A stretch of DNA of 55,658 nucleotides from Candidatus Pollutiaquabacter sp. (GTDB taxonomy: Bacteria > Bacteroidota > Bacteroidia > AKYH767-A > 2013-40CM-41-45). The notes under the pieces are model-generated. The model searched no databases. It saw only the letters and a list, made by a program, of their open reading frames with translations, and had not been told where the DNA came from. Below are positions 1 through 55,658 of this stretch, piece by piece; positions within the stretch are counted from its first letter, which is position 1; each line of letters opens with the position of its first letter. Location: positions 1 to 55,658 of the forward strand of contig CANIAS010000012.1 in NCBI GenBank assembly GCA_947465495.1, given 5' to 3'. A program made the translations under genes and the position numbers.

Positions 1-779
1 AAGATTATAACGCGGCCATTAGCGAGATGGAAACGGTTCTTTCTAATTGTGAATTGGAAAGCACTCAAGCCTTGAGGATTCTCGCTATTTCATACTATGA
101 AACAAAGAATTATTCGAAAGGCCTAGAGTTTGTAAATCGTGTTTTTGGTTTGGTTCCAACAGATCGTTTGACGGAAAAGGACTATGAATATTCAGGTAAA
201 TTATTGATAGCTACCGGACAAGATTCTATGGGCATAGAACGACTGAAAGTAGCTTACGCCATGGAGCCGTCGCGCACCGATTTACTGTCTGAAATGGCCA
301 CGATATATTCAAAAGCAAAACGTTATACCGAAGCCATTGCTGTCTTGACAGAAAAAATCAATACCGGAAAAGAAGTAAAATCAGCCGATTATTTTAACCT
401 TGGAAGAGCCCAGTATTTGAGTGGCCTCTATCCAGCATCCGATTCTTCTTTTGCCAAAGTGAATGAAGTGTCTCCTAAATATGCAACAGGTTATTTGTGG
501 CGCGCTAAGGCGAATACCCAATTGGATAGCACCTCAGAAAACGGATTGGCTAAACCATTTTACGAGAAGTACATAGAGTTGGCGGTTGCTGATTCTGTGA
601 ATGCCACTAAATATCAAGGCGGACTGGCCGAGGCCTATGGATACCTTGCCTATTATTACATTCTAAAAAACGATAAGGTCTTAGCCCTTGATTATCTTAA
701 AAAGAAGTCCCTTTTACCTTTAGAAGCAGAAGACCAGAAAAACGTCCTTCAGGCAATTAAACAACTGGAAGGTAAATAA
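1..779 (+). CDS. TPR-repeat protein, 5' end outside window
   Basis: The reading frame is open from base 3, before the first ATG at 27, so the gene starts upstream and only its C-terminal part (about 258 residues) is seen. The protein is helical and contains degenerate tetratricopeptide units, for example around the segments SYYETKNYSKGLEFV, ATIYSKAKRYTEAIAVL, YFNLGRAQYLSGLYPASDSSF and AEAYGYLAYYYILKNDKVLAL. TPR arrays mediate protein-protein contacts; the partner cannot be inferred here. No signal peptide is visible because the N-terminus is missing. A strong terminator follows directly, so this is the last gene of its transcript. Confident as a TPR protein, no specific function. Confidence 0.8.
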   Translation, partial: DYNAAISEMETVLSNCELESTQALRILAISYYETKNYSKGLEFVNRVFGLVPTDRLTEKDYEYSGKLLIATGQDSMGIERLKVAYAMEPSRTDLLSEMATIYSKAKRYTEAIAVLTEKINTGKEVKSADYFNLGRAQYLSGLYPASDSSFAKVNEVSPKYATGYLWRAKANTQLDSTSENGLAKPFYEKYIELAVADSVNATKYQGGLAEAYGYLAYYYILKNDKVLALDYLKKKSLLPLEAEDQKNVLQAIKQLEGK

Positions 780-783
780 TACA

Positions 784-808
784 AACCCCGGCATTGCCGG
801 GGTTTTTT
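784..808 (+). terminator. Rho-independent terminator after the TPR gene
   Basis: A perfect 9-bp stem (784-792 with 796-804, AACCCCGGC/GCCGGGGTT) with a 3-base ATT loop is followed by a T run. It begins 5 bases after the TPR stop codon. Confidence 0.9.
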
Positions 809-889
809 GTTTGGATATCGTATTTCATTTTTGCTGTTACATGGTAATTATGATTACTTTTCGACGTCTAAACATTACTTCTATCAACC

Positions 890-2425
890 ATGAGCTTATT
901 CATCAAGAAACCCATTGAGCAAATTATGCTTCAAGCAGCCGATTCGGAAAAAGGGCTGAAGCGAACACTCGGCGCAACCAACTTGGTAGCATTGGGAATT
1001 GGGGCCATCATTGGCGCCGGACTTTTTGTTCGAACCGCAGCCGCGGCAGGCGAAGCCGCCGGCCCTGGTGTCACGTTATCATTTGTGGTGGCCGCTATTG
1101 GCTGCGCATTTGCCGGGCTTTGTTATGCTGAGTTTGCTTCTATGATTCCTGTAGCTGGAAGTGCTTACGCCTATTCGTATGTAACCATGGGCGAAGTGGT
1201 GGCATGGATCATCGGCTGGGCGCTTATTATGGAATATGCGCTTGGAGCCGCGACCGTGTCAATCGCATGGAGTGAATATTTAAACGAATTGATGGATGGG
1301 GCCATACCCTATTCTTTGTGCCATTCTCCCTTTGAAAGCTTTACAGATTCAGCGGGCGTATTGCATACTGGATTGATAAACATCCCCGCCTTGTTTATTT
1401 TATTAGCCATGACAATGTTGTTGATTCGTGGAACACAAGAATCGGCGTTTGTTAATTCAATCATTGTTTTCATTAAAGTTTCAATTGTTCTCATTTTCAT
1501 TGCAGTCGGTTGGCAATACATCAGGCCAGAAAACCATACTCCATATCTCATCCCGGAAACAATGGGTGTTGTTAAGGATAAAGCAGGAGCAATTATATAC
1601 GACTACACACCATGGAATCGACACGGGTGGGGTGGCGTATTGGGTGGAGCAGCAATTGTATTTTTTGCCTTCATCGGGTTTGATGCCGTAAGTACTGCCG
1701 CACAAGAGGCCAAAAATCCTAAGCGTGATATGCCCATAGGTATTCTTGGCTCTTTAGTTGTTTGCACTATTTTATATGTCCTTTTTGCACACGTTTTAAC
1801 AGGCGTTGCTCCATGGCAGGATTTCGTTAATCCTGAGAAAGGACGAGAAGCTTCTGTTGCATATGCCATTGAAAACTACATGCACGGTTGGGATTGGTTA
1901 AGCACAGCCGTTACTGTAGCCATACTCGCGGGTTTTTCCTCGGTAATTCTGGTCATGTTGATGGGTCAAAGCCGCGTATTTTATACCATGAGTAATGACG
2001 GACTTATTCCTTCGATTTTTGGTCAGGTTCATCCAAAATATAAAACACCATACAAAGCCAATTGGATCCTGTTCTTTTTCGTTGGCGGATTTGCTGCGTT
2101 TGTTCCCGGACACGTTGCCGGCGATCTTACCTCATTCGGAACGTTGTTTGCATTTGTTCTCGTATCTCTAGGTGTTTGGATCTTGCGTGTAAAATCTCCG
2201 AATGTCGAGCGTCCATTCCGTGCTCCTTTAGCCCCCGTTGTTTCTACGCTGGGCGCATTGATTTGTTTAGCGATGATTGTAGGGCTTGACAGTGAGACAC
2301 TGAAGGTTGCCTTTGCCTGGATGATCTTGGGTTTGGTGGTGTATTTTCTGTATGGGCGTAGACATAGTAAATTAAGAAACATGTCGGATGTTCTACCCAA
2401 GGCCTCAGACTTCGAAAAAAGATAA
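890..2425 (+). CDS. APC-superfamily amino acid permease (CAT-like)
   Basis: This is a 511-residue polytopic inner-membrane protein of the amino acid-polyamine-organocation superfamily. The N-terminal motif GIGAIIGAGLFVRTA (about residues 36-50) is the unwound first transmembrane helix that binds the substrate amino/carboxyl group. It is followed by about 12 or more hydrophobic helices and a conserved FFAFIGFDAVSTAAQEAKNPKRDMP segment typical of the cationic amino acid transporter (CAT) branch, also found in YfnA-like bacterial permeases. Substrate (cationic or branched-chain amino acids) is not decided by sequence. The gene stands alone between two terminators. A weak promoter-like box (TACTTTTC) lies in the upstream gap. 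Family assignment is firm. Confidence 0.92.
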   Translation: MSLFIKKPIEQIMLQAADSEKGLKRTLGATNLVALGIGAIIGAGLFVRTAAAAGEAAGPGVTLSFVVAAIGCAFAGLCYAEFASMIPVAGSAYAYSYVTMGEVVAWIIGWALIMEYALGAATVSIAWSEYLNELMDGAIPYSLCHSPFESFTDSAGVLHTGLINIPALFILLAMTMLLIRGTQESAFVNSIIVFIKVSIVLIFIAVGWQYIRPENHTPYLIPETMGVVKDKAGAIIYDYTPWNRHGWGGVLGGAAIVFFAFIGFDAVSTAAQEAKNPKRDMPIGILGSLVVCTILYVLFAHVLTGVAPWQDFVNPEKGREASVAYAIENYMHGWDWLSTAVTVAILAGFSSVILVMLMGQSRVFYTMSNDGLIPSIFGQVHPKYKTPYKANWILFFFVGGFAAFVPGHVAGDLTSFGTLFAFVLVSLGVWILRVKSPNVERPFRAPLAPVVSTLGALICLAMIVGLDSETLKVAFAWMILGLVVYFLYGRRHSKLRNMSDVLPKASDFEKR

Positions 2426-2442
2426 GCAACAGACAAATCTTG

Positions 2443-2473
2443 AAAAGCGGACCAATTTAGGTCCGCTTTTTTA
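2443..2473 (+). terminator. Rho-independent terminator after the APC permease
   Basis: An 11-bp stem (2443-2453 with 2460-2470, AAAAGCGGACC/GGTCCGCTTTT) with a six-base loop runs into a T tract, 17 bases after the permease stop. Confidence 0.9.
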
Positions 2474-2524
2474 TTGTTGTAGCCTTAAAACCTTATTGCC
2501 AGAATTTAGTAAAAGCCATAAGCA

Positions 2525-3712
2525 TTGACCGGTTTGTTGACGATACTGATTTATAATGAATCGCTTTGGCGCGATGTATGGCTGATTATCATCAGCTTCC
2601 TGCTTTTTACGGGCACCATTTACGTTTATTTTCGACTCAGGGCGGGAGCCTATAGTCGTTTTGCCGTTTTACTCGAAGAGCGAGTTCAAGTAAAAACACG
2701 ACAACTAGTTGAGAAGACGATTGAGCTGGAGAAATTATCACTTGTCGCAGCGAAGACAGATAATGCTGTACTTGTTGCTGGACCTACCGGAATTGTTGAA
2801 TGGGTTAACGAGGGCTTTATTATTAGGTACCAGCTAGACGCGGCCGATGTAATTGGAAACAAGGTGTCCAATATCGGTGTTCATCATCATGCGGAACAGG
2901 TGATTCAAAAAGTCATAGATGAAAAACGGTCTCATATTTTTGAATCTTTTTTTTCGTCCGATACCGGTAATCAACGCTGGATATCTACGACATTAACTCC
3001 TATTTATGAGGAGTCTAATGCTAAGTTGAAAAAGTTGTTATTTGTTGACGCAGACATTACATCAACCAAACTGATGCAGGAACAGATTCAACGTTCACTG
3101 AAGGAAAAGGATGTTCTGTTAAAGGAAATACACCACCGAGTTAAAAATAACCTGCAGATTATTATTAGTTTACTGAATCTACAGTCGGGATATATCAAGG
3201 ACGAGGCTACCTTGAAAGCGGTGAAAGACGGACAACTGCGTGTTCGATCCATGGCGTTGGTGCATGAAAAATTTTATCAAGCCGAAGAACTGCTGGAAAT
3301 TAATTTTGGTGATTACATAGAAAAACTTTGTCAGTACCTGTATCAAGCATATGGCGACAAAACCGACCGTGTTCAGATTCGGTTGAATGTGGATCCTGTT
3401 GGATTAGACATGGACACCGCAATGCCTTGCGGATTACTGATTAATGAAATTGTAAGTAATTCGTACAAACATGCATTTCCCGGAGAAAATACAGGGGTTA
3501 TTACCATAGATTTTCACCGCAATGATGGCTTGATTTTGCTTAAAATTAAAGACAATGGAGTTGGGCTACCCGCCAACATTGACGTTACGGCCACTGAAAC
3601 CCTTGGAATGCAGTTAATTCAAGCCCTTACCGGTCAGCTGGATGGAAACTTAGACGTAGAACGGGACAACGGCACGTGTTTTTCAGTGGTTTTCGGCTAC
3701 CCTAAAGTTTAA
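2525..3712 (+). CDS. Membrane-anchored PAS/HisKA_2 sensor histidine kinase
   Basis: A 395-residue kinase. One membrane helix (about residues 17-36) is followed by a coiled segment, a PAS domain (about 72-180) and a HisKA_2 dimerisation region with the motif EIHHRVKNNLQ, whose phospho-accepting histidine is His203 or His204. The ATPase domain has an N box around LLINEIVSNSYKHAF and a DNGVGLP G1 box. This arrangement is the LytS/PdtaS-like (HWE/HisKA_2) class, not the common HisKA class. The frame is closed by a stop just upstream (2519-2521) and there is no ATG before residue 184, so the start must be a TTG at 2525 or one of the TTGs just after it. The regulator 52 bases downstream is its likely partner. 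Confidence 0.88.
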   Translation: MTGLLTILIYNESLWRDVWLIIISFLLFTGTIYVYFRLRAGAYSRFAVLLEERVQVKTRQLVEKTIELEKLSLVAAKTDNAVLVAGPTGIVEWVNEGFIIRYQLDAADVIGNKVSNIGVHHHAEQVIQKVIDEKRSHIFESFFSSDTGNQRWISTTLTPIYEESNAKLKKLLFVDADITSTKLMQEQIQRSLKEKDVLLKEIHHRVKNNLQIIISLLNLQSGYIKDEATLKAVKDGQLRVRSMALVHEKFYQAEELLEINFGDYIEKLCQYLYQAYGDKTDRVQIRLNVDPVGLDMDTAMPCGLLINEIVSNSYKHAFPGENTGVITIDFHRNDGLILLKIKDNGVGLPANIDVTATETLGMQLIQALTGQLDGNLDVERDNGTCFSVVFGYPKV

Positions 3713-3764
3713 ACCGGAAACCCGGTCGACTTTTTCAAAGTATAACGGCTTTTAAATAAGAACT

Positions 3765-4904
3765 ATGGCTACACTTAAAATAATGATTGTTGAGGATGAA
3801 ATCATCGTTGCGAAAGATATTCAACGAATTCTCAAGAAACTTGGATACGATGCTTTTGATCCATTCTCCAATGGTAAAAAAGCGCTTGATGCCATCGAAA
3901 AACTCACCCCAGATCTTATTCTCCTAGATATTAACCTGAAGAGTAGTGACATGGATGGAATTCAAGTGGGCGAGCAAATTTATCAGCATTATCAAATACC
4001 ATTTATTTACCTCACCGCATTTTCAGATAAAAACACATTAGAGCGCGCTAAGATGACCGAGCCATATGGCTATATCATTAAGCCATTTGATGAAGATGAT
4101 ATCCGCACTGCCATAGAAATCGCGTACTATAAATACACCAAAGACCTTGAGCTAAAAAATAAAGGTAACCGCTTTGCTGCAGCTCTTGATAGCGTTGATG
4201 TAGCGGTTATTATCACGGACGCCAATGAAAAGGTTATTTTCATGAATAAGATGGCCGAAACCCTTACCGGTTGTCTTAAACAGGAGGCGCTTGGAAAGGA
4301 CATTTCGATTGCGATGAAAAATTCCCCACAAGAAACCAAAAACGCGTTCAAGTCATTGGCGAAAACGGTGGTGGGTGATAATAATGGAAACGAAAGCGAC
4401 TCTCAAATTCCTGTTTCAAACGGCGCCGGGGAAAATAAGGTGGCGGTAAATACGTTCCCTATTTTGTCTATTAATAATAAGATTAACGGTTGTGCTTTTG
4501 TCATGTCCTCTACAGACCGACCTGTTGCACCGGCTCAGGAGTCTGCTACCGATAAGAATTTGTTTAGCTTTCTTGAAAACATTTATGCCAACAATAGCTT
4601 TTTTGTTAAGAAAGACTCACGTTTTGTTCGTGTGAATTTCCAGGACATATTATGGATTGAGGCGCTTGATAATTACGTGATCATTAAAACTACAACCAAA
4701 GAGCAATACATACTCCATAGCTCTATGAAAGATATTGAGTCTAAGCTCCCTCCATTGAATTTTGCACGCGTACACCGATCCTACATTGTGCAATTGGATA
4801 AAATTAATGCATTGGAGGAAAACGCCTGTATGATTGAAGGAAACCGAATTCCAATTGGTAAATCCTATAAGGAGAATTTGATGAGCCGTTTGAATCTCTT
4901 TTAG
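3765..4904 (+). CDS. REC-PAS-LytTR response regulator
   Basis: A 379-residue regulator. The receiver domain (about 4-120) has the acidic pair Glu10/Asp11, the phospho-acceptor Asp55 in LILLDINL and the conserved Lys106 in IIKPFD. A PAS-like domain follows (about 135-250, NRFAAALDSVDVAVIITDANEKVIFMN region), then a low-complexity linker and a C-terminal LytTR DNA-binding domain (about 280-379) with ILWIEALDNYVIIKT and FARVHRSYIVQLDKI. LytTR domains bind promoter DNA directly. An internal PAS between receiver and LytTR is unusual, since most LytTR regulators have only the receiver. It lies 52 bases after the kinase gene and is probably its cognate regulator; targets are unknown. Confidence 0.9.
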   Translation: MATLKIMIVEDEIIVAKDIQRILKKLGYDAFDPFSNGKKALDAIEKLTPDLILLDINLKSSDMDGIQVGEQIYQHYQIPFIYLTAFSDKNTLERAKMTEPYGYIIKPFDEDDIRTAIEIAYYKYTKDLELKNKGNRFAAALDSVDVAVIITDANEKVIFMNKMAETLTGCLKQEALGKDISIAMKNSPQETKNAFKSLAKTVVGDNNGNESDSQIPVSNGAGENKVAVNTFPILSINNKINGCAFVMSSTDRPVAPAQESATDKNLFSFLENIYANNSFFVKKDSRFVRVNFQDILWIEALDNYVIIKTTTKEQYILHSSMKDIESKLPPLNFARVHRSYIVQLDKINALEENACMIEGNRIPIGKSYKENLMSRLNLF

Positions 4905-4961
4905 GCCCATAATTCAATATAAAATTCATCGTTTCCACACTCTTTATGATGGCCTTTGATG

Positions 4962-4969
4962 TAGCTTTA
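4962..4969 (+). promoter_or_regulatory. Possible -7 box for the ABC exporter operon
   Basis: TAGCTTTA differs by one base from the Bacteroidota -7 consensus TAnnTTTG and ends 10 bases before the ATG at 4980, implying a very short leader. No clear -33 element was found. Confidence 0.35.
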
Positions 4970-4979
4970 CAGTCTCATC

Positions 4980-5741
4980 ATGGCAGCGGATATCATTCAA
5001 GTTAAAGAACTCGTTAAGCGATACGATCGCCTTACTGCTGTTGACGGAATAACCTTTTCGGTTAAAGAAGGTGAGATATTTGGTTTGTTGGGCCCTAATG
5101 GCGCAGGCAAAACTACCACCTTAGAAATCATTGAAACACTCCGTGAAAAGACATCCGGAGAAGTGACAGTCTGCGGATTTTCTATTGATAAAAACCCTAA
5201 TGATATTAAGCGCTTGATAGGCGTTCAATTGCAAGCAGCTGGCTATTACCCCAACATCAATCTGCAGGAACAGCTGGAATTGTTTTCTGGCTTATATAAC
5301 AAGCCGGTTGATACAATGGAAATGCTTGGCTTGGTAGGACTCGGCGATAAGGCAAAGTCTAAGTATAAAGAATTAAGCGGAGGTCAAAAGCAGCGATTTT
5401 CTGTATGTACCACGTTAATTAATGAACCTAAAATTGTTTTTCTCGATGAACCAACCACTGGACTTGATCCGCAGGCACGTAGAAACCTGTGGGACCTTAT
5501 TCGTGACATCCGGAACCGAGGCACCACGGTGGTAATAACCACTCATTACATGGACGAGGCGGAACGTCTTTGTGATCGTGTTGCTATTGTAGAAAAAGGA
5601 AAGATTATCGCACTGGATAGTCCTGAAGTATTGATTGATCGCTTGGTGGATGCCGGTTTTGAGCGCCCCAAAGAGGTTAAGAAAGCCAACCTGGAAGATG
5701 TTTTCCTTTCACTCACTGGGCAAGAGTGGCGTGACGAGTAA
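4980..5741 (+). CDS. ABC exporter ATP-binding subunit
   Basis: A 253-residue nucleotide-binding protein with Walker A GPNGAGKTT (38-46), signature LSGGQKQR (131-138), Walker B IVFLDEP (151-157) and the switch histidine in VVITTHYMDEAERLC. The sequence resembles the DrrA/CcmA group that works with ABC-2 permeases, which export drugs, lipids or polysaccharides. Energy from ATP hydrolysis is used at the inner membrane. The next gene begins 10 bases after this stop and encodes the matching permease, so the two form an operon. The exported substrate cannot be told from sequence. Confidence 0.93.
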   Translation: MAADIIQVKELVKRYDRLTAVDGITFSVKEGEIFGLLGPNGAGKTTTLEIIETLREKTSGEVTVCGFSIDKNPNDIKRLIGVQLQAAGYYPNINLQEQLELFSGLYNKPVDTMEMLGLVGLGDKAKSKYKELSGGQKQRFSVCTTLINEPKIVFLDEPTTGLDPQARRNLWDLIRDIRNRGTTVVITTHYMDEAERLCDRVAIVEKGKIIALDSPEVLIDRLVDAGFERPKEVKKANLEDVFLSLTGQEWRDE

Positions 5742-5751
5742 TCAACCATCC

Positions 5752-6900
5752 ATGAATACAACACCGAAATATTCACAACTGAAAGCGATGCTGGCCATTT
5801 CCAAGGCCAGTTTCCGATCTATGTTGCGCAGCCCATCCGCTGTGATATTCGGCCTATTGTTTCCACTGGTATTTATTCTTGCTTTTGGCTTCATTAAACC
5901 GGGTAACATAAAGCTAGACGTGGCTTTGGATAACAGCTCTGACACAACGGGCAATCTTTATCGTGAATTAAAGAACACACCGGTTTTACAATTTAAGGAA
6001 CGAATGACCAATGATGCGCAGACAGACTTGTTGCAAAAAGGACGTCTTGATGCCATTATCTATGTGGATCGAACAGACACCGGGTCTATGATCGAGAATA
6101 TTCGTGTTATTACATCAAAGGCATCGAGAGAGAAGTCCAAGATTGTTGTTTCGGTGGTTGGCGACGCGGTTAACCGACAAAACATGCTACGGTTACGCGA
6201 ACTTTCACAATCGATGCCGGAAGCGATGAAACAACTCGAATCATCCAATCAACCAATGGCTGAATTGACAACAGGTGAGATTCCAGGTCGAGAGTATAAA
6301 ACCATCGATTTCATTCTACCTGGCCAACTCGGTTTTAGTATTCTTAGTGCAGGTGTTTTTGGTACCGCCTTCGTTTTCTTTTCTTTGAGACAAACGTTGG
6401 TGTTGAAACGTTTCTTTGCCACTCCTATCAACCGAAGCTATATTATACTTGGAGAGGCCTTAAGTCGTTTGGTGTTTCAGTTGTGCGGATCCGCACTTAT
6501 CATCGCACTTGGCAGGTTCTTTTTTGGTTTTACGCTTATTAATGGTTGGATGACTGCTGCCACCATGCTTTTATTGGCTGCCATCGGGCTGATCGTCTTT
6601 ATGGGATTCGGTTTTGTGGTTTCAGGTATTGCCAAAAACGAAAGCACAATTCCTCCGATAGCCAACATTGTCACGTTGCCACAATTCCTGTTGAGCGGCA
6701 CATTTTTTTCGGTTGATGTTTTCCCGAATTGGCTACAGGCGATTAGCAAGGTTTTGCCTCTTACCTATCTGAACGATGCGCTACGAAAGGTTGCTTTTGA
6801 AGGAGCTGGTTTATCGGAGCTTTTACCCCAATTAGGCGTTATTGGGCTTTGGGGAATCGTTATTTATTTCTTAGCTGTTCGTTTCTTTCGCTGGGAATAG
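5752..6900 (+). CDS. ABC-2 type exporter permease subunit
   Basis: A 382-residue permease. The frame is open from 5635, but that region overlaps the ATPase gene; the ATG at 5752 gives a normal N-terminus (MNTTPKYSQLKAML) and is chosen. One helix near residues 25-45 (SAVIFGLLFPLVFILAFGFI) is followed by a large periplasmic loop of about 160 residues, then five helices in the C-terminal half. This is the classic ABC2_membrane_3 layout. Together with the upstream ATPase it forms a two-subunit exporter. The ABC-2 family is certain from architecture; substrate is unknown. Confidence 0.9.
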   Translation: MNTTPKYSQLKAMLAISKASFRSMLRSPSAVIFGLLFPLVFILAFGFIKPGNIKLDVALDNSSDTTGNLYRELKNTPVLQFKERMTNDAQTDLLQKGRLDAIIYVDRTDTGSMIENIRVITSKASREKSKIVVSVVGDAVNRQNMLRLRELSQSMPEAMKQLESSNQPMAELTTGEIPGREYKTIDFILPGQLGFSILSAGVFGTAFVFFSLRQTLVLKRFFATPINRSYIILGEALSRLVFQLCGSALIIALGRFFFGFTLINGWMTAATMLLLAAIGLIVFMGFGFVVSGIAKNESTIPPIANIVTLPQFLLSGTFFSVDVFPNWLQAISKVLPLTYLNDALRKVAFEGAGLSELLPQLGVIGLWGIVIYFLAVRFFRWE

Positions 6901-6934
6901 CGGTTAACCAGCTGTTTTGTTCATTAACCTTGCG

Positions 6935-6942
6935 TATCTTTA
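6935..6942 (+). promoter_or_regulatory. Possible -7 box for the PKD protein gene
   Basis: TATCTTTA, one mismatch to TAnnTTTG, ends 18 bases before the ATG at 6960. No convincing -33 element at standard spacing. Confidence 0.35.
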
Positions 6943-6959
6943 GAATACTAGTCTTACGC

Positions 6960-9900
6960 ATGCCAAGTAAACAGGTTTTTTTACGGTTTTTTTATTGGGC
7001 GCAACTTGCTTTTGCGTTCTTATTAATTTCTTTGCCATCCCCGGGCCAGTCTGGTAAAGATGGAGCACGGATTATTACTGCAGTTAATACGGTGGTGAAT
7101 GATTACACTACAATATCTGCAAACGTTGCAGTTGGCGCAACGGCTATTACGGTATCAAATGCCGCCTTGAATTTAGCAGGAGGTTTTTCTGCACCACTCG
7201 CAGCAGGAGATTTGGTGATGATCATTCAGAATCAAGGAGCTGCTATGACCAATCCTGATGATAGTACCTATGGTGCCATTACGAATTATTCATCGTGTGG
7301 TAATTATGAAATTCGAGAGGTGTCGGGCGTTCCCAATAGCACTACCATTTCGATTACTTGTGCACTCGAGAAAGCATACACAGCAAGCGGCCATACTCAA
7401 GTAGTTCGATTACCACGCTTTTCGACGCTTACCATTAATACTGGCGGAAGTATTACCTGCCCAACGTGGAACGGTACTACCGGAGGTGTTGTGGCAATAG
7501 AAGTAGACGGCTCTACAACCATTAACAGCGGGGGAAGTATTGATGCATCCGGAAGGGGATTTCGTGGAGGACAATTGACGGAGAATCTTGCCTTTTATGG
7601 TGTATTGAATTTTGTCTATAGCACTGGAGATTACGGATCGGAGAAAGGTGAAAGCATTGTTGGTTTTCAAACGGAATATGATGCTCTTTCAGGTCGCTTC
7701 TGTAAAGGAGCTCCTGCTAACGGCGGCGGCGGTGCAAATTCTCACAATGCGGGTGGTGGTGGTGGTGGCAACGCTGGCAGTGTTCTCGCCTGGACCGGAA
7801 GGGGAAATCCAGATAACAGTAATGCGACATATGCCACTGCGTGGAATCTTGAATATACTGGATTCGCATCGGCAACTTCTTCTGGCGGTGGTAAAGGTGG
7901 ATATACGTTTTCCTCCACCAATCAAAATGCGTTAGTAGTAGGCCCATTCAATACAGTTTGGGGTGGTGATTATCGACGTGATAATGGAGGACGCGGAGGT
8001 AGGCCATTAGACTATTCCACAGGCCGGATTTTTTTTGGTGGCGGAGGTGGTGCTGGTGATCAAAATGATGGAAGAGCAGGTGCAGGCGGCAATGGTGGAG
8101 GTATTGTTTTCTTTACTACAAGAGGCAAGGTTTCGGGTGCAGGTAATATACAGGCTAATGGCGCCGACGGGATTAATTCTATAGGGAATAATTCTGGTAA
8201 TGATGGGGCTGGTGGGGCTGGTGGTGGCGGTGTGGTCATCATTGATGCCGATAGTGCAATTACCGGAATTACCATCAACGCGAATGGAGGCCGAGGTGGA
8301 AACCAAAATGTAGGTATTGTTGGAATTGATGCCTATGGTCCGGGTGGTGGCGGCGGTGGTGGATATATTGCTATTTCCAATGGTGCGGTTGTGAGAAACG
8401 CGAATGGTGGTAATAATGGTGTTACCAGTTCAAATGGAATGAACGAATTTCCTCCCAATGGAGCGACAAAAGGAGGACAAGGTCTTCCGCTTGAAAGCTA
8501 TCCTACGTTTAGTTTTTCCGCTGTGGGTGACACGGTATGTGTTGGTACATCTACTACGCTTTCTGCAACTGTTACTGGAACACTACCGGCAGGTAGTACT
8601 TTACAATGGTATTCATCGTCTACAGGAAGTACTGTTGTAGGCTCTGGCTCGACCTTTACAACGCCTACGCTAAATTCAACTACTACTTATTATATAGGCA
8701 CGTGCCCTGGATTTTATAGAATTCCTGTTACCGTAGTAGTTGTTACCAGTAACAACCTTTTTACTGCAACGTCGGGTTGTTTGGGAACGGTTACTAATTT
8801 TAGCGGGCAAGGAAGTACGTCATTTGGTATTATTACAAACTGGACTTGGAATTTTAACGATGGTAGTATAACTGTTAATGGGCAGAATACATCGCATACC
8901 TTTTCTGCCAGTGGAACATACCAGGTTACACTCACAACCACGAATTCATTCGGCTGTACCTTTACCTCTACCTCTCCTGTCATTGTTCAGCCGACACCAG
9001 TTTCCAATTTTAGCACATCAACTGTTTCTGGCTGTAATCCTTTGACGGTACCATTCACCAATGCATCATCTGGCGCCACTGCCTATTCGTGGAATTTCGG
9101 GGATGGAACTTTGGGCACTGCTGCTGCTCCTGTTCATACCTACACTAGCGCTGGTGTTTATTCTGTTACTTTAATCACAAATGCCGGAACCTGTGGGGAC
9201 ACTTTAGTTCGCACGGCTTATATAACCGTTTTTAGTCGCCCTACTGCTTCATTTTCTGTAGCCCCTTCTGTATGTTTAGGTGACACGTTTTATTTTACGA
9301 ACACAACATCAGGAAGTAACAATTCTTATGTATGGAATTTCGGAGATGGATCGGTTACGTCTAGTCTGATTAATCCTACGCATAGTTATAGTACAGCCGG
9401 TAGTTATCAGGTTCGCCTTACTTCAACGTCTAGCGGTTGTAGTGATGATACGGTGATCACGGTTACTGTAAATCCGTCCCCTCAAGTAGCTTTTTCTTCA
9501 GCAATTTCAAGTGGCTGTGCTCCTCTAGCTGTTGTTTTTTCAAACACGACAACAGGAGCACCGTCTTATTCATGGACATTTGGAGATGGTGGTATTTCTA
9601 CGCTAGCGTCACCCTCACACACATTCACTACCCCTGGTGTTTATACAGTAACTCTTATTGCTACGCAGGGATCTTGTTCAGATACGTTAGTTCGATCAAA
9701 TTATATGGTTGTTACCGCACGACCTACAAGTTCATTTAATGTTACCGATTCTGTGTGCAACGGTAATTTGGTGAGTTTTACGAATACGTCTACAGGTAAT
9801 GGTTCTACGATAACAGGTTATTCGTGGAATTTCGGCGATGCAACAGCGTTATCCAATTCAGCCTCACCTACTCATGCGTATTCTGCCCCCGGAAACTATG

Positions 9901-12659
9901 TAGTAACACTCACTGCATCAAATACGGTTTGCGCAGATGATTCAACGTTTACGATAAACGTAGGCGTCATCCCCGTAGTTCAGTTTTCACCTAGCACAGA
10001 TACCGCTTGTGGCGCCACGTCTATCGTATTTTCGAATACTACTCTACAGGCAACTAGTTATAGTTGGAATTTTGGAGACGGGTCTTCATCAAGTAGTGCT
10101 TCACAGCCCTCACATCTTTATACTAACATTGGTTCATATACCGTTCAGTTAATCGGAAACAATGCGCGTTGCTCCGATACCGCTAGCACTTTGATTCTGG
10201 TTAAACCACAACCGATTTCTTCATTTGTCACTGCCAATGTTTGTTCCGGTGATTCTGTTCGATTTACTAATAGTTCGAATGGTAATGGCGGCGCGATAAC
10301 TTCATATTCATGGAGTTTTGGCGATGGTTCTGCCACATCAACGGCACTATCTCCGGCCCATTATTATGTGGCCGCCGGAACGTATCAAGTTAGACTAACC
10401 GTATCTAATGGATTTTGCACAGACGATACCGTATTGTCGGTTAGTGTCAATCCTGCTCCAGTAGCTGCATTCACAACTTCTGTGACGAATGGTTGTGGTA
10501 ATTCACAAGTTGCTTTTACAAATTCAACTACAGCAAATCCATCATACTCGTGGAATTTCGGTGACAATACCTCCCTTAGCTCTTTGGCTAATCCAACACA
10601 TGGATATACGGCTTCTGGAAATTATATAGTTACCTTGATAGCTACGCAAGGGTCGTGTATTGATACTGTCTCGCAAGGAGTAACTGTCGTAGTAACACCA
10701 GTACCGAATTGTGTTTTTACAACCAGCAATGTTTGCCTGGGAGACACCTCTTATTTTACAAATTTGTCGAGTGGACTTGGTGTGCTTTATAGTTGGGATT
10801 TTGGAGACAATCAACCTACTAGCGCTCAATACAGTCCCACGCATTACTACAGCACAGCTGGTAGTTATTCCGTAACCCTTAGTGCTACTGTTGGCAACTG
10901 TGTTTCGGATACCAGTATCATCGTTAATGTTAATCCAGCCCCACAAGCGAATATATCTGCTTCAAGTTCTTCTGGATGTGCTCCCTTGACGATTAATTTT
11001 TCAAATACTTCAACAGGGTCTCCAACCTATGCATGGTCCTTTGGTGATGGGACCTATAGTTCTCAAAGTACTCCTTCGCATATTTATACAGGAGCAGGTC
11101 TTTATAACGTGCAATTAATAGCAGAGCAGGGTAGCTGCTCGGATACAGCTATCTTCACGGTTAGTGTCTCGAATGGAGTTAGTGCAGTAGCCGGAGCTTC
11201 TAATGTCTGCCAGGGTGATTCCGTACGATTTACTAATACTAGTACAGGGGCTACTGCTTTCACTTGGAACTTTGGTGATGGCGGTCCATTGTCCGTGAAT
11301 GCTGCGCCAGTTCATTTGTATTCTTCTTCTGGCAATTATCAAGTCGTTATGATTGCTACAAATGGTGGAGGTTGCACGGACACTACTTCTTTTTCGGTGT
11401 CAGTCTCCCCCCTACCCTTAGCTACTTTTATTTGTCCTACAACAGTTGGGTGTGATACCTTGACTGCTTATTTTACTGCAAATGCAGGTAGCGGTACTTC
11501 CTATCAATGGTTATTTGGTGATGGTACGGGTTCCAACAATTCTACACCAGTTCATTTCTATACCACACCCGGAATTTACACGGTAACCTTAACCACTGTA
11601 GCTCCTGGTGGCTGTTCCTCTACTCGTTCGCAATTAAATTTCATTCAGGTTAGGGACACCCCACAACCTACTATAGTTGGTGTTACCAATCCTACCCTAT
11701 GCTTAAATGATTGTATTGGTTTTTCGGGCCAATCAACAGGGACCCCGACTTCTTGGACCTGGGGATTTCCAGGTGCTTCTCCTTCCGCTTCCTTTGGCCA
11801 AAATATTTCCAATGTTTGTTACCGTCAAACCGGGGACTACGATGTTAGACTTACTGTTTCAGATGGTTATTGTTCAGGCACCACCGTATCTAATTCGTTA
11901 ATCCATGTTGTTGATTGTTCAATTAAACCCTCGGCAAATTTTATCGTTAGTGACACAGTTTTTTGTGAAAACGCTTGTGTTTCTTTTGTCAGTTTATCGT
12001 TGAATTCACTCTCTTGGAATTGGTCTTTTCCGGGTGGAACTCCGGCCTCGTCTACAGACGAAGACCCTGTTGGCATCTGTTATTTTACTCCAGGTGTTTA
12101 TCCTGTTACTTTGATTGCCACCAATCCGGTAGGCTCAGACACACTACAAATTTCCAATTTAATTACTGTTGCGGTTCTGCCGCCTATACCCTCTTTCAGT
12201 CAAGTTGGCGACACGCTTATAGCGCCAGCGGGTTACAGTTATCAATGGTACTTCAATGGTATTCCCATTTCTGGTGCAATTGGTCAACGTTACATAGCCA
12301 CCTTATCGGGTAGCTATTCATTGTCCATCACAAATTTTGATGGTTGTCGTGCTATTTCTCAGCCCCAGCATGTTTCACTTGTTGGCGTTGATAGTCCGGG
12401 AGCTGGTTTATCTTTTTCTATGTATCCCAATCCAGTCAGATCGATGTTATTAGTTCAATTGTCTTCGTCGAAACCGATCAATGCAAGGATAAGGATAGTT
12501 GATGTCTTGGGCAGAAGCATTTTTTCTACTGATTTGCAGATTGAAAATGTTGACCAAGTGCTACGGGTTGATATGGAGAATTATGCCGCAGGTACTTACT
12601 TTTTGTTTTTCGAGAATGGTTCAATGAGGTCTATGCATAAGATTGTGAAGGTCGATTGA
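6960..12659 (+). CDS. Giant secreted PKD-repeat protein with T9SS sorting domain
   Basis: The ATG at 6960 is preferred over the open frame start at 6849, which lies inside the ABC permease gene; it places a signal peptide at residues 1-33 (hydrophobic core WAQLAFAFLLISLP). The 1899-residue protein then has an N-terminal region rich in glycine runs (about residues 240-510), an Ig-like module with a cysteine pair, and about 14 PKD modules. Most of these carry a W-x-FGD core (WNFGDG, WSFGDG, WDFGDN), and the last two have the variant WGFPG/WSFPGG. A second Ig-like module follows, and a C-terminal domain (about the last 80 residues, FSMYPNPVRSMLLVQL to IVKVD) is a Por-type T9SS type A sorting signal. 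Such proteins are exported by the type IX system and act at the cell surface, often in adhesion. No catalytic residues seen. Function inferred as adhesin-like. Confidence 0.88.
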   Translation: MPSKQVFLRFFYWAQLAFAFLLISLPSPGQSGKDGARIITAVNTVVNDYTTISANVAVGATAITVSNAALNLAGGFSAPLAAGDLVMIIQNQGAAMTNPDDSTYGAITNYSSCGNYEIREVSGVPNSTTISITCALEKAYTASGHTQVVRLPRFSTLTINTGGSITCPTWNGTTGGVVAIEVDGSTTINSGGSIDASGRGFRGGQLTENLAFYGVLNFVYSTGDYGSEKGESIVGFQTEYDALSGRFCKGAPANGGGGANSHNAGGGGGGNAGSVLAWTGRGNPDNSNATYATAWNLEYTGFASATSSGGGKGGYTFSSTNQNALVVGPFNTVWGGDYRRDNGGRGGRPLDYSTGRIFFGGGGGAGDQNDGRAGAGGNGGGIVFFTTRGKVSGAGNIQANGADGINSIGNNSGNDGAGGAGGGGVVIIDADSAITGITINANGGRGGNQNVGIVGIDAYGPGGGGGGGYIAISNGAVVRNANGGNNGVTSSNGMNEFPPNGATKGGQGLPLESYPTFSFSAVGDTVCVGTSTTLSATVTGTLPAGSTLQWYSSSTGSTVVGSGSTFTTPTLNSTTTYYIGTCPGFYRIPVTVVVVTSNNLFTATSGCLGTVTNFSGQGSTSFGIITNWTWNFNDGSITVNGQNTSHTFSASGTYQVTLTTTNSFGCTFTSTSPVIVQPTPVSNFSTSTVSGCNPLTVPFTNASSGATAYSWNFGDGTLGTAAAPVHTYTSAGVYSVTLITNAGTCGDTLVRTAYITVFSRPTASFSVAPSVCLGDTFYFTNTTSGSNNSYVWNFGDGSVTSSLINPTHSYSTAGSYQVRLTSTSSGCSDDTVITVTVNPSPQVAFSSAISSGCAPLAVVFSNTTTGAPSYSWTFGDGGISTLASPSHTFTTPGVYTVTLIATQGSCSDTLVRSNYMVVTARPTSSFNVTDSVCNGNLVSFTNTSTGNGSTITGYSWNFGDATALSNSASPTHAYSAPGNYVVTLTASNTVCADDSTFTINVGVIPVVQFSPSTDTACGATSIVFSNTTLQATSYSWNFGDGSSSSSASQPSHLYTNIGSYTVQLIGNNARCSDTASTLILVKPQPISSFVTANVCSGDSVRFTNSSNGNGGAITSYSWSFGDGSATSTALSPAHYYVAAGTYQVRLTVSNGFCTDDTVLSVSVNPAPVAAFTTSVTNGCGNSQVAFTNSTTANPSYSWNFGDNTSLSSLANPTHGYTASGNYIVTLIATQGSCIDTVSQGVTVVVTPVPNCVFTTSNVCLGDTSYFTNLSSGLGVLYSWDFGDNQPTSAQYSPTHYYSTAGSYSVTLSATVGNCVSDTSIIVNVNPAPQANISASSSSGCAPLTINFSNTSTGSPTYAWSFGDGTYSSQSTPSHIYTGAGLYNVQLIAEQGSCSDTAIFTVSVSNGVSAVAGASNVCQGDSVRFTNTSTGATAFTWNFGDGGPLSVNAAPVHLYSSSGNYQVVMIATNGGGCTDTTSFSVSVSPLPLATFICPTTVGCDTLTAYFTANAGSGTSYQWLFGDGTGSNNSTPVHFYTTPGIYTVTLTTVAPGGCSSTRSQLNFIQVRDTPQPTIVGVTNPTLCLNDCIGFSGQSTGTPTSWTWGFPGASPSASFGQNISNVCYRQTGDYDVRLTVSDGYCSGTTVSNSLIHVVDCSIKPSANFIVSDTVFCENACVSFVSLSLNSLSWNWSFPGGTPASSTDEDPVGICYFTPGVYPVTLIATNPVGSDTLQISNLITVAVLPPIPSFSQVGDTLIAPAGYSYQWYFNGIPISGAIGQRYIATLSGSYSLSITNFDGCRAISQPQHVSLVGVDSPGAGLSFSMYPNPVRSMLLVQLSSSKPINARIRIVDVLGRSIFSTDLQIENVDQVLRVDMENYAAGTYFLFFENGSMRSMHKIVKVD

Positions 12660-12774
12660 TGTAATAATACCATGTTAACGCTTTTCATTGTCGAAATTCT
12701 GCAATGTTTTTGCGTTTTATTGTCCTTTTTTAATCGTGGATGGATTAGTTTGCAATACTGCTATTTATAATGCT

Positions 12775-13911
12775 ATGCAACTAATTTCTACTGTTTCTAG
12801 ATTATCAGAAGATACTCATTCGGGTAAAAAGGTGGCTACAAACCTTGTTTATTTGGATGTTCGTGATTCTGCTTTTGCCCCTCATTTTATTTCGTTCTCA
12901 CACTCGTTGCGAAATGTACATTTTACTCATAGTATAGCGGATTCATTATCGATGATTTCAGGGGCCGTTTGCGCTGCTGTTTTTATAGGAGACGGATTTC
13001 TTCAAAACCTTAACCGGGATAGTGTTGATCAGATTAGAGCGGTATCCTCGACTCCAGATTTATCCATAGTATTGTTAGCCGATAATGAATACAATGAGGA
13101 GCAGCTGTTACAGTATTACGACCTTGGCTTTGACGATATTATCTTTAGTTATCATCAGCCATTAATTCTAAAAACAAAAATTTCCCTATTCGAAACATTG
13201 TTTCAGCAGCGTAATGAATTGCGCCAAATGAATATAAAGTTGCAAGCGGTTAATAAACAACTGGAAGAGTATGTCTACATCGTTTCACATGATTTAAAAG
13301 CTCCCCTTCGTGGATTGTCCAGTCTTTCACAGTTCATTGAAGACGAATTAGGTACCGAAGCCACCACTGAAGCTAAAGACCTGCTGGCCATGATGAAAAG
13401 TAGGACGGATCGAATGCAACAGATGATTGACGGTATTTTGCATTATAGTAGAATGTCCAATTATGTTGGAGAAAAAGAAGAGGTAAATGTTAACTATTTG
13501 ATTAACAATATAATAGATCTAATTTCGCCACCTGAAAATGTACGCATTGAGTACCCGGATCAGCTTCCTGTATTGGAAACGGAGAGAATTAAAATTCACG
13601 AGGTGCTTCAAAATTTACTATTGAATTCGATCAAGCACAACGATAAGTCAGATATTCGAATCAAAATATCCGTACGGGACCTAGGTGAGTGGTTCGAGTT
13701 TAGTGTAATTGATAATGGAAAAGGCATTAAACTGGAACATCAGGAGCGTGTTTTCGGTTTATTTCAGACTCTTATGCCGAAGGATCGTTCTGAAGGAACG
13801 GGTCTTGGCTTGACGATAGTAAAAAAGCTTGTTGAGCAGCAATCCGGTAGGGTTACTGTTAAATCAGAATTTGGAAAAGGGTCGACTTTCAGTTTTACGT
13901 GGAAAAAGTAG
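12775..13911 (+). CDS. Cytoplasmic hybrid-like histidine kinase with degenerate receiver domain
   Basis: The frame is open from a TTG at 12688, but the ATG at 12775 is the more likely start and gives 378 residues. The N-terminal 130 residues resemble a receiver fold (CAAVFIGDGF, LSIVLLADNEYNEEQLL, GFDDIIF) but lack the usual acidic pair and a recognisable conserved lysine, so it is probably not phosphorylated. A short coiled coil leads into a HisKA domain with YIVSHDLKAPLRGL (phospho-acceptor His172) and an ATPase domain with N box NLLLNSIKHND (280-290), DNGKG (313-317) and GTGLGL (341-346). No membrane helix is visible. No adjacent regulator gene: the neighbours are a PKD protein and a methyltransferase, so it may be an orphan kinase. 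Confidence 0.85.
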   Translation: MQLISTVSRLSEDTHSGKKVATNLVYLDVRDSAFAPHFISFSHSLRNVHFTHSIADSLSMISGAVCAAVFIGDGFLQNLNRDSVDQIRAVSSTPDLSIVLLADNEYNEEQLLQYYDLGFDDIIFSYHQPLILKTKISLFETLFQQRNELRQMNIKLQAVNKQLEEYVYIVSHDLKAPLRGLSSLSQFIEDELGTEATTEAKDLLAMMKSRTDRMQQMIDGILHYSRMSNYVGEKEEVNVNYLINNIIDLISPPENVRIEYPDQLPVLETERIKIHEVLQNLLLNSIKHNDKSDIRIKISVRDLGEWFEFSVIDNGKGIKLEHQERVFGLFQTLMPKDRSEGTGLGLTIVKKLVEQQSGRVTVKSEFGKGSTFSFTWKK

Positions 13912-13940
13912 AATTAAACGCAGCCTAAATTAGGAATTCG

Positions 13941-14831
13941 CTACTCGTGTTTGAAACAATAAATCACACTGGAGTATTTTTCCGGGTTACCTTTGGTTGA
14001 TTGGTTGGATAACATGCCGCTTTTTATAGCTTTTAAGTAGTTCTTTTTGCCGTATTTATAGTGTGTGCTCAGGAGAGATACATAATAGGAGTCAAACACC
14101 ATGGGTGCTGAATATGCATGTCTAAGACCATGTTTAACCATCAATTCTTTGATTGTTTTCGGCGTAAAATGGTATAAATGTCGAGGCACATCCCATGCTG
14201 CCCAGCTACCTCCATATTCATTGCAATCAGCCGAATCGTTATTAGGTACGGCAATAATTACAATTCCCTCGGAAGACAATAGAGCTTTTATTTGATCCAA
14301 TCGCTCATTTAGGTCATGAACATGTTCCAATACGTGCCATAATGTAATTACATCAAAGCGGTCTTTGGTTGTTTTTAGGAAGTTTTCGTCAAAAACTGAT
14401 AGGTTGTAGTTTTCAATGCCTTGTACTCTAGCCGATTCACTGGGCTCCACCCCTACTCCATTCCACCCTTTTTTGATACATCCCGCCAGGAACTCACCAG
14501 TTCCGCAACCAATATCAAGTAGTTTAATATCACTTTTTCTTTTTAATAGCCCAGTAATCAATTTAATTTTTTGTCCAATCGCGTAATTTCTGATTATTTG
14601 GTATGCTTTATTGAACAGGCCCTTTTTTGCATTCGTATGACTGATGTATGCAGAGCTTTGATAATAGGGCCCTATTTCGTTTTTGTTTGGTCGAGGATTA
14701 GTGAACAGAAAATCACAGGCATCACACTGATCTATTTTAAATGTTTTTTGAGAGACCGTGTAGTCTGTGCACTCTAAGTAAATGCTAAATTTTGTAGTGC
14801 CGCAAACTGGGCAAGAGTTGATCTGTTCCAT
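13941..14831 (-). CDS. Class I SAM-dependent methyltransferase with N-terminal zinc-binding motif
   Basis: A 296-residue enzyme. The N-terminus carries CPVCG (8-12) and CDACD, four cysteines that probably bind zinc. The Rossmann core starts with LLDIGCGTGEFL, the glycine-rich SAM-binding loop, and has VEPSE as the acidic strand 2 and VITLWHVLEHVHD after strand 4. This Methyltransf_23-type layout with a zinc knuckle is typical of enzymes acting on sugars or cell-envelope precursors, but the substrate is not known. It lies downstream of mnmG on the same strand, 74 bases apart, and a parS-like palindrome sits only 10 bases upstream of its ATG. Confidence 0.82.
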   Translation of the reverse strand: MEQINSCPVCGTTKFSIYLECTDYTVSQKTFKIDQCDACDFLFTNPRPNKNEIGPYYQSSAYISHTNAKKGLFNKAYQIIRNYAIGQKIKLITGLLKRKSDIKLLDIGCGTGEFLAGCIKKGWNGVGVEPSESARVQGIENYNLSVFDENFLKTTKDRFDVITLWHVLEHVHDLNERLDQIKALLSSEGIVIIAVPNNDSADCNEYGGSWAAWDVPRHLYHFTPKTIKELMVKHGLRHAYSAPMVFDSYYVSLLSTHYKYGKKNYLKAIKSGMLSNQSTKGNPEKYSSVIYCFKHE

Positions 14832-14840
14832 TATTCAGAA

Positions 14841-14856
14841 TGTTTCACGTGAAACA
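14841..14856. other. Candidate parS site 1 (perfect palindrome)
   Basis: TGTTTCACGTGAAACA is a perfect 16-bp palindrome. It differs by one base from the B. subtilis parS sequence TGTTCCACGTGAAACA, the binding site of the chromosome-partitioning protein ParB. It lies between the methyltransferase start and mnmG. Site assignment is by motif match; no parAB genes are in the window. Confidence 0.75.
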
Positions 14857-14888
14857 TTGGGTTAAAAATAAAAGGAAAATCGACACAT

Positions 14889-14904
14889 TGTTCCACGTGG
14901 AACA
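14889..14904. other. Candidate parS site 2 (perfect palindrome)
   Basis: TGTTCCACGTGGAACA is a perfect 16-bp palindrome, also one base from B. subtilis parS, and extends to a 20-bp palindrome at 14887-14906 that touches the mnmG stop codon. Its centre is 48 bp from that of site 1. The two sites are the symmetric variants of the two halves of the known parS sequence. Confidence 0.75.
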
Positions 14905-14905
14905 A

Positions 14906-16780
14906 TTAACGCGATAAATGAACCATTAATACAGAAATATCAGCCGGTGAAACGCCGCTTATTCTAGAAGCCTGACCTAAGCTTTTCGGTCTGACAGTGG
15001 CCAGTTTTTGCCGAGCCTCCATGGAAAGTGCAGTTAAAGCCCCGTAATCGAAATCATCCTTTAGGTACAAATCCTCTAATTTTGCGAAACGGGACACTAT
15101 TTCTTGTTCCTTTTGGATGTAACCTTCATATTTTACCGATACTTCGGTTTGGTGCGAGACCTCATCGCGTAGAGACTCATCCAATCGATTCAAGCTTTCG
15201 GAAAGCCCGGCGATTGACGCTACTAGATCCAAAAAATCAATCTGTGGTCGAAGCAGAATTCCGTGTAGTTTTTGGCGTTGTCGAATTGGATCTGACGACT
15301 TATCAATCAACAACGGATTAATTTCTTCTGGTTTTACGGAATAATCCTTCATAAAACCAATTAATCGCTCTGTTTCATTTATTTTTTGGTCAACCCTACG
15401 CATACGATCTGCATTAGCCAATCCTAGCTGATGGCTTAATGGCGTTAAACGAATGTCTGCGTTATCTTGACGTAACAAGGTGCGAAATTCAGCCCGTGAG
15501 GTGAACATTCGATAAGGCTCTTCGGTTCCCTTTGTAACGAGGTCATCAATCAATACTCCAATATAGCTTTCAGAACGCTTTAGAACGAGTTGATCTTTTT
15601 CGTTTATTTTTAAGTGTGCATTGATCCCTGCCATTAAACCCTGACAAGCCGCCTCTTCGTAGCCGGTTGTTCCATTGATTTGTCCGGCAAAATAAAGCCC
15701 TTCTACGTTTTTGGTTTCAAGCGTGAGACCTAATTGAGTAGGAGGGAAGTAGTCGTATTCTATCGCGTAGCCAGGACGGAACATTTTTACATTTTCCATA
15801 CCGGCGATGCTGCGAAGGGCTCGTAACTGAACGTCCTCGGGTAAGGAGGTACTAAATCCATTTACATAGATCTCAACCGTGTTCCAGCCCTCGGGCTCCA
15901 CAAATATTTGGTGTCGGTCTTTATCGGCAAAACGGTTGATTTTATCTTCAATTGAAGGACAATACCTCGGACCTAGTCCTTGTATTCGTCCTGTAAACAT
16001 TGGAGACTGCTCAAAGCCCTCTTTCAGTATATTGTGAACCGCGTCGTTCGTATAGGTAATCCAACAAGAACGCTGTTTCTCGGGTAGTTTAACGTTTGTA
16101 AAAGAAAAGCGTCCCGGTTTTTCGTCTCCCAGCTGTTCTTCCATTTTAGAATAATCCAGTGATCGGCCATCGAGCCGGGGAGGGGTTCCTGTTTTCATCC
16201 GCCCACTGGCGAAGCCCAAAGAAACCAGTTGCTCCGTTATTCCAGTGGCTGATTTCTCTCCGGCACGGCCGCCACCGAATTGCTTCTCGCCGATATGTAT
16301 TACGCCATTCAGAAAGGTTCCGTTGGTAAGAACAACCGCTTTGCAATTGAATTCAATTCCCATGCCGGTACGGACACCAACAACCATTTTATCATTGATA
16401 ATCAACGAGTTGACTGTGTCTTGCCAAAAATCTACATTGGGGGTTTCCTCCAATAATTGTCTCCATTCTGCAGCGAACATCATCCGATCATTTTGGGTGC
16501 GTGGACTCCACATCGCAGGACCTTTGGATCGATTTAGCATACGAAATTGGATCATCGAACGGTCGGAAACGATGCCAGAATATCCTCCCATTGCATCTAT
16601 TTCTCTGACAATCTGACCCTTAGCGATTCCACCCATAGCTGGATTACACGACATCTGGGCAATGGTCTGCATGTTCATTGTAATTAAAAGAACACGCGAG
16701 CCCATGTTCGCGGCAGCAGCAGCAGCCTCACATCCGGCATGACCGGCACCAACTACAATGACATCGTACGAAGAATTCAT
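14906..16780 (-). CDS. mnmG: tRNA uridine-5-carboxymethylaminomethyl modification enzyme MnmG (GidA)
   Basis: A 624-residue protein, close to the about 630 residues usual for MnmG. The N-terminus [18 protein letters not shown] is the FAD-binding Rossmann motif (GAGHAG 11-16). Other diagnostic stretches are [59 protein letters not shown] and the C-terminal [14 protein letters not shown]. MnmG with MnmE installs the cmnm5/nm5 group on U34 of certain tRNAs. The frame opens at a TTG at 16789, but that codon lies inside a perfect TAnnTTTG box, so the ATG at 16780 is the start. The gene is divergent from kup. The parS-like pair lies immediately downstream, in line with the common placement of gidA near the replication origin. 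Confidence 0.97.
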
Positions 16781-16786
16781 GAGACA

Positions 16787-16794
16787 CAAAGTTA
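16787..16794 (-). promoter_or_regulatory. -7 promoter box of mnmG
   Basis: On the minus strand this reads TAACTTTG, an exact match to the Bacteroidota -7 consensus TAnnTTTG. It ends 6 bases before the mnmG ATG, implying an mRNA with almost no 5' leader. Confidence 0.55.
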
Positions 16795-16894
16795 GTTAAT
16801 AAAAAGTCGCGAGTAAAGCAACGCGCGCTTAAGGCTAGGGGAGAGCATCATTAAAAATCTTTCAGTAAACATTCGTGCAGGGATAGAACTTAAC

Positions 16895-16902
16895 TACTTT
16901 TG
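16895..16902 (+). promoter_or_regulatory. -7 promoter box of kup
   Basis: TACTTTTG matches TAnnTTTG exactly. A TTC about 20 bases upstream (16872-16874) may be a weak -33 element. The box ends 19 bases before the kup TTG start, which supports that start. Confidence 0.55.
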
Positions 16903-16921
16903 TACAGCCTTTCGCCATCGC

Positions 16922-18859
16922 TTGAGCAAGCATTCAATCAATACAGTAACTGCAGCCGGCCTGCTGATTACATTAGGAATCATCTACGGAGATATTGGAA
17001 CGTCTCCGTTGTATGTTTTTAAAGCGATTGTAGGTACCCACCCCATTTCTTCAGAATTAGTTCTTGGTGGCATCTCTTGCATATTCTGGACGCTTACCAT
17101 TCAGACAACATTCAAGTATGTCATCCTAACGCTACGTGCCGACAATAAAGGTGAAGGCGGAATTTTTTCCTTGTATGCTTTGGTGCGCAGAACTAAAACA
17201 AAATGGTTGTTGTTTCCAGCGATCATAGGTGGAGCGGCGTTATTGGCGGACGGAATTATCACACCACCTATTTCAGTATCCTCGGCCATTGAGGGTTTGC
17301 GTATTTATAATCCGGACATTCCAACTGTACCAATCGTTATAGGCATCATCACGGTATTGTTTACCATTCAACAGTTTGGTACGAAGTTCGTCGGTAATTT
17401 TTTCGGTCCGGTGATGTTTATTTGGTTTCTGATGTTGGGCGTTTTGGGTGTTGCAGAGATGGTACAATATCCGCAAGTATTGAAAGCCTTGAATCCGTAT
17501 TATGCTTTTAATTTGATCACGCAATACCATCATGGATTCTGGGTACTGTCAGCGGTGTTTTTGTGCACCACTGGTGCGGAGGCGCTTTACAGCGATCTTG
17601 GTCATTGCGGTAGAAAGAACATTCGGATCACGTGGGGGTTTGTAAAGACCATGTTGATTCTGAATTATCTCGGACAGGGAGCGTGGTTGATGCAGCGGGA
17701 GTCCACGTATTTGTCGAATGTTAATCCGTTTTATTCTTTAATGCCGTCCTGGTGGTTAATGCCGGGAATTATCATTGCTACCGCAGCGGCCATTGTGGCG
17801 TCGCAAGCATTGATTAGCGGATCCTTCACGCTGATTAACGAAGCCATCCGATTAAACTTTTGGCCCAAGGTTAAAATCGTTTATCCAACAAACATGCGAG
17901 GCCAGTTGTATGTGCCATCTGTCAACTGGCTTTTGATGTTGGGCTGTATCGGTATTGTATTGTTCTTCCGCGAGTCGTCTGGAATGGAAGCGGCGTATGG
18001 ATTGGCAATCATCATAACGATGTTAAGTACTACAACCTTGCTTTCGTATTATCTCTACTTGCGCAGGGTAGCGTCGTTCATGATCATCTTTCTGCTATTG
18101 CTTTTCCTGACGGTTGAAATTTCTTTTTTAATTGCAAACCTGGACAAATTTCCACACGGGGGTTGGCTCACATTATTGATTGCCTCCGTAATAATTTTCT
18201 TGATGTGGTCGTGGTATACTGCTCGAAAAATCAGGAACCGATTTGTGGAATTTGTGAAAGTAAAAGACTACGTACCACTGTTGAGGGACCTCAGCCACGA
18301 TTTTTCCATACCGAAATACGCTACACACCTGGTCTATCTAACATCGGCGAATCAGAAAGAAGAAATAGAGGCCAAGGTCATTTATTCCATTTTACAAAAG
18401 CAGCCCAAGCGAGCAGACATGTATTGGTTCGTTCACGTGGATGTCATGGATGAACCCTACACCATGGAATACCAGGTGACACCATTATTGAAAGGCAATA
18501 TCATTCGCATCGATTTCCGTTTAGGATTCCGTGTCGCTCCACGCATTAACTTGATGTTCCGCCGGGTGGTCGAAGACATGGTGAAGAATTTTGAAGTTGA
18601 CATAACCTCACGGTACGAATCGCTGGGAAGGAAAAATCTAATAGGAGATTTTCGTTTTGTGGTGATGGAAAAGTTTTTGTCGTATGAAAACGAATTGCCG
18701 TTTTATGAAAAAATCATTCTCGATATTTATTTTTTATTAAAGCGATTCTCGCTTTCCGAGGAGCGCGCTTTTGGTTTGGATACCAGTTCGGTCACAATTG
18801 AAAAAGTACCGATGATTGTGAATCCTATACGGGAAATAAATTTAAAAAGAATTCGTTGA
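16922..18859 (+). CDS. kup: Kup-family potassium uptake transporter
   Basis: A 645-residue protein (E. coli Kup is 622). It has the family hallmark GDIGTSPLY at residues 23-31 and about 12 hydrophobic helices, followed by a hydrophilic C-terminal domain after about residue 440. Other conserved stretches are ADNKGEGGIFSLYAL and CTTGAEALYSDLGHCG. Kup takes up K+ by proton symport at the inner membrane. The start is TTG at 16922: the frame has no upstream ATG after the -7 box at 16895-16902, and GDIGTSPLY would be lost with a later start. The thioesterase gene begins 38 bases after the stop on the same strand and may be co-transcribed. Confidence 0.95.
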   Translation: MSKHSINTVTAAGLLITLGIIYGDIGTSPLYVFKAIVGTHPISSELVLGGISCIFWTLTIQTTFKYVILTLRADNKGEGGIFSLYALVRRTKTKWLLFPAIIGGAALLADGIITPPISVSSAIEGLRIYNPDIPTVPIVIGIITVLFTIQQFGTKFVGNFFGPVMFIWFLMLGVLGVAEMVQYPQVLKALNPYYAFNLITQYHHGFWVLSAVFLCTTGAEALYSDLGHCGRKNIRITWGFVKTMLILNYLGQGAWLMQRESTYLSNVNPFYSLMPSWWLMPGIIIATAAAIVASQALISGSFTLINEAIRLNFWPKVKIVYPTNMRGQLYVPSVNWLLMLGCIGIVLFFRESSGMEAAYGLAIIITMLSTTTLLSYYLYLRRVASFMIIFLLLLFLTVEISFLIANLDKFPHGGWLTLLIASVIIFLMWSWYTARKIRNRFVEFVKVKDYVPLLRDLSHDFSIPKYATHLVYLTSANQKEEIEAKVIYSILQKQPKRADMYWFVHVDVMDEPYTMEYQVTPLLKGNIIRIDFRLGFRVAPRINLMFRRVVEDMVKNFEVDITSRYESLGRKNLIGDFRFVVMEKFLSYENELPFYEKIILDIYFLLKRFSLSEERAFGLDTSSVTIEKVPMIVNPIREINLKRIR

Positions 18860-18897
18860 CCGAGTTGTCAGCGGAATTTCACAAAAACCTTTATTGC

Positions 18898-19413
18898 ATG
18901 TCCGCTAAAATTAAAACCCCCAAAGATTCCTTGGCAATACTTACCGAAATGGTATTGCCGAACGACACGAACACCATTGGCAATCTGATGGGAGGTCGGC
19001 TATTGCATTGGATGGATATCGCCTCAGCGATTGCCGCGCACCGACATTGCCGTCGTGTGGTGGTAACCGCGTCAGTCAACAATGTATCGTTTAATCAGCC
19101 TATTCGATTGGGTGAAATTGTGACGATGGAGGCAAAGGTTTCACGTGCATTTACATCATCGATGGAAGTGTTCATTGATGTGTGGGTGGAGAATAACACG
19201 ACTGGTGAAAAGAAGAAGTGCAACGAAGCTATTTATACCTTTGTGGCTGTTGATCAAATAGGAAACCCTATTAATGTTCCCGAGCTGGTCCCGGAAACCG
19301 AAGAAGAAAAGAAACGGTTTGACGGCGCATTGCGTCGTCGTCAATTATCGTTAATCCTCGGTGGAAAGATGAAGCCCGAAGACGCTACTGAACTAAAGGC
19401 GCTGTTTCAATAA
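18898..19413 (+). CDS. Acyl-CoA thioesterase, hotdog fold (YkhA/YciA-like)
   Basis: A 171-residue single hotdog-domain protein. The signature NTIGNLMGGRLLHWMDIASAIAAHRHC carries the conserved acid of the long helix, and VNNVSFNQPIRLGEIVTMEAKV is the usual beta region. The family hydrolyses acyl-CoA thioesters to free acid and CoA in the cytoplasm. The frame is open from a TTG at 18856, which overlaps kup, but the ATG at 18898 matches the normal N-terminus (MSAKIKTPKDSLAILTEMVLP). It follows kup closely. Substrate chain length is not readable from sequence. Confidence 0.9.
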   Translation: MSAKIKTPKDSLAILTEMVLPNDTNTIGNLMGGRLLHWMDIASAIAAHRHCRRVVVTASVNNVSFNQPIRLGEIVTMEAKVSRAFTSSMEVFIDVWVENNTTGEKKKCNEAIYTFVAVDQIGNPINVPELVPETEEEKKRFDGALRRRQLSLILGGKMKPEDATELKALFQ

Positions 19414-19541
19414 GGGTTCTACTGAACTCATTTAAAACACTTTTCATACATCAGTTTTAGTTACTAGCAGTATCTAAAGCCTGGCGCCATCAATCATGTT
19501 TCTTTATGACGGGTATCACTGGCATCGCCTGCTCAAGCGAG

Positions 19542-19549
19542 TATCTTTG
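19542..19549 (+). promoter_or_regulatory. -7 promoter box of the unassigned RNA
   Basis: TATCTTTG is an exact match to TAnnTTTG inside a gene-free stretch. It would start transcription near 19553-19556. No TTG-type -33 element is seen at the standard distance. Confidence 0.5.
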
Positions 19550-19553
19550 GTAT

Positions 19554-20022
19554 ATCTTAATTGAAGGAGTCGTTCTTGAATATCGGTTAGGTCAGAAAAA
19601 GGAGATGATAAAAAATCTTTCAAACTGACAGACACAAAGGCAACGAGAGTTGATATCGGTCAAGGTGAAAGTCCTTGATGGATCAGATAACGGATATGTC
19701 CACATGCCGTTGTCCGAAGTCCGGTAGATAGCCGGGTATTTTTGAAACTACTGAAGTATTGCATAAGCATAAAGGTTTCAGCCTTTTTGCCCAAAGACAG
19801 GGGAGACCTGAATCGCGTAAGGGAAACCTACACGACTGATTGAAGCAGAATAAATCGTTTTAAAAGACGAGTCCAACCTGCAAAATCCGAAGCCGGTGTA
19901 AAATCGGTTGCACATATTTCAACTTTGATTGGGGAAGTTGTATTGCAAGGAATAAGTACCGAAAGGTGTGAAGTCTTTGCAGTACATCGGGAGGCTGCCT
20001 CAACAGGGCAGCCTCTTTTTTT
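19554..20022 (+). ncRNA. Unassigned structured non-coding RNA candidate, about 470 nt
   Basis: A 756-base gap (19414-20169) has no ORF of note but dense hairpins. By eye: 19660-19665/19673-19678 (TCAAGG/CCTTGA); 19686-19693/19707-19714 (8 bp with one G-U); 19721-19724/19732-19735; 19771-19775/19782-19786; 19798-19801/19807-19810 (CAGG/CCTG); 19891-19897/19903-19909; 19920-19925/19935-19940 (CAACTT/AAGTTG); and 19944-19950/19975-19981 enclosing a helix capped by a GAAA tetraloop (19957-19968). It is bounded by a consensus -7 box and a strong terminator. Parts recall known RNAs (GGTGAAAGTCC, CAGGGGAGACCTG) but no complete match to RNase P RNA, tmRNA, 6S, SRP, a cobalamin riboswitch or a group II intron was found. 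The 5' end is inferred from the promoter box. An alternative is a decayed group II intron or a long leader, though the terminator argues for a free RNA. Confidence 0.6.
19991..20022 (+). terminator. Rho-independent terminator of the unassigned RNA
   Basis: A perfect 9-bp stem GAGGCTGCC/GGCAGCCTC (19991-19999 with 20007-20015) with a 7-base loop is followed by seven T residues. No ORF ends nearby on the plus strand; the preceding gene stops about 580 bases upstream. Confidence 0.92.
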
Positions 20023-20169
20023 AATTTTTAATGCGTTGCTTTAAAAGTTTGATTGCAGTCGCTTCGTGCAAAATCAGATAATTTATATCTTGACAACGTC
20101 CTGCTAATTCCCTCAGCAGGGCATCGCGTTTTGTGAAAACGTCCGTCCGAAATAATTATTCTGAGCACA

Positions 20170-21588
20170 ATGATCGATATAGAGCGTGAAAACGATCGCT
20201 TACTGAAATCAACCAATGCTATTTCAAGATCTCGAAGACCATCTGGTAGATTTTGGTTGTATGTTATCCTGTTTATGCAATCGCTTGTTGCTATCGGACA
20301 AGACAGCCATTATTGGAACATTCAATACGGAACAAAAGCTACGCTCCTGGGAGGAATGGTAATCGGCAGTGTCTCAGATTTGAGTGCCACGTATTACAAT
20401 CCCGGCGCCATTTCTCTTTTTGAGAACCCTAAATTGATTATTTCTGCCAAGGTGTATGAATTCGAACGCATCACCATTGATGATGGAGCCGGCCTCAATC
20501 AGGATCTCGTTTCGGATAAAATTGCAACAGCTCCCAATTTTTTTGCCATGAAAATCAAGATGGATTCTACCGAAAACAATAAGTTAGCGATATCTGTTTT
20601 GACCAGGCAGTACATGGACATGAATTTTAGTACCACAGCAATTACGCAAGGAAATAATCCAGCTACTGGTGCAGCCACTACGTCGGGCTATTTTAAAGGT
20701 AACGCTTACCTTAATGAGATGTGGGGCGGTATTTCTTTTTCTCATAAAGTAAATGAAAACATTGGGCTGGGCGTTACCGGATATGGTGTGTACCGGTATC
20801 AGACACTAATGATTCAGAGTATCGTAGAGGAGCTAGAAACCACCAACCAGATTAGCTCGTACGTTAATTTTAAAAACATTGATTATACCAATTATCGAGC
20901 GTTACTTAAAGCAGGACTTGCGGTTAAGCTTCAACCCTTCACCATGGGTTTAACCGTTACAACGCCTAGTTTAAATGTGTTGGGTAGCGGCCATTTTGGT
21001 TATGGAAAGATTATTAATGAACCTGATACCGTGGCGAATAATGTCTACCAAACCAGCTACCAGGATAGCCTAAAAACGATCTATAAGAGTTCGTGGGCTA
21101 TTGGCATTGGTGCGGCATATTGGCACGAGAAATACAACATCCATGTAAGTGCAGAGTGGTATAATGCAGTGAAAGACTATCATCCAATGGTTGTTCAGCC
21201 TTTTGTGGCTCAAAGTTCTGGCGAAATCATTCAAAAAGAAGTAAACCACGAACTTAACAGCGTGTTGAACTTTGGTGTAGGCCTGGACTATAACATTAAT
21301 AAAAAGACCAGTGTTTCCGGAGGATTCACAACCGATTATAGTGCTAAGGACACCGATGTTGTTTCCAATATATCTTTAACCAAGTGGAATATCTATCACG
21401 TAAGCGCGGGATCTAATTTTCAAATTGGCAAGACTGAAATTACATTGGGGTTATCCTACTCTTTTGGAAAAAATCTAATCAATCAGCAGGTGGATATTAA
21501 TAACATCACACGGTTTAACAATGCCATTAAACCGAATGTGAATACGGAGTTTACGCGAATCAAATTGCTGTTCGGTTTTATATTCTAA
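20170..21588 (+). CDS. FadL/OmpP1-like outer-membrane transport protein
   Basis: A 472-residue predicted beta-barrel. A basic N-terminal stretch of about 27 residues precedes a hydrophobic signal core (FWLYVILFMQSLVAIGQ, about 28-44), so the N-region is longer than usual, but no better start is seen. The motif SDLSATYYNPGAISLF near residue 70 matches the FadL/TodX family, where the N-terminal part plugs the barrel and hydrophobic substrates such as long-chain fatty acids diffuse in. The remainder alternates short beta strands and ends in phenylalanine (FGFIF), as outer-membrane barrels do. Substrate is inferred only from the family. The gene follows the RNA terminator, so it is transcribed separately. 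Confidence 0.8.
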   Translation: MIDIERENDRLLKSTNAISRSRRPSGRFWLYVILFMQSLVAIGQDSHYWNIQYGTKATLLGGMVIGSVSDLSATYYNPGAISLFENPKLIISAKVYEFERITIDDGAGLNQDLVSDKIATAPNFFAMKIKMDSTENNKLAISVLTRQYMDMNFSTTAITQGNNPATGAATTSGYFKGNAYLNEMWGGISFSHKVNENIGLGVTGYGVYRYQTLMIQSIVEELETTNQISSYVNFKNIDYTNYRALLKAGLAVKLQPFTMGLTVTTPSLNVLGSGHFGYGKIINEPDTVANNVYQTSYQDSLKTIYKSSWAIGIGAAYWHEKYNIHVSAEWYNAVKDYHPMVVQPFVAQSSGEIIQKEVNHELNSVLNFGVGLDYNINKKTSVSGGFTTDYSAKDTDVVSNISLTKWNIYHVSAGSNFQIGKTEITLGLSYSFGKNLINQQVDINNITRFNNAIKPNVNTEFTRIKLLFGFIF

Positions 21589-21600
21589 ATCCACACCACG

Positions 21601-21617
21601 TCAACCTCGTAGGTTGA
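21601..21617. other. Short perfect hairpin between convergent genes
   Basis: TCAACCT CGT AGGTTGA forms a 7-bp stem with a 3-base loop between the stops of the FadL-like gene and the GT9 gene. There is no T run, so a terminator role is uncertain. Confidence 0.4.
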
Positions 21618-21658
21618 TAGAACGTCTTTAGCCGTAACGAAGAGTAATTAGATAATCC

Positions 21659-22633
21659 CTAGACCTCTGCCGCAATGGCTGTAGCATCTTGTTGATGCAT
21701 GCAGTTGAAGTGTCCCTTTGGGCATGTGTCAAAACCAATCTTCGAACACGGACGGCAGGAGAGACCGTTAACTTCAACAATTCTGTTCGGGATTTTCACA
21801 TTTCCGTAATAGGGCGTCATGCCGAACTTTGGAATTGTATTACCCCAAACGGAAACGATAGGGCGCTTAAGAGCTGCAGCAATGTGCATCATTCCGGTAT
21901 CGTGTGTGATCACCCGTTCCGCTTTTTCCAGAACAGCTGCTGATTCATTAATGGAACACCTCCCGCACCAGTTGATGACTTTATCACCAATTGCACGCTG
22001 AATCAGCTCCCCAGTTTGGTAATCTTCTTTGCCACCGATTAGAACAATTGGCTGTTTTATGAGTTGGCACACGTTTACCAATTTATCCAGCGGTAATCGT
22101 TTTGTAGCGTGTTGTGCACCGATGACAATAGCTACGAATTCTCCGGTGTGCGAAATAGGAAGCTGGTGGATAATCTGCCGGTCATTGTTTGTAATGAAAT
22201 GATCAAGGCCGTTTCCATCATTCGTTACTCCAAAGGACGAAACGGTTGCCATGTATCGATCGACAATGTGAAGGGAGGGCAATCGATCGATACGAATGTT
22301 GACACGCAGCCATTTCTCGATATTGAGTTTTCGGAACGAGAAATGTGGACGACGGAGCGACTGTTTCAGGAAAAAGGTCCTGCGGTTGTGGTGAAGATCA
22401 ATGATAGCATCATACCCTTCGGCCTTCAGCATGTCACGAATTTCTGCTGTTGATGTATCAAAAAGCAGCAGTTTATCGATATAAGGATTGTTTTTTAAGA
22501 CCGTGCCAAAAGGACGTTTGGTGAGGAAGTGAACTTCCGCGTTTGGCACCTGCTGTTTTATGCAGCGAATTACCGGTGTCGTTAGTACGATATCACCAAT
22601 GGAGGAGAAGCGTAGAAGTAGAAATTTGGGCAC
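21659..22633 (-). CDS. Glycosyltransferase family 9 (heptosyltransferase-like)
   Basis: A 324-residue enzyme with the GT9 N-terminal motif LLLRFSSIGDIVLTTPVIR (residues 5-23), GGKEDYQTGELIQRAI in the middle and the donor-site region ITHDTGMMHIAAALKRPIVSVWGNT. GT9 enzymes transfer heptose or related sugars to lipopolysaccharide core at the cytoplasmic face of the inner membrane. Whether heptose is the real donor in this organism is unknown, since many Bacteroidota make different cores. The start is GTG at 22633, giving the expected N-terminus MPKFLLLRF. It is convergent with the FadL-like gene. Confidence 0.88.
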   Translation of the reverse strand: MPKFLLLRFSSIGDIVLTTPVIRCIKQQVPNAEVHFLTKRPFGTVLKNNPYIDKLLLFDTSTAEIRDMLKAEGYDAIIDLHHNRRTFFLKQSLRRPHFSFRKLNIEKWLRVNIRIDRLPSLHIVDRYMATVSSFGVTNDGNGLDHFITNNDRQIIHQLPISHTGEFVAIVIGAQHATKRLPLDKLVNVCQLIKQPIVLIGGKEDYQTGELIQRAIGDKVINWCGRCSINESAAVLEKAERVITHDTGMMHIAAALKRPIVSVWGNTIPKFGMTPYYGNVKIPNRIVEVNGLSCRPCSKIGFDTCPKGHFNCMHQQDATAIAAEV

Positions 22634-22764
22634 AGGTCGACGTTAGCTACGTTGATTTCCGTTGAATAATTCCTGACGAATTCCTTTCGACAGACAACGA
22701 AAGCCATTAGTTTTACAGCGGTAAAAATACGTCATTATTGCTGTTGCCCGATCCCGAAATTAAG

Positions 22765-23529
22765 ATGTTAACTGACACCCATATTCACCTTTATGCTACA
22801 GAATTTGATGAAGATCGTTCATCGCTATTCATGGCGGCACATGAGGCAGGTGTTGAACGATTTTTCTTACCCAACATTGACACAGCCTCTATTGAGCCGA
22901 TGCTAGCCTTGGAAAAAGCGTTTCCACAACGTTGTTTTCCAATGATGGGGCTGCATCCATGTTATGTGAAAGACAATTGGCAAGAGGAATTATCGATTGT
23001 TGAAAGCTGGTTGCGGAAACGTGATTTCTGTGCGGTTGGGGAGATAGGGATAGATCTTTACTGGGATAAGACCTATTTGAAAGAGCAGCAGGAAGCTTTT
23101 CGTCAGCAAATTCGCTGGGCCAATGAATTAAATCGTCCGATTGTGATTCATTGCCGTGAGTCTTTTTCAGAAATTATGGACGTCCTGGACGATACACCCA
23201 AGTCGCCGACCTGCGGCATTTTTCATTGTTTCAGTGGAACGATGGAGCAGGCGCAAGCGATAATACGCCGGGGATTCCTTTTAGGGATTGGCGGCGTAGT
23301 TACTTTTAAAAAATCTGGATTGGATGCAATTGTTGCTGAAATTCCGATTGAAAATATTGTATTGGAAACAGACGGACCTTATTTGGCACCAACTCCGCAT
23401 CGTGGCAAACGCAATGTACCAGCCTATCTTCGATTGATTGCCGAAAAGGTGGCGGAGATAAAAAATATTTCCGTTGAAGAAGTAGCACAAATCACCACAC
23501 AAAATTCCAGGAACGTTTTCGGACGGTAA
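22765..23529 (+). CDS. tatD: TatD-family metal-dependent deoxyribonuclease
   Basis: A 254-residue TIM-barrel hydrolase. Metal ligands are visible: THIHLY with His6 and His8, AVGEIGIDLYW (Glu), VIHCRES (His), GIFHCFSG (His) and ETDGPYLAP (Asp). TatD proteins are 3'-5' DNases acting on single-stranded or damaged DNA. The open frame begins with a TTG at 22738, but the ATG at 22765 directly precedes LTDTHIHLY, the usual family N-terminus. A weak box TAGTTTTA at 22708-22715 may be the promoter. The asparaginase gene starts 6 bases after the stop, so they form an operon. Confidence 0.93.
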   Translation: MLTDTHIHLYATEFDEDRSSLFMAAHEAGVERFFLPNIDTASIEPMLALEKAFPQRCFPMMGLHPCYVKDNWQEELSIVESWLRKRDFCAVGEIGIDLYWDKTYLKEQQEAFRQQIRWANELNRPIVIHCRESFSEIMDVLDDTPKSPTCGIFHCFSGTMEQAQAIIRRGFLLGIGGVVTFKKSGLDAIVAEIPIENIVLETDGPYLAPTPHRGKRNVPAYLRLIAEKVAEIKNISVEEVAQITTQNSRNVFGR

Positions 23530-23535
23530 TGAAAA

Positions 23536-24570
23536 ATGGCTAAAACAAAGAAACACGAAAGGAAGAGAATTCTCTTCATCTACACCGGAGGCACTATCGG
23601 GATGCGACAAGATCCCAAAACCGGCGCATTGAAACCTGTCGATTTTAATACTATTACGGAACATGTGCAGGAGTTAAAACGTCTGGATTGCCAGTTTGGT
23701 TTTCATGCATTCCCTGTTCCAATTGATTCAAGTAATGTGAGTCCGGACTTGTGGGATGTATTAGCGAGAACTATTGAAAAAAACTACACATCGTACGATG
23801 GATTTGTAATTCTGCATGGTACAGATACGATGGCTTATACGGCATCTGCGTTGAGTTTTATGTTTGAGGGATTATCAAAACCGATTATCATTACCGGCTC
23901 GCAGTTGCCACTGGGCAAGTTGCGTACCGATGCGCGACGCAACATCGTGTCTGCCGCTGAAATAGCAGTAAGTAAGACCGTGGTTCCTGAAGTTTGCATT
24001 TATTTCAATAATCAATTGTTCAGGGGCAATCGCTCAGAAAAACATACTTCTAGTAAATTCGATGCATTTCAATCGCTGAATTTTCCACCTTTGGCGGAAG
24101 CGGGAGTAGATATAGAGTTCAACACCGATCATATGTTGTCGGTTTCACGAAAGAAATTTACGGTTCATTATGGTTTCGATACAAATGTTGCTTTGATCAA
24201 GATTTATCCTGGTATACATACCGATGTGATTGATACAACACTTCGTACACGAGGACTAAAAGCAGTGGTCATTGAAACCTTTGGAAGTGGGAATGCCCCC
24301 ACGCACCCAGAATTTTTACGCGTGCTTAAATCAGCAATAGATCGAGGTGTCATACTCGTAAACGTTTCTCAGTGTAGCGGAGGATCTGTGGATCAAGGGA
24401 AATACCAAACCAGCTATCATTTGCAAAAAATCGGCGTGATTAGTGGTAAGGACATGACTACAGAGGCGGCAATTACAAAATTGATGTTCTTATTAGCGCA
24501 CGAAAAATCGTCGACGATGTTGAATAAAAAATACCAGCAGTCCTTGCGTGGCGAACTGACGGATATATAA
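23536..24570 (+). CDS. ansA: Type I L-asparaginase
   Basis: A 344-residue amidohydrolase with both catalytic threonine motifs: TGGTIG (residues 17-22) and HGTDTMAYT (94-102). The central ITGSQLPLGKLRTDARRNI and late QCSGGSVDQGKYQTS match cytoplasmic type I enzymes. It hydrolyses L-asparagine to aspartate and ammonia. There is no signal peptide, which fits the type I (cytoplasmic) group, not the periplasmic type II group. It is in tandem with tatD, six bases downstream, an arrangement often seen in Bacteroidota. Confidence 0.94.
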   Translation: MAKTKKHERKRILFIYTGGTIGMRQDPKTGALKPVDFNTITEHVQELKRLDCQFGFHAFPVPIDSSNVSPDLWDVLARTIEKNYTSYDGFVILHGTDTMAYTASALSFMFEGLSKPIIITGSQLPLGKLRTDARRNIVSAAEIAVSKTVVPEVCIYFNNQLFRGNRSEKHTSSKFDAFQSLNFPPLAEAGVDIEFNTDHMLSVSRKKFTVHYGFDTNVALIKIYPGIHTDVIDTTLRTRGLKAVVIETFGSGNAPTHPEFLRVLKSAIDRGVILVNVSQCSGGSVDQGKYQTSYHLQKIGVISGKDMTTEAAITKLMFLLAHEKSSTMLNKKYQQSLRGELTDI

Positions 24571-24584
24571 ATATGATTAACTAA

Positions 24585-26885
24585 TTATTTCACTATCACC
24601 TCATCTACAAACACCCACGACTTATTTCCAACGTAGGTGTGCCAATCCGGAAGTCGTTTTGAACCTGTAATGTCAAAACGTACATACCTGGCCTGCTTCC
24701 CTTCAAGATCAAATAAAAAATTCTTTATCAACGGCTCTTTTGTCAAGTCTTTATTTGGTGATACCGTTCCGACCCAGTTGAAGGTTACCCCATCCGGCGA
24801 GATATAACAAGCAATACTATCGGGATGGATGATCCAAGCATTTGGATAATGCATGGTACTTATGGAAGCAGAAGAAACATTTTCAATTGTACCAAGATCT
24901 ACGGTACAGCTGACATCAATACCTTCCCATCCTAACCAGTTCATACGGTAGTTTTCGGTTCCCTTAACGCCGTTGGTCAGCGTAGCAGGACCCTTCACGT
25001 AATAGCGTTTGTCTGGTTCTGGATTACACTCCACGGGTTTTTCGAAGGCGAGATTTCCTTCCACTGAAACATCAACGAAACGCAGGGTTGATTCCCGGTA
25101 TAGTTCAACCGTCAAACCGTTTTCATTCATGTGTGTAATGTTGTTTCTGCGACAAATTGCGTAAAAGGAATCGAGTATGGCAGATTTTTCTGGTATAATT
25201 TCAAAGACACCATTCTCTCTCGTAAACCATCCACGTTCTCCAAATAAATCCGTCTTAGCGATTTCCATTTCAGCAAAAAGCAATGGTAATCGCGCGATTT
25301 TTACACGCTGCAATAGTACGTCGTTATCCGCAACGGCTGTTTCTGCTTGATCAAACCAAGTTTTATACATGGATAAGAGTTCAGGCGTTAAGAGTGTATT
25401 GGCGAATGCCACAGGTGTTCCGTAGATATCCAGCGACTGGTGTGTTGCCTGTTCTTCTTGATGTATTCGATCGAAATAATCCTGAATAAAAGGCGAAGCG
25501 GCACCATAGTAGTGACGCATAAAATCATGAATAGCAGAATCAACATTAATAGCAGTATTCCAAAGCAATTTACTCATGACATACATTTTTAGTTCTGCGA
25601 ATTCTACCCCGCGGTCAATGTTGCATTGTTGGAAATGTGCTTTCGCGCCATACTTATTGAAAAGATCAAGGTTAGGCTGCAGCGTATGAAAGAGTGGAAA
25701 TGGACTGATGTAATTGGTGAATTGAACTTCGTAATCCCAGATCATCAAATTGTTGGTGATGTTACTCCAGTTCATCAAGTCTTCTACAAAGGATGTACCC
25801 GATGCACTAGAGCGGATGGGTTCTGACCGGTCCATTTCGATACTGCAAAGGGTGATCATTACATTTTTACTAGGACGAGTTTTAATGGGCGCGTGTCGCG
25901 TATAAGAATAAGCCAGTGTGGTTATGGTTTTATCTGGGAATTCTTTGGCGACTTCGTTTACGAAACGAAGGATCAATCCGCTGGGCGACCCCTCTTCTTC
26001 ATCCACTTTAGCACATCGTTCGCAGCGGCAATATTCGAAATCGTCATTTTGACTCACCGACCAGAATTTTACCGTTGGATGTGCGGCCATTTCTTGCCGA
26101 AGTGTATCAATTACTACTTTCAATACATCAGGATTTGTGAGACAGAGTTGGGCATAGGCTCTTCGATTTCCATTGATGAGTCCGTAGTATTCAGGATGAT
26201 TGTTATAAAATTTAGAAGGAGGTACCAGCCGATTGAAAGTATGCACGTAATATCCTTTCCATTCCCCATCGCGCCAGTCATCAGCGATGGTGGTCAATCG
26301 TCGCCACGCTTTAACGGATGGTTCATCAGCCATCGGACCATTCACAATGCGGACGTTTACAGCGGGTAAGGACGTTGTATCGAGATCGGCGAGATGTATG
26401 TCATTTTTACTAGGGATGAATTCTTCGTTGGCACCGAACTTTCGGCAACCGAGACAATCTTCCAGCCAAGCGGTAGTTGCATAGATGACGCCATTTCTAG
26501 TGCCACCAAGCAGGAAGAGGTATCCATTATTACAAACGATTCGGTATCCATCCAGTCCTAATTTTTCAGAGTGAAGCGGGTATGATTTTTCGGCGTAGCG
26601 GGTATGACCAAGATAAATACCTTCTGGATGCAAGGACGAGTCGGGGTTTTCCGATTCAATGACCATGGCGATACCAGTAACCTTTTCGAGGTATTTTTTC
26701 AGCAAAGTAGCAGCCTCCTGTTCGGTGGACGATGGGTGTTGTGGAACAACAATGCGGAGGTTTCGGGTGTTTTTTCGATCAATGGTGAATCCGTTGTTTT
26801 TGGCAGATAGCTGTAAGGCAAAGTTTGCCATTATTAACACCGAAAGGAATGGCACCGTTATTCCCGAAAGCCTCTTGAATATCAT
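24585..26885 (-). CDS. Exported DUF4838 protein with C-terminal F5/8-type domain
   Basis: A 766-residue protein with a signal peptide (about 1-28). Residues about 40-150 resemble the N-terminal domain found in alpha-glucuronidases and GH20-type enzymes (VVPQHPSSTEQEAATLLKKYL). The central part is the DUF4838 domain with the family cysteine motif C286-x-C288-x2-C291 (YCRCERCAKVDEEEG) and a SVSQNDDF stretch. The last about 140 residues (VDLGTIENVSSASISTMHY to VFVDEVIVK) look like a coagulation-factor 5/8 (discoidin) carbohydrate-binding domain. DUF4838 proteins are presumed glycoside hydrolases, but I cannot name the bond cleaved. The VOC gene ends 5 bases upstream on the same strand, so they may be co-transcribed. 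Confidence 0.85.
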   Translation of the reverse strand: MIFKRLSGITVPFLSVLIMANFALQLSAKNNGFTIDRKNTRNLRIVVPQHPSSTEQEAATLLKKYLEKVTGIAMVIESENPDSSLHPEGIYLGHTRYAEKSYPLHSEKLGLDGYRIVCNNGYLFLLGGTRNGVIYATTAWLEDCLGCRKFGANEEFIPSKNDIHLADLDTTSLPAVNVRIVNGPMADEPSVKAWRRLTTIADDWRDGEWKGYYVHTFNRLVPPSKFYNNHPEYYGLINGNRRAYAQLCLTNPDVLKVVIDTLRQEMAAHPTVKFWSVSQNDDFEYCRCERCAKVDEEEGSPSGLILRFVNEVAKEFPDKTITTLAYSYTRHAPIKTRPSKNVMITLCSIEMDRSEPIRSSASGTSFVEDLMNWSNITNNLMIWDYEVQFTNYISPFPLFHTLQPNLDLFNKYGAKAHFQQCNIDRGVEFAELKMYVMSKLLWNTAINVDSAIHDFMRHYYGAASPFIQDYFDRIHQEEQATHQSLDIYGTPVAFANTLLTPELLSMYKTWFDQAETAVADNDVLLQRVKIARLPLLFAEMEIAKTDLFGERGWFTRENGVFEIIPEKSAILDSFYAICRRNNITHMNENGLTVELYRESTLRFVDVSVEGNLAFEKPVECNPEPDKRYYVKGPATLTNGVKGTENYRMNWLGWEGIDVSCTVDLGTIENVSSASISTMHYPNAWIIHPDSIACYISPDGVTFNWVGTVSPNKDLTKEPLIKNFLFDLEGKQARYVRFDITGSKRLPDWHTYVGNKSWVFVDEVIVK

Positions 26886-26890
26886 CTTTT

Positions 26891-27307
26891 TTAAATTTTA
26901 TTTTCAATTTCTTCACCGAGTACTTCCTCGTTAGGTTCCCATAATTCCAGCTTGTTTCCCTCCGGATCCAGGATGTGAGCAAACCGACCATAATCAAAAT
27001 TTTGAACCGGTCCGAGTGGTTCGATGCCAGATTGTTTCAGATGCTCCAGCAGCTCGTCCAAATCGTGTACCCGGAAGTTGATCATGAACTCTTTTTCGGA
27101 AGGTAAAAAGTAGTCAGAGGTATCTTTGAAAAGACACCAAGCTGTTTCACCTTTTAATTCTGCACGGTCGATATGCCTCCATTCAAAAGTAGTTCCATAT
27201 GCATTGGTGGGAATGCCAAGCTGGTTATTGTACCAGTCATACATGGAAGCAGGATTTTTACTCTTATAGAAGATACCACCGATGCCGGTTATGAATTTTT
27301 TCGCCAT
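26891..27307 (-). CDS. VOC-superfamily (glyoxalase/bleomycin-resistance) protein
   Basis: A 138-residue protein with two beta-alpha-beta-beta-beta units. The first has GIGGIFYKSKNPASMYDWYNNQLGI and the second FRVHDLDELLEHLKQSGIEP with the closing ILDPEGNKLELWEP, where the glutamate is the usual metal ligand. The first-position histidine ligand of typical glyoxalases is replaced by glycine or isoleucine, so activity is uncertain. It precedes the DUF4838 gene on the same strand with a 5-base gap. Confidence 0.85.
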   Translation of the reverse strand: MAKKFITGIGGIFYKSKNPASMYDWYNNQLGIPTNAYGTTFEWRHIDRAELKGETAWCLFKDTSDYFLPSEKEFMINFRVHDLDELLEHLKQSGIEPLGPVQNFDYGRFAHILDPEGNKLELWEPNEEVLGEEIENKI

Positions 27308-27422
27308 GCTAATTAGGTTGTTTGCCGTGTAAATTATTCAATTAACCAAAATCAGCGTTAAATCGAGGCGCGTTTTTTCTAACATTCGTAGTGGTTGTTT
27401 TAATTAGCGATTAATGACCTAA

Positions 27423-27430
27423 TAATTTTG
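27423..27430 (+). promoter_or_regulatory. -7 promoter box upstream of the coiled-coil/BNR gene pair
   Basis: TAATTTTG, an exact match to TAnnTTTG, ends 67 bases before the ATG at 27498. The leader would be about 60 nt. Confidence 0.45.
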
Positions 27431-27497
27431 CCGTTATCTGCCGGTTATAGTATATTTAATAGAACTTGACAGTGCCATCTTCGTATTAGTTCCTGCT

Positions 27498-27962
27498 ATG
27501 AAATCCCACCCGATTCCTTTTCTTGTATTCTTTGTTTTTGGACTTTGTTCATCAGCTATTGTTGCACAACCTGCTCCTGCTTCGATGGCCACGCCAAGTT
27601 GGGTTACGATGATGGAAGACCCTTTAGTTAATTATTTTGACGCATTAAATGCCTACGAAAACTATTGGAAAACGCACGCCCGTCCACCTGGTGAAGAGGA
27701 GGAGATGGAACAGTCGCTCGGAAACACTAAAAAGTCGGTCGATGTAGAAAAGGACCGGGAAGAAAAGGTGAAAAAGAAAAAACTGAAAGGGGCTTCCTTG
27801 GAAGAAGTGGAATACCTAAAATACCAAACCAAGCGTTTCGAAAATTGGGCGCGGGAAGTAAAGCCGTGGGTACAGGATAATGGTCACATACTTAGTGACG
27901 AAGAACGAACGGCTATCTGGCAAAAGCAACAGGAAGAAATCCGTCAACAAGAGAAGAAATAA
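27498..27962 (+). CDS. Exported coiled-coil protein of unknown function
   Basis: A 154-residue protein with a clear signal peptide (MKSHPIPFLVFFVFGLCSSAIVAQ, cleavage after about residue 23). The mature part is short, strongly charged and predicted helical: PGEEEEMEQSLGNTKKS, then KDREEKVKKKKLKG, ending QQEEIRQQEKK. No catalytic motif was recognised and I do not recognise the family. The next gene starts 3 bases after the stop, so the two are co-transcribed and may act together; a chaperone or partner role for the large surface protein is a guess. Confidence 0.75.
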   Translation: MKSHPIPFLVFFVFGLCSSAIVAQPAPASMATPSWVTMMEDPLVNYFDALNAYENYWKTHARPPGEEEEMEQSLGNTKKSVDVEKDREEKVKKKKLKGASLEEVEYLKYQTKRFENWAREVKPWVQDNGHILSDEERTAIWQKQQEEIRQQEKK

Positions 27963-27965
27963 CCG

Positions 27966-30900
27966 ATGCGTCAATCGATCCGACATCTTGTTTTGCTGAG
28001 CTGCTGGTGCATTGGTTTATTCCATGTAACTGCTCAAACTGCCAATTGGACGGCTTATAAGTCGGCATTTTTTCCGGTCAACTCTTCCGGACAAATCAAC
28101 GGTATCAGTCGTGTGAGTCAGCTGAAGTTTCATCCAACCAATTCGCAGAAAATGTATGCGGTGAGTGCACGCGGAGGCTTGTTTATTTCTGCCAATGCAG
28201 GCGCTACTTGGTCAGCAGCTCCGGGTTGTGACAATTTGGTAAACGGAACACGTTTCGCATCGGTTTGTATTGATCCATTGAATGATCAGGTTATCTACCT
28301 AGGTGGTGGTGACCATAATTATTATTCTTCTGGGTCAGGGGTTTGGAAATCAACGAATGGTGGAAACACATTTACTCCAACAACGCTTACTGGGAAAATT
28401 GTAGTTGAACTGATTCTGGATCCGTTGAACAATAACATACTAGTTGCCGCCACCAATACGGGAATTTATAAATCGATGGACGCAGGTAGTACTTGGACGC
28501 TCAAGACGACGGCGATCACTTTTGATGATATGAAAAAGAAAGAGAATGCCACCAGCCGTGTTCTTTTTGCATCGACCCGCGATGCACAGCTTTACATATC
28601 CAATGATTTTGGCGAAACATGGTCACAATTGACGACCGGCATTTATATTCCAACCGGCTATTCCGTAGGCGGAGGAACACGAATTGGATTGACGCCAGCA
28701 GATAGTAATTACGTCTATTTTTTCATGAATGCGAAAGGGGGAACATTATTCCGTTCCACCAATGGCGGAACATCTTTTACCGCGATGAAGGATAATTTGT
28801 CTCCGTTTCTAACAGGCTATACGAATAGTTCTGCCGATCCAGGTCAAGGAGATTACAATACAGGATTGGGCGTTGATCGTACAAATCGTAACATCGTTTA
28901 CTTCGTAGCGCACAACGTTTGGAAGTCAACTGATGGCGGCGGCACCTGGACCCAGCTGACAGTTTGGTATGATAAAGTACATACGGACATGCACCAGGTA
29001 ACGGTGAGCCCATACAATACTTCTCAGTTGTGGAATATGAACGATGGCGGGGTTTGGCTAAGCACAGATGGAGGAAACACTTGGTCGCCGAAAAGTGACG
29101 GACTTTATGGTTACGAGATTTATCACGGAAGCTGTAGTCCTACTCGACGTGACATGATGAGCATTGGTACACAGGACAATGGCGAGTTGTATGGTAATAC
29201 CACCACCTGGTATACAAATCGCGGCGGTGATTGGCAATCGCATGGTGTATTTGATTACCGGTCGAACAGTTCCATGGTTTATTATTTCTTGCCGGATTGG
29301 GGAACCGTTCAGTTACCACAACGTAGGCTGGTAACTGGAAGCGCAGCGGCCTATGGACTTCCGGTGAGTGTTACGGATTTTTCGGACATCACTTTTCATC
29401 GAAGCAATACCAATCTTGCTTTTGTAGGCGATACAGTTGTGTGGAGAACTACAAATCTTTCGGCCACAACACCTACGTGGACCTCCATCTTCAATACGAA
29501 TGTTAAGATCATGAAGATGCATGTTCACTTTGCAGATCCTAACCGCTTATACATTATCACCGCCGACCAGAAGATTCATTTCTCTATCAATGCACTTAGT
29601 ACAGCACCAACTTTCACCACCGTTGTGTTGCCCAACGCAACGTCTACCGAATCACACATTACGACCATCAAGACAAATTTAAACACCGTCTACATCACAA
29701 CCAATTCCAAGGTTTATCGATCTGCCGACAACGGAGCTACCTGGTCGAACATTACGTATAATCTTCCCGCCACCAATCATATGGAAATTATTGCGGATGA
29801 ATATTATTCGGCTACTGAATTGGTCTTTGTAGCTACAGGAGGAAGTGTGTATTACAAAACAGCCAATGCAACCAGTTGGACATTATATTCCACCGATCTC
29901 CCATCGCGAACAAGTATTGTGGACATGTCAATATACAACGATAGCACATCAAATACTTTGCTGCGTGTTTTTACGTATGGTCGAGGAGTATGGGAAACTC
30001 CGATTACTAACTTGCGATCCATATCTCCGAATTTTTCAGCAGACAATACCATGCCATGTCCAGGAGGTGCGGTTAATTTTTCGGATCTATCAACCGGCAA
30101 CGTAACAACGCGATTTTGGTCATTCCCCGGTGGAATACCCTCTACTTCAACAGCAACCAATCCGGTCGTGACGTATGCTTCGCCTGGCATCTATTCCGTT
30201 TCGTTGACGGTGGGCGATGGCACCACCAGCAGCAGTATTACACAATCCAATTATATAAATGTATTTGGCAGGCCACTGAATGTAGCTGAAGGATTTGAAA
30301 CAGGTACGTTTCCTCCTAATTATTGGAACTCTATAGATGGAGGTCTTGATGCCAAGGCATGGGCACAATACACTGGTGCAGGCGGTTTCAACCGTACTAC
30401 CAACTCCATGTTTTATGATAATTACAGCATGGATGCCGGTGGAGTTTATGATGAATTCCGTTCCACTAATATTGATTTGAATGCCTATACTGCTGTCAAG
30501 CTGAAATTTGATGTAGCGTATCAGCCATATTCATTGACGTCTTATGTGGATTCGTTTCAGGTCTTAGTTTCCACCAATTGTGGAGCGACATTTACATCGC
30601 TCTATCTTAAATTCGGAAACGCTTTAAATACCACCGGAACAATAGGCACTACGGAGTTTGTTCCAACAGCTACTCAATGGAGGACTGATAGCATTGACCT
30701 TACTTCGTTTATTGGAAATAATATTCAGTTGGCTTTCCGCAACATTGGGCACTATGGCAATAATCTTTACGTCGATAATATTTCAGTGGAAGGAACCGTT
30801 GTACCGAATGCAGGTACAGATCGGGATGTGTGTGCAGGTACAACGACTACTCTCGGATCATCATCAATTACTGGCCTGAATTATTCCTGGAGTCCTTCTT

Positions 30901-32525
30901 CCAGCCTTTCCAATGCTTTTATCAGTAATCCGGTTGCAACTCCTGCCGTAACTACTACTTATTTTGTGACAGCAACAAATCCAATTTCAGGATTGTCTGG
31001 GATAGATACTGTTGTTGTCACGGTTAATCCTAATCCAATCGTTGCAATTGGTTTTGTTTCTCCAATTTGTAGTAATGGATCAGCTGTAACACTTGCAGGA
31101 TCTCCGGTTGGCGGTATATTTACCGGTAGTGGTGTTTCTGGTAATCAATTCAGTCCATCCATTGGCACAGGAAGCTATGTTATTGCGTATTCAGTTACTA
31201 CTACTAATGGTTGTTCAGCGAGTGCAACAACAACAGCGGTTGTGAATGCCGCACCAACTGGAGTTGCTATCACGCCAGTTAGTCCACGTTGTTCGAATAC
31301 TACTGCTGTCACACTTTCTGGAACTCCAACAGGAGGTGTTTTTTCAGGAACTGGTGTGACAGGGAATCAATTCAATCCAATCGTTGGCGCTGGCAATTTT
31401 ATAGTGACCTATACTTATACAAATTCTAACAGTTGTTCGGCATCAGCATCTACTACCATACAAGTAAATGCGGTTACGGTTTCCGCTACTGTCACAGCCC
31501 CAACGTGCAACGCAGCGTTGAATGGGAGCATCGATATAACGCCAGCTACAGGAAGTGGAAATTATTCCTACCTGTGGTCGAATGGTTCTACAGCTCAAGA
31601 CTTGAATAATCTGACAGCGGGTAATTATTCGGTGACCGTGACAGATGTAACTTCAGGTTGCACGGCAAGCGGTACGTATACACTTACGCAGCCGGCGGCC
31701 ATCACCATTTCAGGATTTACGCCTACTTCCGGTGCATCAGCGTCAACAGTCATCATAACCGGCAGTAACTTTACTGGGGTAACTGATGTCAGAGTGAACA
31801 ACGTTTCAATTGGCGCCACAAATTATGTAGTGAATTCAACGACGCAAATTACCCTGACAGTGACTTCAACGATGACTAGCGGACAAATTACTGTTGTTGC
31901 AGGGGCGTGTTCGGTGACGTCTTCCAATACGTTTACAAAAGTTGGACTAAATTTTTCATTACGATTACTAATTCAAGGATACTATATCGGATCGAATCTC
32001 ATGCGACCGGTATTGTTAAATCAAGGTGTGGCAGGCGCCACAACCAGTGTGAGTGATACCGTTAAAATAGAGCTGTATAGTAATGTTACGCCCCCCGTAT
32101 TGGTAGCCTCTAAATCCGTAGTGCTGACTCAGGCTGGTACCGCTTCGATTTCGTTTTCTACTACACCAGTTGGTTCTTATTGGATTGCAGTTAGTCACCG
32201 CAATGCGATACAAACATGGTCTTCGTCTCCACAATCGATGAACACAACTTCTTTCACCTATAACTTTACGAGTGCCGCCAACAAAGCCTATGGTAATAAC
32301 ATGGTTGAATTGGCTACCGGTGTTTGGGGATTTTATTCCGGAGATGTTCCTGTGAAAGATGCACAAATTAGCCTTAGTGATTTATCCACGTTGCAGACCA
32401 TGTATTCTGGAATTGTAACTGGTTATAACGCCTATGATTTGAACGGAGATGGAATTTTGGAGTCGGCGGATTATTCATTGTTGGAAAACAACGTATCCTT
32501 GGGGATTCAAGTGGTTAAGCCATGA
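27966..32525 (+). CDS. Large secreted BNR/sortilin-like repeat protein with PKD and dockerin-like end
   Basis: A 1519-residue exported protein with a signal peptide (about 1-23). Residues about 40-670 contain repeated BNR/Asp-box style units such as GVWKSTNGGNTF, IYKSMDAGSTW, NVWKSTDGGGTW and VWLSTDGGNTW, which fold as a VPS10/sortilin-type beta-propeller. A PKD-like module follows (TRFWSFPGGIPS), then a MAM/jelly-roll-like region, Ig-like and IPT-like modules, and at the extreme C-terminus NAYDLNGDGILESADYSLL, a dockerin-type calcium motif. No Por-type sorting domain is visible, so the export route is not clear. Asp-box propellers in this phylum are found in glycan-binding and xyloglucanase-like proteins, but no catalytic pair was identified. 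Confidence 0.82.
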   Translation: MRQSIRHLVLLSCWCIGLFHVTAQTANWTAYKSAFFPVNSSGQINGISRVSQLKFHPTNSQKMYAVSARGGLFISANAGATWSAAPGCDNLVNGTRFASVCIDPLNDQVIYLGGGDHNYYSSGSGVWKSTNGGNTFTPTTLTGKIVVELILDPLNNNILVAATNTGIYKSMDAGSTWTLKTTAITFDDMKKKENATSRVLFASTRDAQLYISNDFGETWSQLTTGIYIPTGYSVGGGTRIGLTPADSNYVYFFMNAKGGTLFRSTNGGTSFTAMKDNLSPFLTGYTNSSADPGQGDYNTGLGVDRTNRNIVYFVAHNVWKSTDGGGTWTQLTVWYDKVHTDMHQVTVSPYNTSQLWNMNDGGVWLSTDGGNTWSPKSDGLYGYEIYHGSCSPTRRDMMSIGTQDNGELYGNTTTWYTNRGGDWQSHGVFDYRSNSSMVYYFLPDWGTVQLPQRRLVTGSAAAYGLPVSVTDFSDITFHRSNTNLAFVGDTVVWRTTNLSATTPTWTSIFNTNVKIMKMHVHFADPNRLYIITADQKIHFSINALSTAPTFTTVVLPNATSTESHITTIKTNLNTVYITTNSKVYRSADNGATWSNITYNLPATNHMEIIADEYYSATELVFVATGGSVYYKTANATSWTLYSTDLPSRTSIVDMSIYNDSTSNTLLRVFTYGRGVWETPITNLRSISPNFSADNTMPCPGGAVNFSDLSTGNVTTRFWSFPGGIPSTSTATNPVVTYASPGIYSVSLTVGDGTTSSSITQSNYINVFGRPLNVAEGFETGTFPPNYWNSIDGGLDAKAWAQYTGAGGFNRTTNSMFYDNYSMDAGGVYDEFRSTNIDLNAYTAVKLKFDVAYQPYSLTSYVDSFQVLVSTNCGATFTSLYLKFGNALNTTGTIGTTEFVPTATQWRTDSIDLTSFIGNNIQLAFRNIGHYGNNLYVDNISVEGTVVPNAGTDRDVCAGTTTTLGSSSITGLNYSWSPSSSLSNAFISNPVATPAVTTTYFVTATNPISGLSGIDTVVVTVNPNPIVAIGFVSPICSNGSAVTLAGSPVGGIFTGSGVSGNQFSPSIGTGSYVIAYSVTTTNGCSASATTTAVVNAAPTGVAITPVSPRCSNTTAVTLSGTPTGGVFSGTGVTGNQFNPIVGAGNFIVTYTYTNSNSCSASASTTIQVNAVTVSATVTAPTCNAALNGSIDITPATGSGNYSYLWSNGSTAQDLNNLTAGNYSVTVTDVTSGCTASGTYTLTQPAAITISGFTPTSGASASTVIITGSNFTGVTDVRVNNVSIGATNYVVNSTTQITLTVTSTMTSGQITVVAGACSVTSSNTFTKVGLNFSLRLLIQGYYIGSNLMRPVLLNQGVAGATTSVSDTVKIELYSNVTPPVLVASKSVVLTQAGTASISFSTTPVGSYWIAVSHRNAIQTWSSSPQSMNTTSFTYNFTSAANKAYGNNMVELATGVWGFYSGDVPVKDAQISLSDLSTLQTMYSGIVTGYNAYDLNGDGILESADYSLLENNVSLGIQVVKP

Positions 32526-32579
32526 TCCAAGGAATAACTACAGGCATCGTATATTAGCGCTTTATAGAATCTTCTCGTT

Positions 32580-33083
32580 ATGCTGACGCCTGAATATTTG
32601 ATTGGACACTTCCGAATGACACGTCATCCAGAAGGTGGTTATTTTGTGGAGACGTATCGCAGCCATGAGCTAGTTGAGCGATCTGCACTACCGGAAAGGT
32701 TTAGTGGTAATCGAACGTTCAGCACTGCCATTTACTTCTTGCTGGTTGGTGATGAGTTTTCATCCTTTCATCGAATTAAATCGGATGAGACGTGGCATTT
32801 TTATGCAGGGGTTGCTTGCGAGGTAGTGATGATTGCTCCAGATGGCACCCTTTCTGTTGTCCTATTAGGAAACGAACTGGAAAAAGGCCACTGCTTTCAG
32901 TTCACAGTTCCAGCTGGGTATTGGTTTGCTTCAGCCTGTACGAATCCAGATGCTTTTTCATTTGTAGGATGCACGGTTGCTCCAGGGTTTGATTTTTCAG
33001 ATTTTGAGTTAGCAAAGCAGGAAGAATTGATCACCATGTTTCCACAACATTCCAAAAAAATCAAAGATTATTGTCGACAATAA
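32580..33083 (+). CDS. DUF985 cupin-fold protein
   Basis: A 167-residue single-domain protein. It starts with the family signature LIGHFRMTRHPEGGYFVETYRS and has FHRIKSDETWHFYAGVACEVVMI with a histidine pair of the first cupin motif, then FTVPAGYWFASACTN as the second cupin motif and GCTVAPGFDFSDFELA. DUF985 proteins bind metal through a small beta-barrel; the reaction is not known. It is isolated, 54 bases after the BNR gene. Confidence 0.88.
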   Translation: MLTPEYLIGHFRMTRHPEGGYFVETYRSHELVERSALPERFSGNRTFSTAIYFLLVGDEFSSFHRIKSDETWHFYAGVACEVVMIAPDGTLSVVLLGNELEKGHCFQFTVPAGYWFASACTNPDAFSFVGCTVAPGFDFSDFELAKQEELITMFPQHSKKIKDYCRQ

Positions 33084-33191
33084 TAGTTATCAATTGCGTG
33101 TTATACCAGGAAATTTAAGGTTTTAAAGAATGTGAGGCATGTCAGTTTACGTTTAGTACGATTTCTTACCTTGATCACAAATAAATCAATC

Positions 33192-34922
33192 ATGAAAAAA
33201 CTACTACTACCTGTATTGTTTTTTATTTCGAATCTAGTATCTGCTCAGTTCACGACAAATGCTGCAGTCAATACTACTGTAATAGACCAGTCTGTCTATG
33301 AAGAAGCTGTGCCAATTGCAGTTCAGGGAAAACAAGGGAATACGTTAATCACATATTTCAATAATAATTCTTCAGGAACGTATGAGTTTAGCATGCAGAC
33401 GCTTGATAAGAATGGGAATTATGTAATCGGTCCCAATGGAGCATCTGTCAGTACATATCCTCAGAGCACATCTGTAACTATTTATGATTCCAAGGCAGAT
33501 GACGAAGGAAATGTGGTTAGTGCTTTTGCCGATATCCGTACGGGTAATTTGGACATTACGGGTTATCGTATGTCGCCCACCGGTGGATTTTTATGGCCCA
33601 ATACAGGAGTCGCATTAAACGATCCACTCGCAGCGGGTGGTGTCGCACCCAATGTTGGTATACTTACTAATGGCGATGCGATTATTTCCTGGACTGCGGA
33701 TGGTAGTCCGAAAGACTGGGTGTGTTTTCAACGAATTTCACCGCTTGGTGTCACCGCCTATGGAACTCCAATGCGCATCATCGATTCTACAGGTGCAGCG
33801 GGTTGCGCACAGTCGCAAGTAATACCCATGCAGAACGGAGATTTTATGATTATCTATACAAAGCAAACCGGCTTCTTTCCGCCCATCTGTAATATGTACA
33901 TGCAACGCTTCGACATTGCCGGTCAACCAGTATGGGCGCAACCGGTTCATATTTCGACAAAAACAATTTCAGCCTTTGCGCTTCCTTCCGTCATTTCAGA
34001 TGGAAACAACGGCGCTTATATAGCATTCTCGTCTTCCAGTCCTAATGGTACCATTCTAAATGATGTTTATTTACAACACATCGATGAAAATGGTATACTG
34101 TGGAGTGCTATGGGAACAGAAGCCTGTACAGGCATGAATTCACAGAGATTATCACCGGTGGTCTGTTTTGAAAATGGAATGCCGTATCCTGTTGTGCTGA
34201 TTAAAGAAACTGATCTTGGACAATCAAGCGCAGGCGTGACTATTCAGGCATTTGATATGGCAACCGGAAGTGCATTATGGTCACCAAATGGTATTGCGGT
34301 AACACAAATGACAGCTGCCGTTGATGAGCCGTATGATATCCGATCCATGTGTGGCGCGTTGATTATTCTATATGCTGAAGGACTTTTTGGTAATAACACA
34401 CTCTATGCTACAAAAGTGGATTACAACGGTGCAACGATGTGGTCGCCTGCTACGGTGACATTATCGAGTGTAGCCAGCAATAAACTGCGCGGACAACTTA
34501 CGCCGGAATATAATGATGGAGCAGGAGGATCACAGGTGGTTGCTGTATGGGAAGATGAGCGAAATGGTCGTGGTGTGTATGCACAGAATATTTCGTGCGA
34601 TGGTGTTTTGGGACCATTGACTTCTTCAGTAAACACTGTCACTCGTCCAGCGCTTTCTGCAGGGGTATTTCCCAATCCTTCTTCAACAATGAATCAACGC
34701 TTAACGATTTATTCAGAAAGCATTGAACAGGTATCGATAGAGTTGGTGGATGCTGCTGGTCGTACGATTGGTAAAAACACCAATTTGTTACTAGCTAATG
34801 GGATGAATGAATTCAATGTATCGGATTTATTTGTGTTGCAAAATTTGGTGGCAGGTATTTATACATTGCAGCTACAAGGCAAAAACAACAATGGCTTCAT
34901 AAAGTTGGTACTGCAAAAGTAA
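33192..34922 (+). CDS. Secreted T9SS type A sorting domain protein
   Basis: The ATG at 33192 is preferred over the GTG at 33132 because it starts directly at a signal peptide (MKKLLLPVLFFISNLVSAQ). The 576-residue protein has a long beta-rich central region of WD/BNR-like character with repeated strands and few cysteines, for example VVSAFADIRTGNLDITGYRM and VVAVWEDERNGRGVYAQNIS. The last about 80 residues (FPNPSSTMNQRLTIYSES to KLVLQK) are a Por-type sorting domain, so it is sent through the type IX system and anchored or released at the surface. No catalytic motif was recognised. Confidence 0.82.
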   Translation: MKKLLLPVLFFISNLVSAQFTTNAAVNTTVIDQSVYEEAVPIAVQGKQGNTLITYFNNNSSGTYEFSMQTLDKNGNYVIGPNGASVSTYPQSTSVTIYDSKADDEGNVVSAFADIRTGNLDITGYRMSPTGGFLWPNTGVALNDPLAAGGVAPNVGILTNGDAIISWTADGSPKDWVCFQRISPLGVTAYGTPMRIIDSTGAAGCAQSQVIPMQNGDFMIIYTKQTGFFPPICNMYMQRFDIAGQPVWAQPVHISTKTISAFALPSVISDGNNGAYIAFSSSSPNGTILNDVYLQHIDENGILWSAMGTEACTGMNSQRLSPVVCFENGMPYPVVLIKETDLGQSSAGVTIQAFDMATGSALWSPNGIAVTQMTAAVDEPYDIRSMCGALIILYAEGLFGNNTLYATKVDYNGATMWSPATVTLSSVASNKLRGQLTPEYNDGAGGSQVVAVWEDERNGRGVYAQNISCDGVLGPLTSSVNTVTRPALSAGVFPNPSSTMNQRLTIYSESIEQVSIELVDAAGRTIGKNTNLLLANGMNEFNVSDLFVLQNLVAGIYTLQLQGKNNNGFIKLVLQK

Positions 34923-34948
34923 TACAGTTGATTTCGAAAAATCGATCA

Positions 34949-34983
34949 CAAAAAAAGAGGTCCCTTGCGAGACCTCTTTTTTT
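34949..34983. terminator. Bidirectional Rho-independent terminator
   Basis: A stem of A-rich AGAGGTC (ending 34962) with GACCTCT (from 34971) and an 8-base loop is flanked by an A run on one side and a T run on the other. It sits between convergent genes and can serve the T9SS gene on the plus strand and the carbohydrate-binding gene on the minus strand. Confidence 0.9.
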
Positions 34984-34999
34984 GTGGAGTAATGGAAAA

Positions 35000-37843
35000 T
35001 TAATTACCGGCAAGTCCTTTGAAGATGGCAGTTCCTTCGTTGGTAGTGATCTTTATCACATACAAGGAAGCAGTACCGAATGATACCGGAATCAAGGTGT
35101 TTGTGGATAGGACATTATCAGACGAGTAAATAGTACGTCCTACCAGATCGTAGATATCCAAACGATTTACGGATTTTACCGATTCGCTGTTGATTCGGAT
35201 ACCGCCTTGTTGTACATACACGGTGAAACGATCATTCAATAATTCATTTACACGTGTTGTTCCGCAAGGAATGCAAGATTGCCATACTGAACAAACGGCA
35301 GTGTCGGTATTTCCAGTTAGCAATGTGCGATTCGTGTATTGGGTATTTCCATTCGTACAAGACCAGGAGGGATCTAATACTTCATTGACAGGTGATCCGC
35401 CGTTTACGAAAATGTATTCATACGGTGAATTAGCATTCAAAGTAATGGTTGCCTCATACGTATTTGCTGCTGCGCTAGGATTCATTAGTGTACCAGGATA
35501 GTTGCTCCAGCCGCTCCAGCTTCCGAATACAAATACTGGCAATGAGTCAGGACTTTCTACTTGGAAGGTAACGTTTACAGTAGGAGCAGGGCCACCACCA
35601 AATTCGATGTCATCGTAGTAATAGGTTTTTGTTCCTGCCGTAGCGCCATCTGTACCGAAGTTAAAGAATAAGGATAGCTTCTGATAGTTGTTGCTGAAGT
35701 TGATAGGAGCAGTACCAGATGCTTGGTTGGAGAAGTCGAATATCAAGGTCTCCCAGGTATTGCTGGTAGTTGTGATTGCTTCGGTTTCAACGCTGATGGC
35801 ACCATTTGCAGGATCTTCAGCTTTCATGCGGATTGGAATACCTGCATCAGGTGAATAGATGCGCATTCTCATGGTTGTTGCACCAGCAGCGAATGGAATA
35901 GGGTTGGCAAAACCAGCTGTTCCACCAATGGTTGTTCCTGCCCATAATTGAGCGGTATTTGATTTGATGGATTTACAAACGAGATTGGTACCACCAGCAG
36001 GATCCGGTTCGATGTTGCTTCCGTTTCCGCCAAAATCAACTAAGTCATACGCTACATTGCTATCGTCGAAAGTGACTGGAAGATCAACTGGAGTAAGTAC
36101 TATTGGCGTACACGTATTGCAAGAAGCCCAAATGGCACATACCGTTGTATCATTTGCGCCAAGCGACAACGTACGGTTGGTGTATTGTGTGTTTCCGTTG
36201 GTGCAGGTCCATGTTGGATCCAACGTTTCAAGTACAGGAGCAATACCACCATTGACGTATTTGAATTCGTAGTTCGCCGAAGCTGGCATTTGAATGTTCG
36301 CTGCATAGATTCCGTTACCAACAGGACTCATTAAAGTTCCAGGGAAGTTGCTAAAGCCATTCCAGTTACCGAATACGAATACAGGTGTTGAGTCAGGATT
36401 CTGAACCTGGAAGGTTACGTTGACCAGTGCAGGTCCAGGAGGAAGAAACTGGATATCGTCGTAATAATATGTTTTTGTTCCTGCCGTAGCGCCATCCACA
36501 CCAAAGTTGAAGAACACCGAAAGCTTGTTGTAGGTATTGCCAAAATTGATAGCAGCTGTACCAGGGGCTTGATTAGCGAAATTAAATGTCAGTGTTTCCC
36601 AGGTATTACTGGCAGTTGTGATAGCCTCTGTTTCTACACTCACCGCTGGATTAACCAGGTCTTCCGCCTTCATACGTACGGCAATACCAGCATCCGGGGA
36701 ATAAATTCGCATGGAAATTTGAGTAGCATTTGGAGCAAATGGAATTGAAGTTGCAAAGCCCGTCGTACCACCGATGGTAGTACCAGCCCACGTCTGAGCG
36801 GTATTCGATTTAATTGATTTGCAAACGAGGTTAGTTCCGCCAGCAGGATCTGGTTCGATGTTGCTGGTGTTGCCACCGAAGTCTACAAGGTCGTAGTTGA
36901 TGTTGCTATCGTCAAAGGTGATAGGCAGGTCGACTTGAGTTGATACTGAACCGCCGCAGGTGTTACAGCTATTCCAGATGGCACATAGAGTCTGATCAAC
37001 GACACCCGTGGTAATAACACGATTCGTGTATTGTGCATTGCCATTGGTACATGGCCATGTTGGATCCAATACTTCTTTGGAAGGGCCGTTTCCATTTACA
37101 TAAATAAACTCGTAAGGTGTACTTGGATTCAGTGGCAGCGTGACAGAATATATTCCGTTACCGATATCCGTCATCAAGTCGCCCGGCCAATTACTCCAAC
37201 CACTCCAGCTACCGAAAAGATAAACTGGAACTGAATCAGGGTTTTGCACTTGAAAAGTTACATTCACAGGGACAGGAACACCAGGGATGAAATTTAAATC
37301 GTCACAATAGTATGTTTTATCACCAGCCGTGGCGCCATCAACACCAAAGTTGAAGAACACAGAAAGTTTTTGGAAAACATAGTTGTAATTGAGACTAGCT
37401 GTTCCGGTAGCAGGCGTAGAGAAATCAAATGTGAGCGTTTCCCACGCATTTCGTATAGTGGTGATTGCATCTGTTTCGCACGTGTGTGTAGCATCGTTAG
37501 GATCTTCTACTTTTAAACGAATTACGATACCATTGTCCGGAGAATAAACACGCATCGTGATAACGGTTGAACCAGGAGCAAAGGGAATCGGAGTAGCGAG
37601 ACCTGCACCGCCGATGGTAGTTCCAGCCCATGTTTGTGCGCCACCATTTTTATTGACCATCAATACGTTGTTGGTACCACCTGCAGGATCTACCATGATC
37701 ATGCTGGCGTTACCACCAAAATCTACGAGGTCATAATTGACATTTGTACTGTCGAAGTCGATCGGGAGATCGACCACATTCTGGGCGTTCGCTAACAGCG
37801 ACCAGAAGAACAGCACGATTACACTGAGTACTTTGTTTTTCAT
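35000..37843 (-). CDS. Modular secreted carbohydrate-binding protein with three A-B repeats and T9SS domain
   Basis: A 947-residue exported protein with signal peptide (1-20). It is built from three tandem units of about 280 residues. Each unit has an A module (first copy about 24-186; VDLPITFDDSNINYDLVDFGG to YYYDDIQF), a jelly-roll-like domain seen at the ends of Bacteroidota glycoside hydrolases, and a B module (first copy about 193-297) with FGSWSGWSNWPG and the motifs CTNGNxQYTNR and CxxWxSCxxC. A Por-type sorting domain closes the protein (about 865-947). No catalytic residues are visible; it is a plausible multivalent glycan-binding surface protein. It is the last gene of the minus-strand glycan cluster, 34 bases after its neighbour. 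Confidence 0.82.
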   Translation of the reverse strand: MKNKVLSVIVLFFWSLLANAQNVVDLPIDFDSTNVNYDLVDFGGNASMIMVDPAGGTNNVLMVNKNGGAQTWAGTTIGGAGLATPIPFAPGSTVITMRVYSPDNGIVIRLKVEDPNDATHTCETDAITTIRNAWETLTFDFSTPATGTASLNYNYVFQKLSVFFNFGVDGATAGDKTYYCDDLNFIPGVPVPVNVTFQVQNPDSVPVYLFGSWSGWSNWPGDLMTDIGNGIYSVTLPLNPSTPYEFIYVNGNGPSKEVLDPTWPCTNGNAQYTNRVITTGVVDQTLCAIWNSCNTCGGSVSTQVDLPITFDDSNINYDLVDFGGNTSNIEPDPAGGTNLVCKSIKSNTAQTWAGTTIGGTTGFATSIPFAPNATQISMRIYSPDAGIAVRMKAEDLVNPAVSVETEAITTASNTWETLTFNFANQAPGTAAINFGNTYNKLSVFFNFGVDGATAGTKTYYYDDIQFLPPGPALVNVTFQVQNPDSTPVFVFGNWNGFSNFPGTLMSPVGNGIYAANIQMPASANYEFKYVNGGIAPVLETLDPTWTCTNGNTQYTNRTLSLGANDTTVCAIWASCNTCTPIVLTPVDLPVTFDDSNVAYDLVDFGGNGSNIEPDPAGGTNLVCKSIKSNTAQLWAGTTIGGTAGFANPIPFAAGATTMRMRIYSPDAGIPIRMKAEDPANGAISVETEAITTTSNTWETLIFDFSNQASGTAPINFSNNYQKLSLFFNFGTDGATAGTKTYYYDDIEFGGGPAPTVNVTFQVESPDSLPVFVFGSWSGWSNYPGTLMNPSAAANTYEATITLNANSPYEYIFVNGGSPVNEVLDPSWSCTNGNTQYTNRTLLTGNTDTAVCSVWQSCIPCGTTRVNELLNDRFTVYVQQGGIRINSESVKSVNRLDIYDLVGRTIYSSDNVLSTNTLIPVSFGTASLYVIKITTNEGTAIFKGLAGN

Positions 37844-37877
37844 GTTTTAATTGTTTTGGGTTTTAGTTAGGGTGAAA

Positions 37878-39179
37878 TTAATATTTAATTGGGAGTGTTT
37901 TGAAAGAAACCGATTGGCCGCCGGATGTCATTCGTACAAAGTACAGTTGACCTTCTTTGACTGAGATTGGAATCCAGCGATTGAATGCGAAATCATTAGT
38001 CAAGGTAGAAATAGAACGACCTGAAGCATCGTACACCTCAACAGATTCTATGCGATCATTGGAAGAAGACGCGAATAAAAGTCCGTTATTGCTAACGAGA
38101 AGTCGAACGGTCTTACCATTTAACTCTTCGATGCTGGAGCCGGAACACGTACTGCAAGTTTCCCATACGGAACAAACCGTTGTGTCTGATAAGCCCATGG
38201 TCAACACGCGGTTGGTATATTGGAAGTTGCCATTCGTACAACTCCAAGTGGGATCCAGTATTTCTTTTGCCGGAATGCTGCCGTTCACAAATAGGTATTC
38301 GTATGGACTGTTGGTGTTTAGCGGAATCGTCAATTCATATAAATTTCCACCTACAGAATTCATTTGAACACCGGGCCAGTTGCTCCAATTATTCCAAGAA
38401 CCAAACAAATAGACGGGTGTGGTTGCCGGATTCTCCACGCGGAAGGTGGCTTGACGTTGTTGGGTTACTACCTGACACGTAGTACAAGATTCCCAATCAT
38501 TACACATGGTCGTGTCTGAACCACCTAATGCCAGAACGCGATTGGTGTATTGCGGATTGTGATTCGTACAAGCCATCGTGGAATCAAGACTTTCTATTTG
38601 ATTACCGGCTCCGCTTACATACAGAAATTCGTAATTTGTGAATGCCGGAAGGTAAAGTGTTGTAGCGTAATAACCATTGCCGATAGCCGTAAGCGGCACA
38701 CCTGGAAAAGAAGACCAATTCCAGCTTCCAATTAAATATACAGGCGTAGACGGTGGATTGTGCACCTGAAAGGTTACACCCAAGTTTGGAACCGGAGCCG
38801 TACAGGATGCGCAAGAGTTCCAGTCGAAGCATACCGTGGAATCATTAGCGCCTAAGTTTAGCACACGGTTGGTATATTGTGCATTTCCATTGGTGCATGG
38901 CCAGGAGGGATCAAGGGGTTCAAGTGTCGGTCCTGCGCCATTGACAAACTTGAATTCATAACCTGCACTTGCAGGTATAGCCAACGTTACCTGAAAATAG
39001 CCATTGCCAATGTTAGTCATTGCATCGCCGGGCCAATTGGTCCACCCGGACCAGCTGCCGAATACGTATACCGGCGTTGAATCAGGATTGTGCACCTGGA
39101 AAGTAACGTTCACGGTTTGTGAAAAAGCACCTACGGCAAACAAACATCCTACAATTACACTTAGTAGTTTTCTCTTCAT
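37878..39179 (-). CDS. Secreted protein with three B-type glycan-binding modules and T9SS domain
   Basis: A 433-residue exported protein with signal peptide (1-20, cleaved after FSQ). It has three copies of the same B module as the 947-residue neighbour, beginning at about residues 23, 134 and 246, each with a W-rich core (FGSWSGWTNWPGD), CTNxNxQYTNR and a closing C-x2-W-x-SCxxC cysteine cluster. A Por-type sorting domain follows (about 355-433). The A modules of the neighbour are absent. The fold resembles CBM48/CBM20-type starch-binding domains in length and aromatic placement, but the ligand is unproven. It is 34 bases from the 947-residue gene and 22 bases after the GH16 gene. Confidence 0.82.
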   Translation of the reverse strand: MKRKLLSVIVGCLFAVGAFSQTVNVTFQVHNPDSTPVYVFGSWSGWTNWPGDAMTNIGNGYFQVTLAIPASAGYEFKFVNGAGPTLEPLDPSWPCTNGNAQYTNRVLNLGANDSTVCFDWNSCASCTAPVPNLGVTFQVHNPPSTPVYLIGSWNWSSFPGVPLTAIGNGYYATTLYLPAFTNYEFLYVSGAGNQIESLDSTMACTNHNPQYTNRVLALGGSDTTMCNDWESCTTCQVVTQQRQATFRVENPATTPVYLFGSWNNWSNWPGVQMNSVGGNLYELTIPLNTNSPYEYLFVNGSIPAKEILDPTWSCTNGNFQYTNRVLTMGLSDTTVCSVWETCSTCSGSSIEELNGKTVRLLVSNNGLLFASSSNDRIESVEVYDASGRSISTLTNDFAFNRWIPISVKEGQLYFVRMTSGGQSVSFKTLPIKY

Positions 39180-39201
39180 AGTTATTGGTTTTAATGATTA
39201 A

Positions 39202-40044
39202 TTATAATGGATGGAATTCAAATCGTTTGATTACCACTTCGGTTTCTGCACCACTTGCCGGAGGTTGACCGAATAACAGCCAAAGGTTGAAACGTACATT
39301 CGTGGTAGTGAGTGGCGCAGGAATTACGATTGGGCTAGAGGTACGACCGCCCTCTAATTTGGAGCGAGCAATATTTGATTTGTCGTACTGCCACGATGCC
39401 ATCAGATTGCTACTCGGATAATTTTCGCCTTCGTACGATTTCCAGAAAATAGTATCCGGAGTCCATGTGAATACATGCGTAGTGGGCGACTGCAGTTTGC
39501 TTACTGCCATTTGCGGCCTGCGCGTACGTTCTAAATAGGGAGAAGGGTTGTCGAACCAGACAGGTTGAACGCTGTACGTTAATAATAATGAGTCGTTAGC
39601 ATTATTCCATCGTGCGAACTCAATGTCAACTTCACTATTTGCTTGATCCATGAAGGTGTAATCACTCCATGTGAACAATCCAAAGATGGCTTTTTCATTA
39701 ATGGTAGTAAGTCCTCCTGCAACGGTAAATACATACGTGCCGTAACCAAACTCCTTGGAAGAAATCACTTCGCTGCAATACCATAGGTTATTACGTTTGG
39801 TGATGCGAAGGTGTAACAAACTATCTTGGTCTAGCCACACATTGTCCGGGGATGCGCTGAAATAGTTTGGGCCGGGCCCCATTTGTCCAGTACCACTGTT
39901 CTTAATATTCCAATAGTATCCGGAAAAATGCAAATCTCCACCTTCATTTTCCGGAATGGTTGATGGAGGATCAGATTGCTCACACGCTCCGAGTACGGAA
40001 GCGACAAAAAACAACGCTATGTAAAGAGTGATTTTATTCAACAT
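39202..40044 (-). CDS. GH16-family glycoside hydrolase, lipoprotein
   Basis: A 280-residue protein. The ATG at 40044 is preferred over 40068 since it gives a lipoprotein signal (MLNKITLYIALFFVASVLGAC, lipid-modified Cys21). The catalytic motif is SEVDIEF, with nucleophile Glu138, Asp140 and acid/base Glu142. The spacing E-V-D-I-E, without an extra residue, is the regular-strand type seen in lichenases and xyloglucan-acting enzymes, whereas laminarinases usually have ExDxxE. The N-terminal YYWNIKNSGTGQMGPGPNYFS stretch is common in this GH16 subset. The start overlaps the end of the GH3 gene by 11 bases, so translation is coupled. It is probably surface or periplasmic and cleaves internal beta-glucan bonds. 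Confidence 0.87.
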   Translation of the reverse strand: MLNKITLYIALFFVASVLGACEQSDPPSTIPENEGGDLHFSGYYWNIKNSGTGQMGPGPNYFSASPDNVWLDQDSLLHLRITKRNNLWYCSEVISSKEFGYGTYVFTVAGGLTTINEKAIFGLFTWSDYTFMDQANSEVDIEFARWNNANDSLLLTYSVQPVWFDNPSPYLERTRRPQMAVSKLQSPTTHVFTWTPDTIFWKSYEGENYPSSNLMASWQYDKSNIARSKLEGGRTSSPIVIPAPLTTTNVRFNLWLLFGQPPASGAETEVVIKRFEFHPL

Positions 40045-42286
40045 GGAACGGAATTTTCTGGTTCGCAATCATCAATTCAAATTCTCCCGGTTCCGTGACG
40101 CGGACCAACTCCTTGTTGATGAACGAAAGATCTTTCGGGTGAATTGTGAAGGAGATTTTTTTCTCCTGACCGTTTTCCAAGTATATTTTCTGGAAAGTCA
40201 ATAATTTTTTGACCGGCGGAGTGATAGAAGCTACGAGATCGCGGTAATACACTTGCACGACTTCCATTCCTGGACAATCACCGCTGTTTCTAATGGTCAC
40301 TTGAATAATAATTGAATCATTGGCCGCGATAGATTTTTTAGAAATTGTCGCTCCGGAGTAACTGAAAGTTGTGTAAGATAGTCCTGATCCGAAATCGAAA
40401 TCAGGACGGTAAGCGTGATTCGAAAAATCAATGTCGAGTTCTTCCGATGCTTTGTGATCATAATGCATCAGCGCATTTGTGGCTGCAGGATAGGTAAAGG
40501 GAAGTCGCCCGGATGGATTCACTTTACCCGTAATACAGTCACTAATCGCACGGCCACCTTCATCACCCGGAAGGTATGCATAAACGATACCTGCAGATTC
40601 CTGGGCGATGGAATGAATGATGCGCGGTCGGTTGAAGCAGCAAACCAGAATCACAGGCTTGCCAGAGGCCAACAATGCTTGTACCAATTTTACCTGTGCA
40701 ATAGGGAGCGAGAGATCATTGATGTTGCCGGGAATTTCTGTGCAAGGTTGTTCGCCGAGACAGACTATTACTTTATCAACAGTTGCAGCCAGTTTAAGAC
40801 ATTCATCGAGATTTTCCACGCTATCCAGGGAGCTACCTTTTGCATAAAGTACGTGACCCTTCGGGGCTGCAGCATACAATGCATCATAAATCGTTGTTTT
40901 ACCTGGTGTGTTGAAACGAGTATCAACTCCTTGCCACGTGTGCGTCCAACCACCATTAAGTAAGTTGAGTGAGTTAGCGGCTGGTCCGCAGACCAACACT
41001 TTTTCCTTGGTCAAATTCAACGGCAATACCTTTTGATCGTTTTTTAATAACGTGATTGATTCCGCGGCGACTGTATAGCTCCATCGGCTATGTGTTTCGC
41101 CTCCGAATTCCGGATAATCGGAAGAGGGATAAACTGTTTGGTCGAATAGCCCTAAGTCTTGTTTTAATTGAAGGATGCGGCGAACAGACGTATCGATTCG
41201 TGCTTCAGAGATTTCTCCTGAATATACCAATGAAATAAGCAGTTCAGTGAACTCGAAATCGTTTGGCGTCATGCTCATGTCAATACCAGCATCGATCGCA
41301 AGTTTTACCGCTGCTCTACGATTGGCGGCTACGTGATGAACATCCACCAATTTATAAATATCCTCCCAATCGGTAACAGCAACACCTTTGAATCCAAGTT
41401 CATTTCGTAATAGTTCGGTGACAATAGAGCGATCGGCATGAACGGGTGTTCCATTGATTTCTCCCGAATTGATCATTACGGTGCGAGCGCCGGATTCGAT
41501 GGCTGCTTTAAACGTTGGCAAAAAGTACTCGCGTAATTCCCTCGGACTGATCCAGGCTGGCGTACGATCGTGACCGCTGAGCGGGAAACTGTAGCCGAGA
41601 AAGTGTTTCATGCAGGCAGATACATGATATCGATCGTTGAGACTACTTCCTTGCAATCCGTTAATGGCAGCGCGTGCCATTGATGAAGAGAGAATAACAT
41701 CTTCTCCGTATGTTTCAAAGAACCTTGACCATAACGGCTGACGGCCAATATCCAGCACTGGCGAGAAATTCCACGGAATACCTGAAGCACGCGTTTCGTA
41801 GGCGGTGATTTCATTCGCTTTTTCCACCAATGTTGGATTCCATGTGGCTGCTTGCCCGATGGGTTGCGGGAAAAGGGTTCCACCTACTGTATAGTTCACG
41901 CCGTGTATGGCATCAACGCCATAAAGAATTGGAATTTCTAATCGTGAACGAAGCCGATTTTCAGATTGAAGCTGTCCAATAATCAATCGCCAATCAGTTA
42001 ATGGAATTGTACCGCTTCCGCAGCCAACATTTAGTACAGATCCAATTTTATAGACCTCCATTGCTTTCCGGAGTTTTTCCGAATCAAGCCGACGTGGTTC
42101 ATCCAGATTGCAAATAGATCCTTTGGCGATGACGCCAAGATCAACCTGAGTCATTTGACCGACCTTTTCTTCAATTGTCATTTGGCGTATGAGGGAGTCG
42201 ATGGATAACAAAGGCACGCTCTCCGCTTTGGTCATTAAAGCGGTGGCGACTAAAAATAAAATAAGACTCCTACGCAGGCAGGTCAT
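40034..42286 (-). CDS. GH3-family beta-glucosidase
   Basis: A 750-residue enzyme with a signal peptide (about 1-21). Hallmarks are the KHFLGYSFPLSGHD stretch (Lys227-His228, about 227-240) and the nucleophile Asp306 in GVAVTDWEDI. The C-terminal half has the (alpha/beta) sandwich and a fibronectin III-like tail (FPFTYPAATNALMHYDHK; GLSYTTFSYSG). GH3 beta-glucosidases remove terminal glucose from short beta-glucans. With the endo-acting GH16 and a clan GH-A enzyme, it would complete degradation to monosaccharide. Start ATG overlaps the upstream lipoprotein stop (ATGA, 42283-42286), so translation is coupled. Confidence 0.94.
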   Translation of the reverse strand: MTCLRRSLILFLVATALMTKAESVPLLSIDSLIRQMTIEEKVGQMTQVDLGVIAKGSICNLDEPRRLDSEKLRKAMEVYKIGSVLNVGCGSGTIPLTDWRLIIGQLQSENRLRSRLEIPILYGVDAIHGVNYTVGGTLFPQPIGQAATWNPTLVEKANEITAYETRASGIPWNFSPVLDIGRQPLWSRFFETYGEDVILSSSMARAAINGLQGSSLNDRYHVSACMKHFLGYSFPLSGHDRTPAWISPRELREYFLPTFKAAIESGARTVMINSGEINGTPVHADRSIVTELLRNELGFKGVAVTDWEDIYKLVDVHHVAANRRAAVKLAIDAGIDMSMTPNDFEFTELLISLVYSGEISEARIDTSVRRILQLKQDLGLFDQTVYPSSDYPEFGGETHSRWSYTVAAESITLLKNDQKVLPLNLTKEKVLVCGPAANSLNLLNGGWTHTWQGVDTRFNTPGKTTIYDALYAAAPKGHVLYAKGSSLDSVENLDECLKLAATVDKVIVCLGEQPCTEIPGNINDLSLPIAQVKLVQALLASGKPVILVCCFNRPRIIHSIAQESAGIVYAYLPGDEGGRAISDCITGKVNPSGRLPFTYPAATNALMHYDHKASEELDIDFSNHAYRPDFDFGSGLSYTTFSYSGATISKKSIAANDSIIIQVTIRNSGDCPGMEVVQVYYRDLVASITPPVKKLLTFQKIYLENGQEKKISFTIHPKDLSFINKELVRVTEPGEFELMIANQKIPFHVE

Positions 42287-42936
42287 TGTTGGTATCGAAT
42301 GATTCGTATATCGTCGAGGTAAATATCTCCATCGCCTTCCAGCTGTATCATGAATTGCTTCACTTTACTGAGGTCGGCATTTTTTCGTTTGAACGGAAAT
42401 TCACGCAGCGGAATGGTAACGGTGGTCCAAGTAGAATCTGTAAATAATCCTTCCGCATGTTTGGCGTTGAAACCACAATAGGTTTGCGCGCCTGAATAAT
42501 CTTCGACGGCAAACGCGACTGGGAAGTTTGCAAAGCTACCTTTGACGGATCTAACCTGAAGTTGAATGGCCGCGGACTCCGTTAAGCCGGTCATATCCTT
42601 GGCAATCCAGTCATTCCATCCAAAACCAACACCGATCCATTTGCATCCTCCCGATATTTTGTCCCAGGTAATGTGCAATGCAGCAGTCCCTTCGAAGGTT
42701 GGAGAATTTACCTTTTCCATGGTGACACAAGCTTTTTCCGGAGAAACCCATACTTCCGAACTATACTCGTCGGAAAATATGTTCACTTGTTTGAAGCCAT
42801 CAATCTGATTTGTATCGTGGCCGCTTTGAATGTCGTATAAATCCATCGGCTGGAAACGTACAGGACGCTTCCCGGCCGGACCACACGCAGTGGTAGCAGC
42901 TATCAAGATAGGGAGCAGTGTACGCAAGGACTTCAA
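42283..42936 (-). CDS. Carbohydrate-binding lipoprotein (CIA30/CBM11-like)
   Basis: A 217-residue lipoprotein. The start is TTG at 42936 because no ATG precedes the lipoprotein signal MKSLRTLLPILIAATTAC (Cys18). The mature part has a beta-sandwich look: SPTFEGTAALHITWDKI, KWIGVGFGWNDW, TVTIPLREFPF and a closing GDIYLDDIRIIRY, which matches the end motif of CBM11-like and CIA30-like jelly rolls. It probably binds glycan at the surface. It overlaps the GH3 gene by 4 bases, and its TTGA start overlaps the stop of the upstream lipoprotein gene. Confidence 0.75.
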   Translation of the reverse strand: MKSLRTLLPILIAATTACGPAGKRPVRFQPMDLYDIQSGHDTNQIDGFKQVNIFSDEYSSEVWVSPEKACVTMEKVNSPTFEGTAALHITWDKISGGCKWIGVGFGWNDWIAKDMTGLTESAAIQLQVRSVKGSFANFPVAFAVEDYSGAQTYCGFNAKHAEGLFTDSTWTTVTIPLREFPFKRKNADLSKVKQFMIQLEGDGDIYLDDIRIIRYQQ

Positions 42937-43931
42937 GGGACCAGTGGAGTAGGGGTGAAGATGAGGTAATCGATTTTACAGCTGGCAAAACCATTCGAAG
43001 GATTGGCAAGATCCAACATGGAAATCTTTGCAATCTTGTCGGGGTTGTGAATGCTATTACCGTTAGGAGTTGTTGGCTGACCGTTATTCAAACTAATGAT
43101 GTCGCTGTACTTGACGCTGACTAATTTCCATCCTTCCCAGTTGACCGTAATTTGATAATCGTACTGATCATCCGTATTGGCATTATACACACCATCACCG
43201 TTTTCATCTTCTTTGAATTGGAAAAGCACGATGGATTCATTGGTATTAGGAACACCATAAATCAGACAGTTGAAATAGACATTATCAGGATTAGGAGAGA
43301 GCGGCAAGGTGTTTCCTCCACCGTAGGCAGTGGCGGGGAAATCTATTAAACCAATCAAATAATCCCAATTAACAGTTCCTGCCATTTTTAAATATTTGGC
43401 CCCTTGCGGACACAAGGAATCAGTCTTGATGTTCCAGTCCATGTTAGCTCCCGATTGCACATAACGTGTCCAAGCAGAATTAAATCCATTTTCAAAATCT
43501 GCGATGACCAGGCCACTGTTAACCTTAATTGATTTGATAGCCGTCGCTACTACAAAGGTGTCAGAAACACCTTCGATGAATAATTGTGCAACACATGCTT
43601 CCGCTTTGAACATTGGAAAGATGGTCGTGGATCCATCCCAGGTGCCATTTGATGCATCGATACGCTTGGATTGTCCAGAGAGGATTTTTTTTGCTTTGGA
43701 TAATTGCCCCGTAACTTCAATGGACCAGTTTACAGGCTTATTAAATACTGCAGAGAAAACCGCATTTTCACCGGAACCGAAGTTTACAGTGTCCTTGTCT
43801 ATTGAAAAGTTTTGCAGCATCATGAAGTCGCTATACAGTTCATTGATGCTGATACCATCATAGGTCGATTCTTCCTTGCGACATCCCAGCACCACGGCGA
43901 AGGTGATAATGAGTAAGAATATTTTTTTCAT
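42933..43931 (-). CDS. Surface glycan-binding lipoprotein (SGBP-like)
   Basis: A 332-residue lipoprotein with signal MKKIFLLIITFAVVLGC (lipid Cys17). The first 130 mature residues resemble an Ig-like domain (NFSIDKDTVNFGSGENAVFSAVF), and the rest (VIADFENGFNSAWTRYVQ to CKIDYLIFTP) is a jelly-roll carbohydrate-binding domain. This is the order seen in surface glycan-binding proteins of polysaccharide loci. I cannot place it in a specific family, but with the adjacent lipoprotein it would form an outer-face binding pair. It follows the barrel gene by 2 bases. Confidence 0.7.
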   Translation of the reverse strand: MKKIFLLIITFAVVLGCRKEESTYDGISINELYSDFMMLQNFSIDKDTVNFGSGENAVFSAVFNKPVNWSIEVTGQLSKAKKILSGQSKRIDASNGTWDGSTTIFPMFKAEACVAQLFIEGVSDTFVVATAIKSIKVNSGLVIADFENGFNSAWTRYVQSGANMDWNIKTDSLCPQGAKYLKMAGTVNWDYLIGLIDFPATAYGGGNTLPLSPNPDNVYFNCLIYGVPNTNESIVLFQFKEDENGDGVYNANTDDQYDYQITVNWEGWKLVSVKYSDIISLNNGQPTTPNGNSIHNPDKIAKISMLDLANPSNGFASCKIDYLIFTPTPLVP

Positions 43932-43933
43932 GA

Positions 43934-45649
43934 TTAGAAGGTCATGTTGAAGATGAGAGAGAACTGGTCGATGGTGTATTCAGGAACTGATTTCGTGCGG
44001 TCGTTGTAGCGGCTCACTTGATACAATGCACTGAGATAGGTGTTATTATCAAATCGATAGCGAATGCCTGCGCCATTTGTGTTTTGGAGTAGATTGTATT
44101 GGATGTTCTCAAAAAAATCGATGGTTGTATAGTCGTCGCGTTCGGCGAGGAACTCGTTCCCTGTTGCTTTCAAATGAACTACACCAACCATCAGGTCAAG
44201 ATTTTTCACAAGTTCTACTTCCGCCCCGGCCTGAATGCGATTGGATGTTAGACGTACATTCTCCAGGGAGGTAATTCCCTTTCTGTCGGTTGTTTGCAAA
44301 CTATAGCTAGCATGTATGTTTACTTTCTTTTCCCAATTGATCCATTGATCTAAACGTAGCCGTGCGGTTACGTCTGTCTTGGTGAAATGCTTAAGTGCGT
44401 ACGTCCCTTGCCCGCGAATTTCCCGAAGCTGATAACGTGTTGCGGTAAGTGATATTCCTTTGGGATGAAAATAACTAGCACCAGCAAATGCTCCTAGTCG
44501 ATTAAAGGTAGCGAGTCCGTAGGGTGTTACGTTGTTGATAGCTGGATTGAATGTCATTAATTTGTCCGATACGGAAGTGAGGTAAAGGTTCTCGTTGCCC
44601 ATGACGTCCACAAGGTCGAGCGGACGATTAATTTGTTCATTGGTGTAAAGATTGTAGAAGTTTGGCGAAGCTGCATAATCGATGTCTTTACTCTGTGCTC
44701 CAATGCTACGGTAGTCGGGGCCGACATTCAGATAACCCAAGTTAATAGATAGGTGTTTCTTTTTCCATGACATTTTTCCATTACCATAGAGAAAATAGTC
44801 TTCCAGTGGTGCAAGATCTGGGAACAAACTGTTTGAGTACTGACTATTGCCAATCTCACCGTTCAGGTCGAAGGAGAAATCATGGATTTCAAATTTGTAT
44901 TGAGTCGTAATGGAATTTATATCGTTGGTAAAGGATTCATCAATCGCAGCAGTTCCCTGCACGTTGAACACGGTCGATTTATGGAACCCCACATCCAGGC
45001 CTTCTTGTTGTACAATGACAGCGCTAAATCCTGCAAGCAGTCGATCTGGTACAGATATAAAATCGGTCGCATTCATGCGTGTCATATAGCCGGTGAAATT
45101 CAATTCTTTAATTACTTTAGCGAAAGTCAGTCCGAAATCGACATTAACGCCTTGTTGGCGCCACGTATTTCCGGTGTAGAATTTTTCGTAGTCAACGATG
45201 TCGGATTGCAGCGCAAAAACATCCGGCAGTGAATCAAAACGATCTGCGTGATGATTGTAAAGCGTAAACGGGGTTTGCTTCAGGTTGAGATCGCCTACTT
45301 GATAACGCACGACATTACCAATAATACCCTTCAGCCAAAGTTGTCGCACATCAAACGTGACTCCTGCGCCCCAAAAGCCGCCGTATCCATTTCGGATACG
45401 GAACATCCCCATCAGTTCGGTAGTGCTGTTCGGTCGTATGTTTACTCCAAGATCTATCAAAGCATATCCTCCGGAGTTTCGGTCAACTGTGGTTGTATCA
45501 GGAATGGTATCGGAGACAGAGAGGTTGTTGTTAGTGACCAACGAGCGAGCGCCCCCGGTAAAGTCAACAACGCGGCGCTGTTGTGCTGCTGCAGTATGCA
45601 GAATAAGCAAAAGCGCTAACAAGACTCCTGTATTTCTGGAAGTGATCAT
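43934..45649 (-). CDS. Predicted outer-membrane beta-barrel, cluster-specific (barrel 2)
   Basis: A 571-residue exported protein with signal peptide (about 1-22, TAAAQ end). The sequence is rich in alternating polar/aromatic strands (for example ELMGMFRIRNGYGGFWGAGV and MVGVVHLKATGNEFLAE) and ends LIFNMTF, with C-terminal phenylalanine, a typical outer-membrane barrel end. No TonB box, plug domain or SusC signature is seen. I do not recognise the family. The start codon overlaps the stop of the upstream barrel by one base (TAATG), so the two are made together and are probably partners. Confidence 0.7.
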   Translation of the reverse strand: MITSRNTGVLLALLLILHTAAAQQRRVVDFTGGARSLVTNNNLSVSDTIPDTTTVDRNSGGYALIDLGVNIRPNSTTELMGMFRIRNGYGGFWGAGVTFDVRQLWLKGIIGNVVRYQVGDLNLKQTPFTLYNHHADRFDSLPDVFALQSDIVDYEKFYTGNTWRQQGVNVDFGLTFAKVIKELNFTGYMTRMNATDFISVPDRLLAGFSAVIVQQEGLDVGFHKSTVFNVQGTAAIDESFTNDINSITTQYKFEIHDFSFDLNGEIGNSQYSNSLFPDLAPLEDYFLYGNGKMSWKKKHLSINLGYLNVGPDYRSIGAQSKDIDYAASPNFYNLYTNEQINRPLDLVDVMGNENLYLTSVSDKLMTFNPAINNVTPYGLATFNRLGAFAGASYFHPKGISLTATRYQLREIRGQGTYALKHFTKTDVTARLRLDQWINWEKKVNIHASYSLQTTDRKGITSLENVRLTSNRIQAGAEVELVKNLDLMVGVVHLKATGNEFLAERDDYTTIDFFENIQYNLLQNTNGAGIRYRFDNNTYLSALYQVSRYNDRTKSVPEYTIDQFSLIFNMTF

Positions 45650-47538
45650 TAAAAGAATATTTTAATTTCTACGGTTGACTCGTATCCTTTATAGCGGTCG
45701 TTTTGAAAACTCGTGTCTTTGTAATTCATCCAGCGCTGACGCAGGTAAAGACCAGCGTTTCTGCTCATGCGAATATCAAAGCCGGTAGCAAGACTCCAAC
45801 CGGTCTGGTTTTTAGGTCTTCGTGTGATTTCGTCCACCTCCGTGTCATAGTTGCCGATAATGCGTTCTACGCCAGCGTAATTGCACCACACCACGTTATT
45901 GCTCAAACTGTAGTAGGCTTCCAGCTGATGATAATACGTTCGCATTAACGCTTTTTCTGTCAAGACGGTAAACGGAGAAAGGAAAAACTGCGCTGAACTG
46001 TATTGACCGAGATAAAATACATAGAATGTGTGACCGAGCAGCTCCGTGTGGTATTTCATATTCACCTCAAAACTGTTGAAGCACTTAGGCTGCGTTGGCA
46101 ACATGAGGTTTGTGTCGACTCCGGTAATTTGTACCGTTTCATACACCGACCGATAAATTTTTGAGAGATTTTGGTAAGGCCCTACGTTTGTGGGGAAACC
46201 CCAGCGCCAAAAGTGAGCTAATACCAAACTATTTACAGGATGACTATAAGTAAGGGAGGAAGATAGACTATTAATTTCGGCAGACACGTGATAACCGATG
46301 GATGTTTTTACCGGACCGATGTCTATTTGTGTGTTGAGTTCTGCGCCGGTACGGTTATTCACTAATTGTCCGACGTTCACCATCGCGCTAGCAACGGCCG
46401 GCAGTACCGGCTGTGTTCCCGGACTGTACAAATCGTAATTCGTCTGATTTAACGAAGAGTTGATAAATGCTGCTGAATTATTGACGGCGTTCGGACTGAG
46501 CCGGAAGAAGTGAAGCTCGGCTGGAATACGATTGCCGATTACCGTTGCGGCTTTTATCGAGAGAAGTCCCCCCCAATCGTTGTAGTTGTTTTGATCGAAG
46601 GTTCGGCCAAATCCTGTTTCACCTTTCCACAGGATGGATCCTGTTCTTGTTTTGAATTCGATGGTGGCAACGTTGAATCCAACACGCTCTTGTTCAGTCG
46701 AATCATAGAAGCTCGTGTTGTTGAAGGTGTTGAAACTGATGTAATCGTCGTTGAAGGTTTTTTTGATTTTACCGCCGAAGGAATTGTTTGGTACTGGCGA
46801 AAGACCACCGTTCAACTGCGTTTTGCCATACATAATAACTCCGGAGAAGTCTCCCGGTAATTTTTCACCTTCAAGAATGATTCCCTGAAATGCTTGCTGT
46901 CCCCAACGTTCGTCCTGACTGATTCCGCCGGCATGATAAAATGTCGAATACCTGGAGTCCAGCAATAGCGTGTTCGGATCCCACGGATTTCTTTCGAAGA
47001 TGCTATAGCGATCGTATCCTTTGTTGGTTTGAAATGTGAACGGGGTAAGTGAATACCAGTTGATACCACCGGTACGTACCCGGAATTCACCGATATCGCT
47101 GGAATAACTACCATAAAGACTCACTCCCAGGTTTAATCCCTTTACGTTTTCGATTTCTCCTTGACCTGTCATGGGAGTCCACATATACAAGTCAGTTCCA
47201 AAGGAGGTGTGTTTACTGACACTTCCGTTGATGTTGAGAGATAGTTGTGGAATTTGACTATCATCGCCAACGAAGATGTTATTGGGCGTTTCGGCCAGGT
47301 GCGGATAGGCGATATCGAGGTGACGATAATTCGTCACGAATCTATAGTAACCAGAGACTTCGAGGTGGCGTAGCGACTCCTGTGCTTGTTTTGGGAAATT
47401 ACCGAATGGCGTTGATTGTAAAGAGGCATAGTACGGCAATTGTGCAGTATCCAATACAGACGAATTCTGCGCGGCAGCAGAATGAAAGCAGGCTGCTGCG
47501 ACAAGTAAAATTGCCAGGTGTTGCCGATACGTTGACAT
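45649..47538 (-). CDS. Predicted outer-membrane beta-barrel, cluster-specific (barrel 1)
   Basis: A 629-residue exported protein with signal peptide (about 1-23). Long stretches of amphipathic beta strands (SLYGSYSSDIGEFRVRTGGINWYSL, HTFYVFYLGQYSSAQFFLSPF) and a C-terminus VEIKIFF indicate an outer-membrane barrel of about 18-20 strands. No plug or TonB box was found, and I do not recognise the family. The gene follows the clan GH-A enzyme by 2 bases and overlaps barrel 2 by one base. The position in the cluster is where a SusC would sit in a canonical locus. Confidence 0.7.
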   Translation of the reverse strand: MSTYRQHLAILLVAAACFHSAAAQNSSVLDTAQLPYYASLQSTPFGNFPKQAQESLRHLEVSGYYRFVTNYRHLDIAYPHLAETPNNIFVGDDSQIPQLSLNINGSVSKHTSFGTDLYMWTPMTGQGEIENVKGLNLGVSLYGSYSSDIGEFRVRTGGINWYSLTPFTFQTNKGYDRYSIFERNPWDPNTLLLDSRYSTFYHAGGISQDERWGQQAFQGIILEGEKLPGDFSGVIMYGKTQLNGGLSPVPNNSFGGKIKKTFNDDYISFNTFNNTSFYDSTEQERVGFNVATIEFKTRTGSILWKGETGFGRTFDQNNYNDWGGLLSIKAATVIGNRIPAELHFFRLSPNAVNNSAAFINSSLNQTNYDLYSPGTQPVLPAVASAMVNVGQLVNNRTGAELNTQIDIGPVKTSIGYHVSAEINSLSSSLTYSHPVNSLVLAHFWRWGFPTNVGPYQNLSKIYRSVYETVQITGVDTNLMLPTQPKCFNSFEVNMKYHTELLGHTFYVFYLGQYSSAQFFLSPFTVLTEKALMRTYYHQLEAYYSLSNNVVWCNYAGVERIIGNYDTEVDEITRRPKNQTGWSLATGFDIRMSRNAGLYLRQRWMNYKDTSFQNDRYKGYESTVEIKIFF

Positions 47539-47540
47539 TG

Positions 47541-48911
47541 CTATTTGGAGAAATCCATCGATTGGCGTTTGAACTGAACGAAATGAGCGGGGCCATCGAC
47601 TGCAGTACGTTCTTCAACAAGGAATGGCACATTCGCATAGGCGACTTTACCGTTGCCTGTGATTTTAACGAACAAACGATAAGCCCCTGCATTTTCGGGA
47701 GTCCGAAGCGTTATGTTTGGGAGATGTTTATCAGTGATACTGACACGTATTTCACTAGCGTCTTCTTCTTTATCTCCGCCGCTTTTTTTGTCGTCGCTTT
47801 CCGCCAGCACTTTCCATTCATATTTTAAAGCACCGCTTGTGTCGGGAATTTGTGTTGACATGTTTAGGGATATTCCGGCAGAGACGGAAGCACCATAGCG
47901 TTGACCGGCTTTGAGGGAGATATTCGATGAGTTGGGCTGATTGTTTAATGTTAATTGATTAATAGTTGGTGCACCCATTTTTGGATAATGACCTGAAAAA
48001 ACTGTTTCGAGTGCATCGATGGGTTCGGTAGGTTCGTTGTTCTTAGAGAAAAGCCCGAACCATGTTTCTGTATATTCTTGTTTGGCTCCCCACAGAAAAG
48101 CGTAAGATCCGATACAATGGGATGTATTTGGTTCGATGAATTGACGGTAACGGTCGTAGTAAACCCGCTTCTTTTCGGTACTGGTTTGTTCGATGGATAC
48201 TTTCCAGGATGTTTGTGGAGATTCCCAGTATCCGTTAGGCCCCCATTCGGTAATCATATAAGGTCCAGTCCAGCCGTAGGCGGCGATGTGCTGCGGTACC
48301 GATGCGATATCACCATAAGTATTGACACAATAGATGTCGATATCCGGGCACCGATGAGAAATAAGCTGCACTTCATTGGAATCAAGTCCGGCAGTAACGG
48401 TAGATGTTGGGTGGTTGGGGTCGGTTTCGTGGATGTATTTAGCAAGATCTTGTACGGCATACCACACATTGGTATTGGAGTAATTTAGGTCCAGCTCGTT
48501 ACCAACGCCCCACAATAGCAAGGCGGGATGGTTCTTATACTTGTCGATAATGGTTTTGAAGTACTCCAATTGACGTTTGACCTTTGAGGAGTCGTTATAA
48601 TCGAAACCGTGTCGTTCATGTTGCAGCCAGAGGCCGAGCATTACCGTCAATCCTTTGGCTTGTGCTTGATCCAGTATTTGTTGAGCGTTTTCGACGCCCC
48701 AGGTACGGATGGAGTTAGCGCCGATGGAGACGGCGAGGTCGAGTTGCACTTCACCGCCCACACCTTTTACGAAATATGGACTTCCGTTATAAGATAAGTA
48801 GTAGCCATTTTCGTTCTTTACCAACCGAGTCTGTGCGGAGGCTGACAATTGCGTGGCACTGAAGGCAATCATCAGGCAGCAGATTTTCAGTAAAGACCAG
48901 TTTTTCAACAT
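47541..48911 (-). CDS. Secreted clan GH-A glycoside hydrolase (GH2/GH5-like TIM barrel)
   Basis: The ATG at 48911 is chosen over the ORF start at 49028 because it opens a signal peptide (MLKNWSLLKICCLMIAFSATQLSASAQ). The 456-residue protein has a TIM barrel (about 28-310) with acid/base Glu139 in WGVGNELDL and nucleophile Glu222 in MITEWGPNGYWE, the clan GH-A arrangement. A C-terminal beta domain follows (about 330-440). Exact family (GH2 TIM, GH5 or GH17/72-like) cannot be settled by eye, but specificity for a beta-glucan fits the neighbouring GH16 and GH3. It is the first gene of the minus-strand cluster; a weak box (TACGTTTA on the minus strand, 48961-48968) lies upstream. Confidence 0.82.
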   Translation of the reverse strand: MLKNWSLLKICCLMIAFSATQLSASAQTRLVKNENGYYLSYNGSPYFVKGVGGEVQLDLAVSIGANSIRTWGVENAQQILDQAQAKGLTVMLGLWLQHERHGFDYNDSSKVKRQLEYFKTIIDKYKNHPALLLWGVGNELDLNYSNTNVWYAVQDLAKYIHETDPNHPTSTVTAGLDSNEVQLISHRCPDIDIYCVNTYGDIASVPQHIAAYGWTGPYMITEWGPNGYWESPQTSWKVSIEQTSTEKKRVYYDRYRQFIEPNTSHCIGSYAFLWGAKQEYTETWFGLFSKNNEPTEPIDALETVFSGHYPKMGAPTINQLTLNNQPNSSNISLKAGQRYGASVSAGISLNMSTQIPDTSGALKYEWKVLAESDDKKSGGDKEEDASEIRVSITDKHLPNITLRTPENAGAYRLFVKITGNGKVAYANVPFLVEERTAVDGPAHFVQFKRQSMDFSK

Positions 48912-49178
48912 GTTAAGCTCTGGAAAGGGGCGGGCGAGAATTGAACAGACTCTGACACTATAAACGTAGTTTAGTTTAGCGGGTGGAGGTAGATTTTTCC
49001 AAGTACTTATCCCCAAAATAACGTTCATAATGACGAGTTCTGACGATCTAATGGCGATTTGTATCTAAGATGAATCAGTACCAAAAAGCAGTAACAAAAT
49101 GGCGGACGGATTGTTCGCTTGGGGCTGACTTTTTTAGACAAATTTCTTGGCCTTGGTTAGAAAAGTAAACACACGAAT

Positions 49179-49226
49179 CCAGGATCGTTTTTGGATGGTA
49201 ATAATGATCCAATCGAACGATCCTGG
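49179..49226. repeat. Long nested inverted repeat (cruciform-capable)
   Basis: An 11-bp perfect inverted repeat CCAGGATCGTT (49179-49189) / AACGATCCTGG (49216-49226) encloses a second one, TTGGAT (49191-49196) / ATCCAA (49207-49212), leaving a 10-base loop. It lies in the 459-base gap 48912-49370 between the GH cluster and the small genes. There is no T run and no target duplication, so terminator and MITE roles are both unproven. The overlapping 78-residue frame on the minus strand is judged spurious. Confidence 0.65.
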
Positions 49227-49370
49227 TTAGTCTAATAAATAACCTGATTTCAAAGACTAGAAAAGCGAAAAAAACAGTCGGGACTTTTTTAATATAATCC
49301 TGCACGAACATCTAAGACAACGTTCATTGGCTCATTGATCAAAGAGTACCCAGTAATTTACAACCTAAAA

Positions 49371-49970
49371 TCAATTCAGTAAAACACCTCGCATTCCTAG
49401 TAGTTTCATTACCGCTATCTCTGGAAGTGTGCTGCCATAAATTACACGCATGGTTTCCGTGTAAACCCGGTCTGACATGTGAAAGGTGCGGTGAAGTAGC
49501 TGTACTTTATCGTCTTGATTCAACGTCCGTATGCTCTCTCCCGATACTTCTGTTCTTAAACAAAGTATGCCGTTATTCTTGTCAAGCAGCAATTGATGAA
49601 TGCTCTCATGTTCATTGAATTCATCCAGTAGTTTATTCATCTTCGGAAAAAAAACATCATCAATTATAGTAGGAAAAATAATGTCTGCCCGAAAATCCCC
49701 GTTTGATTCGGTGATGACAAATCGAATGTCTACACGACATGTTTTTAATGGACAAGACATGCGGCACGTGTATTCACCGTCATGATCATTCTCCGTAACC
49801 TCTAATCCGTATTTTAGAATCCAAGACTGAAGCCAGTTCGGAGTGGTAGAAACATCCTTTTTATTATTGGATGGAGATTTAGAAAATCTTGGTTCCGTCG
49901 GCTTCTTCAGCTCTCGTTTGAAAAGGGAGTAACAAATGGCAATGGTCAACGGCACAAAGAAGAATTCCAT
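49371..49970 (-). CDS. Uncharacterised protein with one N-terminal hydrophobic segment (YbjN-like?)
   Basis: Length 199 residues from the ATG at 49970; an earlier start (50099) would overlap the next gene's end, and the chosen start gives an N-terminal hydrophobic segment (MEFFFVPLTIAICYSLF). After a low-complexity basic linker, the folded part (WLQSWILKYGLEV to VIYGSTLPEIAV) has an alpha-beta pattern with a lone conserved-looking cysteine pair (CRMSCPLKTC). It vaguely resembles the YbjN/type III chaperone-like fold, but I cannot confirm this. It lies downstream of two other small genes on the same strand. Confidence 0.55.
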   Translation of the reverse strand: MEFFFVPLTIAICYSLFKRELKKPTEPRFSKSPSNNKKDVSTTPNWLQSWILKYGLEVTENDHDGEYTCRMSCPLKTCRVDIRFVITESNGDFRADIIFPTIIDDVFFPKMNKLLDEFNEHESIHQLLLDKNNGILCLRTEVSGESIRTLNQDDKVQLLHRTFHMSDRVYTETMRVIYGSTLPEIAVMKLLGMRGVLLN

Positions 49971-50023
49971 GGTGATTTGAAGTTGTTTGGTAAGAGTAGT
50001 CTGGATGAGGGAAAGAGGAATTT

Positions 50024-50494
50024 TTAAAAGGGATTTACACTGAAAAAAAGTTTTTTTGATTCCGATTTCATGGCCACCGGGCATCTTATGCTTCCACATT
50101 CTGCAAAGGAGGTAACTTTATCGCCTTCCAGGTAAAATTTGATACCGATGTAATTGTTGGTGAAATCAGCTACAAATACAAAAAACCGAATACCACATTT
50201 GTTGCAGGAAGCATTTTCACACTGCGCCGAATAGACACGAAAAAAACGATCCCCGTCTTTTTTTGTGGAATCAAAAAATCGGGTGAGTTGACAATAGAAT
50301 TCGTGCTTTGAAACATTGTTGCACCGCTGCATGTCTTCTATCATGGAGTCGAAGCAATCCATATCAAGTGTGCATAAAGCACCGATGATGCGGTCAAGAT
50401 GTTTTTCGGAATTCAGCAAGTGGTTTATCCGTGACAGGCACGAAGGGTCGGAGGTGTATGATTTCATGGGAAGCAGAGGTGGTTCATTTTTCAT
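50024..50494 (-). CDS. Uncharacterised cysteine-containing protein
   Basis: A 156-residue protein (or 147 if it starts at the second ATG, 50467). No signal peptide or membrane helix. It contains a pair of cysteine motifs (CENASCNKCGIRFF and CGSIRCP) that could bind metal. I do not recognise the family. The start at 50494 overlaps the end of the upstream 140-residue gene by 11 bases, which favours co-translation of the three small genes 50906-49371. Confidence 0.55.
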   Translation of the reverse strand: MKNEPPLLPMKSYTSDPSCLSRINHLLNSEKHLDRIIGALCTLDMDCFDSMIEDMQRCNNVSKHEFYCQLTRFFDSTKKDGDRFFRVYSAQCENASCNKCGIRFFVFVADFTNNYIGIKFYLEGDKVTSFAECGSIRCPVAMKSESKKLFFSVNPF

Positions 50495-50906
50495 TTTCCA
50501 AGCGAAATGCGAAAACGAAAGATCGCAGGGGAAAGCCTTCGAATTCTGCTAATTCGCACGTAAGTACCAATTCATCGGAGAGACGAGATTCCCAGTGGTA
50601 TTCGTCTTTTGCGCTCCATTCTTGATCTAGATAATCAGACATGTCAATCATGCAATCAACATCGTGTGGTTGCATAAAAGTCATGTAACATTGTTTTTCT
50701 TTTTTGTTAAAAAAGCAGATATAATAATCTTGTTCTTCGTTTAGGAACGAATAGCACCAAGTGTCTTTTTCTTTATCGGTCTTTCCATCGGGGTAATTTT
50801 TTCGAACCTCTTCCAGGGTGTCTCCAATTCTTTGTGCGAATGAGTTCGATATAGAGGTTAACTGGAAAAGGACTATCAGAAAAAAAATGGTTGAATATCT
50901 TTTCAT
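50484..50906 (-). CDS. Small exported protein of unknown function
   Basis: A 140-residue protein with signal peptide (MKRYSTIFFLIVLFQLTSISNSFAQ, about 1-25). The mature part is acidic and has three or four cysteines and aromatic residues (DTWCYSFLNEEQDYYICFF, HDVDCMIDMSDYLDQEW). No family recognised. It is the first gene of a three-gene run with overlapping or closely spaced ends. Confidence 0.6.
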   Translation of the reverse strand: MKRYSTIFFLIVLFQLTSISNSFAQRIGDTLEEVRKNYPDGKTDKEKDTWCYSFLNEEQDYYICFFNKKEKQCYMTFMQPHDVDCMIDMSDYLDQEWSAKDEYHWESRLSDELVLTCELAEFEGFPLRSFVFAFRLENEK

Positions 50907-51654
50907 CGAGGCTAGAATTTCAAGAATGATAAAAAAGAATAATTTATTGGATGAATACCAATGTTATTTGATGTATGGACAAAATATTTTCAGGGCCATT
51001 GCTGGACAAAATTTTGGAAGTAGCACTTCGTCAATTACTGATTGAATCCTGCTGGAGGCTGTTCGATGATGGACCGGTAAAACGTCAATGGGCCAAACAA
51101 ATTCTCAAGCGGGCAGTAAATGTACATCGTCAATTATTGATTTGGACAAATTGCATCAACGAAAGTTTTACACCACTACCTTTTTAGGAAAAACGTAGGT
51201 GTTGATATTTTTAGCTAGTACTTTATGCAGAATCGTATGACTTGTTACAGGATGGTGTTGTTTTATATTTGAAGAATGATTTATTAAGCGGCGTGACGAA
51301 TAGGTCTTTTCTTCACGTGGACCTCTATGAGGCTGGTTGTCGTGAATGGAATTTTTGCAGGCGCCGGGTGCGTTAGAAACAAAAACAGTATCAATGAAAA
51401 GAGCAATAACTGCTCACTCGGATTATTTCTCACAATTGCATTCTGAAGTGCGGGTGAGCGCCTAAGTGCGAGAAACAGAAACAGTACAAGTGACCAGTAA
51501 GCGGCAGAAATAGTGGAAGTGATAAGTGAAATAACTATTCATTCGGACTTTTTCTCAAACCTACACTTGGACGTGTTGGAAACAGAAACAGTGCAAGTGA
51601 ACAGTGTATTACTGCTCAACTGCACTGTTTTTCACACTGTTCACTTCAATGAAG
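50907..51654. other. Gene-free region with three degenerate tandem repeats
   Basis: No convincing gene; a 70-residue frame at 50975-51187 has no recognisable content. From 51376 there are three imperfect copies of a unit starting GAAACARAAACAGT, at 51376, 51472 and 51579 (periods 96 and 107). Each copy continues with a CAAGTGA-like stretch, and the first two with a TCGGA then TTTCTCA element. The third copy contains an inverted repeat AACAGTG (51600-51606) / CACTGTT (51635-51641) just before the tRNA gene. Confidence 0.5.
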
Positions 51655-51742
51655 CGGAGAGGGAGGGATTCGAACCCTCGAGACCCTTTTGAAGCCTACA
51701 CACTTTCCAGGCGTGCTCCTTCGACCACTCGGACACCTCTCC
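51655..51742 (-). tRNA. tRNA-Ser (anticodon GGA)
   Basis: On the minus strand the sequence forms a full class II tRNA: acceptor arm GGAGAGG/CCTCTCC (51736-51742 with 51656-51662), a D arm with GTCCGAGTGG, an anticodon loop CTGGAAA giving anticodon GGA (reads UCC and UCU), a long variable arm typical of serine tRNAs, and a T arm with GGTTCGAATCC. The discriminator base is G at 51655. CCA is not encoded. Confidence 0.96.
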
Positions 51743-51852
51743 GGTCTAGGACAAAATTGTCGAAAAACAAACAAAAAAGCTGTTTATCGGCCAATGGAAG
51801 TTCAAAAATACGAATTAACAGGGCATTAGTCAACCCTTTTGGTATTATCTAC

Positions 51853-52539
51853 TCATATTATCAGCTTTCGAAGGGCCTCACGTTTTGCTAGCGGACTTAA
51901 CGCATGCCTACGCGTAAACTCCAATACATACCCTGGATCCGTCGCTCCGTATTGCCGCAACGCCCAGCCAATCGCTTTCTGAATAAAAAACTCTTTCTTA
52001 TGATGACACTTCAGAAATACCGCTTCGAATAATTCAACGTCTGTTTTTTCTCGGTAAAACAACTGATGTATTAATGCCGTGCGATTTAGCCAACTGTTAT
52101 CCGATTCGGCATAGTCCATCATTTTTCCAGCATGACGTTCGTGATCCTTCAAACAATATCCACCAACCATTCTTGAAGCCAAATGATCGACCGTGTCCCA
52201 CCACGACTTTGTGAGTATCAATTCTTCGAATAATCGCAGCGACTCCTCGTTCCATTTTCGCTTAATACCCATTAACATCTCCATGGCCACATATTGATAT
52301 TCTCGCTCCGGCTGCTCCCATAATTCACGTGCCAATTCAAAAGTTATTTCTACTGAAGCCAATTTCACTTCTGACAGAAAATCTTTTTGTAATTCACTCC
52401 GCAATGGTTTTTGTAATCCATGAAATGGAAACCGATCTTTCATGTAGGACGCCATTGCTGCTGATTTATTCACCGAGGCGTGGGCCTCGAACCGCAGTCG
52501 CAACGCGAAAATCTGTGGGTGATAAATTTTATGATTCAT
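51853..52539 (-). CDS. AlkD-like DNA alkylation repair protein (HEAT-like repeats)
   Basis: A 228-residue all-helical protein of the DNA alkylation repair (AlkC/AlkD) family. Diagnostic stretches are RFPFHGLQKPLRSEL, the LTKSWWDTVDHLASRMVG segment with the paired tryptophans and catalytic aspartate, and FFIQKAIGWALRQYG near the C-terminus. The family excises N3- and N7-alkylated purines from DNA without flipping the base. Length is close to the typical 220-240 residues. Its start faces the NmrA-like gene in the opposite direction, with a 146-base divergent gap. Confidence 0.9.
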   Translation of the reverse strand: MNHKIYHPQIFALRLRFEAHASVNKSAAMASYMKDRFPFHGLQKPLRSELQKDFLSEVKLASVEITFELARELWEQPEREYQYVAMEMLMGIKRKWNEESLRLFEELILTKSWWDTVDHLASRMVGGYCLKDHERHAGKMMDYAESDNSWLNRTALIHQLFYREKTDVELFEAVFLKCHHKKEFFIQKAIGWALRQYGATDPGYVLEFTRRHALSPLAKREALRKLII

Positions 52540-52635
52540 GAAAATATCTTTTGAAAGTTACTGCATTTAAAAAGACCAAGTGCGATTTAATGCTAATTCA
52601 TTAAGTCGTATTCTCACGACGTTCTAATTTAATAG

Positions 52636-52643
52636 TAATTTTG
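52636..52643 (+). promoter_or_regulatory. -7 promoter box of the NmrA-like gene
   Basis: TAATTTTG is an exact match to TAnnTTTG and ends 42 bases before the ATG at 52686. TTC at 52611-52613 could be a weak -33 element. Confidence 0.5.
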
Positions 52644-52685
52644 GAGAAAGTAAGAATTACGGAACTGTTCTAACCAACTACTTTA

Positions 52686-53594
52686 ATGAAAACAAAAATA
52701 CTCGTAGCTGGTGCTACAGGAAATCTGGGCACCAGGATCGTCAGGGAACTTTTGAAAAACAGAGCCGACGTACGCATGGTGGTGCGATCAGAAACGTCAT
52801 CCGAAAAAATAGAATCCTATAAAGCACTTGGTGCGGAGGTTTATCTATGCAATAACTATAACGCAGCTGAATTACGAATGGCGTGCCGCGATGTGACTTG
52901 TGTGGTATCCTGTCTTGCAGGTTTGCGTGAGGTAATCATCGACGCACAAAAGGCATTGCTGGATGCAGCAGTTGCAGAAAAAGTGCCGCGCTTTATTCCT
53001 TCTGATTTCTCGTTGGACTTTACCAAATTCCATCCGGGTGAAAACAGAAACTTGGATTGGCGCAGGGAGTTCCATGCCTATCTTGATCAAGCCGACATTC
53101 GAGCTACTACTATCTTCAACGGTGCCTTTGCAGATATGCTCACTAACGAAATGCCTCTGGTGCTCGTTAAGCAAAAGATGATACTTTACTGGGGAAATCC
53201 GGAATTCAAATGGCATTTTACCAACATGGATAATACGGCTGCCTATACCGCTCAAGCGGCGTTGGATCCTTCAACACCTCGCTATCTGCGAATTGCCGGC
53301 GATCTCATAAGTCCTCGTACAGTGCGCGAAGTAGCCAGCAATGTCTTCGGCGTGAAGTTCCGACTATTTCGCCCAGGAGGTAAACGATTATTAGGTTTCC
53401 TTATTAAGGTCGCCAAGAAATTTGACTCGGGTAAAAATGAGTTGTATCCTGCTTGGCAAGGCATGCAATACATGCATAACATGATTGATCCACGCGCTGA
53501 ATTAGCATCCATCGATAATGATCGCTATACAGGGATTCGGTGGACAACGGTCAAGGACATCCTGACAAAATATCGGGCGGAAACGACCGCTTAA
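52686..53594 (+). CDS. NmrA-like NAD(P)-binding reductase
   Basis: A 302-residue Rossmann-fold protein. The N-terminus KILVAGATGNLGTRIVRELL has the NAD(P)-binding motif GATGNLG (residues 9-15). The body resembles the atypical short-chain dehydrogenases of the NmrA/isoflavone-reductase group (VPRFIPSDFSLDF, ATTIFNGAFADML, FTNMDNTAAYTAQA). Substrate is unknown and may be regulatory (redox sensing) or metabolic. The gene is alone, divergent from alkD. Confidence 0.85.
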   Translation: MKTKILVAGATGNLGTRIVRELLKNRADVRMVVRSETSSEKIESYKALGAEVYLCNNYNAAELRMACRDVTCVVSCLAGLREVIIDAQKALLDAAVAEKVPRFIPSDFSLDFTKFHPGENRNLDWRREFHAYLDQADIRATTIFNGAFADMLTNEMPLVLVKQKMILYWGNPEFKWHFTNMDNTAAYTAQAALDPSTPRYLRIAGDLISPRTVREVASNVFGVKFRLFRPGGKRLLGFLIKVAKKFDSGKNELYPAWQGMQYMHNMIDPRAELASIDNDRYTGIRWTTVKDILTKYRAETTA

Positions 53595-54153
53595 TTAGCG
53601 CACCAATTAGGCATCTCTTTATACACCTACCAGCGCCATGCGCACGAGGAATAGATTTTAAATCTGATTTCAATTTGGAAGCGGTTCACTGATGACGTGG
53701 AGGCAGTTGATGTCAATCAAAGCGACATAAAATAAACCGAACCATTTTTCTAGTAACGTCTGCTTAGTTTTAGTGCAACTTTGGATGTCCATTGTTTTTA
53801 AAACCATTTTAAAAGTATTCTGATTACTTAGAATTAATCGAGCGCAAATTTTTCAGTGGGAGTAATGACACGCATTTTACTTGCCGCTAATTGATCTTAT
53901 TTCTTTATCGTGGAGGGACTTCAACATTATAAACAGAGGTATTGACGCGGTAAAGTAATTAAGCTGTTAACGAATCATTAACAATTCCGTTCGACCGCTA
54001 CCTATTTATCACCAATACACTAAATCAATACAATGGTCATTCCGATGAAAATAGCATCTAACTATATTGTATGAAGAAAAAATTCATTTAGGATGAACTT
54101 TTATTATTTTGAAGTGTTCATCCGGAGTAAACTAACCTAAACCTTACATCATC
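53595..54153. other. Long intergenic region upstream of the DUF4397 gene
   Basis: No gene was found in 559 bases. The region is AT-rich, with repeated tracts and a hairpin near its 3' end (54091-54123, listed separately). It could hold a distal promoter or an undetected small RNA. Confidence 0.5.
54091..54123 (+). promoter_or_regulatory. Inverted repeat around a promoter-like box before the DUF4397 gene
   Basis: A perfect 8-bp inverted repeat GGATGAAC (54091-54098) / GTTCATCC (54116-54123) has a 17-base centre that contains TTATTTTG (54104-54111), one mismatch to TAnnTTTG. The repeat could be an operator or an RNA hairpin. The ATG follows 30 bases later. Confidence 0.45.
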
Positions 54154-55658
54154 ATGAAAAAAAGTTTTCTTATTTTTTTGGCAGCCATACCACTATGCAT
54201 GCTTGCCAGTTCCCAAAATGGGCTTGCGCAGACGTCAGAAATTCAGATTATTCACAATTGTGCTGACCCAGCTGCTTCTACCGTTGACATCTACCTTGAT
54301 GCAACACTTGTTCTAGATGACTTTGGTTTCCGAGAAGCAACGGCTTACCTGCAGGTTCCTTCTGGCAATTACGTGGTCGGTGTCGCGCCTGCTACTAGTG
54401 CTTCTGTGGCTGATACACTAAAATCATTTGCCGTTACATTAGACCCTAATGAAAAATATGTTGCTGTTGCCAGCGGTGTTGTTAATCCGGCTTTGTTTGC
54501 CTCAAATCCAGATGGTGAAGACATCAACTTTACATTGAATATTCGAAACGGAATGCGTACCTCCTCTTCCAATGGAACGGATGTCGATGTAGTTGTTCTA
54601 CATGGTTCAACCGATGCGCCTGCCGTTGATGTTGTGCCAATGGGTGCTCCAGTTGTATTGCTTGACAATGCAGTATACTCCGATTTTTCAAGTTATTTAT
54701 CGTTACCTCCTTCTTCTTATAGGTTAAATATTACCCCCGCTAACGACAATTCAACTATTGTCGCTTCATATGATGTCGATCTTTCTTCGTTAGGTGGTGG
54801 CGCGGCTGTAGTATTCGCTTCTGGATTTTTAGACCCTACCGCTAATCAGAACGGAGCAGGTTTCGGTTTGTTTGCAGCATTGCCTTCTGGTGCTGTCGTT
54901 GCATTTCCAGCCAATACTACTGCACGACTTCAGGTCATCCACAACGCAGCTGATCCAGCAGCGTCTACGGTTGATGTTTATGCTGATACCACTTTGCTGT
55001 TAAATGATTTTGCTTTTCGTACGGCTACGCCTTTTATCGATGTTCCAGCCGGCGTTCAAATTAATCTCGGTATAGCTCCGCCAACTAGTACTTCTTATAC
55101 GCAATCAATAGCAACTATTCCGGTTACTTTCTCTGCCGGTCAAACGTATGTAGCCGTTGCTAACGGAGTATTAGCACCAGGTAGTTTTGCTGCTAATCCA
55201 GATGCTGTTTCCACTGGTTTCCAATTACTGGTTCAAAGTGGAGTTAGTGAATCTAGCAGCAATGCTTCCAACGTTCGTTTTTTCGCACTTCATGGCGCAA
55301 CTGACGCTCCAACTGTTGATGTGATTCCAGTGAGTTCACCATCCCCAATTATCGACAACCTTACTTATGCTCAGTTTAGCTCCACTCTTGAAGTGCCAGC
55401 AGCTTCTTATACGTTAAATGTTACGCCGGGCGCAGACAATTCTGTTGTTGTTGCTTCTTATGTAGCAGACTTATCTTCGTTAGGTGGTGGCGCGGCTGTA
55501 GTCTTCGCTTCTGGATTTTTAGACCCTACTGCTAATCAAAACGGAGCAGGTTTCGGTTTGTACGCAGCATTGCCTTCTGGTGCTGTGGTTGCATTTCCAG
55601 CCAATACTACTGCACGACTTCAGGTCATCCACAACGCAGCTGATCCAGCAGCGTCTAC
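54154..55658 (+). CDS. Exported DUF4397 repeat protein, 3' end outside window
   Basis: The frame opens at ATG 54154 and stays open to the window end (about 501 residues). A signal peptide (MKKSFLIFLAAIPLCMLASS, to LAQ about 26) is followed by DUF4397 units. Each holds an IHNxADPAASTVDVYxDxTLLLxDFxFRxATP strand, an ASPATS-like turn and an HGxTDAPxVDVxP half. The unit repeats with a period of 230 residues (690 bases). DUF4397 domains are beta-sandwich surface domains of unknown role. The protein is likely secreted, and whether it ends in a sorting domain cannot be seen. Confidence 0.85.
   Translation, partial: MKKSFLIFLAAIPLCMLASSQNGLAQTSEIQIIHNCADPAASTVDIYLDATLVLDDFGFREATAYLQVPSGNYVVGVAPATSASVADTLKSFAVTLDPNEKYVAVASGVVNPALFASNPDGEDINFTLNIRNGMRTSSSNGTDVDVVVLHGSTDAPAVDVVPMGAPVVLLDNAVYSDFSSYLSLPPSSYRLNITPANDNSTIVASYDVDLSSLGGGAAVVFASGFLDPTANQNGAGFGLFAALPSGAVVAFPANTTARLQVIHNAADPAASTVDVYADTTLLLNDFAFRTATPFIDVPAGVQINLGIAPPTSTSYTQSIATIPVTFSAGQTYVAVANGVLAPGSFAANPDAVSTGFQLLVQSGVSESSSNASNVRFFALHGATDAPTVDVIPVSSPSPIIDNLTYAQFSSTLEVPAASYTLNVTPGADNSVVVASYVADLSSLGGGAAVVFASGFLDPTANQNGAGFGLYAALPSGAVVAFPANTTARLQVIHNAADPAAS
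54784..54968 (+). repeat. Near-identical internal repeat, copy 1
   Basis: This 185-base stretch recurs at 55474-55658, 690 bases downstream, with 6 mismatches seen by eye. The second copy is cut by the window end, so the true repeat may be longer. Most of the rest of the 690-base units is clearly more diverged. Confidence 0.85.
55474..55658 (+). repeat. Near-identical internal repeat, copy 2 (cut by window end)
   Basis: Matches 54784-54968 at an offset of 690 bases with 6 mismatches. It lies inside the DUF4397 coding frame and encodes the FASGFLDPTANQNGAGFG region and the start of the next IHNAADPAAS unit. Confidence 0.85.

Follow-up and report, generated by a model that had tools for sequence, protein, structure and literature searches.

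A putative new family of large, trans-acting structured RNA in Bacteroidota

Introduction

OLE, ROOL and GOLLD are large, densely structured, noncoding RNAs of bacteria, the functions of which are poorly known (PMC12286853). In Bacteroidota, several independent transcripts have been described in Flavobacterium psychrophilum, including Rfp18, which are structured and have TAnnTTTG promoters (PMC9723704). In flavobacteria this TAnnTTTG (-7) box is located at -12 to -5 (PMC9723704).

Here we describe an RNA encoded in a 55.6-kb stretch of DNA from Candidatus Pollutiaquabacter sp. (the whole of the stretch analysed is referred to as the window). Like OLE, ROOL and GOLLD it is large, densely structured and noncoding, but it has no Rfam match, comes from a different host group and is shorter than OLE (577 nt) and GOLLD. 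It also differs from them in that the examined loci have no phage, prophage or tRNA-island link, and no shared companion protein gene was found. With the F. psychrophilum RNAs it has in common the phylum, the type of promoter and a structured nature, the transcript in the window being a predicted one. An effect on mRNA levels is a feature of Rfp18 only (PMC9723704), and its likeness to the window RNA is one of description.

Results

A gene-free stretch with an exceptional fold

Positions 19542-20021 of the window (+ strand) contain no gene and comprise an exact TAnnTTTG promoter box, an RNA of about 467 nt (approximately 470) and an intrinsic terminator. No plausible gene was found on either strand between 19414 and 20169, and the gene-free stretch, the box and the terminator described in the original prediction were all found in place. 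The box, TATCTTTG (19542-19549), is exact at the homologous place in 7/7 members of the family described below. Placing it at -12 to -5, as in flavobacteria, gives a putative start at about 19554, one base 5' of the first closing helix (19555), and a predicted transcript of 19554-20021.

The minimum free energy of the RNA is -156 kcal/mol, with a z-score of -6.0 on the + strand versus -3.3 on the - strand. When 236 non-overlapping segments of 467 nt, taken from the two strands of the entire 55.6-kb window, were each compared with their own shuffles, the RNA was the extreme outlier at -40.9 kcal/mol relative to its shuffles. The second-best segment (-20.0 kcal/mol) contains the tRNA.

Searches of Rfam 15 at gathering scores gave no match to the RNA, only a tRNA elsewhere in the window, and at E<=10 the RNA region gave chance matches only (best 0.32). 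Apart from an adjacent tRNA and one match attributable to chance, the six relatives gave no match in Rfam 15. ARAGORN found no tmRNA here. This bears out the earlier view that the RNA is not RNase P RNA, tmRNA, 6S or SRP RNA, and no strong match to any known Rfam family emerged.

Relatives in a second family of the class

Blastn searches with the RNA against its own genome, genus and family, 395 genomes of the phylum, phages and plasmids gave nothing beyond the terminator stem and chance matches. With a covariance model of 19650-19838, the order's 41 remaining genomes had no match, and two matches were obtained in G618, a genome from another family of the same class (E=1.3e-12 and 5.0e-12), both of which align with the window RNA over its full length. 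This model was built on the window's own structure, which introduces a small bias. A three-sequence covariance model of 19584-19762, run against 394 relatives of G618, matched a third G618 copy (165 bits) and one copy each in G692 (156 bits), G760 (131 bits) and G762 (113 bits), with an overall range of 113-192 bits. A match in G682 (26.9 bits) was rejected, as it spans only 44 positions and is apparently coding sequence. Searches of phages, plasmids and viral contigs yielded no family member; pattern matches in viral contigs lay in coding DNA and were rejected as chance.

Homologues in other genomes thus amount to six full-length relatives in four genomes (three in G618), all belonging to one genus, and most listed genomes of that genus are without the RNA. 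The seven copies are 425-498 nt long, counted from the first structured base, and identity between the window copy and the individual relatives is 59.5-62%. Presence in 1/42 genomes of the window's own order and in four genomes of one genus elsewhere, that is, patchily in two distant families, fits either horizontal spread or widespread loss.

Covariation supports a shared secondary structure

RNAalifold predicted 137 pairs from a sequence-only alignment of the seven copies. Compensatory changes on both sides are seen in 54/137 base pairs, compared with 21±3 in shuffled alignments (0/500 shuffles were as high), and at least one compensatory pair occurs in 19 of the 20 helices. Standard pairs make up 94.5% of pair cells, against 87.5±0.6% in shuffles and 37-44% when the 3' partners were slid. 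The covariation score, 0.216±0.011 in shuffles, is 0.356 for the real alignment. These shuffles ignore how the copies are related, and the relatives, all six, make up a single group; this point is answered in part by the slid control and by the 23-26 compensatory pairs that separate the window copy from each relative taken singly. Since all six relatives are of one genus, the deep comparison is that of one branch to the window RNA. Each relative alone folds better than its own shuffles (z-scores of -3.2 to -6.9). Pseudoknots among unpaired columns were no more frequent than in permuted controls, and no reading frame is conserved across the seven copies.

Covarying secondary structure and a conserved promoter and terminator of its own (7/7), both marks of an independent structured noncoding RNA, are present. 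The compensatory changes that the original prediction had called for were found, and its count of at least eight hairpins proved conservative.

Architecture of the RNA

The closing helix (helix 1, 19555-19562 with 19927-19934, enclosing 19555-19934) joins the 5' end of the RNA with the end of domain II; 98.1% of its cells are paired and its compensatory changes include A-U/U-G. It encloses a series of 5' hairpins (helices 2-8) and then domain II (helices 9-17), and 3' of it a further hairpin is followed by the terminator. All features described here are on the + strand.

The 5' series begins with the helix 2 hairpin (19564-19577; 100% of cells paired, one compensatory pair) and a two-part hairpin of helices 3 and 4 (19585-19634), which has an invariant UAAAA in its terminal loop and five pairs changed on both sides. 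These are followed at 19635-19652 by CAAAG, present in 7/7 copies, and a GNRA hairpin, CAAC-GAGA-GUUG (helix 5), with a compensatory change from C-G to U-A in two relatives. The helix 6 hairpin (19655-19683) carries GGTGAAAGTCC; 6/11 of its pairs are compensatory and its loop, UG(A/U)(A/G)A(A/G)U, is conserved. The AUG...CAU tip of helix 7 (19691-19709) is invariant. Helix 8 (19719-19737) reads CCGGU/GCCGG in the window and ACAGC/GCUGU in the relatives, with 6/7 pairs compensatory in a poorly aligned stretch where 79.6% of cells are paired.

Domain II (19752-19921) is closed by helix 9 (19752-19763 with 19909-19921; 6/11 pairs compensatory). It contains a second invariant CAAAG with a short hairpin (helix 12, 19792-19811), the loop of which is not conserved; this segment also holds CAGGGGAGACCTG, a string found only in the window copy. 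Beyond the helix 13 hairpin (19813-19835, four compensatory pairs), the long hairpin of helices 14-16 (19838-19887) has 100% of its cells paired and holds the conserved TTGAAGCAGA and a second UAAAA loop, GAAGCAGA and UAAAA being present in 7/7 copies. The helix 17 hairpin (19893-19907) completes the domain. The 3' hairpin (helices 18-19, 19944-19981), lost from the G762 copy, shows compensatory changes in each helix and contains an internal loop, AUAAG/UGAA. In the window it bears the GAAA cap noted previously; the capped hairpin exists, but its 4 bp form only the tip of an outer stem that is longer.

Two elements occur twice each and are invariant in the family, the CAAAG module with its short hairpin and the UAAAA terminal loop; being repeated, they suggest binding sites in more than one copy.

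Upstream dyad and terminator

A candidate transcription-factor site, the dyad AATCA-N10-TGAC (19492-19510), is centred near -53 and is conserved without gaps in the seven copies. Across the family its consensus is AATCA-N10-TGAY, about 50 bp upstream; it is degenerate in the G762 copy, while in the L130 copy it is a perfect 8-bp inverted repeat. When the window was compared with each relative, the -60 to -31 block gave p=0.0005-0.026 and the flanking blocks were mostly not significant. This conservation suggests that transcription of the RNA may be regulated through the dyad.

A terminator stem and T-run end 7/7 copies; in the window (19989-20021) the stem is of 12 bp (19989-20017). The stem sequence GAGGCTG(C/T)C...G(G/A)CAGCCTC also occurs at L002:1501-1540 and L003:1501-1531, and is a host-type terminator of the same genome.

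Genomic context

The RNA is inserted between thioesterase and glycosyltransferase genes. Two genomic loci from family relatives (L024, L025) have the genes for the thioesterase, the glycosyltransferase and TatD side by side with no such RNA, so that the RNA and the outer-membrane protein gene next to it appear to be an addition specific to this lineage. That gene (20170-21588) encodes a beta-barrel protein absent from the family's ten other genomes, inside an otherwise conserved gene order.

The neighbours of the six relatives are a PLP aminotransferase-fold enzyme, the C-terminal part of a type I restriction subunit, a phosphoribosyl pyrophosphate synthetase, a T9SS-sorted protein, a carbamoyl-phosphate synthase small chain and an alpha/beta hydrolase. 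The restriction subunit part is encoded upstream of RNA copy G618b (L135) and belongs to subunit R (PF12008). The TAnnTTTG promoters, and a T9SS sorting domain next to one of the relatives, point to Bacteroidota as the hosts. Within about 10 kb no neighbour gene is common to the loci, except for BON-domain paralogues in G618 (L137, L138, L139), which lie about 1 kb from two RNA copies and about 7 kb from the third and suggest segmental duplication. Because the neighbours differ and no reading frame is conserved, the RNA appears to be free-standing and probably trans-acting. The earlier exclusion of a riboswitch of an adjacent gene also holds, as neighbours are unrelated at every locus and a terminator ends each copy.

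Discussion

We consider these sequences to be a new family of trans-acting structured RNA, with a probability of about 0.8. The new Bacteroidota RNA class proposed in the original prediction gains support from the lack of an Rfam match, the six relatives, the covarying helices and the conserved promoter and terminator. As the fold, promoter and terminator have been kept though four letters in ten have changed, the RNA almost certainly has some function. Structure conserved at 60% identity, together with the promoter, the candidate operator and a location suited to action in trans, points to a regulated functional RNA, as far as can be judged from sequence. It would be transcribed from its own housekeeping-type promoter, controlled by a factor at the dyad, and would fold into a conserved two-domain architecture with a 5'-3' closing helix, a 3' hairpin and a terminator. 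It would then work in trans as a folded RNA, a step we infer from the lack of conserved neighbours and reading frames. The chances are about even that it represents an undescribed class of large trans-acting Bacteroidota RNA, spread between distant lineages with its regulated promoter and acting as a folded RNA or RNP machine, OLE-like in kind.

How such an RNA might act can be proposed only tentatively. The leading candidate, itself short of an even chance, is a scaffold or regulatory RNA to which a host protein binds, the CAAAG-hairpin modules and UAAAA loops being possible contact points, a proposal drawn solely from invariant unpaired motifs. Somewhat less probable is that the RNA mainly base-pairs with several mRNAs through conserved unpaired segments (such as TTGAAGCAGA or the UAAAA loops), as is thought for Rfp18. 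Its own promoter and terminator, its trans location and the exposure of these conserved segments would fit such pairing, and a structured Bacteroidota sRNA affecting mRNAs is already known (PMC9723704), but the length and dense conserved structure are more than pairing needs. A selfish or mobile RNA element, moving with its promoter and having no host function, is an improbable reading. The patchy distribution, the three copies in one genome (G618) and the lineage-specific insertion between thioesterase and glycosyltransferase genes are what such an element might leave; however, no neighbour gene, mobile or other, is common to all loci, no copy of the RNA was seen in phages, plasmids or viral contigs, the BON-domain paralogues near the G618 copies suggest segmental duplication instead, and the structure is under strong constraint. 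It is very unlikely that the RNA acts in cis, as a leader of the outer-membrane protein gene downstream of it. The two are on the same strand, 150 bp apart, and both are absent from the locus in sister genomes, yet the terminator lies between them, relatives of the protein (L030, L031) have no RNA beside them and the RNA relatives have unrelated downstream genes.

The resemblances to group II intron domain I and the cobalamin B12 box that had been noted earlier turn out to be coincidental, and the suggestion of a highly divergent known class is not supported. The GGTGAAAGTCC hairpin, in the 5' part, is kept in the family and is shared with group II introns (RF02003, RF00029), in which GGGGAGA(C/T)CT-like strings also occur. 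Strings similar to the window motifs are likewise present in the class's own group II introns. However, CAGGGGAGACCTG, the second motif and the short string shared with cobalamin riboswitches, is missing from all six relatives, which read CAGGCAACTG, CAGATAACTG and similar at this position. Unlike a cobalamin riboswitch, the RNA also has no match to an Rfam model and no conserved downstream gene. Unlike a group II intron, it has its own terminator; the RF00029 (D5) and group-II-D1D4 models gave no match to the RNA region at E<=10, and the group II reverse transcriptase (TIGR04416) is absent from its genome. ORF-less group II introns exist, so the last point alone is not decisive. A two-motif pattern taken from the window and run on all genome contigs matched one ORF-less group II-like repeat of Acidobacteria, about as expected by chance (about 0.8 hit); the repeat was rejected as a relative, being without significant similarity beyond the two motifs used to pick it, and the true relatives lack the second motif. 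Nor did group II introns from the same order and class (L112, L113, L116-L120) show consistent similarity (best p=0.005 of about 20 tests). A degenerate or domesticated group II intron fragment is already contradicted by the family alignment, and we give it almost no weight.

The Acidobacteria repeat is itself of some interest. It is about 800 nt long, is ORF-less and 85-91% identical in three MAGs (L109:862-1733, L110:1409-2221 and L111, reverse), and has a sub-threshold match to group-II-D1D4-4 (RF02003, 34 bits) with no D5 match, and may be a compact ORF-less group II-like element. A separate ORF-less group II intron with an apparent D5 was seen in a class-mate (G719, L119:1134-1900), with a partial, 93% identical copy (2552-2792) 1.4 kb away.

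The proposed family is a new class in the sense of sequence and structure; biochemically it may still turn out to be a known type of RNA. Its alignment of seven sequences, its tested secondary structure, its promoter and its candidate operator leave the family directly open to cloning, probing and deletion. The regulatory RNA of Bacteroidota is poorly charted, and few large bacterial RNAs have an elaborate structure that is conserved, those known having had unusual roles or assemblies.
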